Positions 1-57,881 of a stretch of DNA of 57,881 nt are shown here, in pieces. Position 1 is the first letter of the stretch, and each line of letters opens with the position of its first letter. The translations under genes were made by a program, and so were the position numbers. Below the pieces are notes generated by a model. That model ran no database searches. It had not been told where the DNA came from and worked only from the letters and a program-made list of their open reading frames with translations. The DNA comes from Gemmatimonadota bacterium (GTDB lineage: Bacteria > Gemmatimonadota > Gemmatimonadetes > Palauibacterales > KS3-K002): assembly GCA_020344375.1 (NCBI GenBank), contig CP070823.1, forward strand, positions 2,411,373-2,469,253. The letters are read 5' to 3'.

Positions 1-2375
1 TCGGCGGCGAACTCCGGTTCACCCTGCTCGAATTCCCGAGCTTCCGGCACGATTCCCCGTCCCCTGCCGATGCCGGCGCTTGGCTCTCCTGCGAGGTCGC
101 CCATGGTCTGCCCGCCGAGTGAGAAGCTCAGGTTGAGCTGTCTGAGGAAGAGATCGAACTCTCGACGGCCATCCCGCGTCGTGAACAGCTCGTGATCCAC
201 ACGCAGCGAAAGCCCTCTCAGAAGGTCCGAGGTAATGCTGTTCGACACACTGTTGGTCGTGAGTCTGCCTCGCACGAGATCGTAGGTGAACGGCGTGGTG
301 CGTATGGCCAGCAGTGTGATCTTAGGCGCCTCAGGTGGTCGACCGGCTTGCACCGTGTCCGCTTGGGCTGAATCTCCCGCTGCGCTCTCCCGCGGCTTCA
401 GCTTCGCCTCGAACGTTTGGGACAGTGTCATGGACAGCACGTGCTGTTCAAGCGCGCTGTCTGCCCTGAAATCCCTGAGCTCGAGAATCCTCTCTGACGG
501 CTTTGTCGCCGGGCTGTAGCTCCAGCTGAAGGCCGGAGAGAGCTTGTGCCGAATCCGCTGCAGCGGGCCGAGGCCTGGGAAGAACCCGTACAAGTCCGTG
601 TTCAGGGTCGCCGACATGGAGATCCGCGTCGGAGCGGCTACGAAATCGAGGTCGGTCTCGTTCGAGCGAAACAACGTGCCGTCGAGGTTGACGGCCGGCG
701 TGAGTGTCGTGGATCCAATGAGGCGCTGCTGATAGCCAACAGAGGTCCGCCACCTCAGCGTACCAGTACGCTTCTTCGGCCCGATGATCACGACGTTGCT
801 TATGGTCGTATCACTATCGACGATCGTCGTGTCCGCGCTCAGCGTGTCCGGCTGGTCAATCACTTGTTCAGCGTAGGAGCTGCTTGAGTTCAAGCGGAGA
901 CTACCGAGAGAGAGGCCGGACGTGACTCTGGCGCTCAGCGAGCTGCGGTCAGGCTGTCCCGGTCGCGACGAGAGCTGGCGTCCGAAACTCGTGCTGCCGT
1001 TCCATGTGAGGCCGTTAAACCAACGAGCTTCTAGCGGCGAGCCAGCCGGCGTCAGCACGATCGGCGAGAGCGTGAGTGAGAACTGTGGAAACGAAGTGGT
1101 CGTTGCCTCGCCCTCCGTAAGCGGCTGAATTCGCTGCCCGCTGAGGTTCAGGGTCCCCCAGTTGAACCGTGACGTGAAACCCACATCTGAGCGAATCTGC
1201 TGCACCAGCCGCTCCGGGTTGAACTCACTCTCGCGCCTGAACGTCTGGCTAGAGACGTACTGGACCGAGGCTCGCAGATCGGAGCGCTCTCCGAATCTCT
1301 GATTGTGGTTCCAGGCGAGCGACAGCTCGCGGCCGCTGTTTGGCAGGAAGAAGTGAGAATATCCAAGTCGCCCGCTCAGGAACTTCTGCCGCCAGCGGTA
1401 GCGGTAGAACCCATCGAGGCGCGTCCACGTGTCGCTCCACCAGTCGAGGCTGAGCTGGGCATCCATGTAATCGCTGATCGCCCAGTAGTACCCGAGATTC
1501 GAGATGTGGCGGTTGTAGCCGCTGGAGTTCCTGACGATGTCGTTGACCCCGAATCCAAGCGTCAGTATCCCGCTGTGCCGGCCCCTCCGGATATCCTGAG
1601 CGATAAACGGGAACCAGAAGACCGGGACCTCGCCGAAGTAGAGCCGCACCGGCCACGCCACGATGATGTGGCCCATGATGAGCTTTATTCTGTCCGAGGC
1701 AAAGTGATAGTGCGGCTCCGGTAGATCACACGACGTGAATGTCCCTTCCCTTACCCAAAGCGTGTCGCTCCCTTCCAACGTGAAGTTGCCAATGACGTTC
1801 CATATCTCCCAACGGGTGCGACCGCCCAACATCGTGCCAATCTTCCGCTCGGTGTGGTAGAAGAGTGGCCCTACCTCGCTGTCGACCTCTTCGCCTTTGG
1901 CGTTGATCAACTTTGACTTGCCGTATGCTGTGACGAAGAGCGTCGCACCGTCGTACACTACCGAGTCGGCGGAGAGTCGCTCCCCGGCACGCTCAATCTC
2001 GGCCCTTTCGCGCAAGTGGATTGAGCGATCACGCGTCGAGAACTGGAGAGTATCGCCGCGATAGACCACCGGACGGTAGCCAGGCCGCTGCATCAGAGCC
2101 TGCATGACGGAGTCCGGGGCCGGGAACGGTGGCCCCGACTCAACAACGGAGTCCGCTGGCACTGAATCAGACGAAATCTCCCCGCGCCTCCTTTCCTCCG
2201 GTGCGCGGCGCACATCTCTAACCTCTTCGCCCGCCTCCTCCCTGCGCCCGGCCTGCGTCGTGTCCTGTCGGGTCGTGTCCTGGGTGATCGCGTGCAGGCC
2301 GAGCGGCGCGATACCCGCGGGTGTCGCGAGACCCTCAGGTACAGACGCAGGAAGGCCCACGAGTGCGGCTGCCAT
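1..2375 (-). CDS. lptD: LPS-assembly outer-membrane protein LptD (5' part, cut by left edge)
   Basis: LptD is the outer-membrane barrel that, with LptE, inserts lipopolysaccharide into the outer leaflet. The minus-strand frame is open from ATG 2375 to the window edge without a stop, about 791 codons, so the C-terminus is missing. The first ~25 residues are hydrophobic and signal-like, followed by a Gln/Glu/Arg-rich linker. Residues ~91-215 look like the OstA/LptA jellyroll (YRGDTLQFSTRD, LSADSVVYDGATLFVTAYG). After ~240 come the LptD-type segment VRLYFGEVPVFWFPF and alternating aromatic/polar strands typical of a barrel (RELSLAWNHNQRFGERSD). An in-frame TTG at 2438 would add a basic n-region (MGAAHSRSRIDHLSRGALL) and overlap tatC by 32 nt; it makes a better signal peptide, so the start is uncertain. 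The family is clear, although the organism might use the barrel for a different glycolipid. Confidence 0.88.
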   Translation of the reverse strand, partial: MAAALVGLPASVPEGLATPAGIAPLGLHAITQDTTRQDTTQAGRREEAGEEVRDVRRAPEERRRGEISSDSVPADSVVESGPPFPAPDSVMQALMQRPGYRPVVYRGDTLQFSTRDRSIHLRERAEIERAGERLSADSVVYDGATLFVTAYGKSKLINAKGEEVDSEVGPLFYHTERKIGTMLGGRTRWEIWNVIGNFTLEGSDTLWVREGTFTSCDLPEPHYHFASDRIKLIMGHIIVAWPVRLYFGEVPVFWFPFIAQDIRRGRHSGILTLGFGVNDIVRNSSGYNRHISNLGYYWAISDYMDAQLSLDWWSDTWTRLDGFYRYRWRQKFLSGRLGYSHFFLPNSGRELSLAWNHNQRFGERSDLRASVQYVSSQTFRRESEFNPERLVQQIRSDVGFTSRFNWGTLNLSGQRIQPLTEGEATTTSFPQFSLTLSPIVLTPAGSPLEARWFNGLTWNGSTSFGRQLSSRPGQPDRSSLSARVTSGLSLGSLRLNSSSSYAEQVIDQPDTLSADTTIVDSDTTISNVVIIGPKKRTGTLRWRTSVGYQQRLIGSTTLTPAVNLDGTLFRSNETDLDFVAAPTRISMSATLNTDLYGFFPGLGPLQRIRHKLSPAFSWSYSPATKPSERILELRDFRADSALEQHVLSMTLSQTFEAKLKPRESAAGDSAQADTVQAGRPPEAPKITLLAIRTTPFTYDLVRGRLTTNSVSNSITSDLLRGLSLRVDHELFTTRDGRREFDLFLRQLNLSFSLGGQTMGDLAGEPSAGIGRGRGIVPEAREFEQGEPEFAA

Positions 2376-2406
2376 CAGAGTCAGCAGCGCCCCGCGTGAG
2401 AGGTGG

Positions 2407-3174
2407 TCAATCCGCGATCGGCTGTGGGCTGCTCCCAACCAGCCGCCGGCGATCGACCGCAGCCACGAGCAGAATAGAGATCTCATACAGCACGAGCAGC
2501 GGGGCCATCATCATTAACATGGTCCCGACATCAGCCGGCGTCAGGATAGCGGACAAACTAGCGACGCCAACGATCGCGTGGCGCCGATACCTTCTCAGCG
2601 TCCCCGCATTGATTATGCCCAGTAGAGACAGCAGCAACGTCACGAGCGGAAGCTCGAAGATCACCCCGAACGCCAGAATCAGACGTGTTGCGAACCGCAG
2701 GTACTCTCCGATGGTGATGATCGGCGAGAGTGCCTGCGTCTGGAAACCCAGCAGGAATCGCAAGCCGAGGGGGAGAACCAGGAAGTAGGCCATCGCCACC
2801 CCCAGCAGGAACAACACGAATGCACCTATGAGGGCAGGAACCAGCGCCTTCTTCTCCCGTTCAAAGAGCGCCGGCGAGAGGAACGCCCAGGTGTGATACA
2901 CGATGATCGGCAGTGCCAGGACGATCCCCACTACGAAGGACAACTTCAGGGTCACCGCCATCGGCTCCGTCGGGCTGGTGAAGAGGAGCATCCCCTCGGG
3001 AACTAGCGGCGTAATAGGCCGTTTAAGCAGGCCGATGACATCGAGCTCGGTGACGATGAAGAAGCCACCCACGGAAAGCGTCAAGACTGCCACGGCAACC
3101 CAGATCAGCCGCGCCCGTAACTCCTCGAGATGATCGAGGAACGGCATCTCTGCGCTGCCTTTGCCCCGCTTCAC
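2407..3174 (-). CDS. tatC: Sec-independent protein translocase subunit TatC
   Basis: TatC is the multi-spanning inner-membrane receptor that binds twin-arginine signal peptides and, with TatA/TatB, exports folded proteins. The 255-residue length is normal for the family. The N-terminus MPFLDHLEELRARLIW carries the conserved FxxHLxELRxR motif that contacts the RR signal. About six hydrophobic segments follow, with the usual YHTWAFLSPALFEREKK loop between the second and third. The start overlaps the nrdR stop by 4 nt (ATGA), so translation is probably coupled, and lptD follows immediately. No tatA or tatB gene is in the window, so they must lie elsewhere. Confidence 0.96.
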   Translation of the reverse strand: MKRGKGSAEMPFLDHLEELRARLIWVAVAVLTLSVGGFFIVTELDVIGLLKRPITPLVPEGMLLFTSPTEPMAVTLKLSFVVGIVLALPIIVYHTWAFLSPALFEREKKALVPALIGAFVLFLLGVAMAYFLVLPLGLRFLLGFQTQALSPIITIGEYLRFATRLILAFGVIFELPLVTLLLSLLGIINAGTLRRYRRHAIVGVASLSAILTPADVGTMLMMMAPLLVLYEISILLVAAVDRRRLVGSSPQPIAD

Positions 3175-3716
3175 TTCGGCCGCCCCCTATCCTTCCGGCT
3201 CTTTGCCGGCCGCTCCTCCTCGAGAGCGGATTCAAGGAAATCGAGCTGCGCGGCGTCGTACCCCTGCCGAGCCGCCAGCTCGCGAATCGCGTCCAGATAC
3301 TCTTCCGGGTCCTGGAAACGCGTGTAGACCGAGGCGAAGCGCACGTACGCGACCTGATCGAGGTCTCTCAGGTGGTCCATCACGCGCTCGCCGACCTGCC
3401 AGCTTTCTACCTCGCCCGATTCGCTTGTTTCGAGGCTCTCCTCTATGGCGTTCGCGATCTCCTCGATTTGCCCCAGCGTGATCGGACGCTTGGTGCAGGC
3501 AACCTGGATGCCCCGGATCAGCTTGTTGCGATCGAAGGGCTCCACGCTGCCGTCTCGCTTTCGGACCGACAGCGGGCGCTGCTCCACAACCTCGTAGGTA
3601 GTGAAGCGATCACCGCAGTGCTGGCACTCGCGCCTGCGGCGGACTGCTCGACCGTCACGGCTCGCTCTCGAGTCGATGACTCGATTATTCGTATGACCGC
3701 AATACGGACAGCGCAT
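3171..3716 (-). CDS. nrdR: Transcriptional repressor NrdR
   Basis: NrdR represses ribonucleotide reductase genes by sensing ATP/dATP. The N-terminal zinc ribbon is complete: CPYCG at residues 3-7 and CQHCGDRF near residue 31, with the conserved VIDSR and RRRREC context. An ATP-cone follows (VRKRDGSVEPFDRNKLIRGI, residues ~50-140). At 181 residues it is slightly longer than the usual ~150-160, owing to a basic, Lys/Arg-rich C-terminal tail of about 30 residues (EEERPAKSRKDRGRPK). It lies between cpoB and tatC and is coupled to tatC by a 4-nt overlap. No ribonucleotide reductase gene is present, so its target is remote. Confidence 0.96.
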   Translation of the reverse strand: MRCPYCGHTNNRVIDSRASRDGRAVRRRRECQHCGDRFTTYEVVEQRPLSVRKRDGSVEPFDRNKLIRGIQVACTKRPITLGQIEEIANAIEESLETSESGEVESWQVGERVMDHLRDLDQVAYVRFASVYTRFQDPEEYLDAIRELAARQGYDAAQLDFLESALEEERPAKSRKDRGRPK

Positions 3717-3758
3717 GTAGGAAGGCGTGGATCGCCCGGTGACCCACCGAGCCCACCG

Positions 3759-4538
3759 TCAGCGACAGCCGTGCCGCTCGGCCTGGTCGCGGGCCAGCCG
3801 GGCCTCGTCGCTCCGTGGATAACCCGCCATTACACGTTGGAAATACTGACAAGCGGAGTCTTTGTTCCCTTGCTCGAATTGTAGAAGTGCAGCTTTGTAG
3901 AGCGCCGTCGGCGCTGCCCGCGAATTGGGGTATAGCTCGACCACACGGTTATACCCTCGCAGCGCCTGAGCGGCATCCTGCTCTTCCCGGTAGGTCTCCG
4001 CCACGTGATACTGAGCGTCAGGGGCCAGCTCGTCTGCAGGATAAGTGGCAAGAAACTCCTCGAACCCTGCCCGCGCAGTGTTGTACGCCCCACGGCGGAA
4101 CTGCTCCATCGCTGCGGCATAGAGGGCGCGGGCATTACTGACCGCGCCCCCCTCCGGTTCGGGACCCTCCAGCGCCGCGCTATCCGGCTCAACGCCGGGG
4201 GGGACCTCCTCCGACTGACGCGTCTCGATCCGTTCCCGCAGGCTACGAAGCACGATCTGGCTCTGGCCGAGCAGCTCCTGAATCTGCACCAGCTGCCGCT
4301 CAATGTCGTCGAGCTGGCGGCGGAGGTCGCCCCCCATCGTCAGGGCGAGGCTCCGCTGCTCTTCCTGCGCCGCTGCGAGCGCGCTGTCCAGCTCCAGCAA
4401 GCGGCTCGCGATGCTGTCCTGGCGCGCTTGAACCGAGGCGAGATCACCGCGGATGCGGTCAACATCCCGCTTCGTTGCACAAGCACTGCAGGCGACGATG
4501 GCCAGCAGTGCCACGAGCCTTAGGGCGTAGAACCTCAT
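3759..4538 (-). CDS. cpoB: Tol-Pal accessory protein CpoB/YbgF (TPR, probable lipoprotein)
   Basis: CpoB/YbgF coordinates the Tol-Pal system with peptidoglycan synthesis in the periplasm. The ATG at 4538 is used rather than the in-frame TTG one codon upstream. The N-terminus MRFYALRLVALLAIVACSAC is a secretion signal ending in a possible lipobox, and the mature end CATKRDVDRIRGDL resembles lipidated members of this family. Residues ~25-100 are a Gln/Leu-rich coiled coil (trimerisation region). After a Pro/Glu linker, three TPR-like repeats run from ~140 to the end (LYAAAMEQFRRGAYNTARAG, YHVAETYREEQDAAQALRGY, YKAALLQFEQGNKDSACQYF). It is the last gene of the tolQ-tolR-tonB-tolB-pal-cpoB run, 16 nt after pal. 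Confidence 0.92.
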   Translation of the reverse strand: MRFYALRLVALLAIVACSACATKRDVDRIRGDLASVQARQDSIASRLLELDSALAAAQEEQRSLALTMGGDLRRQLDDIERQLVQIQELLGQSQIVLRSLRERIETRQSEEVPPGVEPDSAALEGPEPEGGAVSNARALYAAAMEQFRRGAYNTARAGFEEFLATYPADELAPDAQYHVAETYREEQDAAQALRGYNRVVELYPNSRAAPTALYKAALLQFEQGNKDSACQYFQRVMAGYPRSDEARLARDQAERHGCR

Positions 4539-4554
4539 CAATCGAATCGGCAGA

Positions 4555-5148
4555 TCAGTCCTGGGGCTCGAGGCGTCCGTGATCCGTGATCGGGAAGTCG
4601 GCGCGCCGGTTCTGCGCCCAGGCCTCCTCGTTATGAGCGTCTACCAGCGGGCGCTCCTCACCGTAGCTGATCGTCCCGAAACGCCCGGCATCGATGCCAT
4701 AGCTCATGAGGTAGCGTCTCACGGACTCCGCACGACGCTGGCCCAAAGCGAGGTTGTACTCGTTCGAGCCGCGCTCGTCGCAGTGTCCCTCGATTCGCAG
4801 GCGGATACCGGGGTACTCGCGAAGCAGGCTCACCTTCCGCTGCAACACCTCTTCGGCGTCGGGACGGATGTCGGACTTGTCGAAATCGAAGTGGACGCGT
4901 TCAGCGATGACCGACAGCACGCGTCGACGCTCCGCCTCGCGGCGAAGCCGCTCCTCCTCTTCGCGGCGCCTCCTCTCCTCAGCTTCACGGGCCTCGCGCT
5001 CAGCAGCTTCATCCCTCGGCTGCACCTGAGGCTCGGGCTCGGGTTGCGGCTCCGGTTCAGGTGCGGGGGCGCGGCCACAACCTGCAACGACTAGCGCCAA
5101 CGCAACCGCGCTCAGCCAGCTCACTTCCCTCTTCAAGTTGATCACCAT
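4555..5148 (-). CDS. pal: Peptidoglycan-associated lipoprotein Pal
   Basis: Pal anchors the outer membrane to peptidoglycan and is the end-point of the Tol energy chain. The ATG at 5148 is preferred over an upstream in-frame codon because AGGGAGGGG lies 3 nt in front of it. The signal ends in a clear lipobox, VVAGC. A low-complexity Pro/Glu stretch (PEPEPQPEPEPQVQP) and a charged Arg/Glu helix follow. The OmpA-like peptidoglycan-binding domain fills residues ~90-190, with FDFDKSDIRPDAEEVL, RIEGHCDERGSNEYNLALGQ and RAESVRRYL. The length of 197 residues is close to normal. The start lies just past the tolB stop (10 nt). Confidence 0.96.
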   Translation of the reverse strand: MVINLKREVSWLSAVALALVVAGCGRAPAPEPEPQPEPEPQVQPRDEAAEREAREAEERRRREEEERLRREAERRRVLSVIAERVHFDFDKSDIRPDAEEVLQRKVSLLREYPGIRLRIEGHCDERGSNEYNLALGQRRAESVRRYLMSYGIDAGRFGTISYGEERPLVDAHNEEAWAQNRRADFPITDHGRLEPQD

Positions 5149-5158
5149 ATACCCCTCC

Positions 5159-6613
5159 CTAGGGGTTGTCACGGTTACGGCCTGCGGCAGCAGTGCCTCC
5201 TACGAGGAACGTGGAATCTAAGCGTCCCGACCAGTCAGGCAAGCGCCCCTCCGCACTCCGCACCAGCCTGCGAATTCGGCCGCTCACCACATCCAGCACC
5301 CACAATCCCGCCGATCCACCTCGCGTGGAAGCAAACACAATATGACGCCCGTCCGGCGCCCAGCTGGGATCCTCGTTGCGCCCTTCCTGCGTGAGCTGCC
5401 GCAGCCCGCGCCCGTCAGGCGCCACCGTGAAGATCTGCGGTACTCCCTCCACCCAACCGTGGAACGCGATGCGATCACCGGTCGGCGACCAATCTGGGGC
5501 CGCGTTATGCACACTCTGGTCGTAGATATACCGCGTGATCAACTCCGCCGACCCATCCTCCGTATCTTGTACGAAGATGTGCAGCTGCCCAAGCCGGTCC
5601 GAGTTGAAGGCGAACCGCTTGCCATCCGGCGAGAAGCTCGGCGAGAGGGAATTCGCGAAGCGTGCATAAGTAAGTCGCGTCGCGCAACATCGTTCCGCCA
5701 GGTTGTAGGAGTAGACCTCGGTCCGGCCCTCCACCGTCGCAGCGAACCCCAGCAGGGTCCCGTCGGGCGAGTACGTCGGTGTCATGTCCATTCCCGGGAG
5801 GTCGACCAGAAGGCTTGACGTACCCGGGTTGACGTCGAACTCGTAGATGGCGGGGTCGCCGTCCTTGTACGACATGTAGGCGATCCGGTCGCCGGACGGA
5901 GACCATGCCGGCGAGTAGGCGATGGAGCTGTCGTCTGACAGGCGACGCAACGCGAAGCCGTCGCTGTCCACCACGAAGATCTCCAAGCCGCCAGCTGAGC
6001 GATCCACGAAGGCGATCCGGGTTGCCGCGATCCCGGTGCTGCTGGTCGCCCAGCGGACCACGTGGTCGGCCGCGCTGTGCAGGGTCATGCGGAAGGCCGG
6101 GTCCCGGATCGGCGGGAGCTCGAAGGCCCGGACATCCTGAAGCAGTCTGTACACCACATCATGCAGCGACAACCTGAGCACGGGCGCGTCGGCCGGGCCC
6201 TCGATCGCTCCCAGCAGCAGCCATACCGCGCCGAGCTGGTCCCACAATCCGTAGTTTACCGGTCCCTCAAGCGGGATGTCCTCGCCAACCGACATCACCT
6301 GGAGCCGGTCGCTGTAGTCGAGGTCGCGGAGGATGACTGCAAGCACGCTGTCGGCCAGCTCCCTGAGCTCCGGCGGTGCCGAGATCACCGGCATGACGAT
6401 CCCGGGCCGGAACACCGGTTGGTAGAGGATGCCCACGCGAACGTCCGTGGGGATGCTGTCCCGCTGCGGTTCTTGCGCCGATATCGAAGCGGGCGCGAGT
6501 GCCAGGGCGCCGCTGATCATTAGAGCGACAACCCGAAGCGCTCGTCTCATCCTCGCGGTTGCGCCAAGGCGTCCCGGATATCGCTGGCCTGCAGGCATGT
6601 TGTTTCGGGACAT
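5159..6613 (-). CDS. tolB: Tol-Pal system beta-propeller protein TolB
   Basis: TolB is the periplasmic protein that shuttles between Pal and the inner-membrane Tol complex. The N-terminal domain (residues ~50-180: VRVGILYQPVFRPGIVMPVI, LRDLDYSDRLQVM) precedes a six-bladed WD40-like propeller made of PD40 repeats (YSPAWSPSGDRIAYMSYKDG, LSPSFSPDGKRFAFNSDRLG, EDPSWAPDGRHIVFASTRGG). The start is ambiguous. I chose ATG 6613, just after the preceding gene's stop at 6636. The frame stays open to 6670, and ATG 6550 would give the compact signal MRRALRVVALMISGALALA. The C-terminal tail after the last blade (LVGGTAAAGRNRDNP) ends 10 nt before pal. Confidence 0.95.
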   Translation of the reverse strand: MSRNNMPAGQRYPGRLGATARMRRALRVVALMISGALALAPASISAQEPQRDSIPTDVRVGILYQPVFRPGIVMPVISAPPELRELADSVLAVILRDLDYSDRLQVMSVGEDIPLEGPVNYGLWDQLGAVWLLLGAIEGPADAPVLRLSLHDVVYRLLQDVRAFELPPIRDPAFRMTLHSAADHVVRWATSSTGIAATRIAFVDRSAGGLEIFVVDSDGFALRRLSDDSSIAYSPAWSPSGDRIAYMSYKDGDPAIYEFDVNPGTSSLLVDLPGMDMTPTYSPDGTLLGFAATVEGRTEVYSYNLAERCCATRLTYARFANSLSPSFSPDGKRFAFNSDRLGQLHIFVQDTEDGSAELITRYIYDQSVHNAAPDWSPTGDRIAFHGWVEGVPQIFTVAPDGRGLRQLTQEGRNEDPSWAPDGRHIVFASTRGGSAGLWVLDVVSGRIRRLVRSAEGRLPDWSGRLDSTFLVGGTAAAGRNRDNP

Positions 6614-6635
6614 CTGTCGAGAATGCAGAGATTTC

Positions 6636-7358
6636 CTAGTACCGGGTCGGATCGAAGAAAAACGATACACGCAACCGGTCTGATGGGTAGTCTTCGGGCA
6701 ACGGCCCGAAGACTCCGCGTCGACCCGCGGCCTCGATGGCGCCGCGCGCTTCGAGATCGAACGTCGGGTTTCCCGACCGGCGAACCCAGTTCACTTCTGA
6801 CACAGAGCCGTCCCGCAGAATCGTGAACGCCAACTCGGCCCGCAGCCGCCCACGACTCGTGGGTGGTCGCCAGTGCCGTTTGATCTGCAGAATAATATTC
6901 TCAAGGTACTCGGGGTAAGGAAACGGCGCGCCTTCCAAGCGTACCGGCATGTCAACCCTGCCCTCCGGCGCCTGCTCCGGCGGCGCTGCCGGGCGCTCTT
7001 CCACCGTCGGCTCGCGCCTCTCCTCGCCCTCGGCCTCGCGTGTCTCCGCCGCTCGACTTTCCTGACGCGGCCTGCTGGTGACGGCCGGCCTCGTCTCAAC
7101 AGGACGCCTCTCAGCGGCCGACTCGGGAGCCGGGCGCGGTCTATCCGGAACGGGCACTTCCCGCACCGGAGCTGCACGTGGGGCCGCGACGAGCTCCACC
7201 TGATAGACCAGCGGGGGCGGGGGAATGTCGATGCGGCTCGCTCCCCAGATCATCAGGACCACGACAGCCATGTGTAGGCTCATCGAGCCCACGATCGCCC
7301 CGGGCGGCACGCCTTCCTCCAGCCCGCGCGATTCCTGGCGAAGGATCAGCCGAGCCAT
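6636..7358 (-). CDS. TonB/TolA-like energy-transducing protein
   Basis: This gene sits where tolA would be expected. It should transmit proton-motive energy from the TolQ/TolR channel across the periplasm. Layout: a short cytosolic N-terminus, one membrane helix (MSLHMAVVVLMIWGASRI, residues ~26-43), a long Pro/Arg/Glu-rich spacer (residues ~50-155), and a C-terminal TonB_C-type domain (FPYPEYLENIILQIKRHWRP, LAFTILRDGSVSEVNWVRRS, ending DRLRVSFFFDPTRY). The C-domain is TonB-like (YPEYL, GSVSEV) rather than enterobacterial TolA-like. By position it most probably acts as TolA. Its start is 4 nt after the tolR stop. It could also serve TonB-dependent receptors. Confidence 0.9.
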   Translation of the reverse strand: MARLILRQESRGLEEGVPPGAIVGSMSLHMAVVVLMIWGASRIDIPPPPLVYQVELVAAPRAAPVREVPVPDRPRPAPESAAERRPVETRPAVTSRPRQESRAAETREAEGEERREPTVEERPAAPPEQAPEGRVDMPVRLEGAPFPYPEYLENIILQIKRHWRPPTSRGRLRAELAFTILRDGSVSEVNWVRRSGNPTFDLEARGAIEAAGRRGVFGPLPEDYPSDRLRVSFFFDPTRY

Positions 7359-7362
7359 CGTG

Positions 7363-7791
7363 TCAGCGTCTCCGGCGCACCTCCGGCTCCGCCACCAGGC
7401 CCACTGCCTCGATCTCGGCTGCCTTGAGCGCGGCGATCACGCGGAGGACGATCCCATAATTCGCGCCCTCATCACCCTGCACATACACCGGTGGTGTGCC
7501 CTTCTGAGTCCACACGTCCCTAATCGCTGCTCTGAATTCCTCGTATGTTACCTGGGCATCGTCGATGTAGATGGCGTCATCTCGATCGATCGAAACCACT
7601 ATCACCTCGGCCGCCGGCAGCGGCGCCACCTCGGCCCTCGGAACTTGGACCTCGACACCGCCCTGCAGGATCGGCGCCGTGATCATGAAGATCACGAGCA
7701 GAGTGAAAGCGACATCGACCAGGTTGATCAGGTTGATGTCGGCTGTGAGCGGAAGTGAACGCTCCTCGTAGAGCCCTCCGTACCGCGCCAT
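7363..7791 (-). CDS. tolR: ExbD/TolR family proton-channel subunit
   Basis: TolR/ExbD forms, with TolQ/ExbB, the inner-membrane proton channel that powers Tol or Ton. At 142 residues it has the usual layout: a short cytosolic start (LPLTADINLINLVD), a single membrane helix with the proton-carrying Asp (NLVDVAFTLLVIFMITAPIL, Asp ~27), and a periplasmic domain (EVIVVSIDRDDAIYIDDAQV ... VYVQGDEGANYGIVLRVIAA). ATG 7791 overlaps the last base of the tolQ stop, so the two are coupled. Assignment to TolR rather than ExbD rests on the adjoining tolB, pal and cpoB. Confidence 0.93.
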   Translation of the reverse strand: MARYGGLYEERSLPLTADINLINLVDVAFTLLVIFMITAPILQGGVEVQVPRAEVAPLPAAEVIVVSIDRDDAIYIDDAQVTYEEFRAAIRDVWTQKGTPPVYVQGDEGANYGIVLRVIAALKAAEIEAVGLVAEPEVRRRR

Positions 7792-8504
7792 CAGATCTTG
7801 CCTTCCCGCGCCAGCGCTCCGATGAACTCGTTGGCGAAGCCTTGCAGTTCACCGGCAAACAGACCGAGGCGGCTGGCGAAGTGGTTGTAGCCGATCACGG
7901 CAGGAATAGCCACCGCCAGACCCGTCACGGTGGTGATCAGCGCCTCTGCGATCCCTGGCGCCACAGCGGTGATGTTCGCCGTGCCTTGGACGGAGATGCC
8001 CACGAAGGCGTCCATCACGCCGACGACCGTGCCCATGAGCCCGAGCAGCGGGCTCACGGTTGCGATGATCGCGAGCCAAGGCAACCCATGAGCCATCGCA
8101 TCGCGCTCACCCACCTGCTCCTTCTCGAGCACCAAGCGAAGCGTCTCCACCTGCGCCGCGGAAAGCCCGCCGCCTGGGTTCTCCGCGTGCGGTCGCAGAC
8201 CCGAGAAGAAGTTCATGCCATGTCTGAACACGCGCAGGTAGGGTGAGTCGGCGAGTGCCAAGACAGCCTTGTAGGCCTCGTCTAGGTGTTGGGCCTTGGC
8301 CACATGGCTCAAGAATTCCCCTTGAAGGGCACGCGTGCGACGGAACTGGATCCATTTCCATATGATCAGGATCCACGAGGCCAGCGAGAAGACGAGCAGC
8401 ACCGCCAGAATCACCTTGGTCGTGATGGTCGCAGTCGCGACCATGTCCCAAGCGTTTCGGGGCAGCGGCGTCTGCATGACCGCCGCCGGCACGAGTGCAA
8501 TCAT
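7791..8504 (-). CDS. tolQ: TolQ/ExbB/MotA family proton-channel subunit
   Basis: This is the pentameric channel subunit of the Tol motor. I used ATG 8504 because it overlaps the stop of the upstream epimerase by 4 nt (ATGA); the frame stays open to 8573. The 237-residue protein has three membrane segments: ~28-50 (VILAVLLVFSLASWILIIWK), ~135-160 (WLAIIATVSPLLGLMGTVVG) and ~180-205 (EALITTVTGLAVAIPAVIGY). The second and third carry the family signatures LLGLMGTVVGVMDAF and APGIAEALITTVTGLAVAIP, with the pore Thr residues present. It opens the Tol-Pal run, translated from the same message as the epimerase and hemA. Confidence 0.95.
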   Translation of the reverse strand: MIALVPAAVMQTPLPRNAWDMVATATITTKVILAVLLVFSLASWILIIWKWIQFRRTRALQGEFLSHVAKAQHLDEAYKAVLALADSPYLRVFRHGMNFFSGLRPHAENPGGGLSAAQVETLRLVLEKEQVGERDAMAHGLPWLAIIATVSPLLGLMGTVVGVMDAFVGISVQGTANITAVAPGIAEALITTVTGLAVAIPAVIGYNHFASRLGLFAGELQGFANEFIGALAREGKI

Positions 8505-9481
8505 CCAGCCCTCTCGGCGACCCAGCGATACGTCCGACTCAACCCGTCGGCGAGTTCTACATCCGCCTCCCATCCCAGACTCCGTAGCTTATCGCAGTCC
8601 AAGCTGTTCCACGCCAGCTCGCCGGGCCGAGCCAGCGCGTGCTCTATCCCCACACCGCGGCCGACCGCACGCATGAGCGTCGCGGCCAGTTCGTTCACGC
8701 CGGTCTCCTTGCCGGTGCCTACGTTGAATGCTCGATCGTCCAAGTCGGTGCCATCCCCAAGCGTCGCCTCTGACACGAGCATGTTCGCGGCAACCACATC
8801 GCTCACGTAGACGTAGTCACGCGTCTGATCCCCGCTGCCGAAAACGGTGATCGGTTCGTTCCGAGCGATGCGACTGGAGAAGATCGCGACCACGCCCGCC
8901 TCCCCGTGGGGGCTCTGGCGCGGTCCGTACACGTTGGAGTAACGCAGGGCGACATAGTCGACCCCGTGAAGCAAGCGGTAACAACGCAGGTAGTGCTCAC
9001 CCACCAACTTGCTGACCCCGTAGGGCGATTCCGGCCGCTTTGGCGCCGTCTCCGATATCGGTCGCTCGGCAGTGTCACCGTAGACCACGCCACCCGACGA
9101 GACGAATATGAAACGCCTGGTACCCCACTCCCTCGCAGCTTCCAGCACGTTGATCAGCCCACCGATATTGACCTCGGCGTCGAACTGGGGTCGCTGGACC
9201 GACACTCTCACATCGATCTGAGCAGCGTGGTGGTTGATCAGCTCGAACCCCCCACACTGCTCGAACAGTTCGTGAAGCCGTTCATCCCGTATGTCCGCCT
9301 CCGCGAACTCGGCAGCAGCCGGCACATTCTCCCGCTTGCCGGAGGAGAGATCGTCTACGACCGTTACCGACCAGCCTCGCGCCAAGTACGCATCAGCCAC
9401 GTGCGAGCCTATGAATCCCGCGCCGCCCGTGACCAACACAGTCTTACTTCGCGGCGTCTTCCCCCGCCCCATCCTCTTCAA
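8501..9481 (-). CDS. NAD-dependent sugar epimerase/dehydratase (UDP-glucose 4-epimerase-like)
   Basis: This is an extended short-chain dehydrogenase acting on nucleotide sugars. The Rossmann motif TGGAGFIGSHV lies near residue 19, the catalytic Ser region is VSSGGVVYGD, and the YxxxK pair is in SPYGVSKLVGEHYL. The substrate-side sequence RYSNVYGPRQSPHGEAGVVA is typical of GalE-type UDP-hexose 4-epimerases, but substrate cannot be fixed from sequence (UDP-Glc/Gal, UDP-GlcNAc or related). The open frame begins at ATG 9481, 38 nt inside hemA; ATG 9472 is an alternative with AGAGG just before it. Its stop overlaps tolQ by 4 nt, which ties an envelope-sugar enzyme to Tol-Pal translation. Confidence 0.85.
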   Translation of the reverse strand: MKRMGRGKTPRSKTVLVTGGAGFIGSHVADAYLARGWSVTVVDDLSSGKRENVPAAAEFAEADIRDERLHELFEQCGGFELINHHAAQIDVRVSVQRPQFDAEVNIGGLINVLEAAREWGTRRFIFVSSGGVVYGDTAERPISETAPKRPESPYGVSKLVGEHYLRCYRLLHGVDYVALRYSNVYGPRQSPHGEAGVVAIFSSRIARNEPITVFGSGDQTRDYVYVSDVVAANMLVSEATLGDGTDLDDRAFNVGTGKETGVNELAATLMRAVGRGVGIEHALARPGELAWNSLDCDKLRSLGWEADVELADGLSRTYRWVAERAG

Positions 9482-10748
9482 TGCCGAACAAGAACCGTGC
9501 TGTCTCCAAGATATCGTGCTCGCGGCCGTCCTCCGCTGCCGCGCGCATCCGCGAAGTGGGCTGGTGCAGCAACTTCTTGAGCAGATCCCGACTCAGCCGT
9601 TCGACGCGCCTGCGATCCGCCTCAGACAGGTGGTTGAGCTGCGACAGTGCCCGATCCAGCTCAGTCTGGCGCACCGTCTCGGCCTGTTCGCGCAAGTGTC
9701 TGATGAAAGGAACCGCTCGCAGGCCCGAATACCAGCGCCAGAACTTCCCGACCTCCTCGTCAATGATCGTCTCGGCCTTCGGCAGCTCCGCTTTTCGCCG
9801 TTCGAAGTTGGCCGTCACGATATGCTCGAGATCATCGATGCTGTACAGGAACACGTTCGGCAAGTCGCCGATCGCCGGCTCGACATCGCGTGGGATCGCA
9901 ATGTCAACGACGAATAGCGGCGACTTCAGCTTACCAGGCATCCTGCGGCGGAATTCCTCAAGCGTGATCATCGCGTGAGGAGCCGCCGTTGAGGTGATCA
10001 GGATGTCCGTCTCCGGCAACCAGTTCCAAAAATCTGCGAAGGGAACACTCTCGCCCCCGTACTTCTCAGCCACCCTTTGGGCCCGCACCATGTTGCGGCT
10101 GGCCACCATCACACTCGCCACGCCTTCATCCACAAGACACTGGAGCGTGAGCTCGCCCATGTCGCCAGCGCCGAGAACCATCCCGCGCCGGCCGCCGAGT
10201 GAGCCGAAGATCTTGCGTGCCAACTCCACCGCCGCGGAGGCTATCGACGCTGCACCCTCTGAGAGGCGCGTCTCGTTCCGTACCCGTCCGCCTACAGACA
10301 GCGCGCTCTGGAACAGCCGATTGAACACGGCGCGAACGGCTTGCCGGGTGCCAGTCAGGCCTCGTGCTGCCTCGTACGCGTCCCTTACTTGACCCTGTAC
10401 CTGGACCTCACCCAGCACCATTGAGTCGAGGCCAGAGCTAACCCGGAAGAGATGCTCCACAGCCTCTGGACCGTGCTTGATGTAGAGGTACCGTTCCGCT
10501 GGCTTGGGTAGCTCACCCGCCTGCGCGGCGAGAGTCTTGATGACCCGAGGAATCGCCTCGTCGGGATCGGTCAGATGCAGGTAGAACTCAGTCCGATTGC
10601 AGGTGGAGATCAGCGCCGCCTCTGCTACGCCCTTGCCCTCAAGCACGTGCGCAAGGGCGTCCGTCACCTCGGTGGATGCGAAGGCGAAGCGCTCCCGGAT
10701 CTCGATCGGCGCCGTGCGATGATTCAGTCCGACTACGGCGAACGGCAT
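9444..10748 (-). CDS. hemA: Glutamyl-tRNA reductase
   Basis: HemA reduces glutamyl-tRNA(Glu) to glutamate-1-semialdehyde with NADPH, the committed step of C5 tetrapyrrole synthesis. The N-terminal catalytic domain has VGLNHRTAPIEIRERFAF and the nucleophilic Cys in LISTCNRTEFYLH. The tRNA/substrate motif SGLDSMVLGEVQVQGQVRDA follows, then the NADPH domain (GMVLGAGDMGELTLQCL) and a C-terminal dimerisation helix region. The 434-residue length is normal. SD GAGG sits 7 nt before the ATG. The upstream gene is the CcsA/HemX-like protein, a common partner of hemA in other bacteria. hemB and hemD are ~28 kb away in the window. Confidence 0.97.
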   Translation of the reverse strand: MPFAVVGLNHRTAPIEIRERFAFASTEVTDALAHVLEGKGVAEAALISTCNRTEFYLHLTDPDEAIPRVIKTLAAQAGELPKPAERYLYIKHGPEAVEHLFRVSSGLDSMVLGEVQVQGQVRDAYEAARGLTGTRQAVRAVFNRLFQSALSVGGRVRNETRLSEGAASIASAAVELARKIFGSLGGRRGMVLGAGDMGELTLQCLVDEGVASVMVASRNMVRAQRVAEKYGGESVPFADFWNWLPETDILITSTAAPHAMITLEEFRRRMPGKLKSPLFVVDIAIPRDVEPAIGDLPNVFLYSIDDLEHIVTANFERRKAELPKAETIIDEEVGKFWRWYSGLRAVPFIRHLREQAETVRQTELDRALSQLNHLSEADRRRVERLSRDLLKKLLHQPTSRMRAAAEDGREHDILETARFLFGIEEDGAGEDAAK

Positions 10749-10826
10749 ACTCTAACCTCAAGCCTGCCCATCAAGGCCACCATGTCGATAGCTCCAGGCA
10801 CCTGCATCAACGAGATTCCTCCCGTG

Positions 10827-11642
10827 CTAGAGGAAGAACCGCGCCTCGGCGATCGTCAGCTTGGCCACGAGGTATGCGACAGATACCACCGCAAAGCCCG
10901 CAACGTTCCACAAAGCCGCCTGCCGAGTGCTACGCCGGCGACTGAAGCGCGCCCACAGTGCCAGCAATAGCGCCAGCCAAGCGAGGACGCCCCAGATCAC
11001 TTTGGGATCACCCCAGCGAAGTCCCTGCTCGAACCGGATGGTCCAGGCCCACCCCACCGCGATACCCAGCGTCAACGCCGAGAACCCGATGACCAGAGCC
11101 CACTCGCTGAGTCGGTCCAGCGTCTCCAGAGGCGGAAAGAACTCGAAGATGGCGCCTAGGTGCTTGTGCTTCAGCGCGCGAAACTGCAACAGGTACATGA
11201 GCGCTGCCGCCGCTGCTACCAGCCAGCCGGCGTAGCCTATGAAGCTGACCGAGACGTGGAAGACGAGCCAAGGCCCGCGAAAAGCGAACTCGGATCCTGT
11301 CGGCTGAATCCCGATGAGCAAGGCCAGCAGAAGCAACAGGCTCGCCGCGGGTGCCAAGATCAGACCGACCGCCCGTGCGGAAGAAAACAGGCCGAGGCCA
11401 GCCAGGGCGAGCGCCACGAGCAGCGCAAGGCTGGCAAGGGACGGGCCAAGTCCAACCAGCGGCGGTTCGCCGTAGCTCGCCCAGTAGAGCGCGACGCCCG
11501 CAGCGTGGCTGAGCACGCCCGTGTAGACCAGGACGGCCACCAGAGCGGTCGTGCCCCGCCGGCCCTGAGCGAAGCGCAAGGCATATCGAATTGACGCGGC
11601 CAGATACAGCGCCGCGGCAACGGCGTATGCAAGTACGTGCAT
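10827..11642 (-). CDS. CcsA/HemX-like cytochrome c assembly membrane protein
   Basis: This is an integral membrane protein of the CcsA/CcmC/HemX group (cytochrome c assembly family), which handles heme for cytochrome c maturation or affects HemA level. The 271 residues contain about eight hydrophobic helices. Between the later helices lies a Trp-rich segment, WAWTIRFEQGLRWGDPKVIW, which resembles the WxWDPK motif of heme-handling members; here the first part is altered (RWGDPK). The helix WLVFHVSVSFIGYAGWLVAA carries the conserved His before the motif. It lies directly upstream of hemA (78 nt gap), as HemX does in several phyla. Whether it moves heme or regulates HemA cannot be told. The family call is firm, the role less so. 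Confidence 0.85.
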   Translation of the reverse strand: MHVLAYAVAAALYLAASIRYALRFAQGRRGTTALVAVLVYTGVLSHAAGVALYWASYGEPPLVGLGPSLASLALLVALALAGLGLFSSARAVGLILAPAASLLLLLALLIGIQPTGSEFAFRGPWLVFHVSVSFIGYAGWLVAAAAALMYLLQFRALKHKHLGAIFEFFPPLETLDRLSEWALVIGFSALTLGIAVGWAWTIRFEQGLRWGDPKVIWGVLAWLALLLALWARFSRRRSTRQAALWNVAGFAVVSVAYLVAKLTIAEARFFL

Positions 11643-11679
11643 GTCAACGGAATATATGAGAGAGCGGGCTAGAAACTAG

Positions 11680-11706
11680 GCCGGCCAGCTCGCTGAGCTG
11701 GCCGGC
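11680..11706 (-). terminator. Perfect 12-bp stem hairpin between LysM gene and ccsA-like gene
   Basis: GCCGGCCAGCTC (11680-11691) is followed by the 3-nt loop GCT and its exact reverse complement (11695-11706). It lies 43 nt past the LysM stop and 38 nt before the ccsA-like start. On the minus strand it is followed by CTAGTTTCTAG, which is only weakly T-rich. It could be an intrinsic terminator that separates ssb-LysM from ccsA-hemA-tol, or an mRNA-stabilising structure. Confidence 0.6.
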
Positions 11707-11748
11707 GTTGACCTGCAAGTCCCGGCGGATCCGGCTGAAGGCTAAACT

Positions 11749-12990
11749 CTACGAGGGCATCTTACGGACCAGGCGTACCGGCAGGCCGACGTCCACTGTC
11801 GGATGCCGCATCTCAAGCACCCGCAGCGTTGCCGTCTCCTCAGTGACCCGCACCACGCGGCCCAGGCCGATGTGCTCCTCCGGCAAGTTCAGCCCCATGG
11901 GCGACTGCCGAGTCGGGGCGTACATCTCGAACTCATCGCCGACGGTGATACCCTGATTCCGCCCGATACTGATGAAGACAAAGTCCTCCACCGCAACAAG
12001 GGGCTGCTCATCCAGGAGAGCGACCAGTTCTGCGCTGGGTCCCGTCGGTACCGGCTCGGCGAACACACCCGGCTCCAGCTCGAAGGACTCAGCCTCCATC
12101 ACCTGGTCACCAATCAGAACGCGCTCGAAAACCTCGGTGACCACAGCCGTAGAGACTTCCTCATGGACAGCGGCGATCGTGGCCATCCCCGTGGGGCGGA
12201 CGACATAGCCATAGGGCCTGACCCGGCGCTCGACACGGAACAGGAGAACGCGATCTCCCAGACCCGGCGGCTCACCGCCCGGGTGGCTCACGTAGACCCG
12301 ACCGTACCTGGGGATGGTACTCAACGGCTGCACACGGAAGCCTCTTGGCGCTGTCGGATCAATGATCTCGCCGCGCGGCCCGAGTTCATCCAACGGCAGC
12401 AAGATCGCGCTGCGGTAGAAATCGCTCGCGCTCACTGCGACGGCAGGCACCGGCACTTCGCGACGGTACGTCAGTGTGGCTCGCATGATCTCTGCGGCCG
12501 CGAAGATCGATCTCAGCTCCTCGATCTCCTCCGGCGGCACTTCGATCACCTCCGGAGTCGGGATGATCACTTCGGGTTCTTCACCCGGCACTCGCGGCTC
12601 GACCGGCTCCTCCACGGGGACCTCGACCGGCACTTCGACCGGTACCTCGACACCGACCTCTTCCGGTCCCGGAACGACCAGCTCCTCGGCCGGATAGATC
12701 CAGTGCGGATCCTCCACGACAATGGTGTTGAGGCGATAAATCTCCGGCCAGAGGAACGGGTCGCTGAGGTAGAAGTTGGCCAGATCCCAAAGCGTGTCCC
12801 CTTCGCGCACAACATGCACACGACGACCCTCCTGGGCCGTCTGTGTCACCGGCTCTTGCTGCCTCTCTTGAGCTTGAAGGGGGAGGGCTTCAGGCAGTAG
12901 TGCCGCGATCAGCATCGCGGCGATGGACAGGAGGCACTTAGAAGGGCAAGTCGTCGCCCTCCTCCAGCGATTCCGCCGGGAAATCATCAT
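11749..12990 (-). CDS. LysM-domain envelope protein
   Basis: This is a probable secreted or periplasmic peptidoglycan-binding protein. The likely start is the ATG pair at 12990/12987, behind GGGGTGAGG, which lies 53 nt inside ssb; the frame is open to 13050. A long basic signal region (MMISRRNRWRRATT ... SIAAMLIAALLPEALPLQAQ) leads to one LysM domain at residues ~55-110 (HVVREGDTLWDLANFYLSDP, WPEIYRLN, WIYPAEELVVPG). A Val/Pro/Glu repeat linker follows (residues ~113-135), then ~270 residues of unrecognised, probably beta-rich sequence with GDRVLLFRVERRV and SIGRNQGITVGDEFEMYAP. The latter part resembles repeated small SH3-like folds, but I do not recognise a named domain. It probably shares the ssb promoter. 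Confidence 0.8.
   Translation of the reverse strand: MMISRRNRWRRATTCPSKCLLSIAAMLIAALLPEALPLQAQERQQEPVTQTAQEGRRVHVVREGDTLWDLANFYLSDPFLWPEIYRLNTIVVEDPHWIYPAEELVVPGPEEVGVEVPVEVPVEVPVEEPVEPRVPGEEPEVIIPTPEVIEVPPEEIEELRSIFAAAEIMRATLTYRREVPVPAVAVSASDFYRSAILLPLDELGPRGEIIDPTAPRGFRVQPLSTIPRYGRVYVSHPGGEPPGLGDRVLLFRVERRVRPYGYVVRPTGMATIAAVHEEVSTAVVTEVFERVLIGDQVMEAESFELEPGVFAEPVPTGPSAELVALLDEQPLVAVEDFVFISIGRNQGITVGDEFEMYAPTRQSPMGLNLPEEHIGLGRVVRVTEETATLRVLEMRHPTVDVGLPVRLVRKMPS
12598..12652 (-). repeat. Tandem 12-bp repeat encoding EVPV units
   Basis: Inside the LysM gene, three near-identical 12-bp units encode EVPV, followed by an EEPV variant (VGVEVPVEVPVEVPVEEPVE). The repeat forms a stiff Val/Pro/Glu spacer between the LysM domain and the rest of the protein. 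Copy number is likely to vary between strains by slippage; that is inference. Confidence 0.7.
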
Positions 12991-13375
12991 AGTCCTCACC
13001 CCCGTAGGTCGGCGCTTTCTGTGGCTCGAAAGCGCCCTCTCCGCGGCCACCCAACATCACCATATCATTGGCCACGATCTCAGTGCTGTAGCGCTTCTGG
13101 CCGTTCTGGTCTTCCCATTGGCGGTACTGAATCCGCCCCTCCAAGTACACGCGGTCGCCCTTCTTCAGGTACTGCTCGGCGATCTCCGCCAGCTTGTCCC
13201 AGGCCACCACGCGATGCCATTGCGTGTCTTCCTGTGTCTCGCCCGTCCGGCTCACCCAGCGGCGATTCGTCGCCACCGACAGCGTGGCTACGCGCGTACC
13301 GCTCGGGGTCGTACGGATCTCCGGGTCGTTGCCCAGGTTGCCGATGATAATCGCCTTGTTTACGCTGCGTGACAT
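12938..13375 (-). CDS. ssb: Single-stranded DNA-binding protein SSB
   Basis: SSB coats single-stranded DNA and recruits replication and repair proteins. The N-terminal OB fold is complete (VNKAIIIGNLGNDPEIRTTP, WHRVVAWDKLAEIAEQYLKK, KGDRVYLEGRIQYRQW). A short Gly-poor linker leads to the acidic tip DDLPF, the docking site for partner proteins. At 145 residues it is on the short side because the linker is brief. GGAGG sits 5 nt before ATG 13375 and a consensus promoter lies ~57-85 nt upstream. Its last 53 nt overlap the LysM gene. Confidence 0.97.
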   Translation of the reverse strand: MSRSVNKAIIIGNLGNDPEIRTTPSGTRVATLSVATNRRWVSRTGETQEDTQWHRVVAWDKLAEIAEQYLKKGDRVYLEGRIQYRQWEDQNGQKRYSTEIVANDMVMLGGRGEGAFEPQKAPTYGGEDYDDFPAESLEEGDDLPF

Positions 13376-13431
13376 AAGTCCTCCGTTGCGGCGGTTGGCA
13401 TCGCTACTGCTCGAGCCTCACGCCGCACAGG

Positions 13432-13460
13432 ATTATACCCGGCCGTCAAATTATTGTCAA
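13432..13460 (-). promoter_or_regulatory. Consensus sigma-70-type promoter of ssb
   Basis: On the minus strand, TTGACA (13460-13455) and TATAAT (13437-13432) are separated by exactly 17 nt. Both hexamers match the housekeeping consensus exactly. The -10 box ends 57 nt before the ssb ATG. It is the clearest promoter in the window and should drive ssb and the overlapping LysM gene. Confidence 0.85.
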
Positions 13461-13472
13461 CGCAGGGCTTGC

Positions 13473-13973
13473 CTAACCCGCACCTCCCTGAGAAGCGCCC
13501 CGGAACAGCTGACCCAGGTCCAGTGACATCACCCTGGCATCTTCGACCGGCTCTCGGTAGTAACGACGCCGCAAACCCACCTGGACGAACCCATAGCGCT
13601 CGTAAAGCCGCTGAGCCGCACGGTTGCTGATCCTCACCTCGAGGAAGATCCGCTCTGTCCCGCGCTCACGCGCCTTCTCCAGAGCCCAGTCGAGCAGCCG
13701 CTTCCCGAGCCCGCGGCGGCGCCAGCCGGGGGCCACCGCCAGGTTGCCCAATTCCGCCTGCTGAAACAAGTACCACACCACGGCATAGCCCACCACGCAG
13801 TGGCTCACCTCGGCCACCCAGAGACTGGCGTCGCTGCGCCGCATGAGGCCGCGAAAGGTACCACGGCTCCAGGGCGTCGAGAAGGACTCCCGCTCGACCT
13901 CCATCACCACATCGAGATCCGACTCTTCCATGCGTCGGATGTCGGGTGTCAACAGCGCCTCAGCGGTGCTCAC
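13473..13973 (-). CDS. rimI: Ribosomal protein S18-alanine N-acetyltransferase RimI
   Basis: This GNAT acetyltransferase of the RimI type acetylates the N-terminal Ala of S18 in E. coli. GTG 13973 overlaps the tsaB stop by 4 nt (GTGA), which I take as the start; the frame is open to 14003. The acetyl-CoA loop is LGNLAVAPGWRRRGLGKRLL. Other RimI signatures are IRRMEESDLDVVMEVERESF, FSTPWSRGTF, IFLEVRISNRAAQRLYERYG and GFVQVGLRRRYYREPVEDA. It completes the tsaE-tsaB-rimI set, which is commonly linked in bacteria. Confidence 0.94.
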   Translation of the reverse strand: MSTAEALLTPDIRRMEESDLDVVMEVERESFSTPWSRGTFRGLMRRSDASLWVAEVSHCVVGYAVVWYLFQQAELGNLAVAPGWRRRGLGKRLLDWALEKARERGTERIFLEVRISNRAAQRLYERYGFVQVGLRRRYYREPVEDARVMSLDLGQLFRGASQGGAG

Positions 13974-14710
13974 GCGTGCTCTTGTCCTTCCGGCACTCGC
14001 CAATCGCGAACGTACAACGGCTCCCAGACCTCGGGCCGTGACACCAGGCCCAGCTCAGGCGCGGAGTTGCGAAGCCAGAGCAGACTCGCCGCACGTGGGG
14101 TCGCCAGGTGCTCCGGCAACACACGCGCATCCGCAGACGAACGACGGATGACTTCGCTGTAAACGATCGCCCCCTCTCCAGCAAAGGTCGGTGTGAGGTC
14201 GCGCCGTGATAGCTCGTGAAGCAGTTCTTCGATCCGCCAGACTCCCGTTGCCAGTTGCTCGCTGGCTCCCTCTGATGACAGCTCATAGCAAGCCGCATAC
14301 ACCTGACCGCGCCGGGCGTCGAACAGCGCGCATACGGGGCCTGCCACGCCGCTTCCCGCCGCAACGGCAAGCAGGCTAGAGTACGCGTAGAGAGGCGTAC
14401 CTCGCGCCATCGTCCAACCCTTCGCCAGGGACGCGGCGACACGTACGCCGGTGAACGATCCCGGACCGCTGCCGACGACAAGAGCGGTTACCTCGTCAGG
14501 CGATGTCTGCGTGACTCCCAAGGCCTGATCGATGGCTAGGAGCAAGAGCTCCGAATGCACGCCCTGAATACCCAACGTCTGCTCAAAGGCGAGGCCGTCA
14601 CGCCAGACTCCGACCGACCCTACACGCGTGGACGTCTCGACCGCCAGCCAGACCTGCGACTCGCTGCGCGGCGCGGCTTTCGTTCTCCGCTCCCCCACCC
14701 TCTTCACCAT
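13970..14710 (-). CDS. tsaB: tRNA threonylcarbamoyladenosine synthesis protein TsaB
   Basis: TsaB partners TsaD and TsaE in making t6A37 on tRNAs that read ANN codons. It is an inactive ASKHA-fold paralogue of TsaD. The N-terminal half is well conserved: WLAVETSTRVGSVGV, IQGVHSELLLLAIDQALG, and the signature VVGSGPGSFTGVRVAASLAK (residues ~87-105). At 246 residues it has a normal length. ATG 14710 overlaps the tsaE stop by 7 nt (ATGGTGA). GTG codons one and five codons in are alternative starts. tsaD is not in the window. Confidence 0.95.
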   Translation of the reverse strand: MVKRVGERRTKAAPRSESQVWLAVETSTRVGSVGVWRDGLAFEQTLGIQGVHSELLLLAIDQALGVTQTSPDEVTALVVGSGPGSFTGVRVAASLAKGWTMARGTPLYAYSSLLAVAAGSGVAGPVCALFDARRGQVYAACYELSSEGASEQLATGVWRIEELLHELSRRDLTPTFAGEGAIVYSEVIRRSSADARVLPEHLATPRAASLLWLRNSAPELGLVSRPEVWEPLYVRDWRVPEGQEHA

Positions 14711-15186
14711 CCGATCAGCTCGACGGCCGTGCCCAGACGACTAGCCGTTACAACGCGTTCCTCGGAGGTCGGGCCGTAGTCGATGGTTATCTCCCAACGA
14801 TCCTCTGGCTGCTGATCTCCCGCACGACCTGCCCACTCTAACAGCACTAGGCCAGGCACACTCAGAAGGTCCTCCCAGCCCAGCGGGTCAATCGGGTCCC
14901 CCGGACGCAGTCGGAAGAGATCAACATGATAGATCTGGAAGCCACGGGGACTCCTGTACAGTTGAACGAGTGTGAAGCTGGGCGAAGGTACATGCCCGAT
15001 GATACCCGCACCTCGGCAGATCGCCCTCGCCAACACGCTCTTCCCTGCGCCCAGAGGACCGTTCAACGCGACCCACAGCGGCGGGCTCACGAGCTGTCCG
15101 ATTCGCTCGCCCCAGCGCAAGAGCTCGGGCTCGCGAAAAGCCTGGGGACCGAGGGAATTACGCCGCCCCATCGCCTCCAAGTCCAT
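14704..15186 (-). CDS. tsaE: tRNA threonylcarbamoyladenosine synthesis ATPase TsaE
   Basis: TsaE is the P-loop ATPase that drives turnover of the TsaBD complex. The Walker A motif is LNGPLGAGKSVLARAICRGA (residues ~42-61). The family sequence HVPSPSFTLVQLYRS follows, then IYHVDLFRLRPGDPIDPLGW and a Walker B-like LVLLEWAGRAG. At 160 residues it is normal. It begins 34 nt after the uvrB stop and overlaps tsaB by 7 nt. Confidence 0.95.
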   Translation of the reverse strand: MDLEAMGRRNSLGPQAFREPELLRWGERIGQLVSPPLWVALNGPLGAGKSVLARAICRGAGIIGHVPSPSFTLVQLYRSPRGFQIYHVDLFRLRPGDPIDPLGWEDLLSVPGLVLLEWAGRAGDQQPEDRWEITIDYGPTSEERVVTASRLGTAVELIGW

Positions 15187-15220
15187 CTTCGGGCACCGAG
15201 TGCGAACCTGACTCCTGGTG

Positions 15221-17317
15221 CTACGCCCGGCCGCGGCGTTGCTCTCCTCTGCGCTGCCGCGTCTCCAACTCGGCTCTCAACTGAAAGATGTGATCACGCA
15301 ACTGAGAGGCCAACTCGAAGTCGAGGCTTCCCGCGGCCCGTTCCATCTCCGCCGTGAGCCGCTGCACCAGCTCGTCCGGCTCGAGGTCCGGCAAGCCCGC
15401 CAGGGCCTCCACCGCCCGCGTTCCCGGGTCCCATCGACTATCGGCAACCGCCGTCGTGCGACGCACTTCGTCCACGGACTTGCGTATCGAGCGGGGTGTG
15501 ATGCCGTGCTCCACGTTGTACCGCCCCTGGATCTCCCTACGGCGGTTCGTCTCATCGATACACCGCCGCATGGAGCCCGTGACTGACTCGGCGTACATGA
15601 TCGCTTTACCGTGCTCGTTCCGCGCAGCACGACCGACCGTCTGGATCAAGCTCTTGTCAGAACGCAGGAAGCCTTCCTTGTCAGCATCGAGGATCGCCAC
15701 CAACGAGACCTCTGGGAGATCGAGCCCTTCCCGCAGAAGATTGATCCCAACCAACACATCAAAGAGACCGAGCCTGAGACCACGCAGGATCTCGACCCGC
15801 TCGATGGCATCGATATCAGAGTGCATGTAGCGCACCCGGACCCCTACGTTTAGCAGATACTCCGTGAGGTCTTCCGCCATACGCTTGGTAAGCGTTGTGA
15901 CCAGTACGCGCTCACCTCGTGCGGCCCGCTCCCGAATCTCGCTGATCAGATCGTCAACCTGGCCGCGGACCGGTCGCACGTCCACTTCCGGATCAAGCAG
16001 CCCGGTGGGCCGAATGACCTGCTCCACGACGATCCCGCCGGAACGCTTCAGCTCGTAGTCGCCCGGCGTCGCCGACACGAAGATCACCCGCGGCACCAGG
16101 CTCTCCCACTCCTCGAACCTCAGCGGTCGGTTGTCGAGGGCGCTCGGCAGTCGGAAGCCGTAATCCACGAGGGTCTGTTTTCGCGAACGATCCCCCTCGT
16201 ACATCCCCCCGGTCTGCGGGATCGTGACATGCGATTCGTCGACGATGACCAAGAAGTCGTCCGGAAAATAGTCGAGCAGGCAGGCAGGACGCTCGCCCTC
16301 TCTACGACCGGACAGGTGACGTGCATAATTCTCGATCCCGGGGCAGAAGCCGACCTCCCTCAGCATCTCCAAGTCGTAGCGGGTCCGATGCTCGAGTCGC
16401 TGCGCCTCCAGCAAGCGACCCGTACGCCTCAGCTCGCCTAGACGTTCCTCCAACTCCTGCTCGATCACCACGATCGCACGATCGAGTGTCGGCCGTGCGA
16501 TCGCGTAGTGCGTCGTCGGATAGATGGCAGTGCGCTCCAGCTCGGCGATCACCTCGCCCGTAAGCGGGGCGATCTTGGTCAGCCGATCCACCTCGTCGCC
16601 CCAGAGCTCGATGCGTACCGCCTGCTCCTCATAAGCGGGAAACACCTCTACCACGTCGCCGCGCACTCTGAACGTCCCGCGCCGGAAATCGACGTCGCTT
16701 CGGTTGTATTGCACCTCAACCAGCGACGCGAGGATCTCGTCCCGCGCTATCCGTTGACCTCGCTCCAGGACCACCAGCAGCTCCCGGTATTCCGCGGGGT
16801 CACCGAGACCGTAGATCGCCGAGACCGACGCGACCACAATGACATCCTCTCGCTCCATCAAGCTCGAGGTCGCACGCAAGCGCAGCCTGTCGATGTCCTC
16901 GTTGATGGATGCGTCTTTCGCGATATAAGTGTCGGTCTGCGGGACGTAGGCCTCTGGCTGATAGTAGTCGTAGTAGGAAATGAAGTACTCCACCGCGTTC
17001 GCGGGGAAGAACTGTTTCAACTCTCCGTAGAGTTGCGCGCCGAGCGTCTTGTTGTGACTCATCACCAGGGTCGGGCGACCCCATCGCGCTATAACGTGCG
17101 CCATGCTCAGCGTCTTGCCCGAGCCCGTCACCCCCATGAGCGTCTGCCAGCGCTCACCCCGCTCCAGACCGGCCACCAGCTCCTCGATCGCCGTAGGTTG
17201 ATCGCCTGTGGGCTGGAACGGTGAGCGCAGGTCAAAGCTAGACCGACCCCGCGACCGGTGGCCCGCGCGCTCACCGGCCTGTGCAGCGCTCGTTTCTATC
17301 CTCGGACGACCCGACAT
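15221..17317 (-). CDS. uvrB: Excinuclease ABC subunit B
   Basis: UvrB verifies DNA damage and loads UvrC in nucleotide excision repair. The ATG at 17317 directly follows an in-frame GTG. After a ~28-residue variable leader come [20 protein letters not shown], Walker [10 protein letters not shown], and the damage-probing beta-hairpin region ([20 protein letters not shown]). Helicase motifs include [42 protein letters not shown] and QTVGRAARN. The C-terminal UvrC-binding (UVR) helix pair is [20 protein letters not shown]. About 698 residues, a full-length member. uvrA and uvrC are not here. Confidence 0.98.
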
Positions 17318-17392
17318 CACGTTTTGAAACAGAATCGCTGCGCGCTGCCAGCTCAGGCTGGACGTCGCCGCCAGAGAACTCCAGATGACAGC

Positions 17393-20071
17393 CTATCCTT
17401 CAAGGCTGTCGAACCACTTATCGAGCTTGTCCTCGTCGATCTCGCCCCCCGAAGTCTCCTCAGTCTCGGGAGCGACGACCGGAAGCTCGTCCAGCCACTG
17501 CTGCGCCCGCGTCAACATCGGTGCCGCACCGACCTTTGCAAACAGCTCGACCGCTCGCTCGGCCGCCTCACGGGCTTCAGCCGGCTTCTCACGTGCGAGT
17601 ACGTGCGCCTGGTGATACCGCAGAAAGCCCTCCCCGTAGAGATCCTTGTCGACCGTCTCGCCTATACCCTGCTGCGCCACCATCCCAGCCAGCCAGGCAT
17701 CGCTGTCCAGATCGATGACACGAATGCGCACCGCGTCGCCCTCAGCACGGCGCTCGAACCAGCCTTCTTTCCCTTGATACAGCTGTTCCAGGCGAGCGGC
17801 CTCGTGCCAGGCCTGCACCTCGTCCCCCAGCTCAAGGTGGGCCAGAGCACGGATCGCCGTTGTCTGAAAGTCATCTCTCCAGGCGCCGCTCTCGGGCAAG
17901 ACCTGGCGGATCTCCTCTGTCTGCTCAAGCACGGCTGCGTAGTCGCCGCGCTCGAACTCCAGCCGCGCCATCCCCGTGCGGCAGCGACGCACCAGTGACG
18001 GATCATCGAGCTCCTCGGCGAGTTGCAGGCCCGACCCGAACAAGCGAAGCGCCCGATCGAAGTCCCCGCGGAGTGTGAGCAGCTCAGCGATATTGACCTG
18101 CATGGCGATCTTCTGGTCTGGCACGCCGGCCGCCTCCATGCTCTCAAGAGCGAGTTCCCAGTGATGGAGCGCGCCATCCCATTCGCCGGCCCGGAAGTTC
18201 GCCAGGCCGAGCAGATCGTGGCAGACCGCTACTCCGGTGAGCTCGTCCACCTGGCTGAAGACGTCGAGCGCCCGCTGTGCCAGCGAACGCCCCTCTTCCG
18301 GGCTCCCCCACGAGACGTGCACTCTGGCCAGCCGGTAGGCGGCCTGCGCGACCATCTCTGGATCGCCACTCTGCTCGGCCACGTAGAGCGCCTCCTCGGC
18401 CATCAGCAGCGCTTCCTCGGCCCGGCCCACCCGCTCCGCCACCACACACGCGAGGTCGAGGCCCATGACGAGTTCGCGTGGTCTATCCGCCGATCGCGCC
18501 TTGTCGACGAGCTGCCCCGCGAGTTCGGCCATTTGTAAGGGCGGCACGCCGCGCTCGAACTTCAGCCAACCCAGTGTGGTGCCGGCACCGACCTCGATGG
18601 CGTTATCCCCGAGTTCGCGAGCGCGTTTGTAGACGCTCTCCAGCAATGCCTCCGCCTCGGTCTCGCGCCCGGTGGCGCCGTAGATGCTCGCCAGCCGATA
18701 TTCGATCCGCACGCGGTCCAGTTTGACCTCGGTGGCCTGCGCCGCGATGCGGAGGAATTCATCCGTCTCGTAGAGTGCGTAGAGACGCTCAGCGAGGTCG
18801 GCGGCCTTGAGCGACCACTCGTGAAGTCTGGGACGCTGATTCGCAAGCACATACAGGGCAGCGATCTCGTCGGCGAGTTCCCTCGCCCCTTCACCGGCGA
18901 GCCGTTCCAGCGTCTCGGCGGCGCGCGCAAGCAGATGCTCGCGCCTCTTGCCTGACACCCGTTCCCGCACCAACCTGCGGATGAGGGGGTGCCGGAAGCG
19001 GAAACGCACCGACCGCGCTCCCGAAGCCCAGCGGCGCTCGCTCATCTCTTCGATGAGATAGTGAGGTTCCTCGACCGTGCGGAGCTGAGCGAGTACTTCA
19101 TCTGCTCTTTTGCCCAGCTGCCCGGCCACCACCGCCGAATCAACAACGCCACCTGCGAGTGTCGCGGCCTCCAGAGTCCAGCGAACGTTTGGCTCCAGGC
19201 CATCAAGCCGACCGAGGATCAGCTCCTCGGTTCGGGCCGATTGGCTGGGCAACTCGCCCTCCCGGATCGAGTAACGAAACAAGCGCTTGCGGAGAGTCTT
19301 TCGCTCGAGAAGCCACCTCAGGTACTGCTCTGCACGCAGCGCGTTACCCTGAGCTGCGCCGACCAGCCAGTCGCCGAATTCGCTAGCGAACGATCCATCG
19401 AGCAGATCTTCCGCCAGTTCTAGAACCGGTGCGCTCTCAAGCTCGCGAACGTTCAACTCGACCGCATTCGGGCCGATGCGATGCTGAAGTCCCTTGATCG
19501 AGATCGCGTTCTCCGCCGCAGTCTGTTGATACGTGACCAGGGCCAGGACAGGTAGAGACGAAAGTGCGGTACCGAGACGCGCTAAGAGATCGAGCGATGA
19601 CCGATCGCTCCACTGTACATCGTCGATATGGAGCACTAGCGGCCGTTGGCGAGCGATAGATCGGCACAGTGCAAGAAATTGGTCGAATAGCGCGTTGCGG
19701 CCGGCGGAAGGTGCCGCGCCTGGCAACCAGCCAGGTACCTCCTTGCGTACGACACTTGCCAGGCCGGCGTCGCCAGCGACGCCGCTGAGCTGGGCCAAGA
19801 AGTCCCTGAAAGGACCGTAGGGTCTGAATCTCGTCTGGTCTTCGACGCAATCGGCTGTCAGCGCAACGGCACGAGGATCAGCCTCCACGATCCGCGCCAC
19901 GAGCGCACGTGCCAGCGCCGTCTTACCGATCCCCACCGGCCCGGAGAGTATGACGAGCCGCCCGCGGCCATCCTGGCTCTCACGCAGGTCACGAAATATG
20001 CGCTCGAGCTGGGTAAGCTCGGTGGCTCGGCCTGCTAGGCGCTGCTGTTCTCCGTGCTCGCTCGTTCCCAT
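17393..20071 (-). CDS. Large AAA/STAND-like ATPase with C-terminal TPR array
   Basis: This 892-residue protein is related to the ATPase-plus-TPR core of MalT/LAL-type signal proteins. Residues ~13-60 contain RLAGRATELTQLERIF and Walker A SGPVGIGKTALAR; Walker B is LVLHIDDVQWSD at ~145-156. A winged-helix-like section and the RFRFRHPLIRRLVRERVSG segment follow (to ~400). The remainder (to ~870) is a long run of TPR-like helical pairs (AYRLARVHVSWGSPEEGRSL, DLLGLANFRAGEWDGALHHW). LAL regulators end in a LuxR helix-turn-helix and others begin with a cyclase or kinase domain. This one has no output domain at either end and stops with an acidic tail (GGEIDEDKLDKWFDSLEG). It lies between rel and uvrB without overlap. 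Function unknown; most likely an NTP-dependent scaffold or sensor. Confidence 0.72.
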   Translation of the reverse strand: MGTSEHGEQQRLAGRATELTQLERIFRDLRESQDGRGRLVILSGPVGIGKTALARALVARIVEADPRAVALTADCVEDQTRFRPYGPFRDFLAQLSGVAGDAGLASVVRKEVPGWLPGAAPSAGRNALFDQFLALCRSIARQRPLVLHIDDVQWSDRSSLDLLARLGTALSSLPVLALVTYQQTAAENAISIKGLQHRIGPNAVELNVRELESAPVLELAEDLLDGSFASEFGDWLVGAAQGNALRAEQYLRWLLERKTLRKRLFRYSIREGELPSQSARTEELILGRLDGLEPNVRWTLEAATLAGGVVDSAVVAGQLGKRADEVLAQLRTVEEPHYLIEEMSERRWASGARSVRFRFRHPLIRRLVRERVSGKRREHLLARAAETLERLAGEGARELADEIAALYVLANQRPRLHEWSLKAADLAERLYALYETDEFLRIAAQATEVKLDRVRIEYRLASIYGATGRETEAEALLESVYKRARELGDNAIEVGAGTTLGWLKFERGVPPLQMAELAGQLVDKARSADRPRELVMGLDLACVVAERVGRAEEALLMAEEALYVAEQSGDPEMVAQAAYRLARVHVSWGSPEEGRSLAQRALDVFSQVDELTGVAVCHDLLGLANFRAGEWDGALHHWELALESMEAAGVPDQKIAMQVNIAELLTLRGDFDRALRLFGSGLQLAEELDDPSLVRRCRTGMARLEFERGDYAAVLEQTEEIRQVLPESGAWRDDFQTTAIRALAHLELGDEVQAWHEAARLEQLYQGKEGWFERRAEGDAVRIRVIDLDSDAWLAGMVAQQGIGETVDKDLYGEGFLRYHQAHVLAREKPAEAREAAERAVELFAKVGAAPMLTRAQQWLDELPVVAPETEETSGGEIDEDKLDKWFDSLEG

Positions 20072-20385
20072 CGCCTCTGAGCGATTCTTCGCCGCACCCG
20101 ACTCTAACTCACGCTTCCGGCATCCAGAAAGGCGGCCGCGACTCCTGCAGCTTCTCAGCCGCCGCTCGCGCGGGTCTGCTCAGCGGCACAAGCGTGGACA
20201 TCCCGAAGCTATCTCGTAGAGGAGGCGTTCTCAATGGCGGGGACAGGGCACGGCCACCGATGCTCGCCAAGCTGACAGGGTTCCTCAGCCTTTCCCGCGG
20301 GCGCAGGTCGAAAACGACAATCCGTTCATGATCCTAGCTCGGGCTCGGGATAGGGCTCCCAGCTCACTCTTCAGCAGCCAGCGGC
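20072..20385. other. 314-bp intergenic region between rel and the AAA/TPR gene
   Basis: No conserved gene is recognised here. The minus strand carries a short open frame that ends just upstream of the ATPase gene (listed separately). I see no T-tailed hairpin and no convincing -35/-10 pair, although the promoter of the ATPase gene should lie here. Confidence 0.5.
20109..20201 (-). CDS. Possible 30-residue small ORF upstream of the AAA/TPR gene
   Basis: From ATG 20201 to the stop at 20109 the minus strand encodes a 30-residue peptide, MSTLVPLSRPARAAAEKLQE followed by SRPPFWMPEA. The frame is open ~120 nt further upstream to a stop near 20330, with mostly high-GC codons, so a TTG start inside that stretch is also possible. 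No good Shine-Dalgarno is visible. It may be a real microprotein, the tail of a decayed gene, or chance. Confidence 0.2.
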   Translation of the reverse strand: MSTLVPLSRPARAAAEKLQESRPPFWMPEA

Positions 20386-22653
20386 TCACGATTCCGCCTC
20401 CAAAGGGAAACCTGACTCGGCCTGCAGATCCGACTCGAGCAGCCTCTCGCGCCGCTCCACGCTGACCACCCCCTTCACCCTGCGGACTGCCTTCATGACC
20501 TTCGTCAGATGCGCCAGATTCTCGATCTCGACCACAAAATCGCCCCGCATCCCTCCCTCGAGCGCCTCGGTGTCGGCGCTCTGTATGTTGGTGCCGGTAT
20601 TGGAGATGGCCCGGGCGATATCCGACAGCAGGCCCCTACGATCCGTGCCCTCGACCGTAATCCGCACGAGGAAAAGCTGAGCGCTGTCCGTCTGCCAGTC
20701 GATCTCGATTCGCCGCTCCGGATGGTCGCTGAACTTCAAGATGTTCGGACAATCGCTCCTGTGGATCGAGATGCCGCGGCCGCGGGTGATGTAGCCGATG
20801 ACATCGTCGCCGGGAACGGGCTGGCAGCACTGTGAGTAGCGGACCATGACGTTGCTGATACCCTGTATCCTTACACCGCGTGGGCCGCCGCGGATGTGCT
20901 CGACAAGGCGCGACAGCGGGGAAGCCGTACCCTCCTCCGCCGGCACCTGCTGGTCCGGCCACAGCTGTTTCAGGATCTGCGAGAGTGCCACGTCGCCGCG
21001 ACCGAGGGCTGCATAGAGACTCTCCAGGCTGGCGAATCCCGCGCCTGTGCCCGCCGCCTCCAGCGCGGTCTCCGACATCTTCTTGCGCCGCCTACGGAGT
21101 TCCCGTTCGAGATACTCTTTGCCGATCTGCACCGCAGTCTTCTGCTCTTCCTGCCGAATCCAACCCCGTATCTTCTGCCGGGCCCGGGCGGTGCGTACGA
21201 AGCTCAGCCAGTCTCGGGAGGGAGTCTGCTTGGGGTTCGTGACGATCTCGACCGTATCCCCGCTCTTCAGCTCGCGAGTGAGCGGAACGATCCGTCCGTT
21301 CACGCGGGCGCCGGCGCAATGGTATCCCACCTCAGTATGCACTGCGAAGGCGAAGTCGATCGGCGTCGCGCCCTTCGGTAGCTGTTTCACATCGCCTGCA
21401 GGTGTGAAGACGAAAATCTCATCCTGGTAGAGATCGACGCGCAGGAACTCCATGAACTCTTCCGGCTCCTTCGTTTCCTGCTGCCACTCCAGGACCTGCC
21501 GAAACCACGCCAGCTTCTCTTCTACCTCGTCGGGCACCCCCTTTTGGCCCTCCTTGTAACGCCAGTGCGCGGCGATTCCGTGCTCGGCCGTACGATGCAT
21601 TTCGTGCGTGCGGATCTGGATCTCATACAGACGGCCACCCGGCCCGAAGATCGTCGTATGCAGTGACCGGTACATGTTCGACTTGGGCATGGCGATATAG
21701 TCGTGGAACCGCTCAGTCAGAGGCGTCCACTTGTTGTGAATCACGCCGAGAGCATGGTAACAATCCTTAATGCTCTCGGTCATCACGCGAATCGCCATCA
21801 AGTCGTAGATGTCCTCGTACGGTTTCCCCCGCTTACGGATCTTGTTGTGGATCGACCAGAGATGTTTCGGCCGTCCGGTTACCTCGCAGCGGATACCAGC
21901 CTTCTCCAACTCTTCCCGTAGCGGCTCGGCCAGCTGGCGAATCCGCTCTTCCCGCTGCTTGCGGCGCTCCCGGACCTTTTTAGCAAGCTGCTTGTAGGCC
22001 TCTGGCTCGAGGCACTTGAAGGCGAGATCTTCGAGCTCCCAGCGCACCCTCGCCATGCCGAGCCGATGCGCGAGCGGACCGTAGATCTCGCGCGTCTCAA
22101 GCGCGATCCGGCGCTGCTTGCTGGCCGGCAGGGCTTCGAGCGTCCGCATATTGTGCAGCCGGTCCGCCAGCTTGACGATGATCACGCGCGCATCACGTGC
22201 CATAGAGAGCAGCAACCTGCGGAAGTTCTCGGCCTGCTGCTCTGTGCTGGAGCTGAACTCCACCCGGCTGATCTTGGTGAGGCTGTCAACAATCGTGGCG
22301 ATCTCTTCGCCGAACGCCTCCCGAATCTCGTCCACGGCGATATCGGTGTCCTCGACTACATCGTGGAGAAAGGCCGCGCAAATCGAGGCCGTGTCCAGGT
22401 AGAGGTCGGCCAGGATTTTGCCAACCTCCACGCAGTGAGTGATGTAGGCTTCGCCCGACTTGCGCTTCTGGCCCTTGTGCGCGCGCTGGCTGTAGGCGAA
22501 GGCGCGAGCCAAGAGATCGAGATCGAGCCGCTGTCGCGTCTCCTCGATGGCGCTCAGGAAATCGGCTGGCAACGAGACCGCGGCGGCGTCTTCCGCTGCG
22601 GCCTTGCCTGCGCCGCCCTGTTCGACGATCTCTGTGGTGCGTTCGGACGCCAT
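20386..22653 (-). CDS. rel: Bifunctional (p)ppGpp synthetase/hydrolase (Rel/SpoT type)
   Basis: This enzyme makes and degrades the stringent-response alarmone. The order is full length: HD hydrolase domain (residues ~50-200, with AFLHDVVEDTD carrying the metal-binding HD pair), synthetase domain (YEDIYDLMAIRVM, YIAMPKSNMYRSLHTT), TGS domain (~400-465, VFTPAGDVKQLPKGATPIDF), a Cys-containing helical/zinc-finger region (RYSQCCQPVPGDDVIGYITR), and a C-terminal ACT domain (LFLVRITVEGTDRRGLLSDI). The intact HD and synthetase motifs argue for both activities. I chose ATG 22653; a GTG at 22692 is in frame and adds 13 residues. It lies downstream of radC. Confidence 0.96.
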   Translation of the reverse strand: MASERTTEIVEQGGAGKAAAEDAAAVSLPADFLSAIEETRQRLDLDLLARAFAYSQRAHKGQKRKSGEAYITHCVEVGKILADLYLDTASICAAFLHDVVEDTDIAVDEIREAFGEEIATIVDSLTKISRVEFSSSTEQQAENFRRLLLSMARDARVIIVKLADRLHNMRTLEALPASKQRRIALETREIYGPLAHRLGMARVRWELEDLAFKCLEPEAYKQLAKKVRERRKQREERIRQLAEPLREELEKAGIRCEVTGRPKHLWSIHNKIRKRGKPYEDIYDLMAIRVMTESIKDCYHALGVIHNKWTPLTERFHDYIAMPKSNMYRSLHTTIFGPGGRLYEIQIRTHEMHRTAEHGIAAHWRYKEGQKGVPDEVEEKLAWFRQVLEWQQETKEPEEFMEFLRVDLYQDEIFVFTPAGDVKQLPKGATPIDFAFAVHTEVGYHCAGARVNGRIVPLTRELKSGDTVEIVTNPKQTPSRDWLSFVRTARARQKIRGWIRQEEQKTAVQIGKEYLERELRRRRKKMSETALEAAGTGAGFASLESLYAALGRGDVALSQILKQLWPDQQVPAEEGTASPLSRLVEHIRGGPRGVRIQGISNVMVRYSQCCQPVPGDDVIGYITRGRGISIHRSDCPNILKFSDHPERRIEIDWQTDSAQLFLVRITVEGTDRRGLLSDIARAISNTGTNIQSADTEALEGGMRGDFVVEIENLAHLTKVMKAVRRVKGVVSVERRERLLESDLQAESGFPLEAES

Positions 22654-22863
22654 ACGAGTCGAGTGTGGGTAGCGTACGTGCCGGGCGTTCACCCAGCGGG
22701 CATACCCTTGCTGAGAATGCTATACGCAAGCCGGGAGTCTGTTTCTGACCCCGCGGCGACGAGACTTCCCTTAGAATCGCTACATTTAAGCCGGAGGGCA
22801 AGTTACGTAGTCGGCTGGGACGGGTGGGTGCCGGCGCCAGCGGATAAGACGGCCGCGGTCCCG

Positions 22864-23601
22864 CTACCCCTCATTGCTGGACAACAGTCCGAGATCGAGG
22901 AAGCTGACGTAGCGGCCATTGCCGATGACCACATGGTCCCGGACCGGTATCCCAAGCACACGGCCAGCCTCGACGAGCTGGCGTGTAATCTCCTGATCGG
23001 CCGGTGAGGGCGTAGGATCCCCACTCGGGTGGTTATGGACGAGGATCACAGCAGCTGCCGCTTCCGCGAGCGCCGGCGCGAACACCTCTCGCGGGTGGAC
23101 CACCGAGGCGTCCAAGATGCCACGTGTGATCATGACCTCGCCGATCACGGCGTTCTGCGTGTTGAGGAGCAGGACGTGGAACTCTTCCTGCCGCAGGTCA
23201 CGGAGCCGCAGCTCGAACCTTCGATACACGTCGCGGGGTGTGGTGACTCGATCGTTCTCCTGGAGGACCTCCTCAGCGGCCCGCCGCCCCAGCTCCAATG
23301 CCGCCTGGATCGCTACGGCCCGTGCCCTGCCGATGCCCGGCACCGCCATCAGCTGCGAGCCCGGCGCGGTCCCTAAACGCCGCAGGGAGCGCCCGAATCG
23401 CTCGTAGAGGGCCTCCGCTACCTCGAGCGCGCTGCGACCACCGGAGCCGCTGGATGCCAGGATCGCAAGTAGCTCTGACGTCCGCAGGGCTGCCGGCCCC
23501 AGAGCCAGGAACCGCTCACGCGGCCGTTCCCGTGACGGCCAGTCCTTGATCTTGCCTGCAGTCGTGCTGCCCGTTTCCACTCGCCCGTTCCCTGAGGACA
23601 C
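22864..23601 (-). CDS. radC: RadC family JAB-domain protein
   Basis: RadC-family proteins have an N-terminal helix-hairpin-helix part and a C-terminal JAB/MPN metalloprotease-like domain; the biochemical role is unsettled. Here the UPF0758 sequence RPRERFLALGPAALRTSELL leads to HhH-like MAVPGIGRARAVAIQAALEL (residues ~90-110). The JAB motif HNHPSGDPTPSPADQEIT near residue 195 keeps the His-x-His and Asp ligands. The 245-residue length is typical. It lies between secA (128 nt upstream) and rel (171 nt downstream). Confidence 0.93.
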   Translation of the reverse strand: MSSGNGRVETGSTTAGKIKDWPSRERPRERFLALGPAALRTSELLAILASSGSGGRSALEVAEALYERFGRSLRRLGTAPGSQLMAVPGIGRARAVAIQAALELGRRAAEEVLQENDRVTTPRDVYRRFELRLRDLRQEEFHVLLLNTQNAVIGEVMITRGILDASVVHPREVFAPALAEAAAAVILVHNHPSGDPTPSPADQEITRQLVEAGRVLGIPVRDHVVIGNGRYVSFLDLGLLSSNEG

Positions 23602-23729
23602 CCCAGACGCACGGCGCCCAATCTAGAGGGAGCCGTCAACGGATTCTCACCAGCCCGCAATAGCGATCTGGGCGGCGGGTAGGCAGGACTGCTCGGTGGA
23701 TCTCCGACAGGTGGGCCCGCGATGCCACC

Positions 23730-26700
23730 CTATAGCGGCGGCGCCCCCGGCCGGCCGTGGCACTTCTTGTACTTGAGCCCCGACCCGCAGGGGCACGGAT
23801 CGTTACGGCCGACCCGCTCCCCTGCCGTGACCGGCTTCGTGGGCGCCTGCTCGCCCCGGTTGGTCAGCAAGGGGCTCCCGCGTTCCGCCCGCGCCGTACC
23901 GCTGGCTACTGCCGCTCCGGTGGACACGGGCGCTCCAGTAATCACGTCGGCCTCGGCCGAAGCCGCCACCCCGGTAGGTGCGAAGCCCTGACGGGCCGCA
24001 ACCGCTGCCGCGCCCGGCGCATACCCTTCATCAGTGGTATCGAGCGTTGGCCCGCTGACCCGGGTGACCTGCGGGGCGCGCATCGGCTGCGGCACCATCA
24101 TCTGGGCCTTGAAGAGGCGATCGGCGAGAGTTGTCTGCACATCGCTCATCAGGTCAACGAACATGTCGTAGGCTTCTTTCTTGTACTCGATGAGCGGATC
24201 CTTCTGGCCCCAGGCCCGGAAGTAGATGCCGGCTTTCAGTTGGTCGAGGTCATAGAGATGGTCCTTCCACTTCTCGTCGATCGTATAGAGGAAGATGTAA
24301 GAGAGGACTCGCTCGGCCTGCTCACCGAACTCCTCGACCTTACGCCTGAAGTTGGACTGAGCCTTCTCCACAACGAAGTCGGCAAGCGCGTCCCGGTCTT
24401 CCCAAGCCAACGCTGCCTCCAGCGAGTTCTCGTCCGGAAGCTCAGGGCAGTGCAGGAAGAAATCGATCAGCAAACGGTTCTTCAGCCCCGCCAGGTCCCA
24501 ACTCTCCTCGTGACGGCTCTCCGGGACGTAGTCATCGAGGCGGCTGAGTACCGCGCGTCGGATCATGTCCCAGACCTCGCCCTTCAAGTCCTCGCCGCCT
24601 TCGAGGGCGAACAGCCGCAAATCGTAGATCACCTCACGCTGCTGGTTCATGACGTCGTCGTACTCCAGCAGCCGTTTGCGCGCGTCGAAGTTCATCATCT
24701 CGACGCGCTTCTGGGCCCGCTCGATCGCCCGGGTCACCAGCGCGTGTGTGATGACCTCCCCTTCCTCGGCCCCCAGCTTGTCCATGATCTTGGCGAGCCG
24801 CTCCGCCATGAACAGCCGCATCAGGTCGTCTTCAAGCGACAGGAAGAAGCGTGAGGCACCCGGATCACCCTGACGGCCTGAGCGGCCGCGAAGCTGTCGG
24901 TCGATGCGCCGGGAATCGTGACGCTCCGTCCCGAGGATGACGAGACCACAGGGTGGGTCTTCGTAGCAGCCGAAACTTCTCGCCTCCATCTGACCCAGGT
25001 CCGACTCCTCGTACAGCTGACCGAAGGACGGCTGCTGCTCCTCAATCGCGCACACCCGGCACTTCACCACGCCCGGCCCCAGTTTAATGTCGGTCCCGCG
25101 CCCCGCCATGTTGGTGGCGATCGTCACGGCGGCCGGCCATCCTGCCTGCGCGACGATCTCCGCCTCGCGCTCGTGGTATTTCGCGTTGAGGACGTTGTGC
25201 TTGATGCCGCGGCGCCGCAGCATGCGGGAAACCGTCTCCGAGGTATCGACGCTGGTCGTACCGACAAGGATCGGCAGACCACGTGCATGAAGCCGTTCGA
25301 TCTCATCGAGCAGCGCGGCATACTTCTCCCGCTTTGTCTTGTAGATCACGTCGTCCAGGTCCATGCGCCGCACTGGCCGGTTCGTCGGAATGACCACCAC
25401 CTCAAGGCCGTAGATCTCGTGAAACTCCGCCTCCTCCGTTTCAGCCGTCCCCGTCATCCCGGCCAGCTTGTCATACATGCGGAAGTAGTTCTGAATTGTG
25501 ATCGTCGCCAGCGTCTGCGTTTCACCCCTGACCGTCACGGTCTCCTTGGCTTCCACTGCCTGGTGCAAACCGTCACTCCAGCGGCGACCGGGCATCTTTC
25601 GGCCCGTGAACTCGTCGACGATGATAACCTGGCCACTCTCGACGACGTAATCCGTATCGCGCTCGAAGAGGGTGTACGCCTTGAGAAGCTGATGGATGAT
25701 GTGGATCTTCTCCGACTTCTCTGCGTACGCGCGTTCCGCCTGCGCGATCTTCGCCCGCTTCTCGTCGGGGGAAAGCGACTCGTCCTTCTCGATCTCGTGG
25801 AACACCTGTGACAGATCGGGCACGACGAAGGCCTCATGGTCACTGGGCGACAAGACGTCGAGCCCCTGATCAGTCAGGTGGACTTGGTGTCCCTTCTCAT
25901 CCATCGAGTAGAGCAGCGCCTCCTCCAGCTCGTGCAGGCGTTTCTCGCGCATGTAGTCGGCCTCGACGCGCTGCATGGTCTTACGCACGCCCGGTTCCTG
26001 CAGCAGCTTGCCCAGCCTCTTGTTCTTCGGCATGCCGCGGTGCGCCAGAAGCACCTTCTTGCCCATCTCATAGAGGGATTCCGGGTCACCGTCCTCGCCC
26101 ATCGCCTGCTCCAGCAGATCTTCGGCATCGGCAACCAGGCCGCTGACGAGCCGGGCCTGTTTGCGTGCAAGGCCAGAGACCTGGGCGTCGAACTCCGCGT
26201 AGCGCTTGCTGTCCTCACGACCGACTGGGCCGCTGATGATCAGCGGCGTGCGCGCCTCATCGATGAGCACGGAGTCCACCTCGTCGATGATCGCGTAGTT
26301 GTGTCCGCGTTGGACCCGATCCTCGAGGCGGTGGACCATGTTGTCCCGCAGGTAGTCGAAGCCGAACTCGTTGTTCGTACCGTAGGTAATGTCACAGTCG
26401 TAGGCGGCCCGCCGCTCGGGGGTGCTGGGTTCAGCGGCATCGATGCAACCGACGGTGAGGCCCAGATACTCGAACACCGTGCCCATCCACTCCGAGTCGC
26501 GCCTCGCCAGGTAGTCGTTCACCGTCACCAGATGTACGCCACGCCCCGGAAGCGCATTGAGATACATGGGCAGGGTAGCGACTAGTGTCTTTCCCTCACC
26601 GGTCGCCATCTCCGCGATCTTTCCCTGATGCAGCACGATGCCGCCGATCAGCTGCACGTCGTACGGCACCATGTCCCACTGCATCGTGTGGCCTCGCACG

Positions 26701-27080
26701 ACGATTTCGCGGCCAAGTAGGCGTCGGCACGCCTCGCGCACGGTGGCATAAACCTCGGGTAGCAACTCGTCCAGCAGTCTTTGAGTCGTCTCCTGCAGCT
26801 CCGTCTCCAGCTGGCCGATGCCCAGCGTCATGCGCTCACGCTCGTCGGCCGACTCTGTCCGTTTCTTCGTTTCCTTGAGCTGGGCGATCTCATCTGACAG
26901 CGCCTGAGTGCGCTCGCGGATGACGGCCCGGAACTTGTCGGTCTGCGCCTTCAGCTGCTCCTCGCTGAAGTTCTTGAGCCGTTCCTCGTGGAGCAGGATC
27001 TCGTCCACGATCGGCTGGATCTTCCGGACGTCGCGCTCGAACTTGGTGCCGAGGAAGTTCGTGACTACCTGCTTAATCAT
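23730..27080 (-). CDS. secA: Preprotein translocase ATPase SecA (with extra insertions)
   Basis: SecA is the motor that pushes unfolded preproteins through SecYEG. NBD1 has the Walker A MATGEGKTLV (residues 158-167) and the DEAD-like IDEVDSVLIDEART. The preprotein-crosslinking domain, NBD2 (MAGRGTDIKLGPG, DRQLRGRSGRQGDPG), helical scaffold and wing domains follow. The C-terminal zinc tail is complete (CPCGSGLKYKKCH, C1096/C1098/C1107/H1108). At 1116 residues it is ~200 longer than the E. coli protein. Extra length comes from a charged coiled-coil insertion near residues 56-105, an insertion near 430-470, a Gly/Ala/Thr-rich C-linker, and a four-Cys insertion in NBD2 (C674, C677, C705, C711). 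The start lies 12 nt after nadD. Confidence 0.98.
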   Translation of the reverse strand: MIKQVVTNFLGTKFERDVRKIQPIVDEILLHEERLKNFSEEQLKAQTDKFRAVIRERTQALSDEIAQLKETKKRTESADERERMTLGIGQLETELQETTQRLLDELLPEVYATVREACRRLLGREIVVRGHTMQWDMVPYDVQLIGGIVLHQGKIAEMATGEGKTLVATLPMYLNALPGRGVHLVTVNDYLARRDSEWMGTVFEYLGLTVGCIDAAEPSTPERRAAYDCDITYGTNNEFGFDYLRDNMVHRLEDRVQRGHNYAIIDEVDSVLIDEARTPLIISGPVGREDSKRYAEFDAQVSGLARKQARLVSGLVADAEDLLEQAMGEDGDPESLYEMGKKVLLAHRGMPKNKRLGKLLQEPGVRKTMQRVEADYMREKRLHELEEALLYSMDEKGHQVHLTDQGLDVLSPSDHEAFVVPDLSQVFHEIEKDESLSPDEKRAKIAQAERAYAEKSEKIHIIHQLLKAYTLFERDTDYVVESGQVIIVDEFTGRKMPGRRWSDGLHQAVEAKETVTVRGETQTLATITIQNYFRMYDKLAGMTGTAETEEAEFHEIYGLEVVVIPTNRPVRRMDLDDVIYKTKREKYAALLDEIERLHARGLPILVGTTSVDTSETVSRMLRRRGIKHNVLNAKYHEREAEIVAQAGWPAAVTIATNMAGRGTDIKLGPGVVKCRVCAIEEQQPSFGQLYEESDLGQMEARSFGCYEDPPCGLVILGTERHDSRRIDRQLRGRSGRQGDPGASRFFLSLEDDLMRLFMAERLAKIMDKLGAEEGEVITHALVTRAIERAQKRVEMMNFDARKRLLEYDDVMNQQREVIYDLRLFALEGGEDLKGEVWDMIRRAVLSRLDDYVPESRHEESWDLAGLKNRLLIDFFLHCPELPDENSLEAALAWEDRDALADFVVEKAQSNFRRKVEEFGEQAERVLSYIFLYTIDEKWKDHLYDLDQLKAGIYFRAWGQKDPLIEYKKEAYDMFVDLMSDVQTTLADRLFKAQMMVPQPMRAPQVTRVSGPTLDTTDEGYAPGAAAVAARQGFAPTGVAASAEADVITGAPVSTGAAVASGTARAERGSPLLTNRGEQAPTKPVTAGERVGRNDPCPCGSGLKYKKCHGRPGAPPL

Positions 27081-27092
27081 CCCTTTAATCCG

Positions 27093-27686
27093 CTAGCTAA
27101 CTTTGTCAGGTCCGCTGTACAACGAATGTTTCTCGATGATCCGACGCACGGGGTCAGGCACGAGATAGCGGTAGGGCCGACCAGACCTGATGCGCTCCCG
27201 GATCTCGCTGGACGAGATCGCGACATGCGTGACCTCGACTCTAAGGAAATCAAGCTCGATGGCCAGCTCAACCGCAACGTCAGCCTCGGCCCGGGACATC
27301 ACCGCGATGCGCGCACGCTGCGCTAGCTCCTGCACCTGGTGCCACTGATGAATCTCCCGGAGAATATCCGCACCGATCAATAGGAACAGCTCCGCGCCCG
27401 GATTCTCCACCTGCAGCTCCGCGATGGTGTCCACGGTGTAGGATGGACCCGGGCGGCGCAGCTCACGCCCATCCACCGTGAACAGCTGCGAGCCTTCCGT
27501 GGCCGCCGCCGTCATCTCGAGGCGCAGCGACGCCGGCGCCCCCACACGTTTCCCCTTCAGCGGGTGCGTGCCTGCCGGGACGAACAGTACCTGCTGCAAA
27601 TCCAGCGCCGCCGCCGCATCGTGCGCCACGATCAGGTGGCCCACATGAGGCGGATCGAACGTCCCGCCGAAGACACCCAGCCTCAT
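27093..27686 (-). CDS. nadD: Nicotinate-nucleotide adenylyltransferase
   Basis: NadD adenylates nicotinate mononucleotide to deamido-NAD in NAD synthesis. The nucleotidyltransferase HxGH motif is in GVFGGTFDPPHVGHLIVAHD (residues ~4-23). Other conserved stretches are FVPAGTHPLKGKR, LFLLIGADILREIHQWHQVQ and the ISSSEIRERI signature for ATP binding. 197 residues is a normal length. ATG 27686 is used; a GTG directly upstream is in frame. It sits 42 nt after bamD and 12 nt before secA. Confidence 0.96.
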   Translation of the reverse strand: MRLGVFGGTFDPPHVGHLIVAHDAAAALDLQQVLFVPAGTHPLKGKRVGAPASLRLEMTAAATEGSQLFTVDGRELRRPGPSYTVDTIAELQVENPGAELFLLIGADILREIHQWHQVQELAQRARIAVMSRAEADVAVELAIELDFLRVEVTHVAISSSEIRERIRSGRPYRYLVPDPVRRIIEKHSLYSGPDKVS

Positions 27687-27728
27687 CACGCCGCCTACGC
27701 CTTTCGACCTGCCGTGGGTCTGCCGACC

Positions 27729-28475
27729 TTAACCGACATCCCGTGGCGAGTTCCCTTGCGCCTCCTGCGCCTGGGGAGAGTCAGGGTATTCCCGCAGCAA
27801 CCGTTCCCGCGTCTGCTCGGCCTCCCGCGAGTATCCGACCTTCCTGTAGGCTTCGTAGAGCGTCAGCAGTGCCTCCGGCTCAACTGCAGCGCCCCCGTAC
27901 GTCTCCAGCACATACTCCAGATAGACGATCGCGGAGTCGTAGGCCCGTCTCTTGTAATAGAACAGAGCGTTGAGGTAGTACTTACGCGCAAGCTTGTCAG
28001 TGAGTTCCCTGACGCGCTCAGTGGCTTCGCTTGCGTAGGGGCTCCCCGGGTACAGCAGTACGACGGAACGGCACTGACCGATCGCCTCATCGGTGTATTC
28101 CTGATCAAGCTCCGGACGCGGCGAAAGCTTGTGGTAGGATTCGCAGGCCCGGTAACGCGAGTCATCGGCGAGCGGCCCCGCAGGCCGATTCTGCGCCAGC
28201 CGCAGAAACTCAGCCGCCGCCGTCAAGTACTGTTCCTGGTTGAAATAGGCCTCGCCGACAAGATACTGTGCGCTGTCCGCCTTGGGGTGTCCGGGATCCT
28301 GATAGAGGAAGCGCTGGAATGCCTCGATGGCTCGGTCCCAGTCGCCCTTCTCGAACTGCTCACGCCCGATGCTGTAGAGCCGATCGGGGGACGCATCCTG
28401 CGGCAGCCCCTTGGGGCAGCCCACCAGAGCTAGCAGCAGCGCCGGCAGCGCCAGCCTACGGCGCGCCTGGTTCAT
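27729..28475 (-). CDS. bamD: Outer-membrane assembly lipoprotein BamD
   Basis: BamD is the essential lipoprotein partner of BamA in inserting outer-membrane barrels. The signal and lipobox are clear (LALPALLLALVGC, Cys ~20). TPR-like repeats follow in the BamD pattern: LYSIGREQFEKGDWDRAIEA, AQYLVGEAYFNQEQYLTAAA, ARKYYLNALFYYKRRAYDSA, with GYSREAEQTRERLLREYPDS near the end. The 248-residue length matches the family. ATG 28475 overlaps the stop of the preceding TPR gene by 4 nt, so the two are co-translated. A role in Bam is well supported by domain order, although other TPR lipoproteins look similar. Confidence 0.9.
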   Translation of the reverse strand: MNQARRRLALPALLLALVGCPKGLPQDASPDRLYSIGREQFEKGDWDRAIEAFQRFLYQDPGHPKADSAQYLVGEAYFNQEQYLTAAAEFLRLAQNRPAGPLADDSRYRACESYHKLSPRPELDQEYTDEAIGQCRSVVLLYPGSPYASEATERVRELTDKLARKYYLNALFYYKRRAYDSAIVYLEYVLETYGGAAVEPEALLTLYEAYRKVGYSREAEQTRERLLREYPDSPQAQEAQGNSPRDVG

Positions 28476-29395
28476 CGGCGCTCCTCCTCCGTCGTCCGAT
28501 ACCGGATGGTGCGAATGCGGTCCTCGGCCAGTCGAACCCGGCGTCCGGTACGGCTGGGATTCAAGTCCAAGACCATCTGATACGAGCTCATCGCATCATC
28601 GAACTCGCCGAGACTGAAGAGAATCTCCCCACGCTCGAACCAGGCATCGTCGAGCAGCGCCTGCGGCGACCCCAGCTCGATCACCAACTCGAATCGCGCA
28701 AGCGCTTCGGCAGGCCGACCCGCCAGCCGATCCCTCTGCGCCAGCTGGTAGGCGCATTGACCCGCGTGCCAGCGGGCGTCGGCTCTCAGTTCGCCGCCCT
28801 GACGCTGCGCGAGGAACTCCCGGTAGTGGGCCAGGGCCTGCCCACACTCGCCCAGCTCGTTGTAGACGCGCGCCAGCTGATAGCGAACCTGAGGCTCGAC
28901 GCTGTCCGGCTCCATCGCCAACACCGAGAGATAAAGCGGCAAGGCGCTCGCGTATTCACTCAGCTCGTAGTAGTAGCGAGCGAAAGGCAGGGAGAGCTCG
29001 TCGGGAACACTGCCCGGCCGAATAGTCTCCAGCTGCTCCAACGCTCGTGCCATTCGGGCCCGGTCGTTTCGCTCCAGCGCCCGCTTCGCCATCGAAAGGT
29101 AGTCGGCTACCGCTTGGTCCGCGAAGGACGAGTCGATGGCGAGAAGCCGCGAGTAGTACTGGCTTGTCTCGTCTAGGCGATCCACGTGCGCGTAGCCGTG
29201 CGCGAGCCTCAACAGGACATCCGGCTGCTCGCCGCGCTGGCGCAGAGCCACCTGGTACTCTGCGATCGCGGCCTCGTCGCGTCCGGCCCCCAGCAGGCGA
29301 TCGCCCCAGGCAAGATGATCGCGTTCGTCGCCCCGGCATGCGATGGCCGAGGCGGCCACAACGCCTACGACGACAAGTCGGTTTGGAGGTCTCAG
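28472..29395 (-). CDS. TPR lipoprotein with apparent CTG start
   Basis: This is a TPR protein of unknown partner, probably anchored in the envelope. No ATG, GTG or TTG fits. The next upstream ATG (29491) would put 96 nt of odd Gly/Arg/Pro sequence inside the previous gene. A CTG at 29395 lies 7 nt behind AGGAGG, overlaps the previous stop by 4 nt (CTGA), and yields a clean signal, RPPNRLVVVGVVAASAIAC, with Cys ~20 as a lipidation site. The mature part has TPR-like repeats from ~25 to ~290 (HLAWGDRLLGAGRDEAAIAE, YQLARVYNELGECGQALAHY, WFERGEILFSLGEFDDAMSS). It ends overlapping bamD by 4 nt. Confidence 0.78.
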   Translation of the reverse strand: MRPPNRLVVVGVVAASAIACRGDERDHLAWGDRLLGAGRDEAAIAEYQVALRQRGEQPDVLLRLAHGYAHVDRLDETSQYYSRLLAIDSSFADQAVADYLSMAKRALERNDRARMARALEQLETIRPGSVPDELSLPFARYYYELSEYASALPLYLSVLAMEPDSVEPQVRYQLARVYNELGECGQALAHYREFLAQRQGGELRADARWHAGQCAYQLAQRDRLAGRPAEALARFELVIELGSPQALLDDAWFERGEILFSLGEFDDAMSSYQMVLDLNPSRTGRRVRLAEDRIRTIRYRTTEEERR

Positions 29396-30111
29396 CTGCC
29401 CCCCTCCTCGCCGGCCGCCGAGGTGCGAGGCATGTTGAGGAAAGCTCGGGCCTTGGGGTGATCGGGGACCTGTCGCAGGCAGACTCGCCATTGTGTAGCC
29501 GCCGAGTCGTAGTCGCCGGCTCGGTAGTTCACCAGGCCGAGCGAAACCCTGGCTTCCACGTACTCGGGGTTATCGGCTAGAACGTTACTAAGCTCTTCCT
29601 TCGCTGCCTCAAACTGCCCACGTTCCATGTAGGCGCGAGCCAGCTTGGTGCGGATATCCAGGAAATCCGGCCTCAGACTAGCGGCGCTCCGATACTGTTC
29701 CACAGCTGGCACGTAGGAGCCAAGGTCGGCATACAGGTCACCGAGCTCCATATGCATGTTCGCCAGCCGCGCGGATACCGAGCGAGAAAACGGCCGGCCG
29801 GCGGAGTGATCGTGATCCCAAGCCTGTCTGAACGCCTCGCGCGCGTCCTCGTAACGGCCCAGATCATTGAGCGTTATCGCCCGGTTGAGATGGGCTTCCA
29901 CATAAGAGGGGTTGAGGGCCAGAGCGCGGTCGAACTCTTCGAGCGCCGCCTCGGGCTGACCCGCCAGGCCGAGCGCCAGGCCCAGCAGATGACGCACGTC
30001 CGCGTAGCCTGGCTCGCGTTCTGCCGCCTCCCGCAGAGCCGAGATGGCGCCGAGGTAGTCATTCTGCGCCAGGCATTCCTTCCCCTTGGCAATCAGTTGG
30101 TCCGTATTCAT
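29392..30111 (-). CDS. TPR-repeat protein
   Basis: The 239 residues are almost entirely TPR: LIAKGKECLAQNDYLGAISA, HLLGLALGLAGQPEAALEEF, AHLNRAITLNDLGRYEDARE, MELGDLYADLGSYVPAVEQY, LARAYMERGQFEAAKEELSN and SLGLVNYRAGDYDSAATQWR. No signal peptide or membrane helix is visible, so it looks cytoplasmic, unlike its two TPR neighbours. It ends with a short Gly/Glu tail that encodes the Shine-Dalgarno of the next gene. A family 2 glycosyltransferase lies 12 nt downstream of its start on the right side and a TPR lipoprotein plus bamD lie to the left. No specific function can be assigned. Confidence 0.85.
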   Translation of the reverse strand: MNTDQLIAKGKECLAQNDYLGAISALREAAEREPGYADVRHLLGLALGLAGQPEAALEEFDRALALNPSYVEAHLNRAITLNDLGRYEDAREAFRQAWDHDHSAGRPFSRSVSARLANMHMELGDLYADLGSYVPAVEQYRSAASLRPDFLDIRTKLARAYMERGQFEAAKEELSNVLADNPEYVEARVSLGLVNYRAGDYDSAATQWRVCLRQVPDHPKARAFLNMPRTSAAGEEGGS

Positions 30112-30123
30112 CAGGGGAAAAAC

Positions 30124-30870
30124 CTAGGTCTTATCGGTCCGGTCGGCAAGCGAAGCCGCGCGCGGTCGCCGCCGAAAGATCCGCCGCCAGAGCCCATACT
30201 TCAAGATGCAGCGAAACGCCGAGACCCCGTCCTTCCAGCTGATCTTCTTGCCTTCGGCATAGGTGCGACCGCTGTAGGAAATCCCCACCTCATAGATGCG
30301 CCAACCCCCGAGCGCCAGCTTCGCCGTGATCTCCGGCTCGATTCCGAAGCGGCTTTCCTCGATCTCGATGCTCTCCAACACGGACCGGCGAAACATCTTG
30401 TAGCAGGTCTCCATATCGGTGAGGTTGAGGTTTGTCACCATGTTCGAGAGCAGGGTGAGCATCTTGTTGCCCACATAGTGCCAGAAGTAGAGCACCCGGT
30501 GCGGCCCCTGACCCGCGAAGCGAGACCCGAACACCGCATCCGCCTTCCCCTGCTCGATCGGCTCCAGCAGTCGGGTGTACTCCCGGGGATCGTACTCCAG
30601 GTCCGCGTCCTGGACGATCGCAGTTTCGCCTGTGGCCCTGGCGACGGCCTCACGGATCGCCGCACCCTTGCCCCGGTTTTCAGGCTGCAGAACGAGGTGA
30701 TCGATCTCGCCAGCGGCCAGGAGTCGCTCAAGCACGTCGCGCGTGCCGTCCACTGAGCAGTCGTCCACTACGACGATCTCCGTATCGAGCGGCACGGCAC
30801 TCACCCGTCGAACTACCTCCTCGATCGTCTCCCGCTCGTTGTAGACTGGGATGAGCACGGAAAGCTTCAC
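30124..30870 (-). CDS. Family 2 glycosyltransferase (dolichol-phosphate-mannose-synthase-like)
   Basis: This GT-A fold transferase resembles polyprenyl-phosphate hexose synthases. The N-terminus [20 protein letters not shown], nucleotide-binding [19 protein letters not shown], acceptor-side [20 protein letters not shown] and metal-binding [20 protein letters not shown] are all present. [20 protein letters not shown] is typical of the DPM1/Ppm1-like group. There is no C-terminal membrane anchor; the protein ends in a basic tail. ATG 30870 overlaps the decarboxylase stop by 4 nt. It may charge a lipid carrier for the local glycan pathway; donor and acceptor are unknown. Confidence 0.88.
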
Positions 30871-31835
30871 GATGTCGCCTGGCCTCTTGTCTGAGAGGCA
30901 CCCTTTGCCAAGACAGCACGAAAGTACTCGATCGTCCGCTTCAGGCCCTCTCGAAGGTCCACCTGCGGTTCCCAGCCTAGGGTTCGGCGCGCCAGGCTGA
31001 TATCCGGCTGGCGGACCTTGGGGTCATCCTCGGGAAGCGGTCGATAGTCGACTCCGGCCGTACTGCCCGTCAGGTCCAGCACCAGTTCGGCAAGCTCGCT
31101 GATCGTGAACTCGGACGGGTTGCCGATGTTCAGCGGCTCGACGTGGTCGGAGGTGAACAACCGATAGATCCCCTCTATCAGGTCATCGACATAGCAAAAC
31201 GAGCGAGTCTGCGAGCCGTCGCCGTAGACCGTCAGCGGATCCCCCTGCAAGGCCTGCACGATGAAATTCGATACGACGCGACCGTCATCACGACGCATGC
31301 GCGGCCCGTATGTGTTAAAGATGCGCGCGATGCGCGTATCCACGCCGTGGTAGCGGTGGTATGCCATCGCCAAAGCTTCTGCGAACCTCTTCGCCTCGTC
31401 GTACACGCCACGGGGACCCACCGGGTTGACATTGCCCCAGTACGACTCGGGCTGCGGATGCACAGCCGGGTCGCCGTAAACCTCGGACGTGGAGGCGAGC
31501 AGGAACCGCGCGCCTTTCGCTTTAGCTAGTCCCAACGCCTTGTGGGTTCCCAATGAACCCACCTTCAGGGTCTGAATCGGCAGCTGCAGATAGTCAATAG
31601 GACTGGCGGGGGATGCGAAGTGCAGCACGCCGTCCAGATCGCCCGCGACGTAGATAAACTCTGTCACGTCGTACCGGCAAAAGGTGAAGCGCTCGTTCCC
31701 CAGTAGATGACTTATGTTGTCGGGCGAGCCGGTGATGAAATTGTCCAGCCCGACCACCTCTTGCCCTTCGGCGAGCATGCGATCCGCCAGGTGAGATCCC
31801 AGAAAGCCGGCGACGCCCGTAATCAGAAACCTCAC
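30867..31835 (-). CDS. UDP-glucuronate decarboxylase (UDP-xylose synthase type SDR)
   Basis: This enzyme converts UDP-glucuronate to UDP-xylose (UXS). The Rossmann motif [20 protein letters not shown] is at the N-terminus. [19 protein letters not shown] and [20 protein letters not shown], followed by [20 protein letters not shown] (YxxxK), are characteristic of the UXS group. [20 protein letters not shown] follows. At 322 residues it matches the bacterial soluble form. It overlaps ugd upstream by 4 nt and the glycosyltransferase downstream by 4 nt. With ugd it would make UDP-xylose from UDP-glucose. Confidence 0.92.
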
Positions 31836-33142
31836 GACACTGCCTCGCGTCCCAGTGGATAGTAGGTGAACTCCAGCTCCTTCATCCTCGCTGGCTCGTA
31901 CAGGTTCCGGGCGTCGAAGATCACCGGGGTTTTCATCAGCACCTTCATCCGCTGGAAATCGGGACTACGGTACTCCAGCCAATCGGTCATGACCACGAGC
32001 GCGTCTGCCCCCTTGAGAGCGTCGTAGTCACGCTCAGAGTATATGATGCGATCAGCGAATATCCGGCGAGCCGAGCCCATGGCCGCTGGATCGTGCCCGT
32101 GCACCACCGCGCCACGTGCCAGCAGCCCCTCGATCAGCACGATGGAGGGCGACTCCCTCATGTCGTCCGTCCCCGGCTTGAACGCCAGCCCCCAGACGGC
32201 GATGGTCCGGCCGCTGAGATCCGGGCCGAAGTGCCGCTCCAGCTTCTCGAGGAAGAGCCGCTTCTGCGCCAGGTTCACTCCGTCTACGGCCTTCAGGATC
32301 TTGAAGTCGTAACCATATTCCTCCGCCGTTCGCACCAAGGCCTTCACGTCCTTGGGAAAGCACGAACCGCCGTAGCCCGGTCCAGGAAACAGGAACTTCG
32401 GCCCGATACGCTCGTCCGAGCCCACGCCGCGCCGGACCAAGTCAACGTCCGCCCCCGTGAGGTCACATAGCCGGGCAACCTCGTTCATCAGGCTGATCCG
32501 CGTCGCCAGCATGGCGTTCGCCACATATTTCGTCAGCTCCGCGCTGACGATGTCCATGAATATGATGGGGTTGCCAGTGCGAACGAACGGTTTGTACAGC
32601 TGTTCGAGCACCTGCCGAGCCTTGGGAGACTCCACGCCGAGCACAACGCGGTCAGGCCTCATGAAGTCATCCAAGGCTGCTCCTTCTTTGAGGAACTCCG
32701 GGTTGGAGCAGACATGAACCGGATGCTTCGTCCGGCTCTCGATCGTCTCACGGACGCGCGCCGCTGTGCCCACCGGCACAGTGCTCTTGGTCACGACGAT
32801 CTTCTCGTCGTTCATGCTATCACCGATCGCCGCCGCGACATCGAGAACGTGCCGCAGATCGGCCGAGCCATCCTCATCGGGCGGTGTTCCAACAGCAATG
32901 AAGATGACCTCTGACTCCCTTGTCACCTGGGGTACGTCAGTCGTGAAACACAGCCGGCCGTCGGCGAGGTTCCCTCGCACGAGCGGTTCGAGCCCCGGCT
33001 CGTAAATCGGGATCTTGCCCTGATTGAGTCCCTCGATCTTCTTTGCATCAACATCGCCGCAGATGACAACGTTGCCGGTCTCCGCAAAGCAAGCACCTGC
33101 GACGAGGCCGACGTACCCGGTACCTATCACTCCGACGCGCAT
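31832..33142 (-). CDS. ugd: UDP-glucose 6-dehydrogenase
   Basis: Ugd oxidises UDP-glucose twice to UDP-glucuronate with NAD. The N-terminal NAD domain starts [20 protein letters not shown]. The middle has [16 protein letters not shown] and [20 protein letters not shown]. The catalytic Cys lies in [20 protein letters not shown]. The C-terminal domain has [20 protein letters not shown]. 436 residues is standard. Its product feeds the coupled decarboxylase. A candidate promoter lies ~60 nt upstream, so this may start a transcript. Confidence 0.96.
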
Positions 33143-33201
33143 AGTGGATCTTTCTACGGTCTGGTCTACAAAGCCTCGGGGGAGGTCCAGAAGGGCTCCC
33201 T

Positions 33202-33231
33202 ATAATACCCGACACACGATCAGGGCCGCAA
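33202..33231 (-). promoter_or_regulatory. Candidate promoter of the ugd gene set
   Basis: On the minus strand TTGCGG (33231-33226) and TATTAT (33207-33202) are spaced 18 nt, about 60 nt before the ugd ATG. The -35 half is imperfect and overlaps the end of the upstream gene. The ~77-nt gap here is one of the few breaks in the cluster. Confidence 0.4.
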
Positions 33232-34380
33232 CGGCACCGAGCCTGGAATCTGGTAGCGCAGCAACGTGCCCTTCAACCAGCGCAGCCCGCGGAGCAGGCG
33301 CTTGGGCCGCCGGCCTGCGACGTGCGTGCCCTCAGCCTCCTGTGGCTTGTGGCCAAGGACCCAACGAGCGAACGCGAGTTTCTGCTGCAAGCCACGGCGT
33401 AACAGCAACTCCATGACCAGAGAACTCGGTAGGAAGCGACGTCCGAATCCCAGGTAGCCGACCCGTACGGCCAACGGAACCCCAAGACGCCGCGGCAGAC
33501 TCTTATACTCCGTGTCGACCTCCAGCTGGAACAAGTCGATGGCCACGCTGACCCCATGCCTGAGGTGCCGCTGCCGCCCCATCGCTCGGGCCAGCTTGCC
33601 AGCATAGTCCAGCGCATCCGGTCCGGCCGCAGCGAGCAAGACCGATAAGTCGAGATAGACAGAGAGCGTGCGAAAGCTGTGCAACACGGTGTGGGCGGCC
33701 GCGAGATAAAGTTCGACGCTTGGCGGCAGCACACTCCATTCGGTGCCGTCCAGTTCGATACGCAGAACCCGCTCGCAGGTGTCACCGACCAGTACATGCT
33801 CGCCGTCGCCGGCTAGTCTCACCTCGTGCCACGACGGGTGCAGGTCCAGCTCTACCTCCTCACCGTTCCCAGGCTCCCGCGCGTAGGCCAGCGCGTAGCG
33901 AGAAGACAGGCGCCCGCCGCCGGCCCAGACGCGGTATCCGAGTTCGCGCAGAGATGCCTCGGCGCCGGCCAGGTGCTCTGGCATCACGAGCAGATCGACG
34001 TCGTCCGCCTCACGAACGCTGGCCACGGGATAGTGCCGCGCCGTCGCCAGACCCTTGAACAGCACCGTCGCGATCCCGCGCGCCTCAAGCGCCGGCGCCA
34101 GCTCAGCGAGAGCCCGCCGATGAGCTTCCAGGCGGCGTTCATTGTCCAGCCGCGCAGCTGCCAGCGCAGCCCAGCACACCCTCGGCAGTTCCACACTGCA
34201 GGCGGCCGCCGCTTCACTCAGCGCGGGGCCGAGTCGCTCCACAAGCGCACCGCCGACAGCCCGCGCCCAATCCCTAGCGCTCCAGTCGCGCCCACCGCTC
34301 TCTGGACGGAAGTAGCGCCGCCCGAGGACTTCGAGCGCGGGCTCCAGCCATCCCAGGCCACGGCGCGCGGGCTCTGCCAC
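33220..34380 (-). CDS. Nucleotidyltransferase-family protein (NTP_transf_5-like)
   Basis: I recognise the nucleotidyltransferase-fold signature of the uncharacterised family often found in polysaccharide clusters (NTP_transf_5 type): GIATVLFKGLATARHYPVAS followed by READDVDLLVMPEHLAGAEA, where the Asp pair DVD would bind metal. Downstream, EVELDLHPSWHEVR fits the same family. The rest is helical without a known domain and ends in basic residues. The start is GTG 34380, 2 nt after the rmd stop; the longer frame to 34449 lies inside rmd. 386 residues. The biochemical role of this family is not established. Its context suggests surface-glycan assembly or modification. Confidence 0.72.
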   Translation of the reverse strand: MAEPARRGLGWLEPALEVLGRRYFRPESGGRDWSARDWARAVGGALVERLGPALSEAAAACSVELPRVCWAALAAARLDNERRLEAHRRALAELAPALEARGIATVLFKGLATARHYPVASVREADDVDLLVMPEHLAGAEASLRELGYRVWAGGGRLSSRYALAYAREPGNGEEVELDLHPSWHEVRLAGDGEHVLVGDTCERVLRIELDGTEWSVLPPSVELYLAAAHTVLHSFRTLSVYLDLSVLLAAAGPDALDYAGKLARAMGRQRHLRHGVSVAIDLFQLEVDTEYKSLPRRLGVPLAVRVGYLGFGRRFLPSSLVMELLLRRGLQQKLAFARWVLGHKPQEAEGTHVAGRRPKRLLRGLRWLKGTLLRYQIPGSVPLRP

Positions 34381-34382
34381 GG

Positions 34383-35351
34383 CTAGCCCTGCTCCTGCCA
34401 CGCCAGCAGGTCGGCGAGGGACTGGCGAATGTCTATGGTCGGTGACCAACCTGTGGCCTCGCTGAGCCGGGCATAGCTGCCGACCATCTCGGGGACGTCG
34501 GCGGGGCGCGCCCGCTCGGGATCCTGCTCGACCTCCACCTGCACGCCCGCCAGCTTCACGAGGATCTCAAGTAACTCGCCGACCGCAAAGCAGCGGCCCG
34601 AACAGACGTTGTAAACCTGACCTGCCTCTCCGCGCTGGCTCAGGGCAAGGTATGCCCGCACTGCGTCACGAACGTCGGTGAAGTCTCTGCGGACCAATGG
34701 GTTGCCGACCTTGACTACCCCTCTGCCGCCGCTCGTGCGTATCTCCTGAACCCGGGATGCGAGCTGCGCGGCGACGAAGGTGGGGCGCTGGCCGGGGCCT
34801 GTGTGGTTGAAACTCCGCGTGACCACGACTGAGAGTCCCGCTGTGCGGTGGGACTGAAGGCCGAGCATCTCCTGTGCCACCTTCGAAACGGCGTACGGGC
34901 TCAGCGGTTCCAGCGGGCAGTCTTCAGTGAGGGGGCGACAACGCATAGCTGCGGACCCGTACACCTCGGCAGAGCCCGAGATCAGCACCCTCGGGTCACA
35001 GCCGGTCTCGCTCCGCAGCCTCTCCAGCTCGTCAAGCAGGTTGAGTGTACCGACGGCGTTGACCAGCAGCGGCGAGACCGGATCGCTCAACGATTCCTTG
35101 ACAGACGAGAGCGCGGCAAGGTGAAAGACCCGCTCGACCGGATGAGCGCGAACCAGCTCGCGAACCGTCTCCGCCTGCCGAATGTCCACCTTCACCCAGC
35201 GTACACGGGCCGCCTCAGACTCGGGGAGAGTGGTGAGCCTTGGTGGGATTTCCAGCACGGCGCCAACGACGCTGTCACCGCGCCGCAGCAGCTCCGCTAT
35301 CAGATGCTGTCCAACGAACCCGTCAGCGCCGGTGACCAGGCTCCGCGTCAC
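34383..35351 (-). CDS. rmd: GDP-6-deoxy-D-mannose reductase (Rmd-like SDR)
   Basis: It reduces GDP-4-keto-6-deoxymannose, the product of the adjacent Gmd, most likely to GDP-D-rhamnose. The Rossmann motif [20 protein letters not shown], the Ser region ISGSAEVYG and the YxxxK in [14 protein letters not shown] are present. [20 protein letters not shown] is typical of the RmlD/Rmd branch that pairs with Gmd. 322 residues. The 4-nt overlap with gmd supports a paired pathway. GDP-fucose synthase (Fcl) is the main alternative, but the sequence looks more like Rmd. Confidence 0.85.
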
Positions 35352-36346
35352 CAGCTCTCCTGCTCGTGCTGGCGGTGACGAAGCAGATCGAAGTCGGCGT
35401 CCACCATCATGCGAACGAGGCCTTCAAAGTCTACGGTGGGTTCCCAGCCCAGGAATTGTCTCGCCTTGGAGGGATCGGCCACCAGGTGTTCCACCTCCGC
35501 CGGTCGCAGCAAGCGATCATCCTGGACAACGCATTCCTGCCAATCGAGGTCCAGGTAGCCGAACGCCATATCCACCAGATCACGCACACTATGCTCGACC
35601 CCCGTGCCGATGACGTAATCGCCTGGCTCATCCTGTTGCAACATGAGCCACATCGCACGGACGTAGTCGCCGGCAAATCCCCAATCCCGCCTGGCAGCCA
35701 GGTTGCCCAGTCGCAGTTCCTTGGCCAATCCCAGCTTGATCTGCGCCGCACCATACGTGATCTTGCGCGTCACGAACTCGAGTCCGCGGCGTGGCGACTC
35801 GTGGTTGAAGAGGATGCCGCTGACCGCGAACAGGTCGTAACTCTCGCGATAGTTGACCGTGATCCAGTGACCGTAGACCTTGGCCACGCCGTACGGCGAT
35901 CGCGGGTAGAACGGCGTCTCCTCCGACTGTGGGCTCGCCTGCACCTTGCCAAACATCTCCGAACTCGAGGCCTGATAGAAGCGCGCCTGGGGTCTCACCC
36001 GCCGGACCGCCTCCAGCATGCGCATGACGCCCAAGGCCGTCGCCTCACCCGTCAGGACCGGCTGCTCCCAGGACGTCGGGACGAACGACTGTGCCGCCAA
36101 GTTGTAGACCTCGTCAGGTTCCGCCTCCGCCAGCGCCGTGAGCAGCGAGTTCTGGTCGAGAAGGTCACCCGACAGGATCGTTAGCCGATCCTGTATATGC
36201 TCGATCCGCTGGAAGTTGAGCGTCGAAGAGCGGCGGACCAGGCCGAATACCTCGTATCCCTTCTCAAGCAGCAAGTCGGCCAGATAGGATCCGTCCTGGC
36301 CAGTGATGCCGGTTATCAACGCGCGCTTTGCCATCTCCGCACTCAC
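35348..36346 (-). CDS. gmd: GDP-mannose 4,6-dehydratase
   Basis: Gmd dehydrates GDP-D-mannose to GDP-4-keto-6-deoxymannose. Highly conserved stretches are present: [20 protein letters not shown] (residues ~8-27), the Thr/Ser region [20 protein letters not shown], and [20 protein letters not shown] with the YxxxK pair. [18 protein letters not shown] and [14 protein letters not shown] are family hallmarks. 332 residues is normal. Overlaps of 4 nt with both neighbours indicate one coupled unit. Confidence 0.96.
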
Positions 36347-37665
36347 TCGCTCGCCGCCGCAGCAGCCGTCTCCGGAGCCTCGCGCTGCAGTACGTTTCGC
36401 GTGTCCAGCACCGGTCGTGCCGCCCGACGTATGAGATCGTAGTCGACATCGCTGTGATCCGTGACGATCACTACGACGTCTGCAGCAGCCAGCTGCTGAT
36501 CATCCAACGAGACTGATTCCAGATCCTGGCCCTCATGGCGCAGGGAGGGCACCAAAGGGTCGTGGTAGGTTACCTTTGCCCCCTTCTCGGCCAGCAGCCG
36601 TATGATATCCAGCGCCGGAGATTCCCGCGTGTCATCCGTGTCCCGCTTGTAGGCAGCACCCACAACCAGGACTCCCGAGCCCTTGACCGGCTTCCCACTC
36701 TGATTCAGCAGGTCCGCCGCCTTCTCCGCCACATACCGAGGCATCTCGGCGTTGATCTCGCTGGCCAACTCGACCAAACGCGTCTTGTAGTCCAGCGTCT
36801 TCATCTTCCACGAGAGGTAGTGCGGGTCCACGGGGATGCAGTGCCCGCCCAGACCCGGGCCAGGCGTGAACTTCATGAAGCCGAAAGGCTTGCTGGACGC
36901 CGCCGCTATGACCTCCCAGACGTCAACACCCAGCTTGTCACACACGATGGCCATCTCGTTAGCCAGCGCGATGTTGACCGACCGGAAGGTATTCTCTAGC
37001 AGTTTGGTCAGCTCCGCTGCCTCCGTGCTCGAAACGACGACCACGTGGTCGACGATCGTCGCGTAGAGCGTACGGGCCACCTCAGTGCAGGAAGGTGTGA
37101 TTCCGCCCACGACCTTGGGCGTGTTGCGGATCGTCCAGACCTGGTTACCCGGGTCGACACGCTCGGGACTAAAGGCCAGGAAGAAGTCTGTCGCCACCTT
37201 GAGACGCCCGCCCTGTGTCAGAGCCGGTAGCAGCAACTCGCGGGTCGTGCCGGGATACGTCGTCGACTCCAACACGATCAGCTGGCCCGGGCGGACCGTC
37301 ATCCGGATCGACTCCGTGACCGAGATGATATAGGAGACATCCGGGTCGCCCGTCTTGTTGAGCGGGGTCGGCACGCAGACACACAACGCGTCGACTTCTC
37401 CGAGCCGCTCGTAGCCGAGCGTTGCGCTCAGGCGACCTGCCTGCACCACACTTGCCAGCTGCTCACCAGGCACGTCCCCGACGTAGGAATGCCCCCGATT
37501 CACAGCCTCGGCCTTCTTGGACGAGACCTCGAAGCCGAGTACGGAGAAGCCTGCCTGCGCGAACTCCACCGCGAGGGGCAGGCCCACGTAGCCCAAACCG
37601 ACCACGCCAACAAGCGCGTCACGAGTCTCTATCTTTCGAATGAGCGATTGAGCTTGGTCTGCCAA
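36343..37665 (-). CDS. Nucleotide-sugar dehydrogenase (UDP-HexNAc 6-dehydrogenase type)
   Basis: This protein belongs to the UDP-glucose/GDP-mannose dehydrogenase superfamily, on the WbpA/WecC/Tv-like branch. The N-terminal NAD domain is [20 protein letters not shown]. The middle has [18 protein letters not shown] and [20 protein letters not shown]. The catalytic Cys is in [20 protein letters not shown], whose HCIPVDP form separates it from Ugd (SCFPKD). [20 protein letters not shown] follows. 440 residues. UDP-GlcNAc or UDP-GalNAc is the likely substrate, giving a uronic acid. It overlaps gmd by 4 nt and begins 5 nt after hemB. Confidence 0.88.
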
Positions 37666-37670
37666 GACGA

Positions 37671-38648
37671 CTACCCTCCGAGCATCTTCGCCAGCTGGCT
37701 GGCGTAGTAGGTGATGATCAGGTCCGCGCCGGCACGGCGGATCGAGAGCAGCGTCTCCCAGAGAACGCGCTGCTCATCGATCCAACCGCGCTCCGCCGCC
37801 GCTTTCAGCATGCTGTATTCGCCCGACACGTGGTAGGCCGCCACCGGATAGCCGGTCTCCCGCTTCACGCGGCTGATCACGTCGAGATAGGGGAGCGCCG
37901 GTTTCACCATAATGATGTCGGCACCCTCTTCGATGTCCACACGCGCCTCACGGAGCCCCTCGTCCGCGTTAGCCGGGTCCATCTGGTAGCCTCTTCGATC
38001 GCCGAACTTGGGCGCCGACTCCGCCGCCTCGCGGAACGGGCCATAGAATGCCGAGGCGTATTTCACCGCATATGACATGATCGGCATGTGAAGGTGGCCC
38101 GCCTCATCGAGCGCCCGGCGTATCGCTGCCACCCGGCCGTCCATCATGTCGCTCGGTGCCACCATGTCGGCGCCCGCCTCGGCGTGCGAGACAGCGCTGC
38201 GCGCCAGCAGCTCAAGGGTCACGTCGTTGTTGACCTCGCCCTCGGGCGTTAGGAGGCCGCAGTGCCCGTGATCGGTATACTCGCACAGGCAGACGTCGGT
38301 GATCACGACGAGATCAGCGACGCGCTCCTTGATAGCGCGAACCGCTCGTTGGACGATCCCGTCGGCGGCGTATGCCTCACTCCCGCGTGGGTCCTTCGAT
38401 TCCGGTATGCCGAACAAGAGGACCGCGGCAACCCCCAGAGACGCCAGCCCTGCCGCCTCCTCCGCCGCTGCCTCGACGCTCAGCTGTGCGACGCCCGGCA
38501 TCGCCGCCACCGGATGCCGGCCCTCCTGGTAGGTGACGAACAGGGGCGCGATGAGATCACTGGCCTCGATGGCCGTCTCCCGGACCATGGCCCTCAAACG
38601 CTCTGTCCGTCGCAGCCGCCGCCCTCGATAGACCGGGAACTTTGCCAT
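37671..38648 (-). CDS. hemB: Delta-aminolevulinic acid dehydratase (porphobilinogen synthase)
   Basis: HemB condenses two 5-aminolevulinates to porphobilinogen. The two active-site lysines are in [15 protein letters not shown] and [12 protein letters not shown]. The cysteine-rich metal site [15 protein letters not shown] marks the zinc-dependent type. [17 protein letters not shown] is also characteristic. 325 residues is full length. ATG 38648 overlaps the last base of the hemD stop, so hemD-hemB are translated together. The downstream sugar dehydrogenase follows only 5 nt after the stop. Confidence 0.97.
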
Positions 38649-39454
38649 CAGTCGCGTCCCTTCACGCTCTCGAAATACTCAGAGATCGCCTGCACAAGCC
38701 CATGCGCCGTGTACTGCCGGGCCTGGATGTCCACCCGCACGCCCAGAGCGCGCGCCGCCTCCGCCGTGATCGGGCCGATCACCGCGACCCGCGTCCTGCC
38801 CAACTCCGCTCCCGCCTCCTCGACGAAGTGACGCACCGTGGATGCCGCTGTGAACGTGACCACATCCAACTCACCCCGCTCGATGCTCGCGCGAAGCGCC
38901 GCGATCCCCTCCGCGTCCGGCTTGGACTCATAGGCGACGACCTCATCCACCTCCGCCCCTGCCGCACACAGCTGGGTTGTCAACACCTGGCGAGCACCAG
39001 CAGCACGGGGCAGCAGGACACGGCAGCCCGCCATGTCCGCTGCCGCCGTCAGGGCATCGGCCACCGCCTCCGCGACATACTCCTCGGGCATCACCTTCGG
39101 ATGGACCCCGTGCTCTCTCAGCGCTTCCGCGGTGGCCGGTCCGATCGCGGCCACATACTGGTTATCCGCGAGCACGGCCGCGCCCCGAACCGCGCGCAAC
39201 TCCTGGAAGAACCTGACAACACCGTTCGCGCTGGTGAACACGATCCAGTCATAGTTCTCCAGATTCTCCACCGCACGCCGCAGCGGCCTCCGGTCAGACG
39301 GATCCGCGATGCGGATCGTCGGGTAGCTCAGCGGCTCTGCGCCCAGCTCACGCAGACCGTCAATCAGAGCCTGTGCCTGCGCTGGAGGTCTCGTCACCGC
39401 TATCCGCAGACCCTTCAACGGCTGCCCCTCGCTGCTGAGGCCTGTTATCGACAC
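38648..39454 (-). CDS. hemD: Uroporphyrinogen-III synthase
   Basis: HemD closes hydroxymethylbilane with ring-D inversion to uroporphyrinogen III. The sequence matches the form often found fused behind [80 protein letters not shown] and [20 protein letters not shown]. The start is unclear. The frame opens at a TTG (39571), with a GTG at 39454 (chosen) and a TTG at 39418 behind GAGGGG. The ~39 extra residues between 39571 and 39454 do not resemble the family. Normal family length is ~250, so a start at 39454 or 39418 fits best. hemB follows directly; no hemC is in the window. Confidence 0.9.
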
Positions 39455-39571
39455 CTCCTCGACGCTCCCGCTAGCGCTGCCGTGCCCCACGACCTGAACG
39501 GTCCGGTTCGTTAGCCGCTGAATATGCGCTGCCGCGCCGGGCCCAGCAACCAGCGGGACCTGCAATGCCAA

Positions 39572-39762
39572 GCCGCTTCGTCAGATAGGCCACTGGGGCC
39601 AACGTGGCGTCGGCCGTCGAGCCGGACCACGCAGCGCTGCCGGCGCAGGCCGCAGCTTATTGCCGGGCCGGGGGGATCCCCGCATATTCCATCGTCACCG
39701 ATCAACACCACTGCGCTGGGTGGTGGACTGCGCTGCTGCGCTCAGGGAAAGGAGCCTGACCG
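39572..39762. other. Divergent intergenic region between hemD and the plus-strand gene
   Basis: This short stretch separates the only divergent gene pair in the window. On the plus strand a weak TTGCCG-17-CATATT pair lies ~90 nt before the plus-strand ATG. A G-run palindrome (GGGGATCCCC) lies within it. On the minus strand several frames are partly open and protein-like, but no family is recognised. Confidence 0.35.
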
Positions 39763-40164
39763 ATGGCTAGTTTTGTCAGCGCGAACCTCAACCATGAGAT
39801 CTCTGGCAACTTCGTTGTCTTCCAGCTGGATGCGAAGCTGCGCTTCGAGCCCAAAGAGGTGGGCCACCGCTGGCTGTTCCAGATCGAGTTCATGGAGCAG
39901 GACCCGGTCAAGGACGACAAGCTTTCCGCCATGCCCAAGGCGGAGGCCTTCGGCAAAGCGGATGCCCATATCAAGCGGCACTATTTTGTACCGTCGCAGG
40001 AGGAGATCGAACTCTCCTTCAAGGAGGAATTCGCCACGCACCTGGTCGACACTGAGTGGGGGAAGGAAGAGATCTACGCCAGCGTGCAGGCTCTTCCTCT
40101 CGAGGCGCCGCCAGGCTTCGTTGCGGCCAAGGCACGTACCAATGTCACGAAGGTAGACGTCTAG
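39763..40164 (+). CDS. Hypothetical protein, the only plus-strand gene
   Basis: I do not recognise this 133-residue protein. It starts at ATG 39763 behind GGAAAGGAG, 7 nt away. It is soluble-looking: no signal, no membrane helix, rich in Glu/Lys/Phe, with alternating hydrophobics (SGNFVVFQLDAKLRFEPKE, HRWLFQIEFMEQD) that suggest a beta-sandwich. The C-terminus is FVAAKARTNVTKVDV. Codon choice is GC-ending like its neighbours, so it is not clearly foreign. It diverges from hemD and converges with rpmB across a hairpin-rich gap. A 210-codon frame overlaps it on the same strand, but it is Arg/Ser-rich and looks like a shadow. Confidence 0.75.
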   Translation: MASFVSANLNHEISGNFVVFQLDAKLRFEPKEVGHRWLFQIEFMEQDPVKDDKLSAMPKAEAFGKADAHIKRHYFVPSQEEIELSFKEEFATHLVDTEWGKEEIYASVQALPLEAPPGFVAAKARTNVTKVDV

Positions 40165-40197
40165 CCGCGGTTCGTGCTCACCTTCCAGCAGGGGAGC

Positions 40198-40213
40198 GGG
40201 CGGTACCTCGCCC
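40198..40213. repeat. Small hairpin after the plus-strand gene
   Basis: GGGCG (40198-40202) pairs with CGCCC (40209-40213) over a 6-nt loop. It is the first of three inverted repeats packed between the plus-strand gene and rpmB. Confidence 0.35.
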
Positions 40214-40230
40214 AGCGCAGGGCAAAAGCC

Positions 40231-40250
40231 GCGGTCGCAAAGCCGACCGC
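40231..40250. repeat. 7-bp hairpin in the 40165-40382 gap
   Basis: GCGGTCG (40231-40237) and CGACCGC (40244-40250) form a perfect stem with a 6-nt loop. Neither strand shows a T-tract after it, so it is not a textbook terminator, but it sits between convergent genes. Confidence 0.45.
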
Positions 40251-40257
40251 CGCACAG

Positions 40258-40305
40258 AACGGCCGACGTGATTCGCGTGTGCAGCGCGCGACCAAGTCGG
40301 CCGTT
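40258..40305 (+). terminator. 10-bp inverted repeat, possible terminator between convergent genes
   Basis: AACGGCCGAC (40258-40267) has its exact reverse complement at 40296-40305, with a 28-nt internal loop that is itself GC-rich. On the plus strand the 3' arm continues into TTTCC, giving a short U-run. It could end the plus-strand transcript or the rpmB transcript, or be part of a structured RNA. Confidence 0.4.
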
Positions 40306-40382
40306 TCCGCTTGCTGTTAGCCTGATCTGTGGGGAGGAAACGTACAGACAACGAGAACGGCAAGTGAGCCAGGCACCTCACC

Positions 40383-40574
40383 TCACGGCGCCTTCTGGAT
40401 CCTCCCGGCCTTGATGCAGCTGCTGCACACGCGAACTCGCTTCACCGAACCGTTCTCGACGATCCTCACGCGCTGTAAGTTCGGCACCCAGCGTCGCTTA
40501 GTCCTGTTGTTCGCGTGGCTAACGTTGTTGCCCACCGCCGGGCGCTTGCCACACGAGTAGCACACTCGTGCCAT
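40383..40574 (-). CDS. rpmB: Large-subunit ribosomal protein bL28
   Basis: L28 is a small protein of the 50S subunit. The 63-residue protein (ATG 40574 behind GAGGAG) has [20 protein letters not shown], the family block [18 protein letters not shown] and [18 protein letters not shown]. Both CxxC pairs are kept, so this is the zinc-binding (C+) form. It is separated from rplQ by one unrecognised gene and usually pairs with rpmG, which is absent here. Confidence 0.96.
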
Positions 40575-40648
40575 CAAACTCTCCTCATCTCTGTCACCGA
40601 CGGGCGGCCAGTATGTTGCTACGATCTAAGACAGCGGTCCTGATTTTC

Positions 40649-41152
40649 CTAGCCGGGGAACAGGAAGTCGAGGGAGTCGACCAAGAAGAAGGTCGCTTGT
40701 CCCTCGAGTTTTTCCCGATTTGCTAGCTCGAAGAAGCCGCGCTGTGCATAGACAGCCAACAGCGAATCATTCAGCGCGTATACTTGGCCAGCAACCACCA
40801 GGTCGTCTCCACTCACGAATGTGATCTCCTGCTCAACCACCGTCCGTTCTAGAATCAGCGGATAGCCCGCTAAGCCCGGCAGATCCACTGTCAGTGCCGC
40901 TCGACCGATCTGTTCCGCCACGGTCACCGGCGACAGCAGGACGCGTTCGCGCGAGAACTGCGTGGGATCTTTCACAAACGTCGTGTCCGCGACTCGCGGC
41001 AGACCACCAGCAACCGTATCAGCAGGAGTCGCCCCAGGGCCGACCGTCGATGACGCCGCGTAGAGCCAGTACATGAAACCGGCAACCAGTACAACAGCCA
41101 CCGCCATCCACGGCCCGGTGCTGGTCGTTAACTTCCCGAGCACGTTCCTCAT
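40649..41152 (-). CDS. Hypothetical membrane-anchored protein after rplQ
   Basis: I do not recognise this 167-residue protein. One membrane helix lies near the N-terminus (residues ~14-33, PWMAVAVVLVAGFMYWLYAA) after a short Lys/Thr start, so the rest should lie outside the inner membrane. A Thr/Pro/Ala linker leads to a probable beta-rich domain (ALTVDLPGLAGYPLILERTV, EITFVSGDDLVVAGQVYALN). It starts 24 nt after the rplQ stop and ends 74 nt before rpmB, so it is probably transcribed with the ribosomal block. Position is the only clue to its function. Confidence 0.75.
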   Translation of the reverse strand: MRNVLGKLTTSTGPWMAVAVVLVAGFMYWLYAASSTVGPGATPADTVAGGLPRVADTTFVKDPTQFSRERVLLSPVTVAEQIGRAALTVDLPGLAGYPLILERTVVEQEITFVSGDDLVVAGQVYALNDSLLAVYAQRGFFELANREKLEGQATFFLVDSLDFLFPG

Positions 41153-41176
41153 GTGCCTTACCTCACACGAAGCGGG

Positions 41177-41533
41177 TTACTCCTCGAGCAGCTGCACCAG
41201 GGCAATCTCAGCGCCATCGCCCTTTCGCCGTCCAATCTTCAGGATGCGCACGTAGCCCCCGTCGCGGTTCGCGTAGCGTGGGCCTAGGGTATCAAACAGC
41301 TTACTGAGCGCCTCCTTGTCATGAATCGTCCGCGCAGCTTGCCGCCGCGCATGCAGATCCCCACGCCGGGCCAGAGTGATCAAGCGCTCTGCGAACGGAC
41401 GCAGCTCCTTCGCCTTCGCCGTCGTGGTCCTGATGCGTTCATGACGGAACAAGCTGGTCGCCATGTTGGACAGCATAGCCTTCCTGTGGCTCGCGGTCCG
41501 GCTCAGCTGCCGACCCTTCCTTCTGTGCCTCAC
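41177..41533 (-). CDS. rplQ: Large-subunit ribosomal protein bL17
   Basis: L17 is a 50S protein near the exit tunnel. I chose GTG 41533, with GAGG upstream, giving MRHRRKGRQLSRTASHRKAM and the expected 118 residues. The frame stays open to 41605, but that extra part lies inside rpoA. Conserved: LFRHERIRTTTAKAKELRPF, LITLARRGDLHARRQAARTI and DGGYVRILKIGRRKGDGAE. It lies 22 nt after rpoA, its usual place. Confidence 0.97.
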   Translation of the reverse strand: MRHRRKGRQLSRTASHRKAMLSNMATSLFRHERIRTTTAKAKELRPFAERLITLARRGDLHARRQAARTIHDKEALSKLFDTLGPRYANRDGGYVRILKIGRRKGDGAEIALVQLLEE

Positions 41534-41555
41534 GACCTGGTCCCTCGCACTCTCC

Positions 41556-42602
41556 TTACTCTTCCTCGCCTTCGGCACGCTCGCGCTCGACGAAGAGCTC
41601 GCCATTCTCGCCTTCCTGGAACTTCATGCCGAAGTGCAGCCCGTGGCTGGCCAGAAGGTCCTCCACCTCCTGAAGCGATTTTCTGCCGAAATTCTCGATC
41701 TGCAGGATTTCCTCCTCGCTCCGGCGCGCGATATCTCCCAGTGTGCGTATGTTGCCCTTCTCAAGCGTGTGCCTCGAACGCACCGAGATATCGAACTCCT
41801 CCAGAGGCCGGTTTACCAGGTCCTTGATCCTATCACTCACCAGCACGAGCTGCATCTCCGGTACTGCCGTGTCGCCGTCGCCGGCCCCGAAGCGGCGCAG
41901 GTATTCGAGATGCCTGGTCATCAGCTCGGCCGCATAGGCCACCGCCTCTTCCGGCGGCATTGTCCCGTCCGTCTCCACTGACAGCGTCAATCGGTCAAAG
42001 TCCGTTCGCTGACCCACTCGAGTCTCTTCAACCGTGAAGTTGGCCCGCAACACGGGGCTGTAGATCGAATCGATGAGGATGAGGTCCACCGGATCGTCCT
42101 TGCGCCTTGTGTGCTGATCGGCCAGCACGAAGCCCCGACCCCGATTGATCCACAGCTCCAGGCGCAGCGGCTTGTCCTCCGGCAGCTGCTCCTCCAGCGT
42201 GAAAAGCTGATGGTCTCGGTTGATGATCTCGACCTTCGGGTTCGCCGTGATATGCCGCGCAGTGACCAGGCCCGGCTCACGGACAACCAGTTCAAGCCTC
42301 GCCTCGTCCTCACCGCCGACGACGCGCAGGACCAAACCCTTCAGCCTCTGGATGATCTCGTGCACATCCTCGATCACCCCACTGATCGTTTGGTGCTCGT
42401 GGACCACGCCGCTCGCACGGAACGCCCAGACCGCCCAGCCGGGCAAAGACGAGAGAAGAATCCTCCGCGCCGCGTTGCCGAGCGTCTGCCCATATCCGCG
42501 CTCCAACGGCTGCACGAGAAACTGCGCGCTCCGCCCATCCTCGGACGAGTCGAGGATCTCGACCCGTTCCGGTAAAACCCAACCCCGTAGGTCAATCTGC
42601 AC
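41556..42602 (-). CDS. rpoA: RNA polymerase alpha subunit
   Basis: Alpha dimerises to seed RNA polymerase assembly, and its C-domain binds UP elements and activators. GTG 42602 is preferred because GGGAGG lies 8 nt before it; the frame is open to 42641. N-domain signatures are FLVQPLERGYGQTLGNAARR and RILLSSLPGWAV. After the flexible linker, the C-domain (from ~260) has RPLEEFDISVRSRHTLEKGN, IRTLGDIARRSEEEILQIEN and FGRKSLQEVEDLLASHGLHF. The C-terminal tail is acidic. 348 residues, slightly longer than E. coli. It follows rpsD by 96 nt, the widest gap in this part of the block. Confidence 0.98.
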   Translation of the reverse strand: MQIDLRGWVLPERVEILDSSEDGRSAQFLVQPLERGYGQTLGNAARRILLSSLPGWAVWAFRASGVVHEHQTISGVIEDVHEIIQRLKGLVLRVVGGEDEARLELVVREPGLVTARHITANPKVEIINRDHQLFTLEEQLPEDKPLRLELWINRGRGFVLADQHTRRKDDPVDLILIDSIYSPVLRANFTVEETRVGQRTDFDRLTLSVETDGTMPPEEAVAYAAELMTRHLEYLRRFGAGDGDTAVPEMQLVLVSDRIKDLVNRPLEEFDISVRSRHTLEKGNIRTLGDIARRSEEEILQIENFGRKSLQEVEDLLASHGLHFGMKFQEGENGELFVERERAEGEEE

Positions 42603-42698
42603 TGTGCTGGCCTCCCTGTGATCGCGGCCATCCGCGGCCACTGCGCATGCCGCACCCGGCTCTGCAGGCGCTGCTGGTCTATTCCCTCACTCTTTCGC

Positions 42699-43334
42699 CT
42701 ATTTCGAATACAGCTCTACGATCAGTTGCTCCTGGACCGCGAGCGGTATGTCCGCGCGGCTCGGCTTCTCCAGCATCTTACCGCTCATCCGCTTGTAATC
42801 AGCGGTCAGCCAGTTCAAGGTCCCGTCACCGCCCCGCGCTTCCACTGCCTCCTTGATCACCGGCATCTCCCAGCTCGACGGCTTCACCGATATCTCGACA
42901 CCCGGCTTCACCCGGTAGCTCGGGATATCCACCGTGCGGCCCTCCACGAGAATGTGGCGGTGACGCACAAGCTGCCGAGCCGCCTTTCGCGAAGGCGCGA
43001 AACCGAGCCGGTAGACGATGTTGTCCAGCCGCGTCTCTAGAGCGACGATCAGGTTATCGCCCGTTATCCCCTGGTCGCGGGCCGCCTGGCTGAACACGTT
43101 CCGAAACTGCGCCTCGTGAAGGCCATAGATGCGCCGGACCTTCTGCTTCTCGCGCAGCTGTACAGCGTAGTCCGAGAGGCGACGGCGACGCGCACGCGCC
43201 AAGCCATGCTGACCCGGCGGATAGTTGCGCCGCTCAATCGCGCATTTCTCGGTCGAACAACGCTTCCCCTTGAGGAACAGCTTCTGCCCTTCGCGGCGGC
43301 AGAGCCTGCAAACGGGTCCTGTGTATCTCGCCAT
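42699..43334 (-). CDS. rpsD: Small-subunit ribosomal protein uS4
   Basis: S4 nucleates 30S assembly and binds 16S rRNA. 211 residues. The N-terminus keeps four cysteines (GPVCRLCRREGQ, KRCSTEKCAIERRNYPPGQH), the zinc-binding form. The S4 RNA-binding domain has LETRLDNIVYRLGFAPSRKA and ARQLVRHRHILVEGRTVDIP. The C-terminal PLAVQEQLIVELYSK is standard. It lies 40 nt after rpsK and before rpoA, the alpha-operon order. Confidence 0.98.
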   Translation of the reverse strand: MARYTGPVCRLCRREGQKLFLKGKRCSTEKCAIERRNYPPGQHGLARARRRRLSDYAVQLREKQKVRRIYGLHEAQFRNVFSQAARDQGITGDNLIVALETRLDNIVYRLGFAPSRKAARQLVRHRHILVEGRTVDIPSYRVKPGVEISVKPSSWEMPVIKEAVEARGGDGTLNWLTADYKRMSGKMLEKPSRADIPLAVQEQLIVELYSK

Positions 43335-43374
43335 TTAACTCTACTAACGGACTGTACTGTTACGTCGCTCTATC

Positions 43375-43767
43375 CTAGACCCGCCGCTTCTTCGGCGGTC
43401 GGCAGCCGTTGTGTGGAATCGGCGTCACGTCCCGGATCGAGCGAATCTGCAAGCCGGACGACTGCAAGGCCTGGATCGCCGATTCTCGCCCCGAGCCCGG
43501 GCCCTGAACGCGCACGTGCACGCGCTTCATTCCCAGACTCAGCGCCTCCTTCGCCGCCTGCTCAGCAGCCACCGTGGCGGCAAACGGGGTCGATTTCTTT
43601 GACCCCTTGAAACCGGACTTGCCCGGGCTCCCCCACACCACGGTGTTGCCCTCCATGTCGGTGATCGTCACGATCGTATTGTTAAAGGTCGCCTTGATGT
43701 AGGCGATACCTTCGACACCGACATCCTTCTTCTTCTTGGGCCCGGTACCTCTCTTCTTCGGCGGCAT
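43375..43767 (-). CDS. rpsK: Small-subunit ribosomal protein uS11
   Basis: S11 lines the mRNA exit region of the 30S platform. 130 residues, with a basic N-tail ([19 protein letters not shown]), [40 protein letters not shown] and the C-terminal [13 protein letters not shown]. This tail is close to invariant. It lies between rpsM and rpsD. Confidence 0.98.
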
Positions 43768-43817
43768 CTCGCTATTCGCTTACTCTCTGGTTCTGCGACG
43801 CTGACTCCCGACTCCCG

Positions 43818-44198
43818 CTACTTGCGCGGCGCCTTCTTCTTGCCCGCGACCGTACGGCGCGGACCCTTGCGGGTGCGGGCGTTGGTATGTGTTCGCTGGC
43901 CTCTCACCGGCAGGCCGCGCCGGTGACGTAATCCCCGGTAGCTGCCGATGTCCATCAAACGCTTGATGTTCATCGATACTTCGGTGCGCAGCGCCCCCTC
44001 GACCTTGTACTTGCTCTCGATCACCCGGCGGACTTTACTCAGGTCCTCGTCCGTAAGCGCGTGCATCCGCGTGTCAGGACTCACACCGGTCTCGGCGAGG
44101 ATCTTGCGAGCGCTGGACAGGCCAATACCGTGGAGGTAGGTAAGGGCTACCTCGACGCGCTTGTTACTCGGCAAATCAACACCGGCGATACGCACCAT
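43818..44198 (-). CDS. rpsM: Small-subunit ribosomal protein uS13
   Basis: S13 is in the 30S head and contacts P-site tRNA and the 50S bridge. 126 residues: ARIAGVDLP-like start [40 protein letters not shown], then [20 protein letters not shown] and [19 protein letters not shown]. Its ATG is 5 nt after the rpmJ stop. Confidence 0.98.
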
Positions 44199-44203
44199 CG
44201 CTT

Positions 44204-44320
44204 CTAACCCTGCCGCTGCTTGTGCTTGGGGTTACGCTTACAGATGACCCGGACGACGCCCCGGCGCCGGATCAGCTTGCAGTGCTCACAAATGCGCTTA
44301 ACGCTCGACCGTACCTTCAC
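44204..44320 (-). CDS. rpmJ: Large-subunit ribosomal protein bL36
   Basis: This 38-residue protein starts at GTG 44320 and is easily missed for its size. Sequence blocks are [20 protein letters not shown] and [17 protein letters not shown]. The Cys-x2-Cys, Cys and His ligands form the zinc ribbon of the C+ form. It sits at its classic place between infA and rpsM. Confidence 0.97.
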
Positions 44321-44450
44321 TTAGCAGAATCCCCAATCTTTCGAAGCTAGCCTTATAACTTATTCAACAACTGCCGATCATCAATGGGGGCACCCTTGCC
44401 CCAGCACATGCTATGCGACGGCCCCCGCCGGAAACCCATGTTTCCCACCC
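44321..44450 (-). promoter_or_regulatory. Intergenic region upstream of rpmJ with hairpin and AT-rich element
   Basis: This 130-nt gap between infA and rpmJ is the widest interval within the S10-spc-alpha run. A stem GGGGCA/TGCCCC with a 4-nt loop lies at 44387-44402. Downstream on the minus strand is an AT-rich stretch (GAATAAGTTATAAGG) that resembles a -10 region, although no good -35 is seen at 17 nt. It may hold an internal promoter or a leader for the rpmJ-rpsM-rpsK-rpsD-rpoA-rplQ genes. Confidence 0.35.
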
Positions 44451-44669
44451 TCACTTGTAGCGGTACGTGATCCGACCACGCGTCAGGTCGTACGGCGACA
44501 GCTCTACCTGCACCTTGTCCCCCGGCAGGATTCGAATGTAGTGCATGCGAATCTTGCCCGAGATATGCGCCGTGATCTCGTGACCGTTCTCCAGCTCCAC
44601 CCGGAACATCGCGTTGGGCAGCGCCTCAACCACCGTCCCCGTCATCTGGATCGACTCTTCTTTCACCAC
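44451..44669 (-). CDS. infA: Translation initiation factor IF-1
   Basis: IF-1 occupies the 30S A site during initiation. The 72-residue OB fold is complete: [60 protein letters not shown] and ITYRYK. It follows map by 15 nt and precedes rpmJ. Confidence 0.98.
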
Positions 44670-44684
44670 TGAGCCGTCCTGTCC

Positions 44685-45452
44685 TCAGCCTGCTCTCGAC
44701 GGCACCACCGTGAGCACCCGGGGGCCCTGATTGGTAACGGCAACGGTGTGCTCGAAATGTGCCGAGACCTTCCCGTCGGCCGTCACCACTGTCCACTCAT
44801 CGCCGAGCGTCTCGATCTCGCGACGCCCCAGGTTGAACATCGGCTCGACGGCAAGCACGAGACCTGGCTGCAAGCGAAGGCCCTGCCCAGGCCGTCCGTA
44901 GTTAGGCACCTGGGGCTCCTCGTGCGGTCGGCTGCCGATCCCGTGACCGGTCAGCTCCCTCGGTACGCCGTATCCAGCTTCCAGTCCGATCTTCTCTATC
45001 GCAGCGCTGATGTCCCCGATGTGTCCTCCAGGTCGCGCCGCTTCGACCCCCTTATCCAACGCGTCTCTCGTCACGTCGAGAAGTCGGCGCACATCGGGAG
45101 CAACTTCTCCCACGCTCAGCGTCACAGCACCGTCGCCGTAGTAGCCCTCCTGGCAGACCCCGACGTCTACGCTGACGATGTCGCCCTGCTTGAGAACTCG
45201 ATCTCGCGAAGGTATGCCGTGGACAACCTCGTGATTAATGCTCGTACACAGCGTAGCCGGAAAGCCGTAGAGTCCTTTAAACGCTGGCCTCGCCCCGTCG
45301 TAGCTGCGGATGCGACCTTCCGCCCACTCATCCAGCTCCGCGGTGGTAACGCCAGGTCGGACGAGCGCACTGATCTGATCGAGCACGTCCGCGACAATCT
45401 CGCAGGCACGCGCAATCAACTCGATCTCGTCGGTCGTCTTCAGCGTGATCAC
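44685..45452 (-). CDS. map: Type I methionine aminopeptidase
   Basis: Map removes the initiator Met from nascent proteins. 255 residues. The pita-bread metal ligands are in GDIVSVDVGVCQEGYYGDGA (Asp pair), ELTGHGIGSRPHEEPQVPNY (His), and LVLAVEPMFNLGR and HFEHTVAVTNQGP (Glu pair). No N-terminal zinc-finger extension is present. ATG 45452 overlaps the adk stop by 4 nt. Confidence 0.98.
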   Translation of the reverse strand: MITLKTTDEIELIARACEIVADVLDQISALVRPGVTTAELDEWAEGRIRSYDGARPAFKGLYGFPATLCTSINHEVVHGIPSRDRVLKQGDIVSVDVGVCQEGYYGDGAVTLSVGEVAPDVRRLLDVTRDALDKGVEAARPGGHIGDISAAIEKIGLEAGYGVPRELTGHGIGSRPHEEPQVPNYGRPGQGLRLQPGLVLAVEPMFNLGRREIETLGDEWTVVTADGKVSAHFEHTVAVTNQGPRVLTVVPSRAG

Positions 45453-46099
45453 AGGCAGTCAACGAGCGTAAGCAGCCCGTTATAGACTTCATCCACCGAG
45501 CCGACGGCCTTCAATTCACGGAACGAGGTCGAGCTCGTCGCATACCACTGCAGCAGCGGTTCCGTACTGTCACGGTACACACGCAATCGATTGCGCACCG
45601 TTTCCGCTTTGTCGTCCTCGCGTGTCTCCAGCCGGCCACCGCAACGCTCGCACAGCTCGCCAGCGGCCGACGGGTCCAGATGTACGTTGTAGATCATCCC
45701 GCAGCCGACGCAGACGCGGCGTCCGGCGACCCGCCGTATCAACTCTTCTTCGGGGGCATCGAAGTAGATGACCACGTCCAGGCTCATGCCGCGGTCGGCC
45801 AGCCACGCGTGAAGGCCCTCGGCCTGGGCGACGGTACGTGGAAACCCATCCAGGATGAACCCGTCTTTCGCTGACGGCGAGCTAAGCACATCCCGCACCA
45901 ATCCAAGGACGACATCGTCAGGAACCAGCTCGCCTTTGTCCATGTACTGCTTGGCTTCCCGGCCCAGCGGAGTATCGTTGCGCACCGCCTCCCGCAGGAT
46001 ATCTCCGGTCGCGTACTTGGGGATCCCGCACCGCTCCGCCAGGCGGTCGCCATGGGTGCCCTTTCCTGCGCCGGGAGGTCCCAACATCACGATATTCAT
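45449..46099 (-). CDS. adk: Adenylate kinase
   Basis: Adk equilibrates ATP, ADP and AMP. 216 residues, long form. P-loop LGPPGAGKGTHGDRLAERCG is at the N-terminus. The AMP-binding region and GFILDGFPRTVAQAEGLHAW follow. The LID domain has CVGCGMIYNVH and LCERCGGRLETREDD: four cysteines in two CxxC pairs, the zinc-stabilised lid. It sits between secY (40 nt) and map (4-nt overlap). Confidence 0.98.
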   Translation of the reverse strand: MNIVMLGPPGAGKGTHGDRLAERCGIPKYATGDILREAVRNDTPLGREAKQYMDKGELVPDDVVLGLVRDVLSSPSAKDGFILDGFPRTVAQAEGLHAWLADRGMSLDVVIYFDAPEEELIRRVAGRRVCVGCGMIYNVHLDPSAAGELCERCGGRLETREDDKAETVRNRLRVYRDSTEPLLQWYATSSTSFRELKAVGSVDEVYNGLLTLVDCL

Positions 46100-46139
46100 C
46101 CTGCGACAGTTCTGGCGCGGGTCCCGCCTCGCAGGCCGA

Positions 46140-47465
46140 TCACATGTACCTCTGCCGGCCCCTGTACTTCACGCGCCCCTTCTTCATGAAGCCCTCATAG
46201 TGCCGCAGCAACAGGTGCTGTTGCATCTGCTGAACCGTGTCCAGCGCCACACCGACCACGATCAGCAGCGCAGTGCCGCCGAAGAAGAAGAGGCGGATGT
46301 CGAACCACGCGAAGATCAGGAACGGCACCAGAGCGATCGCCGCCAGGAACAGTGAGCCCGGCAAGGTGATTCGGGTGAGAACGTAGTCGATGTACTCCGC
46401 TGTCCTCGCGCCCGGCTTCACACCGGGGACAAAGGCGCCCTGCTTGTTGAGGTTCTCGGCAAGATCGACCGGATTGAATATGATCGCGGTGTAGAAGTAC
46501 GTGAAGAAGACGATGAGCACCGTGTAGCTGAGATAATACAGCGTGTTGCCCGGCTGGAAGAGATCCGACAATGTGCGCAGGACCGTAACATTCGAGAACG
46601 ATGCGATCGTTCCCGGGACGACGATGATAGACTGGGCAAAGATGATCGGCATCACGCCAGCCGAGTTGACCCGCAGGGGGATGAACGACTTCTGCCCTTC
46701 GCGGATGCGTCCGCGTCCAACGACTTTCCTGGGTATCTGAACCGGGATCTTTCGTGCGGCCATCGTGACGGCGACCGTGCCGGCGATCACGCCGATCATC
46801 ACGGCCAGCAGCGCCACGAGCTTAAACGCGCTGATGGTGCCGACCGAGAGGGCCTCGAGTGTACGTGCGACGGCGTTGGGGAACCCCTCCACGATCCCGA
46901 AGAAGATGAGGAGCGACATCCCGTTACCGATGCCCCGCTCGGTGATCTGCTCGCCGAGCCACATGATGAAGACGCCACCCGTAGTCAGCGTCAGCACCGT
47001 CACCAGCCGGAAGCTCCAGCCGGGATCCGGGACGATCGGCGTCTGCATGCCACTCTGGCTTTCCAAGAAGATCCCGTAGGCGTAGCCCTGCAGAATGCAC
47101 AGCCCGACGGTGGTGTAACGCGTCCACTGGTTCAGCCGCTTACGGCCTTCCTCACCCTCCTTCTGCATCTTCTCGATCGTGGGGAAGACCGCAGCGAGAA
47201 GCTGGAACATGATGCTGGCGGAGATGTAGGGCATGATCCCCAGCGCGAAGATCGTGGCGCGCTGGAGGCCTCCGCCTACAAACATGTCGTAGAGCCCAAA
47301 GAGCGTGCCCTGAATCGCCGTGGCCAGATCCCTGAGTGCGACCACATCGACTCCCGGCACCGTGATGTGAGCGCCGAAGCGATAGATCGCCAGACAGCCC
47401 AGGGTGAAAAGCAGCTTCTGCTTGAGCTCGGGGGCGCGGAGAAGACTCTGGACGGGATTAGCCAT
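46140..47465 (-). CDS. secY: Protein translocase channel subunit SecY
   Basis: SecY is the ten-helix pore of the general secretion pathway. 441 residues with all ten membrane segments visible. Signatures are GIMPYISASIMFQLLAAVFP, NQWTRYTTVGLCILQGYAYG, ERGIGNGMSLLIFFGIVEGF and KSFIPLRVNSAGVMPIIFAQ; the C-terminal cytosolic loop has FVPGVKPGARTAEYIDYVLT. ATG 47465 overlaps the last base of the rplO stop. SecA is ~20 kb downstream in transcription order. Confidence 0.98.
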   Translation of the reverse strand: MANPVQSLLRAPELKQKLLFTLGCLAIYRFGAHITVPGVDVVALRDLATAIQGTLFGLYDMFVGGGLQRATIFALGIMPYISASIMFQLLAAVFPTIEKMQKEGEEGRKRLNQWTRYTTVGLCILQGYAYGIFLESQSGMQTPIVPDPGWSFRLVTVLTLTTGGVFIMWLGEQITERGIGNGMSLLIFFGIVEGFPNAVARTLEALSVGTISAFKLVALLAVMIGVIAGTVAVTMAARKIPVQIPRKVVGRGRIREGQKSFIPLRVNSAGVMPIIFAQSIIVVPGTIASFSNVTVLRTLSDLFQPGNTLYYLSYTVLIVFFTYFYTAIIFNPVDLAENLNKQGAFVPGVKPGARTAEYIDYVLTRITLPGSLFLAAIALVPFLIFAWFDIRLFFFGGTALLIVVGVALDTVQQMQQHLLLRHYEGFMKKGRVKYRGRQRYM

Positions 47466-47908
47466 CAGTTGGCCTCGCTTGCCTCTCCCCCCGCTTTCTC
47501 GATCTTCTGCCGTGCGGAGCGACTGAACGCGTGCGCGGTGACCTTGATCGCTCGAGTGAGCTCGCCTTCACCGAGAATCTTCACGGGCCGGCGCAGCGAG
47601 CCGATCAAGCCCGCTGCCTTCATGGTCTCCGGCGTTGCCTCATCGCCCACTACCCGGTCCAAATCCTTAACGTTTACTACCTGGTACTCCACGCGTTTGT
47701 GGGGGCGAAAGCCTCGCTTCGGCAACCGCCGCTGCAAGGGCATCTGCCCGCCTTCAAACCAGGGCTTCGTGGAGCCGCCAGAGCGCGATTTGTGGCCCTT
47801 GTGGCCACGACCGGCGGTCTTGCCACGTCCAGAACCGGGTCCACGGCCAAGGCGCTTTGAAGCCTCCTTGAGCCCCCTGGGACGCCGAATCGTTTCTAGG
47901 TGAGCCAT
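47465..47908 (-). CDS. rplO: Large-subunit ribosomal protein uL15
   Basis: L15 is a late-assembly 50S protein. 147 residues from ATG 47908 (a GTG directly upstream is in frame). The basic, Gly-rich N-half is typical: GRGPGSGRGKTAGRGHKGHK, SRSGGSTKPWFEGGQMPLQR and RLPKRGFRPHKRVEYQVVNV. The C-half has AGLIGSLRRPVKILGEGELT. It ends 1 nt into secY. Confidence 0.98.
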   Translation of the reverse strand: MAHLETIRRPRGLKEASKRLGRGPGSGRGKTAGRGHKGHKSRSGGSTKPWFEGGQMPLQRRLPKRGFRPHKRVEYQVVNVKDLDRVVGDEATPETMKAAGLIGSLRRPVKILGEGELTRAIKVTAHAFSRSARQKIEKAGGEASEAN

Positions 47909-47912
47909 CACT

Positions 47913-48113
47913 TCAGGGCCTCATCTTCTCGTCGTTGGACACCGGCGTGACCTCCACGAGATGCTTCACCTGAAAGAGCATCCCGCGGATAGCCGGGTTG
48001 TCCGGCTTAATCACGCTGCGCTGATGCCTGAGGCCGAGTGCCTTGAGCGTCGCCCGAATGTTGCGCGGCGCGCCAAGCCCGCTCTTCACCTGACGGACTT
48101 GCAGCTTACCCAC
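47913..48113 (-). CDS. rpmD: Large-subunit ribosomal protein uL30
   Basis: L30 is a ~60-residue 50S protein. Here 66 residues start at GTG 48113, overlapping rpsE by 8 nt: [40 protein letters not shown] and [15 protein letters not shown]. It stops 4 nt before the rplO ATG. Confidence 0.96.
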
Positions 48114-48657
48114 TGCGTCCTCCCCGCAGTTCCTCTACAGGCACACCCCGCTCCTTCGCTGCCTGCTCGGCGGTCACCAAGCGACATAGCCCGTCCATGG
48201 TAGCGCGAACCATGTTGACGGGATTGTTCGAGCCCAGACTCTTGGTCAGGATATCCTGAATGCCCGCGCACTCAAGCACGGCGCGCACCGGCCCGCCGGC
48301 GATCACGCCGGTACCCGGCCCTGCCGGCCGCAGCAGTACCTTGCCCGCGCCGTGTGCCCCCACGATCTCGTGCGGAATCGTGCCGTGCCGGACGATCGGC
48401 ACGTCGACCATCGAGCGCCGCGCCTGCTCGAAGCCTTTCCGAATCGCCTCCGCAACCTGATTGGCCTTTCCGAGCGCCGTGCCGACGCGACCCTGCTGGT
48501 CACCCGTGGCGACGAGCGCCGTAAACGAAAAACGCCGGCCCCCCTTCACCACCTTCGCCACGCGATTGATGAAGATGACGTTCTCGACAAATTCGCTCTC
48601 GCGGATCCGCCTGTCTCGCCTGTCCGCTCTTTCCCGACTTTCGCGCTGAGTCGCCAC
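48106..48657 (-). CDS. rpsE: Small-subunit ribosomal protein uS5
   Basis: S5 helps guard translational accuracy. 183 residues. The dsRBD-like N-domain has [20 protein letters not shown] and [20 protein letters not shown]. The C-domain has [20 protein letters not shown] and [23 protein letters not shown] 48657 overlaps the last base of the rplR stop. Confidence 0.98.
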
Positions 48658-49061
48658 TAAATCCTAAGACCTCCGTCGCGCGCGCCCTCGGCAAATGCCC
48701 GCACGCGCCCGTGGTAGCGGTATCCACCGCGGTCGAAGACGACCGTATCGATTCCCCTAGCCCTAGCACGCTCAGCCATGATCTGGCCGGCGACACGGCT
48801 CTGCGAAGACTTACGTCGGTCACTCTCCAGCTTCGACTGTACTTCCTTTGAGCGGGTGGAGATACCGGTGATACAGATACCCAGATCGTCGTCGACCAGC
48901 TGCGCCTCAAGGTGCCGCAGCGTGCGCCGCACGACCAGGCGGGGGCGTTGCCCTGTGCCGCGAATCTTCTTCAGAATCCGAAAATGACGGCGCCGGCGGG
49001 CCAGCAACCGCCGATCCGACCTCCCCTTCGCTTTCCTTCTTCGCAGCTTCCTTATTGACAT
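48657..49061 (-). CDS. rplR: Large-subunit ribosomal protein uL18
   Basis: L18 binds 5S rRNA with L5. 134 residues, with an extended Arg/Lys N-terminus ([20 protein letters not shown]) before the conserved [20 protein letters not shown] and the C-half [20 protein letters not shown] and [16 protein letters not shown]. It is ~15 residues longer than E. coli L18 because of the basic start. One-nt overlaps link it to rplF and rpsE. Confidence 0.98.
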
Positions 49062-49597
49062 CAGATCGCCGTCTTGCCCGCCTTGCGACGTACCTGTTCG
49101 CCCTGATACCTGATCCCCTTGCCCTTGTACGGCTCCGGGGGGCGCAGCGCGCGGATCTCTGCCGCCGCCTGACCGACTTTCTCCTTGTCCACTCCCGAGA
49201 CTGTGACCACCGTTGGCGACTCGACTCCGAGCTTGACGCCCTCCGGTGGGTCGTAGGCTAGGGGTTGGGAATAGCCGAGATGGAGTCGCAGCGACCTCCC
49301 TTGCGCCTCGGCCCGATAGCCCACACCAACGATCTCCAGCCTCCTCTCGAACCCGTCCACGACACCCTTAACCATACTGGCCAACAGTGAGCCCGTCAGA
49401 CCATGGAGGGCCCGATGATCGCGGCGGTCGCTCGGCCGCTTCACGCGCAACTCGCCGTCCTCCTGGACGATCTCCATCGCCGGGTGAAACTCGCGCTCGA
49501 TCTCACCCTTCGGGCCCTTGATCCTGACTCGGGTTCTCTCAATGACCACCGACACTCCACTGGGTATCGGGATCGCCTGCATTCCGACACGCGACAT
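49061..49597 (-). CDS. rplF: Large-subunit ribosomal protein uL6
   Basis: L6 lies near the factor-binding site. 178 residues with two repeated domains: IPIPSGVSVVIERTRVRIKG, ALHGLTGSLLASMVKGVVDG, FERRLEIVGVGYRAEAQGRS and the signature PPEPYKGKGIRYQGEQVRRK. It is 20 nt after rpsH. Confidence 0.98.
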   Translation of the reverse strand: MSRVGMQAIPIPSGVSVVIERTRVRIKGPKGEIEREFHPAMEIVQEDGELRVKRPSDRRDHRALHGLTGSLLASMVKGVVDGFERRLEIVGVGYRAEAQGRSLRLHLGYSQPLAYDPPEGVKLGVESPTVVTVSGVDKEKVGQAAAEIRALRPPEPYKGKGIRYQGEQVRRKAGKTAI

Positions 49598-49617
49598 CGC
49601 TTGAACTCCCGCCCTAC

Positions 49618-50016
49618 TCAGTGCACAATCGCGATCAGCTCACCGCCCAGGCCTGCGGCCCGCGCTTCGCGATCGTTCTTTATGCCCTGGCTCGTGGAGA
49701 GGATCGCCATACCAAGACCGCCACGCACGCGCGGGATCCGCGACGACGCTACGTAGGCTCGCCGTCCCGGCCTCGACACTCGACGCAGTTCGCGAATCAC
49801 CGGCTTGCCGTCCGGCGTGTACTTCAGGTACAGCCGCAGGAACGTACGCCGCCCATCGTCGAGCACCTTCACGCCGTGAATGTAGTGGCTCTCCGCCAGC
49901 TTCCGAGCGATCTCCACTTTCATCCTGGAGAGAGGCACATCGACTCGCTTCTGCCCCGCCAGGAGCGCATTGCGGACTCGCGACAGCATGTCCGCAATCG
50001 GGTCCGTCATCGTCAT
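49618..50016 (-). CDS. rpsH: Small-subunit ribosomal protein uS8
   Basis: S8 binds central-domain 16S rRNA. In E. coli it represses the spc operon at rplE; whether it does so here is unknown. 132 residues: TDPIADMLSRVRNALLAGQK, RKLAESHYIHGVKVLDDGRR, RVSRPGRRAYVASSRIPRVR and GGLGMAILSTSQGIKNDREA. It follows rpsN by 36 nt. Confidence 0.98.
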   Translation of the reverse strand: MTMTDPIADMLSRVRNALLAGQKRVDVPLSRMKVEIARKLAESHYIHGVKVLDDGRRTFLRLYLKYTPDGKPVIRELRRVSRPGRRAYVASSRIPRVRGGLGMAILSTSQGIKNDREARAAGLGGELIAIVH

Positions 50017-50052
50017 CGTCTACTTACCTGCACACTCGGCTAGTTCTCAACG

Positions 50053-50238
50053 CTACCAGCTGGCCTTGCGAACGCCCGGGATCTCGCCGTTCAGCGCCAT
50101 CATCCGGAAACAGATGCGGCACAACCCGAACTTGCGGATGAATGCCCGAGCTCGCCCGCAGCGGCGGCACCGGCTGTACTCGCGAACGTCGTACTTCTTG
50201 CGCTTCTTCGCCTTCTCAATCAGGGCTTTGCGTGCCAT
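50053..50238 (-). CDS. rpsN: Small-subunit ribosomal protein uS14, zinc type
   Basis: This is the short, zinc-binding (type Z) S14 of 61 residues. The two CxxC pairs are [20 protein letters not shown] and [21 protein letters not shown]. coli has the longer, cysteine-free form instead. ATG 50238 is used; a GTG directly upstream is in frame. Confidence 0.98.
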
Positions 50239-50268
50239 CACACCACCAATCGCTTGACAGCTCAGCCG

Positions 50269-50829
50269 CTACACTGCGACCGGCTCCATGCCGCGGAACG
50301 GCATGCCAAGCTCCCGCAGGAGCGCCAACGCTTCGTCATCTTTGTCCGTCGAGGTGACGAACGTGATGTCCATCCCGTGGATCTTTTGGATCTTGTCGTA
50401 GTCCACCTCGGGGAAGATCACCTGCTCGCGCACACCGACGGTGTAGTTACCGCGACCGTCGAACGATCGCATGGCCAGACCTCGAAAGTCACGTACCCTG
50501 GGCACCGCTACGTTTACAAACCGATCCATGAACTCCCACATATGCCGGCTTCGAAGGGTCACGCTCACGCCCACCGGCATCCCGGCTCGCAGCCCGAAAT
50601 TCGAGATCGCCTTTCTGGCTCGGTTCACAATCGGACGCTGGCCCGCGATCGCCGAGACCGCTTCAACCACAGAATCGAGCAGCTTCGCATCTCTTGAAGC
50701 TTCACCGACACCCACGTTGACGATGATCTTCTGCAACCGCGGGATCTGGTGCACGTTATTGAACCCGAACTCTTTGGCCAGCTTAGGCCGTACCGCCTGC
50801 TCGTAGTGTTCCTGCAATCTCGGCTTCAT
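50269..50829 (-). CDS. rplE: Large-subunit ribosomal protein uL5
   Basis: L5 carries 5S rRNA to the 50S central protuberance. I start at ATG 50829, giving MKPRLQEHYEQAVRPKLAKE and 186 residues; the frame is open further into rplX, but that part has no L5 similarity. Conserved: QIPRLQKIIVNVGVGEASRD, TGQRPIVNRARKAISNF-like region and VPRVRDFRGLAMRSFDGRGN, FPEVDYDKIQKIHGMDITFV. 31 nt after rplX. Confidence 0.97.
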   Translation of the reverse strand: MKPRLQEHYEQAVRPKLAKEFGFNNVHQIPRLQKIIVNVGVGEASRDAKLLDSVVEAVSAIAGQRPIVNRARKAISNFGLRAGMPVGVSVTLRSRHMWEFMDRFVNVAVPRVRDFRGLAMRSFDGRGNYTVGVREQVIFPEVDYDKIQKIHGMDITFVTSTDKDDEALALLRELGMPFRGMEPVAV

Positions 50830-50860
50830 CTTCAAAAGGACTCTCGGCCCTGTCTGTCCC

Positions 50861-51184
50861 TTACGCTTCAGGGATCGGGATCGCCGTACTACAGCGCGCG
50901 CAAAGCCGCTCCAGGGTCCCGTCGGCATCGTGCCGCTTGCGAACACGCGACGGCACCTTGCAGTGTGGGCAGATCAACATCACGTTCGCCGCAGCGATCG
51001 GTGCCTCAAAGGTGACGATCCCGCCCTCCGGGTTGTGCTGGGACGGACGCTGGTGACGCTTGCGCATATTGATGCCTTCTACAACCACACGGCTGCCCTT
51101 CGAGATCACGCGCAGGACACGCCCCTCCGACCCCTTGTAGTTGCCGGCTATGATCGCAACCTGGTCACCCCTACGAACCTGCAT
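50861..51184 (-). CDS. rplX: Large-subunit ribosomal protein uL24
   Basis: L24 initiates 50S assembly. 107 residues. The KOW part is GDQVAIIAGNYKGSEGRVLR, followed by VVEGINMRKRHQRPSQHNPE and GGIVTFEAPIAAANVMLICP. The C-terminus holds two CxxC pairs (CPHCKVPSRVRKR, LCARCSTAIP), the zinc-binding variant. It follows rplN by 19 nt. Confidence 0.97.
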   Translation of the reverse strand: MQVRRGDQVAIIAGNYKGSEGRVLRVISKGSRVVVEGINMRKRHQRPSQHNPEGGIVTFEAPIAAANVMLICPHCKVPSRVRKRHDADGTLERLCARCSTAIPIPEA

Positions 51185-51203
51185 CTCGATCCACTCGCTC
51201 GAC

Positions 51204-51572
51204 TCAGACCACCTCGGGCGCCAACGACACGATCTTCATGAACCGCTTGTCCCTCAACTCCCGTCCCACCGGCCCGAAGATCCTGGTCGCCCGTGGCTCT
51301 CCCTGCTCGTTGATCAACACTGCCGCGTTATCGTCAAACCGAATATATGAACCGTCTCTTCGGCGCTGCTCCTTGGCGGTGCGCACCACCACCGCCTTGG
51401 TGACCTCGCCTTTCTTGATGGTGCTCGCAGGCAACGCATCCTTGATCGTCACCACGATGACGTCGCCCATCCGTGCGTAGCGACGCCTGCTGCCTCCCAG
51501 CACACGAATGCACAGCGCCTCTTTGGCCCCCGAGTTGTCCGTAACTCGTACAACCGACTCCTGCTGTATCAT
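51204..51572 (-). CDS. rplN: Large-subunit ribosomal protein uL14
   Basis: L14 forms an intersubunit bridge with 16S rRNA. 122 residues, nearly invariant: [60 protein letters not shown] and [20 protein letters not shown]. 28 nt after rpsQ. Confidence 0.98.
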
Positions 51573-51600
51573 CTCCGAGCCCGCCTATCTCACCTGCGCT

Positions 51601-51873
51601 CTAAGCGTCGCGACTCGACGCTTCCGGCCTGCGTATGATCTCTACCAGGCGCCAGCGCTTGAGCCTCGACAGCGGGCGAGTCTCCTCGATCCGCACCACA
51701 TCACCTATGCGCGCCTGATTATCCTGGTCATGAGCGTAGTATCTCTTGTGGCCCTTGAGCTGTTTGCCGTACAACGGGTGCGTGTAACGCCGCTCGACGC
51801 TGACCACGATGGTCTTGTCCATCCGGTCGCTCACCACCGATCCAACCCGCGTCTTACGCCGACCTCGAGTCAT
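51601..51873 (-). CDS. rpsQ: Small-subunit ribosomal protein uS17
   Basis: S17 is an early 16S rRNA-binding OB-fold protein. 90 residues: [40 protein letters not shown] and [23 protein letters not shown] 51873 overlaps the rpmC stop by 4 nt. Confidence 0.98.
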
Positions 51874-52097
51874 GCGTCGTCACTTCTCCTTGGAACCGCG
51901 CGCGCGGCCCCTAGCTGCCGCTCGTGCTGTATGGTCTTCAACCTGGCAATGTCACGCCGTAGCTGCCGAATGCGCTCAGGGTTCTCCAGCTCCTCATACG
52001 CACCACGCATGCGTAGGTCGAAGAGCTCGCCCACAAGCTGCTCCAGCGCTTGTGCGATATCCACATCGGCCATCTCGCGGATCTCTTCAGGCCGCAT
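51870..52097 (-). CDS. rpmC: Large-subunit ribosomal protein uL29
   Basis: L29 sits at the tunnel exit near the signal-recognition docking site. The real start is ATG 52097 (TGATG junction with rplP), giving 75 residues: [40 protein letters not shown] and [21 protein letters not shown] longer frame runs on inside rplP but is a shadow. Confidence 0.97.
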
Positions 52098-52519
52098 CAG
52101 AGGCCTCCCCTGCTGCGACTGACGAAGCGCGTCTGCACCGGCAGCTTCGCCGCAGCCAGCTCCATCGCCCGCCGGGCTACAGCTTCCGACACGCCCTCCA
52201 ACTCGAACATCACGCGGCCTGGCTTCACCGGCGCGACCCAAGCCTCCGGGTTGCCTTTCCCTTTGCCCATGCGGGTCTCAGCCGGCTTCTTGCTGATCGG
52301 TTTGTCGGGGAAGATGCGAATGAACACCTTGCCACCGCGCTTGATATGCCGAGTCATGGCAACTCGCGCCGCCTCGATCTGCCGCGCCGTGATCCAGGCC
52401 CGCTCCAGCGACTGAAGGCCATACTCACCGAAGGCAACGCGACTGCCTCGCGTCGCCTTCCCGCGAACGCGACCCTTCTGCTGCTTCCGCCATTTTATGC
52501 GCTTTGGAGCGAGCATCAC
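52097..52519 (-). CDS. rplP: Large-subunit ribosomal protein uL16
   Basis: L16 helps position A-site tRNA. 140 residues: [40 protein letters not shown]-like [40 protein letters not shown] and [20 protein letters not shown]. 15 nt after rpsC. Confidence 0.98.
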
Positions 52520-52533
52520 GGTCTCCTACGCTA

Positions 52534-53202
52534 TCATATTCCCCGGCCGCCGGCTGTGTAGGTCATCCCTTTGCGCTCCTCCACAACCTCGCCCTTAAAC
52601 ACCCACACCTTTACACCGATCGGCCCGAATGTCGTCTTGGCCGTCGACTGGGCGAAGTCGACATCCGCCCGCAGCGTGTGCAGAGGTACGCGGCCCTCAT
52701 GATACCCCTCCGTCCGCGCGATCTCCGCGCCGCCAAGACGGCCGGCGCACTGGATCTTGATGCCGCCAGCACCCATGCGCATCGCCTGCTGCACGGCGCG
52801 CTTCATCGCCCGGCGGAACGCGATCCGCTGCTGCAGTTGGAAGGCAATGTTATCGGCCACCAGTTGCGCTTCTATTTCGGGGCGCTTGATCTCCTCAACG
52901 TTGATCGCGACCTCGGCCCTCGTGAGCACAGACAGCTCATCTCGCAGCTTGTCTACCTCAGCGCCACGCTTACCGATGACAACTCCGGGCCGGCCCGTGT
53001 TGATCGTCACCACGATCTTGCCCGGCTTGCGCTCGATCTCCACCGAAGAGATCGCCGCATGACCCAGGCGTGCCTTCAGGTAGTTCCTGATCTTCTCATC
53101 CTGCTCGATGAGATCCGCCAGGTTACCCTCAGCGTACCAGCGTGACTTCCACTCCTTGACGACGCCCAGACGGAAACCGAGCGGGTGTGTCTTCTGGCCC
53201 AT
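52534..53202 (-). CDS. rpsC: Small-subunit ribosomal protein uS3
   Basis: S3 forms part of the mRNA entry tunnel. 222 residues. The N-terminus is [20 protein letters not shown]. The KH domain has [20 protein letters not shown]. The C-domain has [20 protein letters not shown] and [20 protein letters not shown]. It starts 1 nt before the end of the gap to rplV. Confidence 0.98.
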
Positions 53203-53203
53203 G

Positions 53204-53554
53204 CTACTCCTTCCGATCCACGACGACGGTGACGTGGCTCGTGCGCTTGCGAATCAGGCTCGCCCGACCCATCGCACGTGCCCGCCAGCGTCTTAATGTG
53301 GGGCCCACATCCACATATGCCTGCTTGACGTACAGCTCGTCCGCATCGACGCGTTCACCCTGCTCGTCGGCTTTGTACATGGCGTTAGCGACAGCCGATC
53401 GCAACGTCTGTTCGATCTGCCGCGCCGCCTTCTTGTCCGTGAACTTCAAGGCGGCATACGCGTCGTTCACGCTCTGGCCGCGGATCATGTCCACGACCAG
53501 CCGCATCTTCCGCGGCGACTGCCGAACGAACCGCGCAACTGCCCTCGCTTCCAT
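53204..53554 (-). CDS. rplV: Large-subunit ribosomal protein uL22
   Basis: L22 lines the nascent-chain tunnel. The start is ATG 53554, just after rpsS, giving 116 residues: [40 protein letters not shown] and [20 protein letters not shown], with the beta-hairpin that reaches into the tunnel. An upstream extension in the frame overlaps rpsS and is not used. Confidence 0.97.
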
Positions 53555-53555
53555 T

Positions 53556-53843
53556 CTACTCGACCCTCGCCCGCTTATCGGCGAGCTTACCACTGTGGCC
53601 GCGGAACAGCCGCGTGGGCGCGAACTCACCCAGCTTGTGCCCCACCATGTTCTCGGTGATGTAGACCGGGATGAACTTGTTCCCGTTGTGCACAGCTAGG
53701 GTGTGCCCCACGAACTCCGGGGTAATCGTCGAACGCCGCGACCACGTCTTCATCACCCGCTTCTCGCCGCTCTCGTTCATCTGCCTGACCCTGTCAAGCA
53801 GGGAAGCGTCGACGAACGGACCCTTACTTACGCTTCTTGCCAT
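53556..53843 (-). CDS. rpsS: Small-subunit ribosomal protein uS19
   Basis: S19 is in the 30S head with S13. 95 residues: [60 protein letters not shown] and [20 protein letters not shown]. 41 nt after rplB. Confidence 0.98.
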
Positions 53844-53884
53844 TCCCGCTCCGGGTATCTGGCGTGTTCCCTCACCGCGAATGC

Positions 53885-54724
53885 CTATTCGGTCGCCTTG
53901 CCACGGCGCCGGCGCCGCACTATGAGCTTGTTCGACCGCTTGTGGGGATCCCGCGTCTTACGACCCTCGGGCCTGCCCCAAGGACTCACTGGCGGCCGGC
54001 CACCGGACGCCTTCCCTTCGCCACCGCCCAAGGGATGGTCCACGGGGTTCATCGCCACACCGCGAACCTTCGGCCGACGACCTGCCCAGCGAGCGCGACC
54101 CGCCTTACCCCACGAGATGTTCTCGTGATCGACGTTGCCCACCTGGCCGATCGTGGCCATGCAACCCGCCAGTACCATGCGGACCTCGGTCGACGGAAGC
54201 CGGAGGGTCACGTATTTGCCCTCCTTCGCCACCACCTGAGCCCCGCTACCGGCTGACCGGATCAGCTTGCCGCCTTGGCCAGGCTCCAGCTCCACGTTGT
54301 GCACGGTGGTCCCCAAGGGGATCTCTTTCAGCGGGATCGCATTACCGAGTCGAATCTCGCTGCCCGATCCTGCCATGACCGTGTGGCCCACCTGCAGCCC
54401 ACGAGGATGCAGGATATAGCGCTTCTCACCGTCAGCGTAGTGGATCAGCGCGATGTTCGCTGAACGGTTCGGGTCATACTCGATCGCCGCGACCTTGCCC
54501 GGCACGCCTGTCTTGTCGCGCCGCCAGTCGATCCTGCGATAGCGCCGCTTGTGGCCACCGCCGCGCCGCCGCGTGGTAGTGTGACCGTGATGGTTGCGCC
54601 CGCCCTTCCTCTTCAGGGGCTCCAGCAGCGACTTCTCCGGCCGGTTCCGCGTGATCTCCTCGTCGTCAACCAGCGATCGGAAACGCGTTCCAGCGGTCCT
54701 CGGCTTCAGCTTCTTGATCGCCAT
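53885..54724 (-). CDS. rplB: Large-subunit ribosomal protein uL2
   Basis: L2 is a core 50S protein close to the peptidyl-transferase centre. 279 residues: [60 protein letters not shown] and [20 protein letters not shown], which contains the conserved active-site-facing histidine region. ATG 54724 overlaps the rplW stop by 1 nt. Confidence 0.98.
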
Positions 54725-55014
54725 TAGCGCCCCTCAAAGACCTCTATGGTCTCGCCTTCGGCAAGTCGGACGACGGCCTTCTTCCAATTGCGCTGCTTGC
54801 CGACATGGACGCCCCTGCGGCGCCACTTACCCCGCTGCAGCGCCGTCCGCACGTCCTTGACATGCACCGAGAACAGCCGCTCCACGGCGTGCTTGACCTC
54901 GTGCTTGTTCGCGTCGATCGCCACCTCGAACGTGTAGTGGTTGTGTTCGGCCTGGCTTGCCGATGACTTCTCGGTAATGATCGGGCGGACGATGATCTGC
55001 CGTGGATCACGCAT
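54724..55014 (-). CDS. rplW: Large-subunit ribosomal protein uL23
   Basis: L23 is at the tunnel exit and docks trigger factor and SRP. The start is ATG 55014, inside an 8-nt overlap with rplD, giving 96 residues: [40 protein letters not shown] and [20 protein letters not shown]. The longer upstream frame is not supported. Confidence 0.97.
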
Positions 55015-55681
55015 CGTCGCCCTCCTCCGAACTGGCATCAGGCACGCTCGCGTCGCCCGCCTGCCGGCTCTCTGACAGCGCCTGCTCCTCGATGACCACC
55101 GAATCGGCCCACAAGACGTCGTAGGCCGACTCCCTCCCGAACGCTCGCACCTCGACGTCGGGGATGTTCCGCGCCGAGAGATACAGGCTCGGTTGATAGC
55201 CCGCCGTCAGAATCAACACCTTGTCGTCGGTCAGACCCAGTTTCTCCAACAGCCGCACCAGTTGCCGAGTCTTCGGCTGCTCCACCGCCAGGCTTTCGAT
55301 CACGATGACACGGTCCTCCGACGCCCGGGCGTTGAACGCCGAGTGCCGCGCCAGGTGCCGGACCTTCTTGGGCAGGTGCTCTCGATAGGACCGCGGCTGC
55401 GGCGGAAATACCACCGCGCCGCCGCGCCAAATCGGTGAGCGGATGCTGCCCACGCGGGCACGTCCTGTCCCCTTCTGTCGCCATGGCTTGCGCCCACCGC
55501 CGCGCATCACACCTCGGTTCTTCGCCGAGGCCGTACCTTGCCGCCGATTCGCCAGATGGGCCTTCACGGCGGCGTGAATCGCGCTTTCGTGCACGACGCC
55601 ATCGAACAGTTCCGTGGGCAACGCCCGCGCAACTCCCGCCTGGCCGTCGGCCTTGTAGTACCGCGCCGTGAGAGGTGTCAT
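55007..55681 (-). CDS. rplD: Large-subunit ribosomal protein uL4
   Basis: L4 shapes the tunnel constriction with L22. 224 residues. The extended tunnel loop is in KNRGVMRGGGRKPWRQKGTG, then RARVGSIRSPIWRGGAVVFP and PKKVRHLARHSAFNARASED. The C-terminus carries an acidic tail ([13 protein letters not shown]) that is longer than usual. In E. coli L4 represses the S10 operon; nothing here shows whether it does so in this organism. Confidence 0.98.
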   Translation of the reverse strand: MTPLTARYYKADGQAGVARALPTELFDGVVHESAIHAAVKAHLANRRQGTASAKNRGVMRGGGRKPWRQKGTGRARVGSIRSPIWRGGAVVFPPQPRSYREHLPKKVRHLARHSAFNARASEDRVIVIESLAVEQPKTRQLVRLLEKLGLTDDKVLILTAGYQPSLYLSARNIPDVEVRAFGRESAYDVLWADSVVIEEQALSESRQAGDASVPDASSEEGDDA

Positions 55682-55721
55682 CGTCCGCTCGACTTCTATA
55701 CTCCTTATAGCCTGGCAGTCG

Positions 55722-56462
55722 TCACTGCTTGCCGACCAAGACCCAGCCGGTGCGCGTGCCCGGCACTGATCCCCTAACGAAGAGCAAGTTCCGCTCCGGG
55801 TCTACCCTGACCACCGTCAGGTTCCGGATCGTCTTGCGCTCCATCCCCATGCGACCCGCCATCTTGCGGCCTTTGATCACCCGCGAGGGATCGGTCCCCG
55901 GACCGATCGAGCCGGGCACCCTGACCGAGGGATGGCCATGCGACTTGGGGCGACCCCCAAAGCGATGCCGTTTCACTACGCCCTGGAAGCCCCGCCCCTT
56001 GGTATGGCCTGTCACCTTTACCCGCTCACCCTCCTCAAACATGGCCACCGTGAGGACCTGACCCACTCGTAGACCCTGCTGTGCCTCGGGAGCCGCCGTT
56101 CCCGCCTCGGCTTCGTCCTCAGCGCCTTCAACACCCTGAGGCGGGCTTTCAGCGGCTGCCGGTGAAGCCGGTGTGTGCGGGTCCTCCGCCAACACGTCGT
56201 CGGCGCCGAGCTTGAACTCGCGAACGATGGCCGGCACGTGGTCCAGGTTCGCACGGCCGACATGACCGAGCTCGGGCTTGCAGCTCCGCTTCGCTTTCTT
56301 CCGCCCAAACCCGAGTTGAACCGCGCGGTAGCCGTCGCGCTCCTCGGTCTTGACCTGGACGATTGAGCACGGGCCCGCCTCGATCGCCGTGACCGGAACC
56401 AGGGTTCCGTCATCGGCAAACAGCTGGGTCATTCCGATCTTTCTGCCGATCAGCCCCAACAT
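55722..56462 (-). CDS. rplC: Large-subunit ribosomal protein uL3 (with acidic insertion)
   Basis: L3 is an early-assembly 50S protein whose loop approaches the peptidyl-transferase centre. The N-terminus MLGLIGRKIGMTQLFADDGT and the C-half VKVTGHTKGRGFQGVVKRHR, GGRPKSHGHPSVRVPGSIGP are standard. Between residues ~88 and ~129 lies an added segment rich in Ala, Glu and Pro (AEDPHTPASPAAAESPPQGV, EGAEDEAEAGTAAPEAQQG). This raises the length to 246 against ~210 for most bacteria. It lies 14 nt after rpsJ. Confidence 0.97.
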   Translation of the reverse strand: MLGLIGRKIGMTQLFADDGTLVPVTAIEAGPCSIVQVKTEERDGYRAVQLGFGRKKAKRSCKPELGHVGRANLDHVPAIVREFKLGADDVLAEDPHTPASPAAAESPPQGVEGAEDEAEAGTAAPEAQQGLRVGQVLTVAMFEEGERVKVTGHTKGRGFQGVVKRHRFGGRPKSHGHPSVRVPGSIGPGTDPSRVIKGRKMAGRMGMERKTIRNLTVVRVDPERNLLFVRGSVPGTRTGWVLVGKQ

Positions 56463-56475
56463 GGCATGCCCTGCC

Positions 56476-56784
56476 TCAGTCTACCTTGATCTCCACATCG
56501 ACCCCGGCCGGAAGGTCGAGCTTGGTCAGCGCATCGACCGTCTGAGGCCGCGAATCGAAGATGTCGATGACCCGCTTATGCGTTTTCAGCTCGAACTGCT
56601 CGCGGGACTTCTTGTCGACGTGAGGACTCCGCAGGACCGTCCAACGCTGACGCCGCGTCGGGAGCGGTACCGGTCCACGCACGGTAGCGCCCGTCTTCTG
56701 CGCCGTCCGCACGATGTCCGCGGCCGTCTGGTCGATGACCGCGTGATCGAACGCCTTCAGTCTGATGCGAATCTTTCCTGACAT
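56476..56784 (-). CDS. rpsJ: Small-subunit ribosomal protein uS10
   Basis: S10 is a 30S head protein that also binds NusB in antitermination. I start at ATG 56784 ([20 protein letters not shown]), giving 102 residues; a slightly longer frame exists. Conserved: [40 protein letters not shown]. It lies 54 nt after tuf, the usual start of the S10 run. Confidence 0.98.
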
Positions 56785-56838
56785 TGCTGGGGCGCCTGGC
56801 AAGCCCTCCTGATTGAGGCCGCGTAACCTACGAGCAGC

Positions 56839-57881
56839 CTACTCCAGAACTTTGGTGACGACGCCGGCGCCGACGGTGCGACCGCCCTCGCGAATCGCGA
56901 AGCGCAGTCCCTCCTCCATCGCGATCGGCGTGATCAGCCCAATCGTCATCGTCACGTTGTCGCCCGGCATCACCATCTCCACACCGTCCGGTAGCTTCAC
57001 TTCCCCCGTCACGTCCGTCGTCCGGAAGTAAAACTGCGGTCGATACCCCGTGAAAAACGGCGTGTGACGTCCCCCCTCGTCCTTCGTCAACACGTACACC
57101 TCACCCTCAAACTTCGTGTGCGGCGTGATCGACCCCGGCTCCGCCAACACCATCCCACGCTCGATCTCGTCCTTCTCGATACCCCGCAACAACACACCCG
57201 CATTGTCTCCCGCTACACCCTCGTCCAGGGTCTTGCGGAACATCTCCACACCCGTCACCACCGTCTTCTTGTGAGCCCCCAAACCCACAATCTCTACCTC
57301 ACTACCTACCTTGATCTTCCCCCGCTCGATCCGCCCCGTCCCCACCGTGCCTCGCCCCGTGATCGAAAACACATCCTCCACCGGCATCAAAAACGGCTTC
57401 TCCACATCCCGCTCCGGCTGCGGGATATAGCTGTCCAACGCCTCCAACAGCTCATCTAGGCTCTTCGTCTCCTCCGCCCCAGGCTCCCCACTCTCCAACG
57501 CCTTCAACGCGCTCCCCTTGATCACCGGAAGCTCGTCCCCAGGAAACTCGTACTCGTTCAATAGATCCCGAACCTCCAGCTCCACCAACTCCAGAAGCTC
57601 CGGATCATCCACCATGTCCACCTTGTTCAAGTACACCACGATGTACGGCACATTCACCTGACGCGCCAACAACACGTGCTCCCGCGTCTGCGGCATCGGC
57701 CCGTCCGCCGCACTCACCACCAACACCGCCCCATCCATCTGCGCCGCACCCGTGATCATGTTCTTCACATAATCCGCGTGCCCAGGACAATCGATGTGCG
57801 CATAGTGCCGGTTCTCCGTCTCGTACTCCAAGTGCGCCGTCGCAATCGTGATCCCCCGCTCCCGCTCCTCCGGCGCCTTGT
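56839..57881 (-). CDS. tuf: Elongation factor Tu (5' end cut by right edge)
   Basis: EF-Tu delivers aminoacyl-tRNA to the ribosome. The frame is open to the right edge, so ~50 N-terminal residues, including the P-loop, are missing; ~347 are visible. Seen are the switch-I end [21 protein letters not shown]3 [13 protein letters not shown]4 [21 protein letters not shown]5-type GSALKALE, and domains 2-3 ([40 protein letters not shown]). Most of the gene uses G-ending codons (GTG, ACG, TTG, GGG), while the final ~23 codons use C-ending ones (GTC, ACC, GGC) like the adjoining ribosomal genes. It opens the S10 run. Confidence 0.98.

Follow-up and report, generated by a model that had tools for sequence, protein, structure and literature searches.

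The window analysed here is a stretch of 57,881 nucleotides from a single-contig Gemmatimonadota genome (3.04 Mb, 87.6% complete) of the family KS3-K002. A codon-score caller trained on the minus-strand genes of the window picked 61 genes, 60 of which lie on the minus strand. The exception, already singled out in a sequence-only reading as the lone plus-strand gene of the block, is an open reading frame at 39763–40164 (+) that begins with an ATG at 39763, ends with a stop codon at 40164 and encodes an acidic protein of 133 amino acids. This orphan gene is supported by homologues, codon score and AlphaFold2 models, the last of which predict a single Ig-like beta-sandwich. The ORF list and locus comparison place it between two minus-strand neighbours: the divergent hemD (uroporphyrinogen-III synthase; longest ORF 38648–39571) and the convergent rpmB (ribosomal protein L28; 40383–40577). 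Both names are our presumption from the sequences rather than the outcome of a family search.

The orphan is a real gene under protein-level constraint. Its codon score of 0.44 per codon lies near that of rpoA (0.43; rpoA is in the training set) within a window maximum of 0.62, which bears out the host-like codon choice noticed at first reading. Relative to the copy in genome G158, nucleotide differences number 18, 9 and 56 at codon positions 1, 2 and 3, and dN/dS against the G299 copy is 0.12–0.15; this was the one carrier pair of 21 to yield a value, the rest probably being saturated. Because differences between carriers concentrate at the third position, and given the dN/dS value, we take 39763–40164 to be the coded frame rather than any of the overlapping ORFs. 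Open frames do overlap the gene on both strands, as a chance open frame with no gene behind it might have it, but we consider that explanation refuted by conservation in seven genomes, the third-position bias and a conserved start and Shine-Dalgarno sequence. Among the seven carrier proteins, 53 of 133 alignment columns are invariant.

The gene carries signals of its own. A Shine-Dalgarno sequence, AAAGGAG (39748–39754, +), stands 8 nt before the ATG, and GAAAGGAG is unvaried in all seven carriers, our own genome included, which confirms the Shine-Dalgarno of the first reading. Further upstream, comparison of the carriers revealed a promoter-like box, TTGCCG-N17-CATATT (39660–39688, +), ending 74 nt before the ATG. 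Six of the seven carriers have the form TTGCCS-N17-CATATT exactly, its spacer constant in length and its end 72–81 bases before the ATG; it was not found upstream of the orphan gene in G160. The intergenic stretch around it is otherwise poorly conserved. The same comparison showed a divergent box on the hemD side, TTGCTG-N17-CATATT (39521–39549, −), which is exact in five of the seven carriers, has one mismatch in G160 and was not found in G300. The longest hemD frame begins upstream of this box and contains it in its first part, so the true hemD start is probably internal and downstream of the box.

Genome-wide, the looser pattern TTGC-N18..20-CATATT has eight matches in the source genome and none for the reversed control. 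A 17-base spacer is present in five of the eight, the orphan and hemD-side boxes among them, and six of the eight lie outside scoring ORFs (the match L073 lies inside one). Within the window, matches with at most two mismatches number 11 against 3.0 expected. We infer that the box would be a sigma-70-type promoter in general use in this organism, not the mark of a special regulon. The suggestion that the gene is independently regulated is thereby supported at the sequence level by a conserved promoter-like box, but a program promoter scan of the stretch, which is stricter, found no promoter.

The hairpins reported behind the gene were recovered as two inverted repeats between the convergent ends of the orphan gene and rpmB. 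The larger, AACGGCCGACGTG/CAAGTCGGCCGTT, spans 40258–40305 (arms 40258–40270 and 40293–40305); the smaller spans 40228–40253, with 10-nt arms (40228–40237 and 40244–40253) that are 90% complementary. All seven carriers have inverted repeats of at least 8 bases at this place, in a count made without a chance control, and the best is a perfect 20-bp repeat in G158. The core AACGGCCGAC/GTCGGCCGTT is common to the source genome and G299, and ACGGCCGAC lies within the G158 arm. The larger repeat is a possible two-way terminator for the orphan gene and rpmB. A scan of the stretch for T-run terminators found none, and an Rfam search of window positions 39300–40700 gave no match.

We found the orphan gene in 7 of 8 genomes of the family KS3-K002, the source genome included, with one strong match each; its presence in six of the seven other family genomes also answers the concern that the ORF might be absent from close relatives. 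Identity to the window copy is 86% in G299, 83% in G158, 74% in G166, 65% in both G300 and G298, and 64–67% in G160; one relative, at 74% identity, is the Gemmatimonadota genome CP070812. When 298 genomes of the phylum were searched with the single sequence, four had the gene (our own included), every one in the family; a profile run against 394 genomes of the class returned the seven family carriers at E 3e-67 or better and ten further weak matches (E 9.4e-4 to 0.78). The best two of these ten we inspected and, by eye, judged to be chance: the L013 match (E 9.4e-4) shares its frame with an ORF that looks like a UvrD-type helicase, and the L014 match runs antisense to an ORF that looks TM2-like. 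A small local search with the single orphan sequence matched L013 too, at 38% identity over 53 residues. No homologue outside the family was recognised in either search.

Beyond the phylum, restriction rests on one peptide-pattern scan of a species-genome collection and on searches of plasmids, phages and viral contigs. The scan, which detects close relatives only, gave three loci that are, by their positions, the copies of G299, G166 and G160; the other searches found no homologue, two Sinorhizobium matches from the plasmid search being noise (E 9, 28 residues). A literature search on the family found nothing, and we make no wider claim of absence from print. As far as searched, the gene appears restricted to one family of bacteria and to found an apparently new protein family.

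In all seven carriers the orphan gene adjoins rpmB in the same place and convergent orientation, and in six of them hemD is divergent on its other side; this is the outcome of the synteny survey proposed at first reading. The sister family was searched with rpmB in 35 genomes, and 23 loci were examined. All 14 loci that hold both rpmB and hemD have them on the same strand with no orphan gene between, and the spacing between the two matches is 44–414 bases; the widest gaps (414 bases in L037 and 237 in L040) gave no orphan match. At the remaining 9 of 23 loci, three of whose stretches end at contig ends, neither hemD nor the orphan gene was seen. One of 15 loci from other families of the class (L054) likewise has rpmB followed by hemD without it. 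Since the plain rpmB-hemD order exists outside the family, and sister-family loci show hemD after rpmB with no orphan gene, the gene is most likely an addition, probably a lineage-specific insertion at this junction.

The one family genome without a match, G234 (83% complete), has an rpmB-hemD stretch too short to hold the gene. A small tree makes it the sister of the seven carriers (support 0.97), and the absence may reflect gain after the G234 split or loss in G234. At this locus (L035), rpmB is inverted relative to rplQ, unlike in the seven other family members, and an ORF that by eye resembles a CobA-HemD fusion follows rpmB and fills the space. The nearest relative, G299, shows a different irregularity (L002 840–2411 and L008): of hemB a piece of 22 codons is left and the locus has no hemD, although the hemD-side promoter-like box is still present. 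No match to hemB was found elsewhere in this 65% complete assembly, and either a deletion in the population or an assembly fault may account for the loss.

How well the gene is kept can be judged against its neighbours. In G158, G166, G300, G298 and G160, hemD is 67, 62, 65, 60 and 59% identical to the window copy; the orphan gene exceeds it in four of these five carriers and ties with it at 65% in G300. Between rplQ and rpmB lies a gene for a 167-residue protein (40649–41152, −) with an apparent N-terminal membrane helix, as judged by eye. The sister family, and some families besides, have a match to it at the corresponding place. The identities of this protein in G299, G158, G166, G300, G298 and G160 are 84, 74, 66, 60, 67 and 51%, below those of the orphan protein in five of six carriers. 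The corresponding values for rpmB are 92, 81, 84, 78, 81 and 78%, above the orphan protein in five of six. In most carriers, then, the orphan protein is today more conserved than HemD or the 167-residue neighbour, and less so than the adjoining ribosomal proteins.

The seven proteins have no Cys and a pI of 4.6–5.2. Their invariant columns include 13 acidic and 3 basic residues (two His and one Arg), with no Lys and no Cys. By eye we see neither a signal peptide nor a membrane helix, in agreement with the first reading. With the window's protein as query, the family libraries yielded nothing above noise (P2 domain at E 0.13, PHROG 2532 at E 0.29, nothing in NCBIfam), NCBIfam and PHROGs being searched with this protein only. 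Pfam searches with all seven members were likewise noise, one member matching DUF3906 at E 0.048 and one matching P2, and PADLOC matched none of the seven. The PDB sequence search gave the blue copper protein 6kol, which was not significant (E 1.3 and 0.13). No confident match to a known family was therefore found in the family-library and PDB sequence searches, and the earlier description of a real, separately placed gene whose family is not assigned by sequence is supported.

AlphaFold2, run on alignments of seven related sequences, gave a pLDDT of 81.5 for the seven-member alignment and 86.6 with the G300 member first, with nearly identical strands; the weakest of five first models had a pLDDT of 64. 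Each model has eight strand segments, the last two of which we read as one split edge strand, and corresponds to an Ig-like beta-sandwich of about seven strands in a two-sheet Greek key, the topology being taken from the structural matches. In the VIA comparison, the top matches were GH2 enzymes (Z 11.3, rmsd 3.0 over 108 aligned residues; Z 11.1, rmsd 3.0 over 109), and the matches that we recognise also include the free Ig-type adhesin repeats of Cpe0147 (Z 10.7–10.9, rmsd 2.0–2.2 over 108–110) and factor XIII (Z 10.6, rmsd 2.6 over 109). A Z below 8 may reflect only a common arrangement, and the top matches exceed this value. We take the matched regions to be the Ig-like domains of these proteins. 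The best Foldseek E values were 2.1e-4 (TM 0.60) and 5.0e-4 (TM 0.56), and the search of BFVD viral structures gave a single match below E 1e-3, with an rmsd of 11.8. Sequence identity is 3–14% in the structural matches listed. The orphan protein is thus predicted to be a single Ig-like beta-sandwich, which agrees with the initial guess of a beta-rich protein; "no recognised domain" stands for the sequence but not for the predicted fold.

Ig sandwiches are very common, and the fold by itself gives no function. The GH2 Ig-like domain resembles the models in fold (Z up to 11.3, at an rmsd of about 3.0 for 108 residues) but is part of chains of ~650–1,000 residues, with 3–14% identity among the matches listed, whereas the orphan protein is free-standing. 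ApaG/DUF525 proteins, represented in the Foldseek list by 1xq4 and 1tza (both presumably ApaG), resemble it as small free-standing all-beta proteins, but the TM score is 0.36–0.38 and there is no sequence match; PF04379 was not matched by any of the seven members at E ≤ 1, and none of the eight family genomes has a DUF525 gene.

Our preferred reading, which we hold tentatively and at slightly less than an even chance, is that of a family-restricted, soluble protein of one Ig domain, with a conserved acidic pole at which it binds a partner. The gene would have entered the rpmB-hemD junction during the evolution of the family, would have its own sigma-70-type promoter and would set hemD, which has a divergent box of its own, apart from the run of ribosomal genes. 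As there is no family match and no recognisable site, the protein is probably not an enzyme and would act by binding. Seven of the 13 invariant acidic residues (E45, D47, D51, D52, E98, E102 and E103) lie within or next to the CD and EF loops, and from strand order alone these loops should share one pole of the sandwich. For this reason docking at the acidic pole would be the likely mechanism, with a basic partner protein or a divalent metal bound there, much as intracellular inhibitors or adaptors of the Ig fold act. A larger claim seems unlikely to us: that the gene was born or captured in one family, inserted backwards with its own promoter and fixed. This would at once have given a new class of cytosolic Ig-fold binder, its acidic pole possibly binding metal, and freed transcription of the haem genes from the ribosomal operon. 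What is new is the restriction to one family as searched, the sister-family junction without the gene, the conserved box and the predicted Ig-like fold; the kind of protein is familiar. With its own signals and a sister-family junction that lacks it, this is a well-bounded taxonomically restricted gene whose binding partner would be worth knowing, and no general picture is changed.

The same seven acidic residues, at or near two loops that we expect to share a pole, would also suit an Ig-like domain that binds calcium or another divalent metal, working, we presume, as cadherin or Calx-beta domains do; with no metal-binding family matched by Pfam in any of the seven members, we regard this as improbable. 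Descent from a surface Ig repeat, an ester-bond adhesin domain now free-standing and cytosolic, is suggested by the Cpe0147 repeats of Clostridium perfringens, which are similar in size (138–142 residues) and have the lowest rmsd among the matches listed (2.0–2.2, Z 10.7–10.9). We think it highly improbable. In isopeptide-bond Ig domains a conserved Lys is joined to an Asn or Asp, and the seven sequences have no invariant Lys; nor is there a Pfam match. For the ester bond, PMC12679949 describes a cross-link set of T450, H572, D577 and Q580, with Thr (rarely Ser) near the start as nucleophile and Gln near the end, together with His, Asp and buried acids, and the set so described is not conserved in the seven-sequence alignment. 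Position 6, within the first 16 columns, is Ser in six members and Thr in one, and the last 24 columns have no invariant Gln, only a single Gln in G299 and in G160 at different positions.

A role like that of the Bacillus intracellular proteinase inhibitor IPI (BsuPI), which would block a subtilisin, is also very unlikely. IPI is, like the orphan protein as predicted, a small Ig-like variant and is reported in PMC3901451 to inhibit the subtilisin Isp1, and its structure 3isy appears in both Foldseek PDB lists (TM 0.40–0.48). However, the same paper questions whether IPI is an inhibitor and whether it is intracellular (PMC3901451), and none of the seven members had a Pfam match to BsuPI (PF12690) at E ≤ 1. 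The source genome has no subtilisin-family (PF00082, S8) match above the cut-off in a search that was positive in B. subtilis, although at 87.6% completeness this is not final. As a separate observation, a stretch of the same genome (L069, C1:1676389–1676823) matches PF00082 with 19.6 bits against a cut-off of 21.8 and has two internal stops; it is possibly a decayed subtilisin-family gene.
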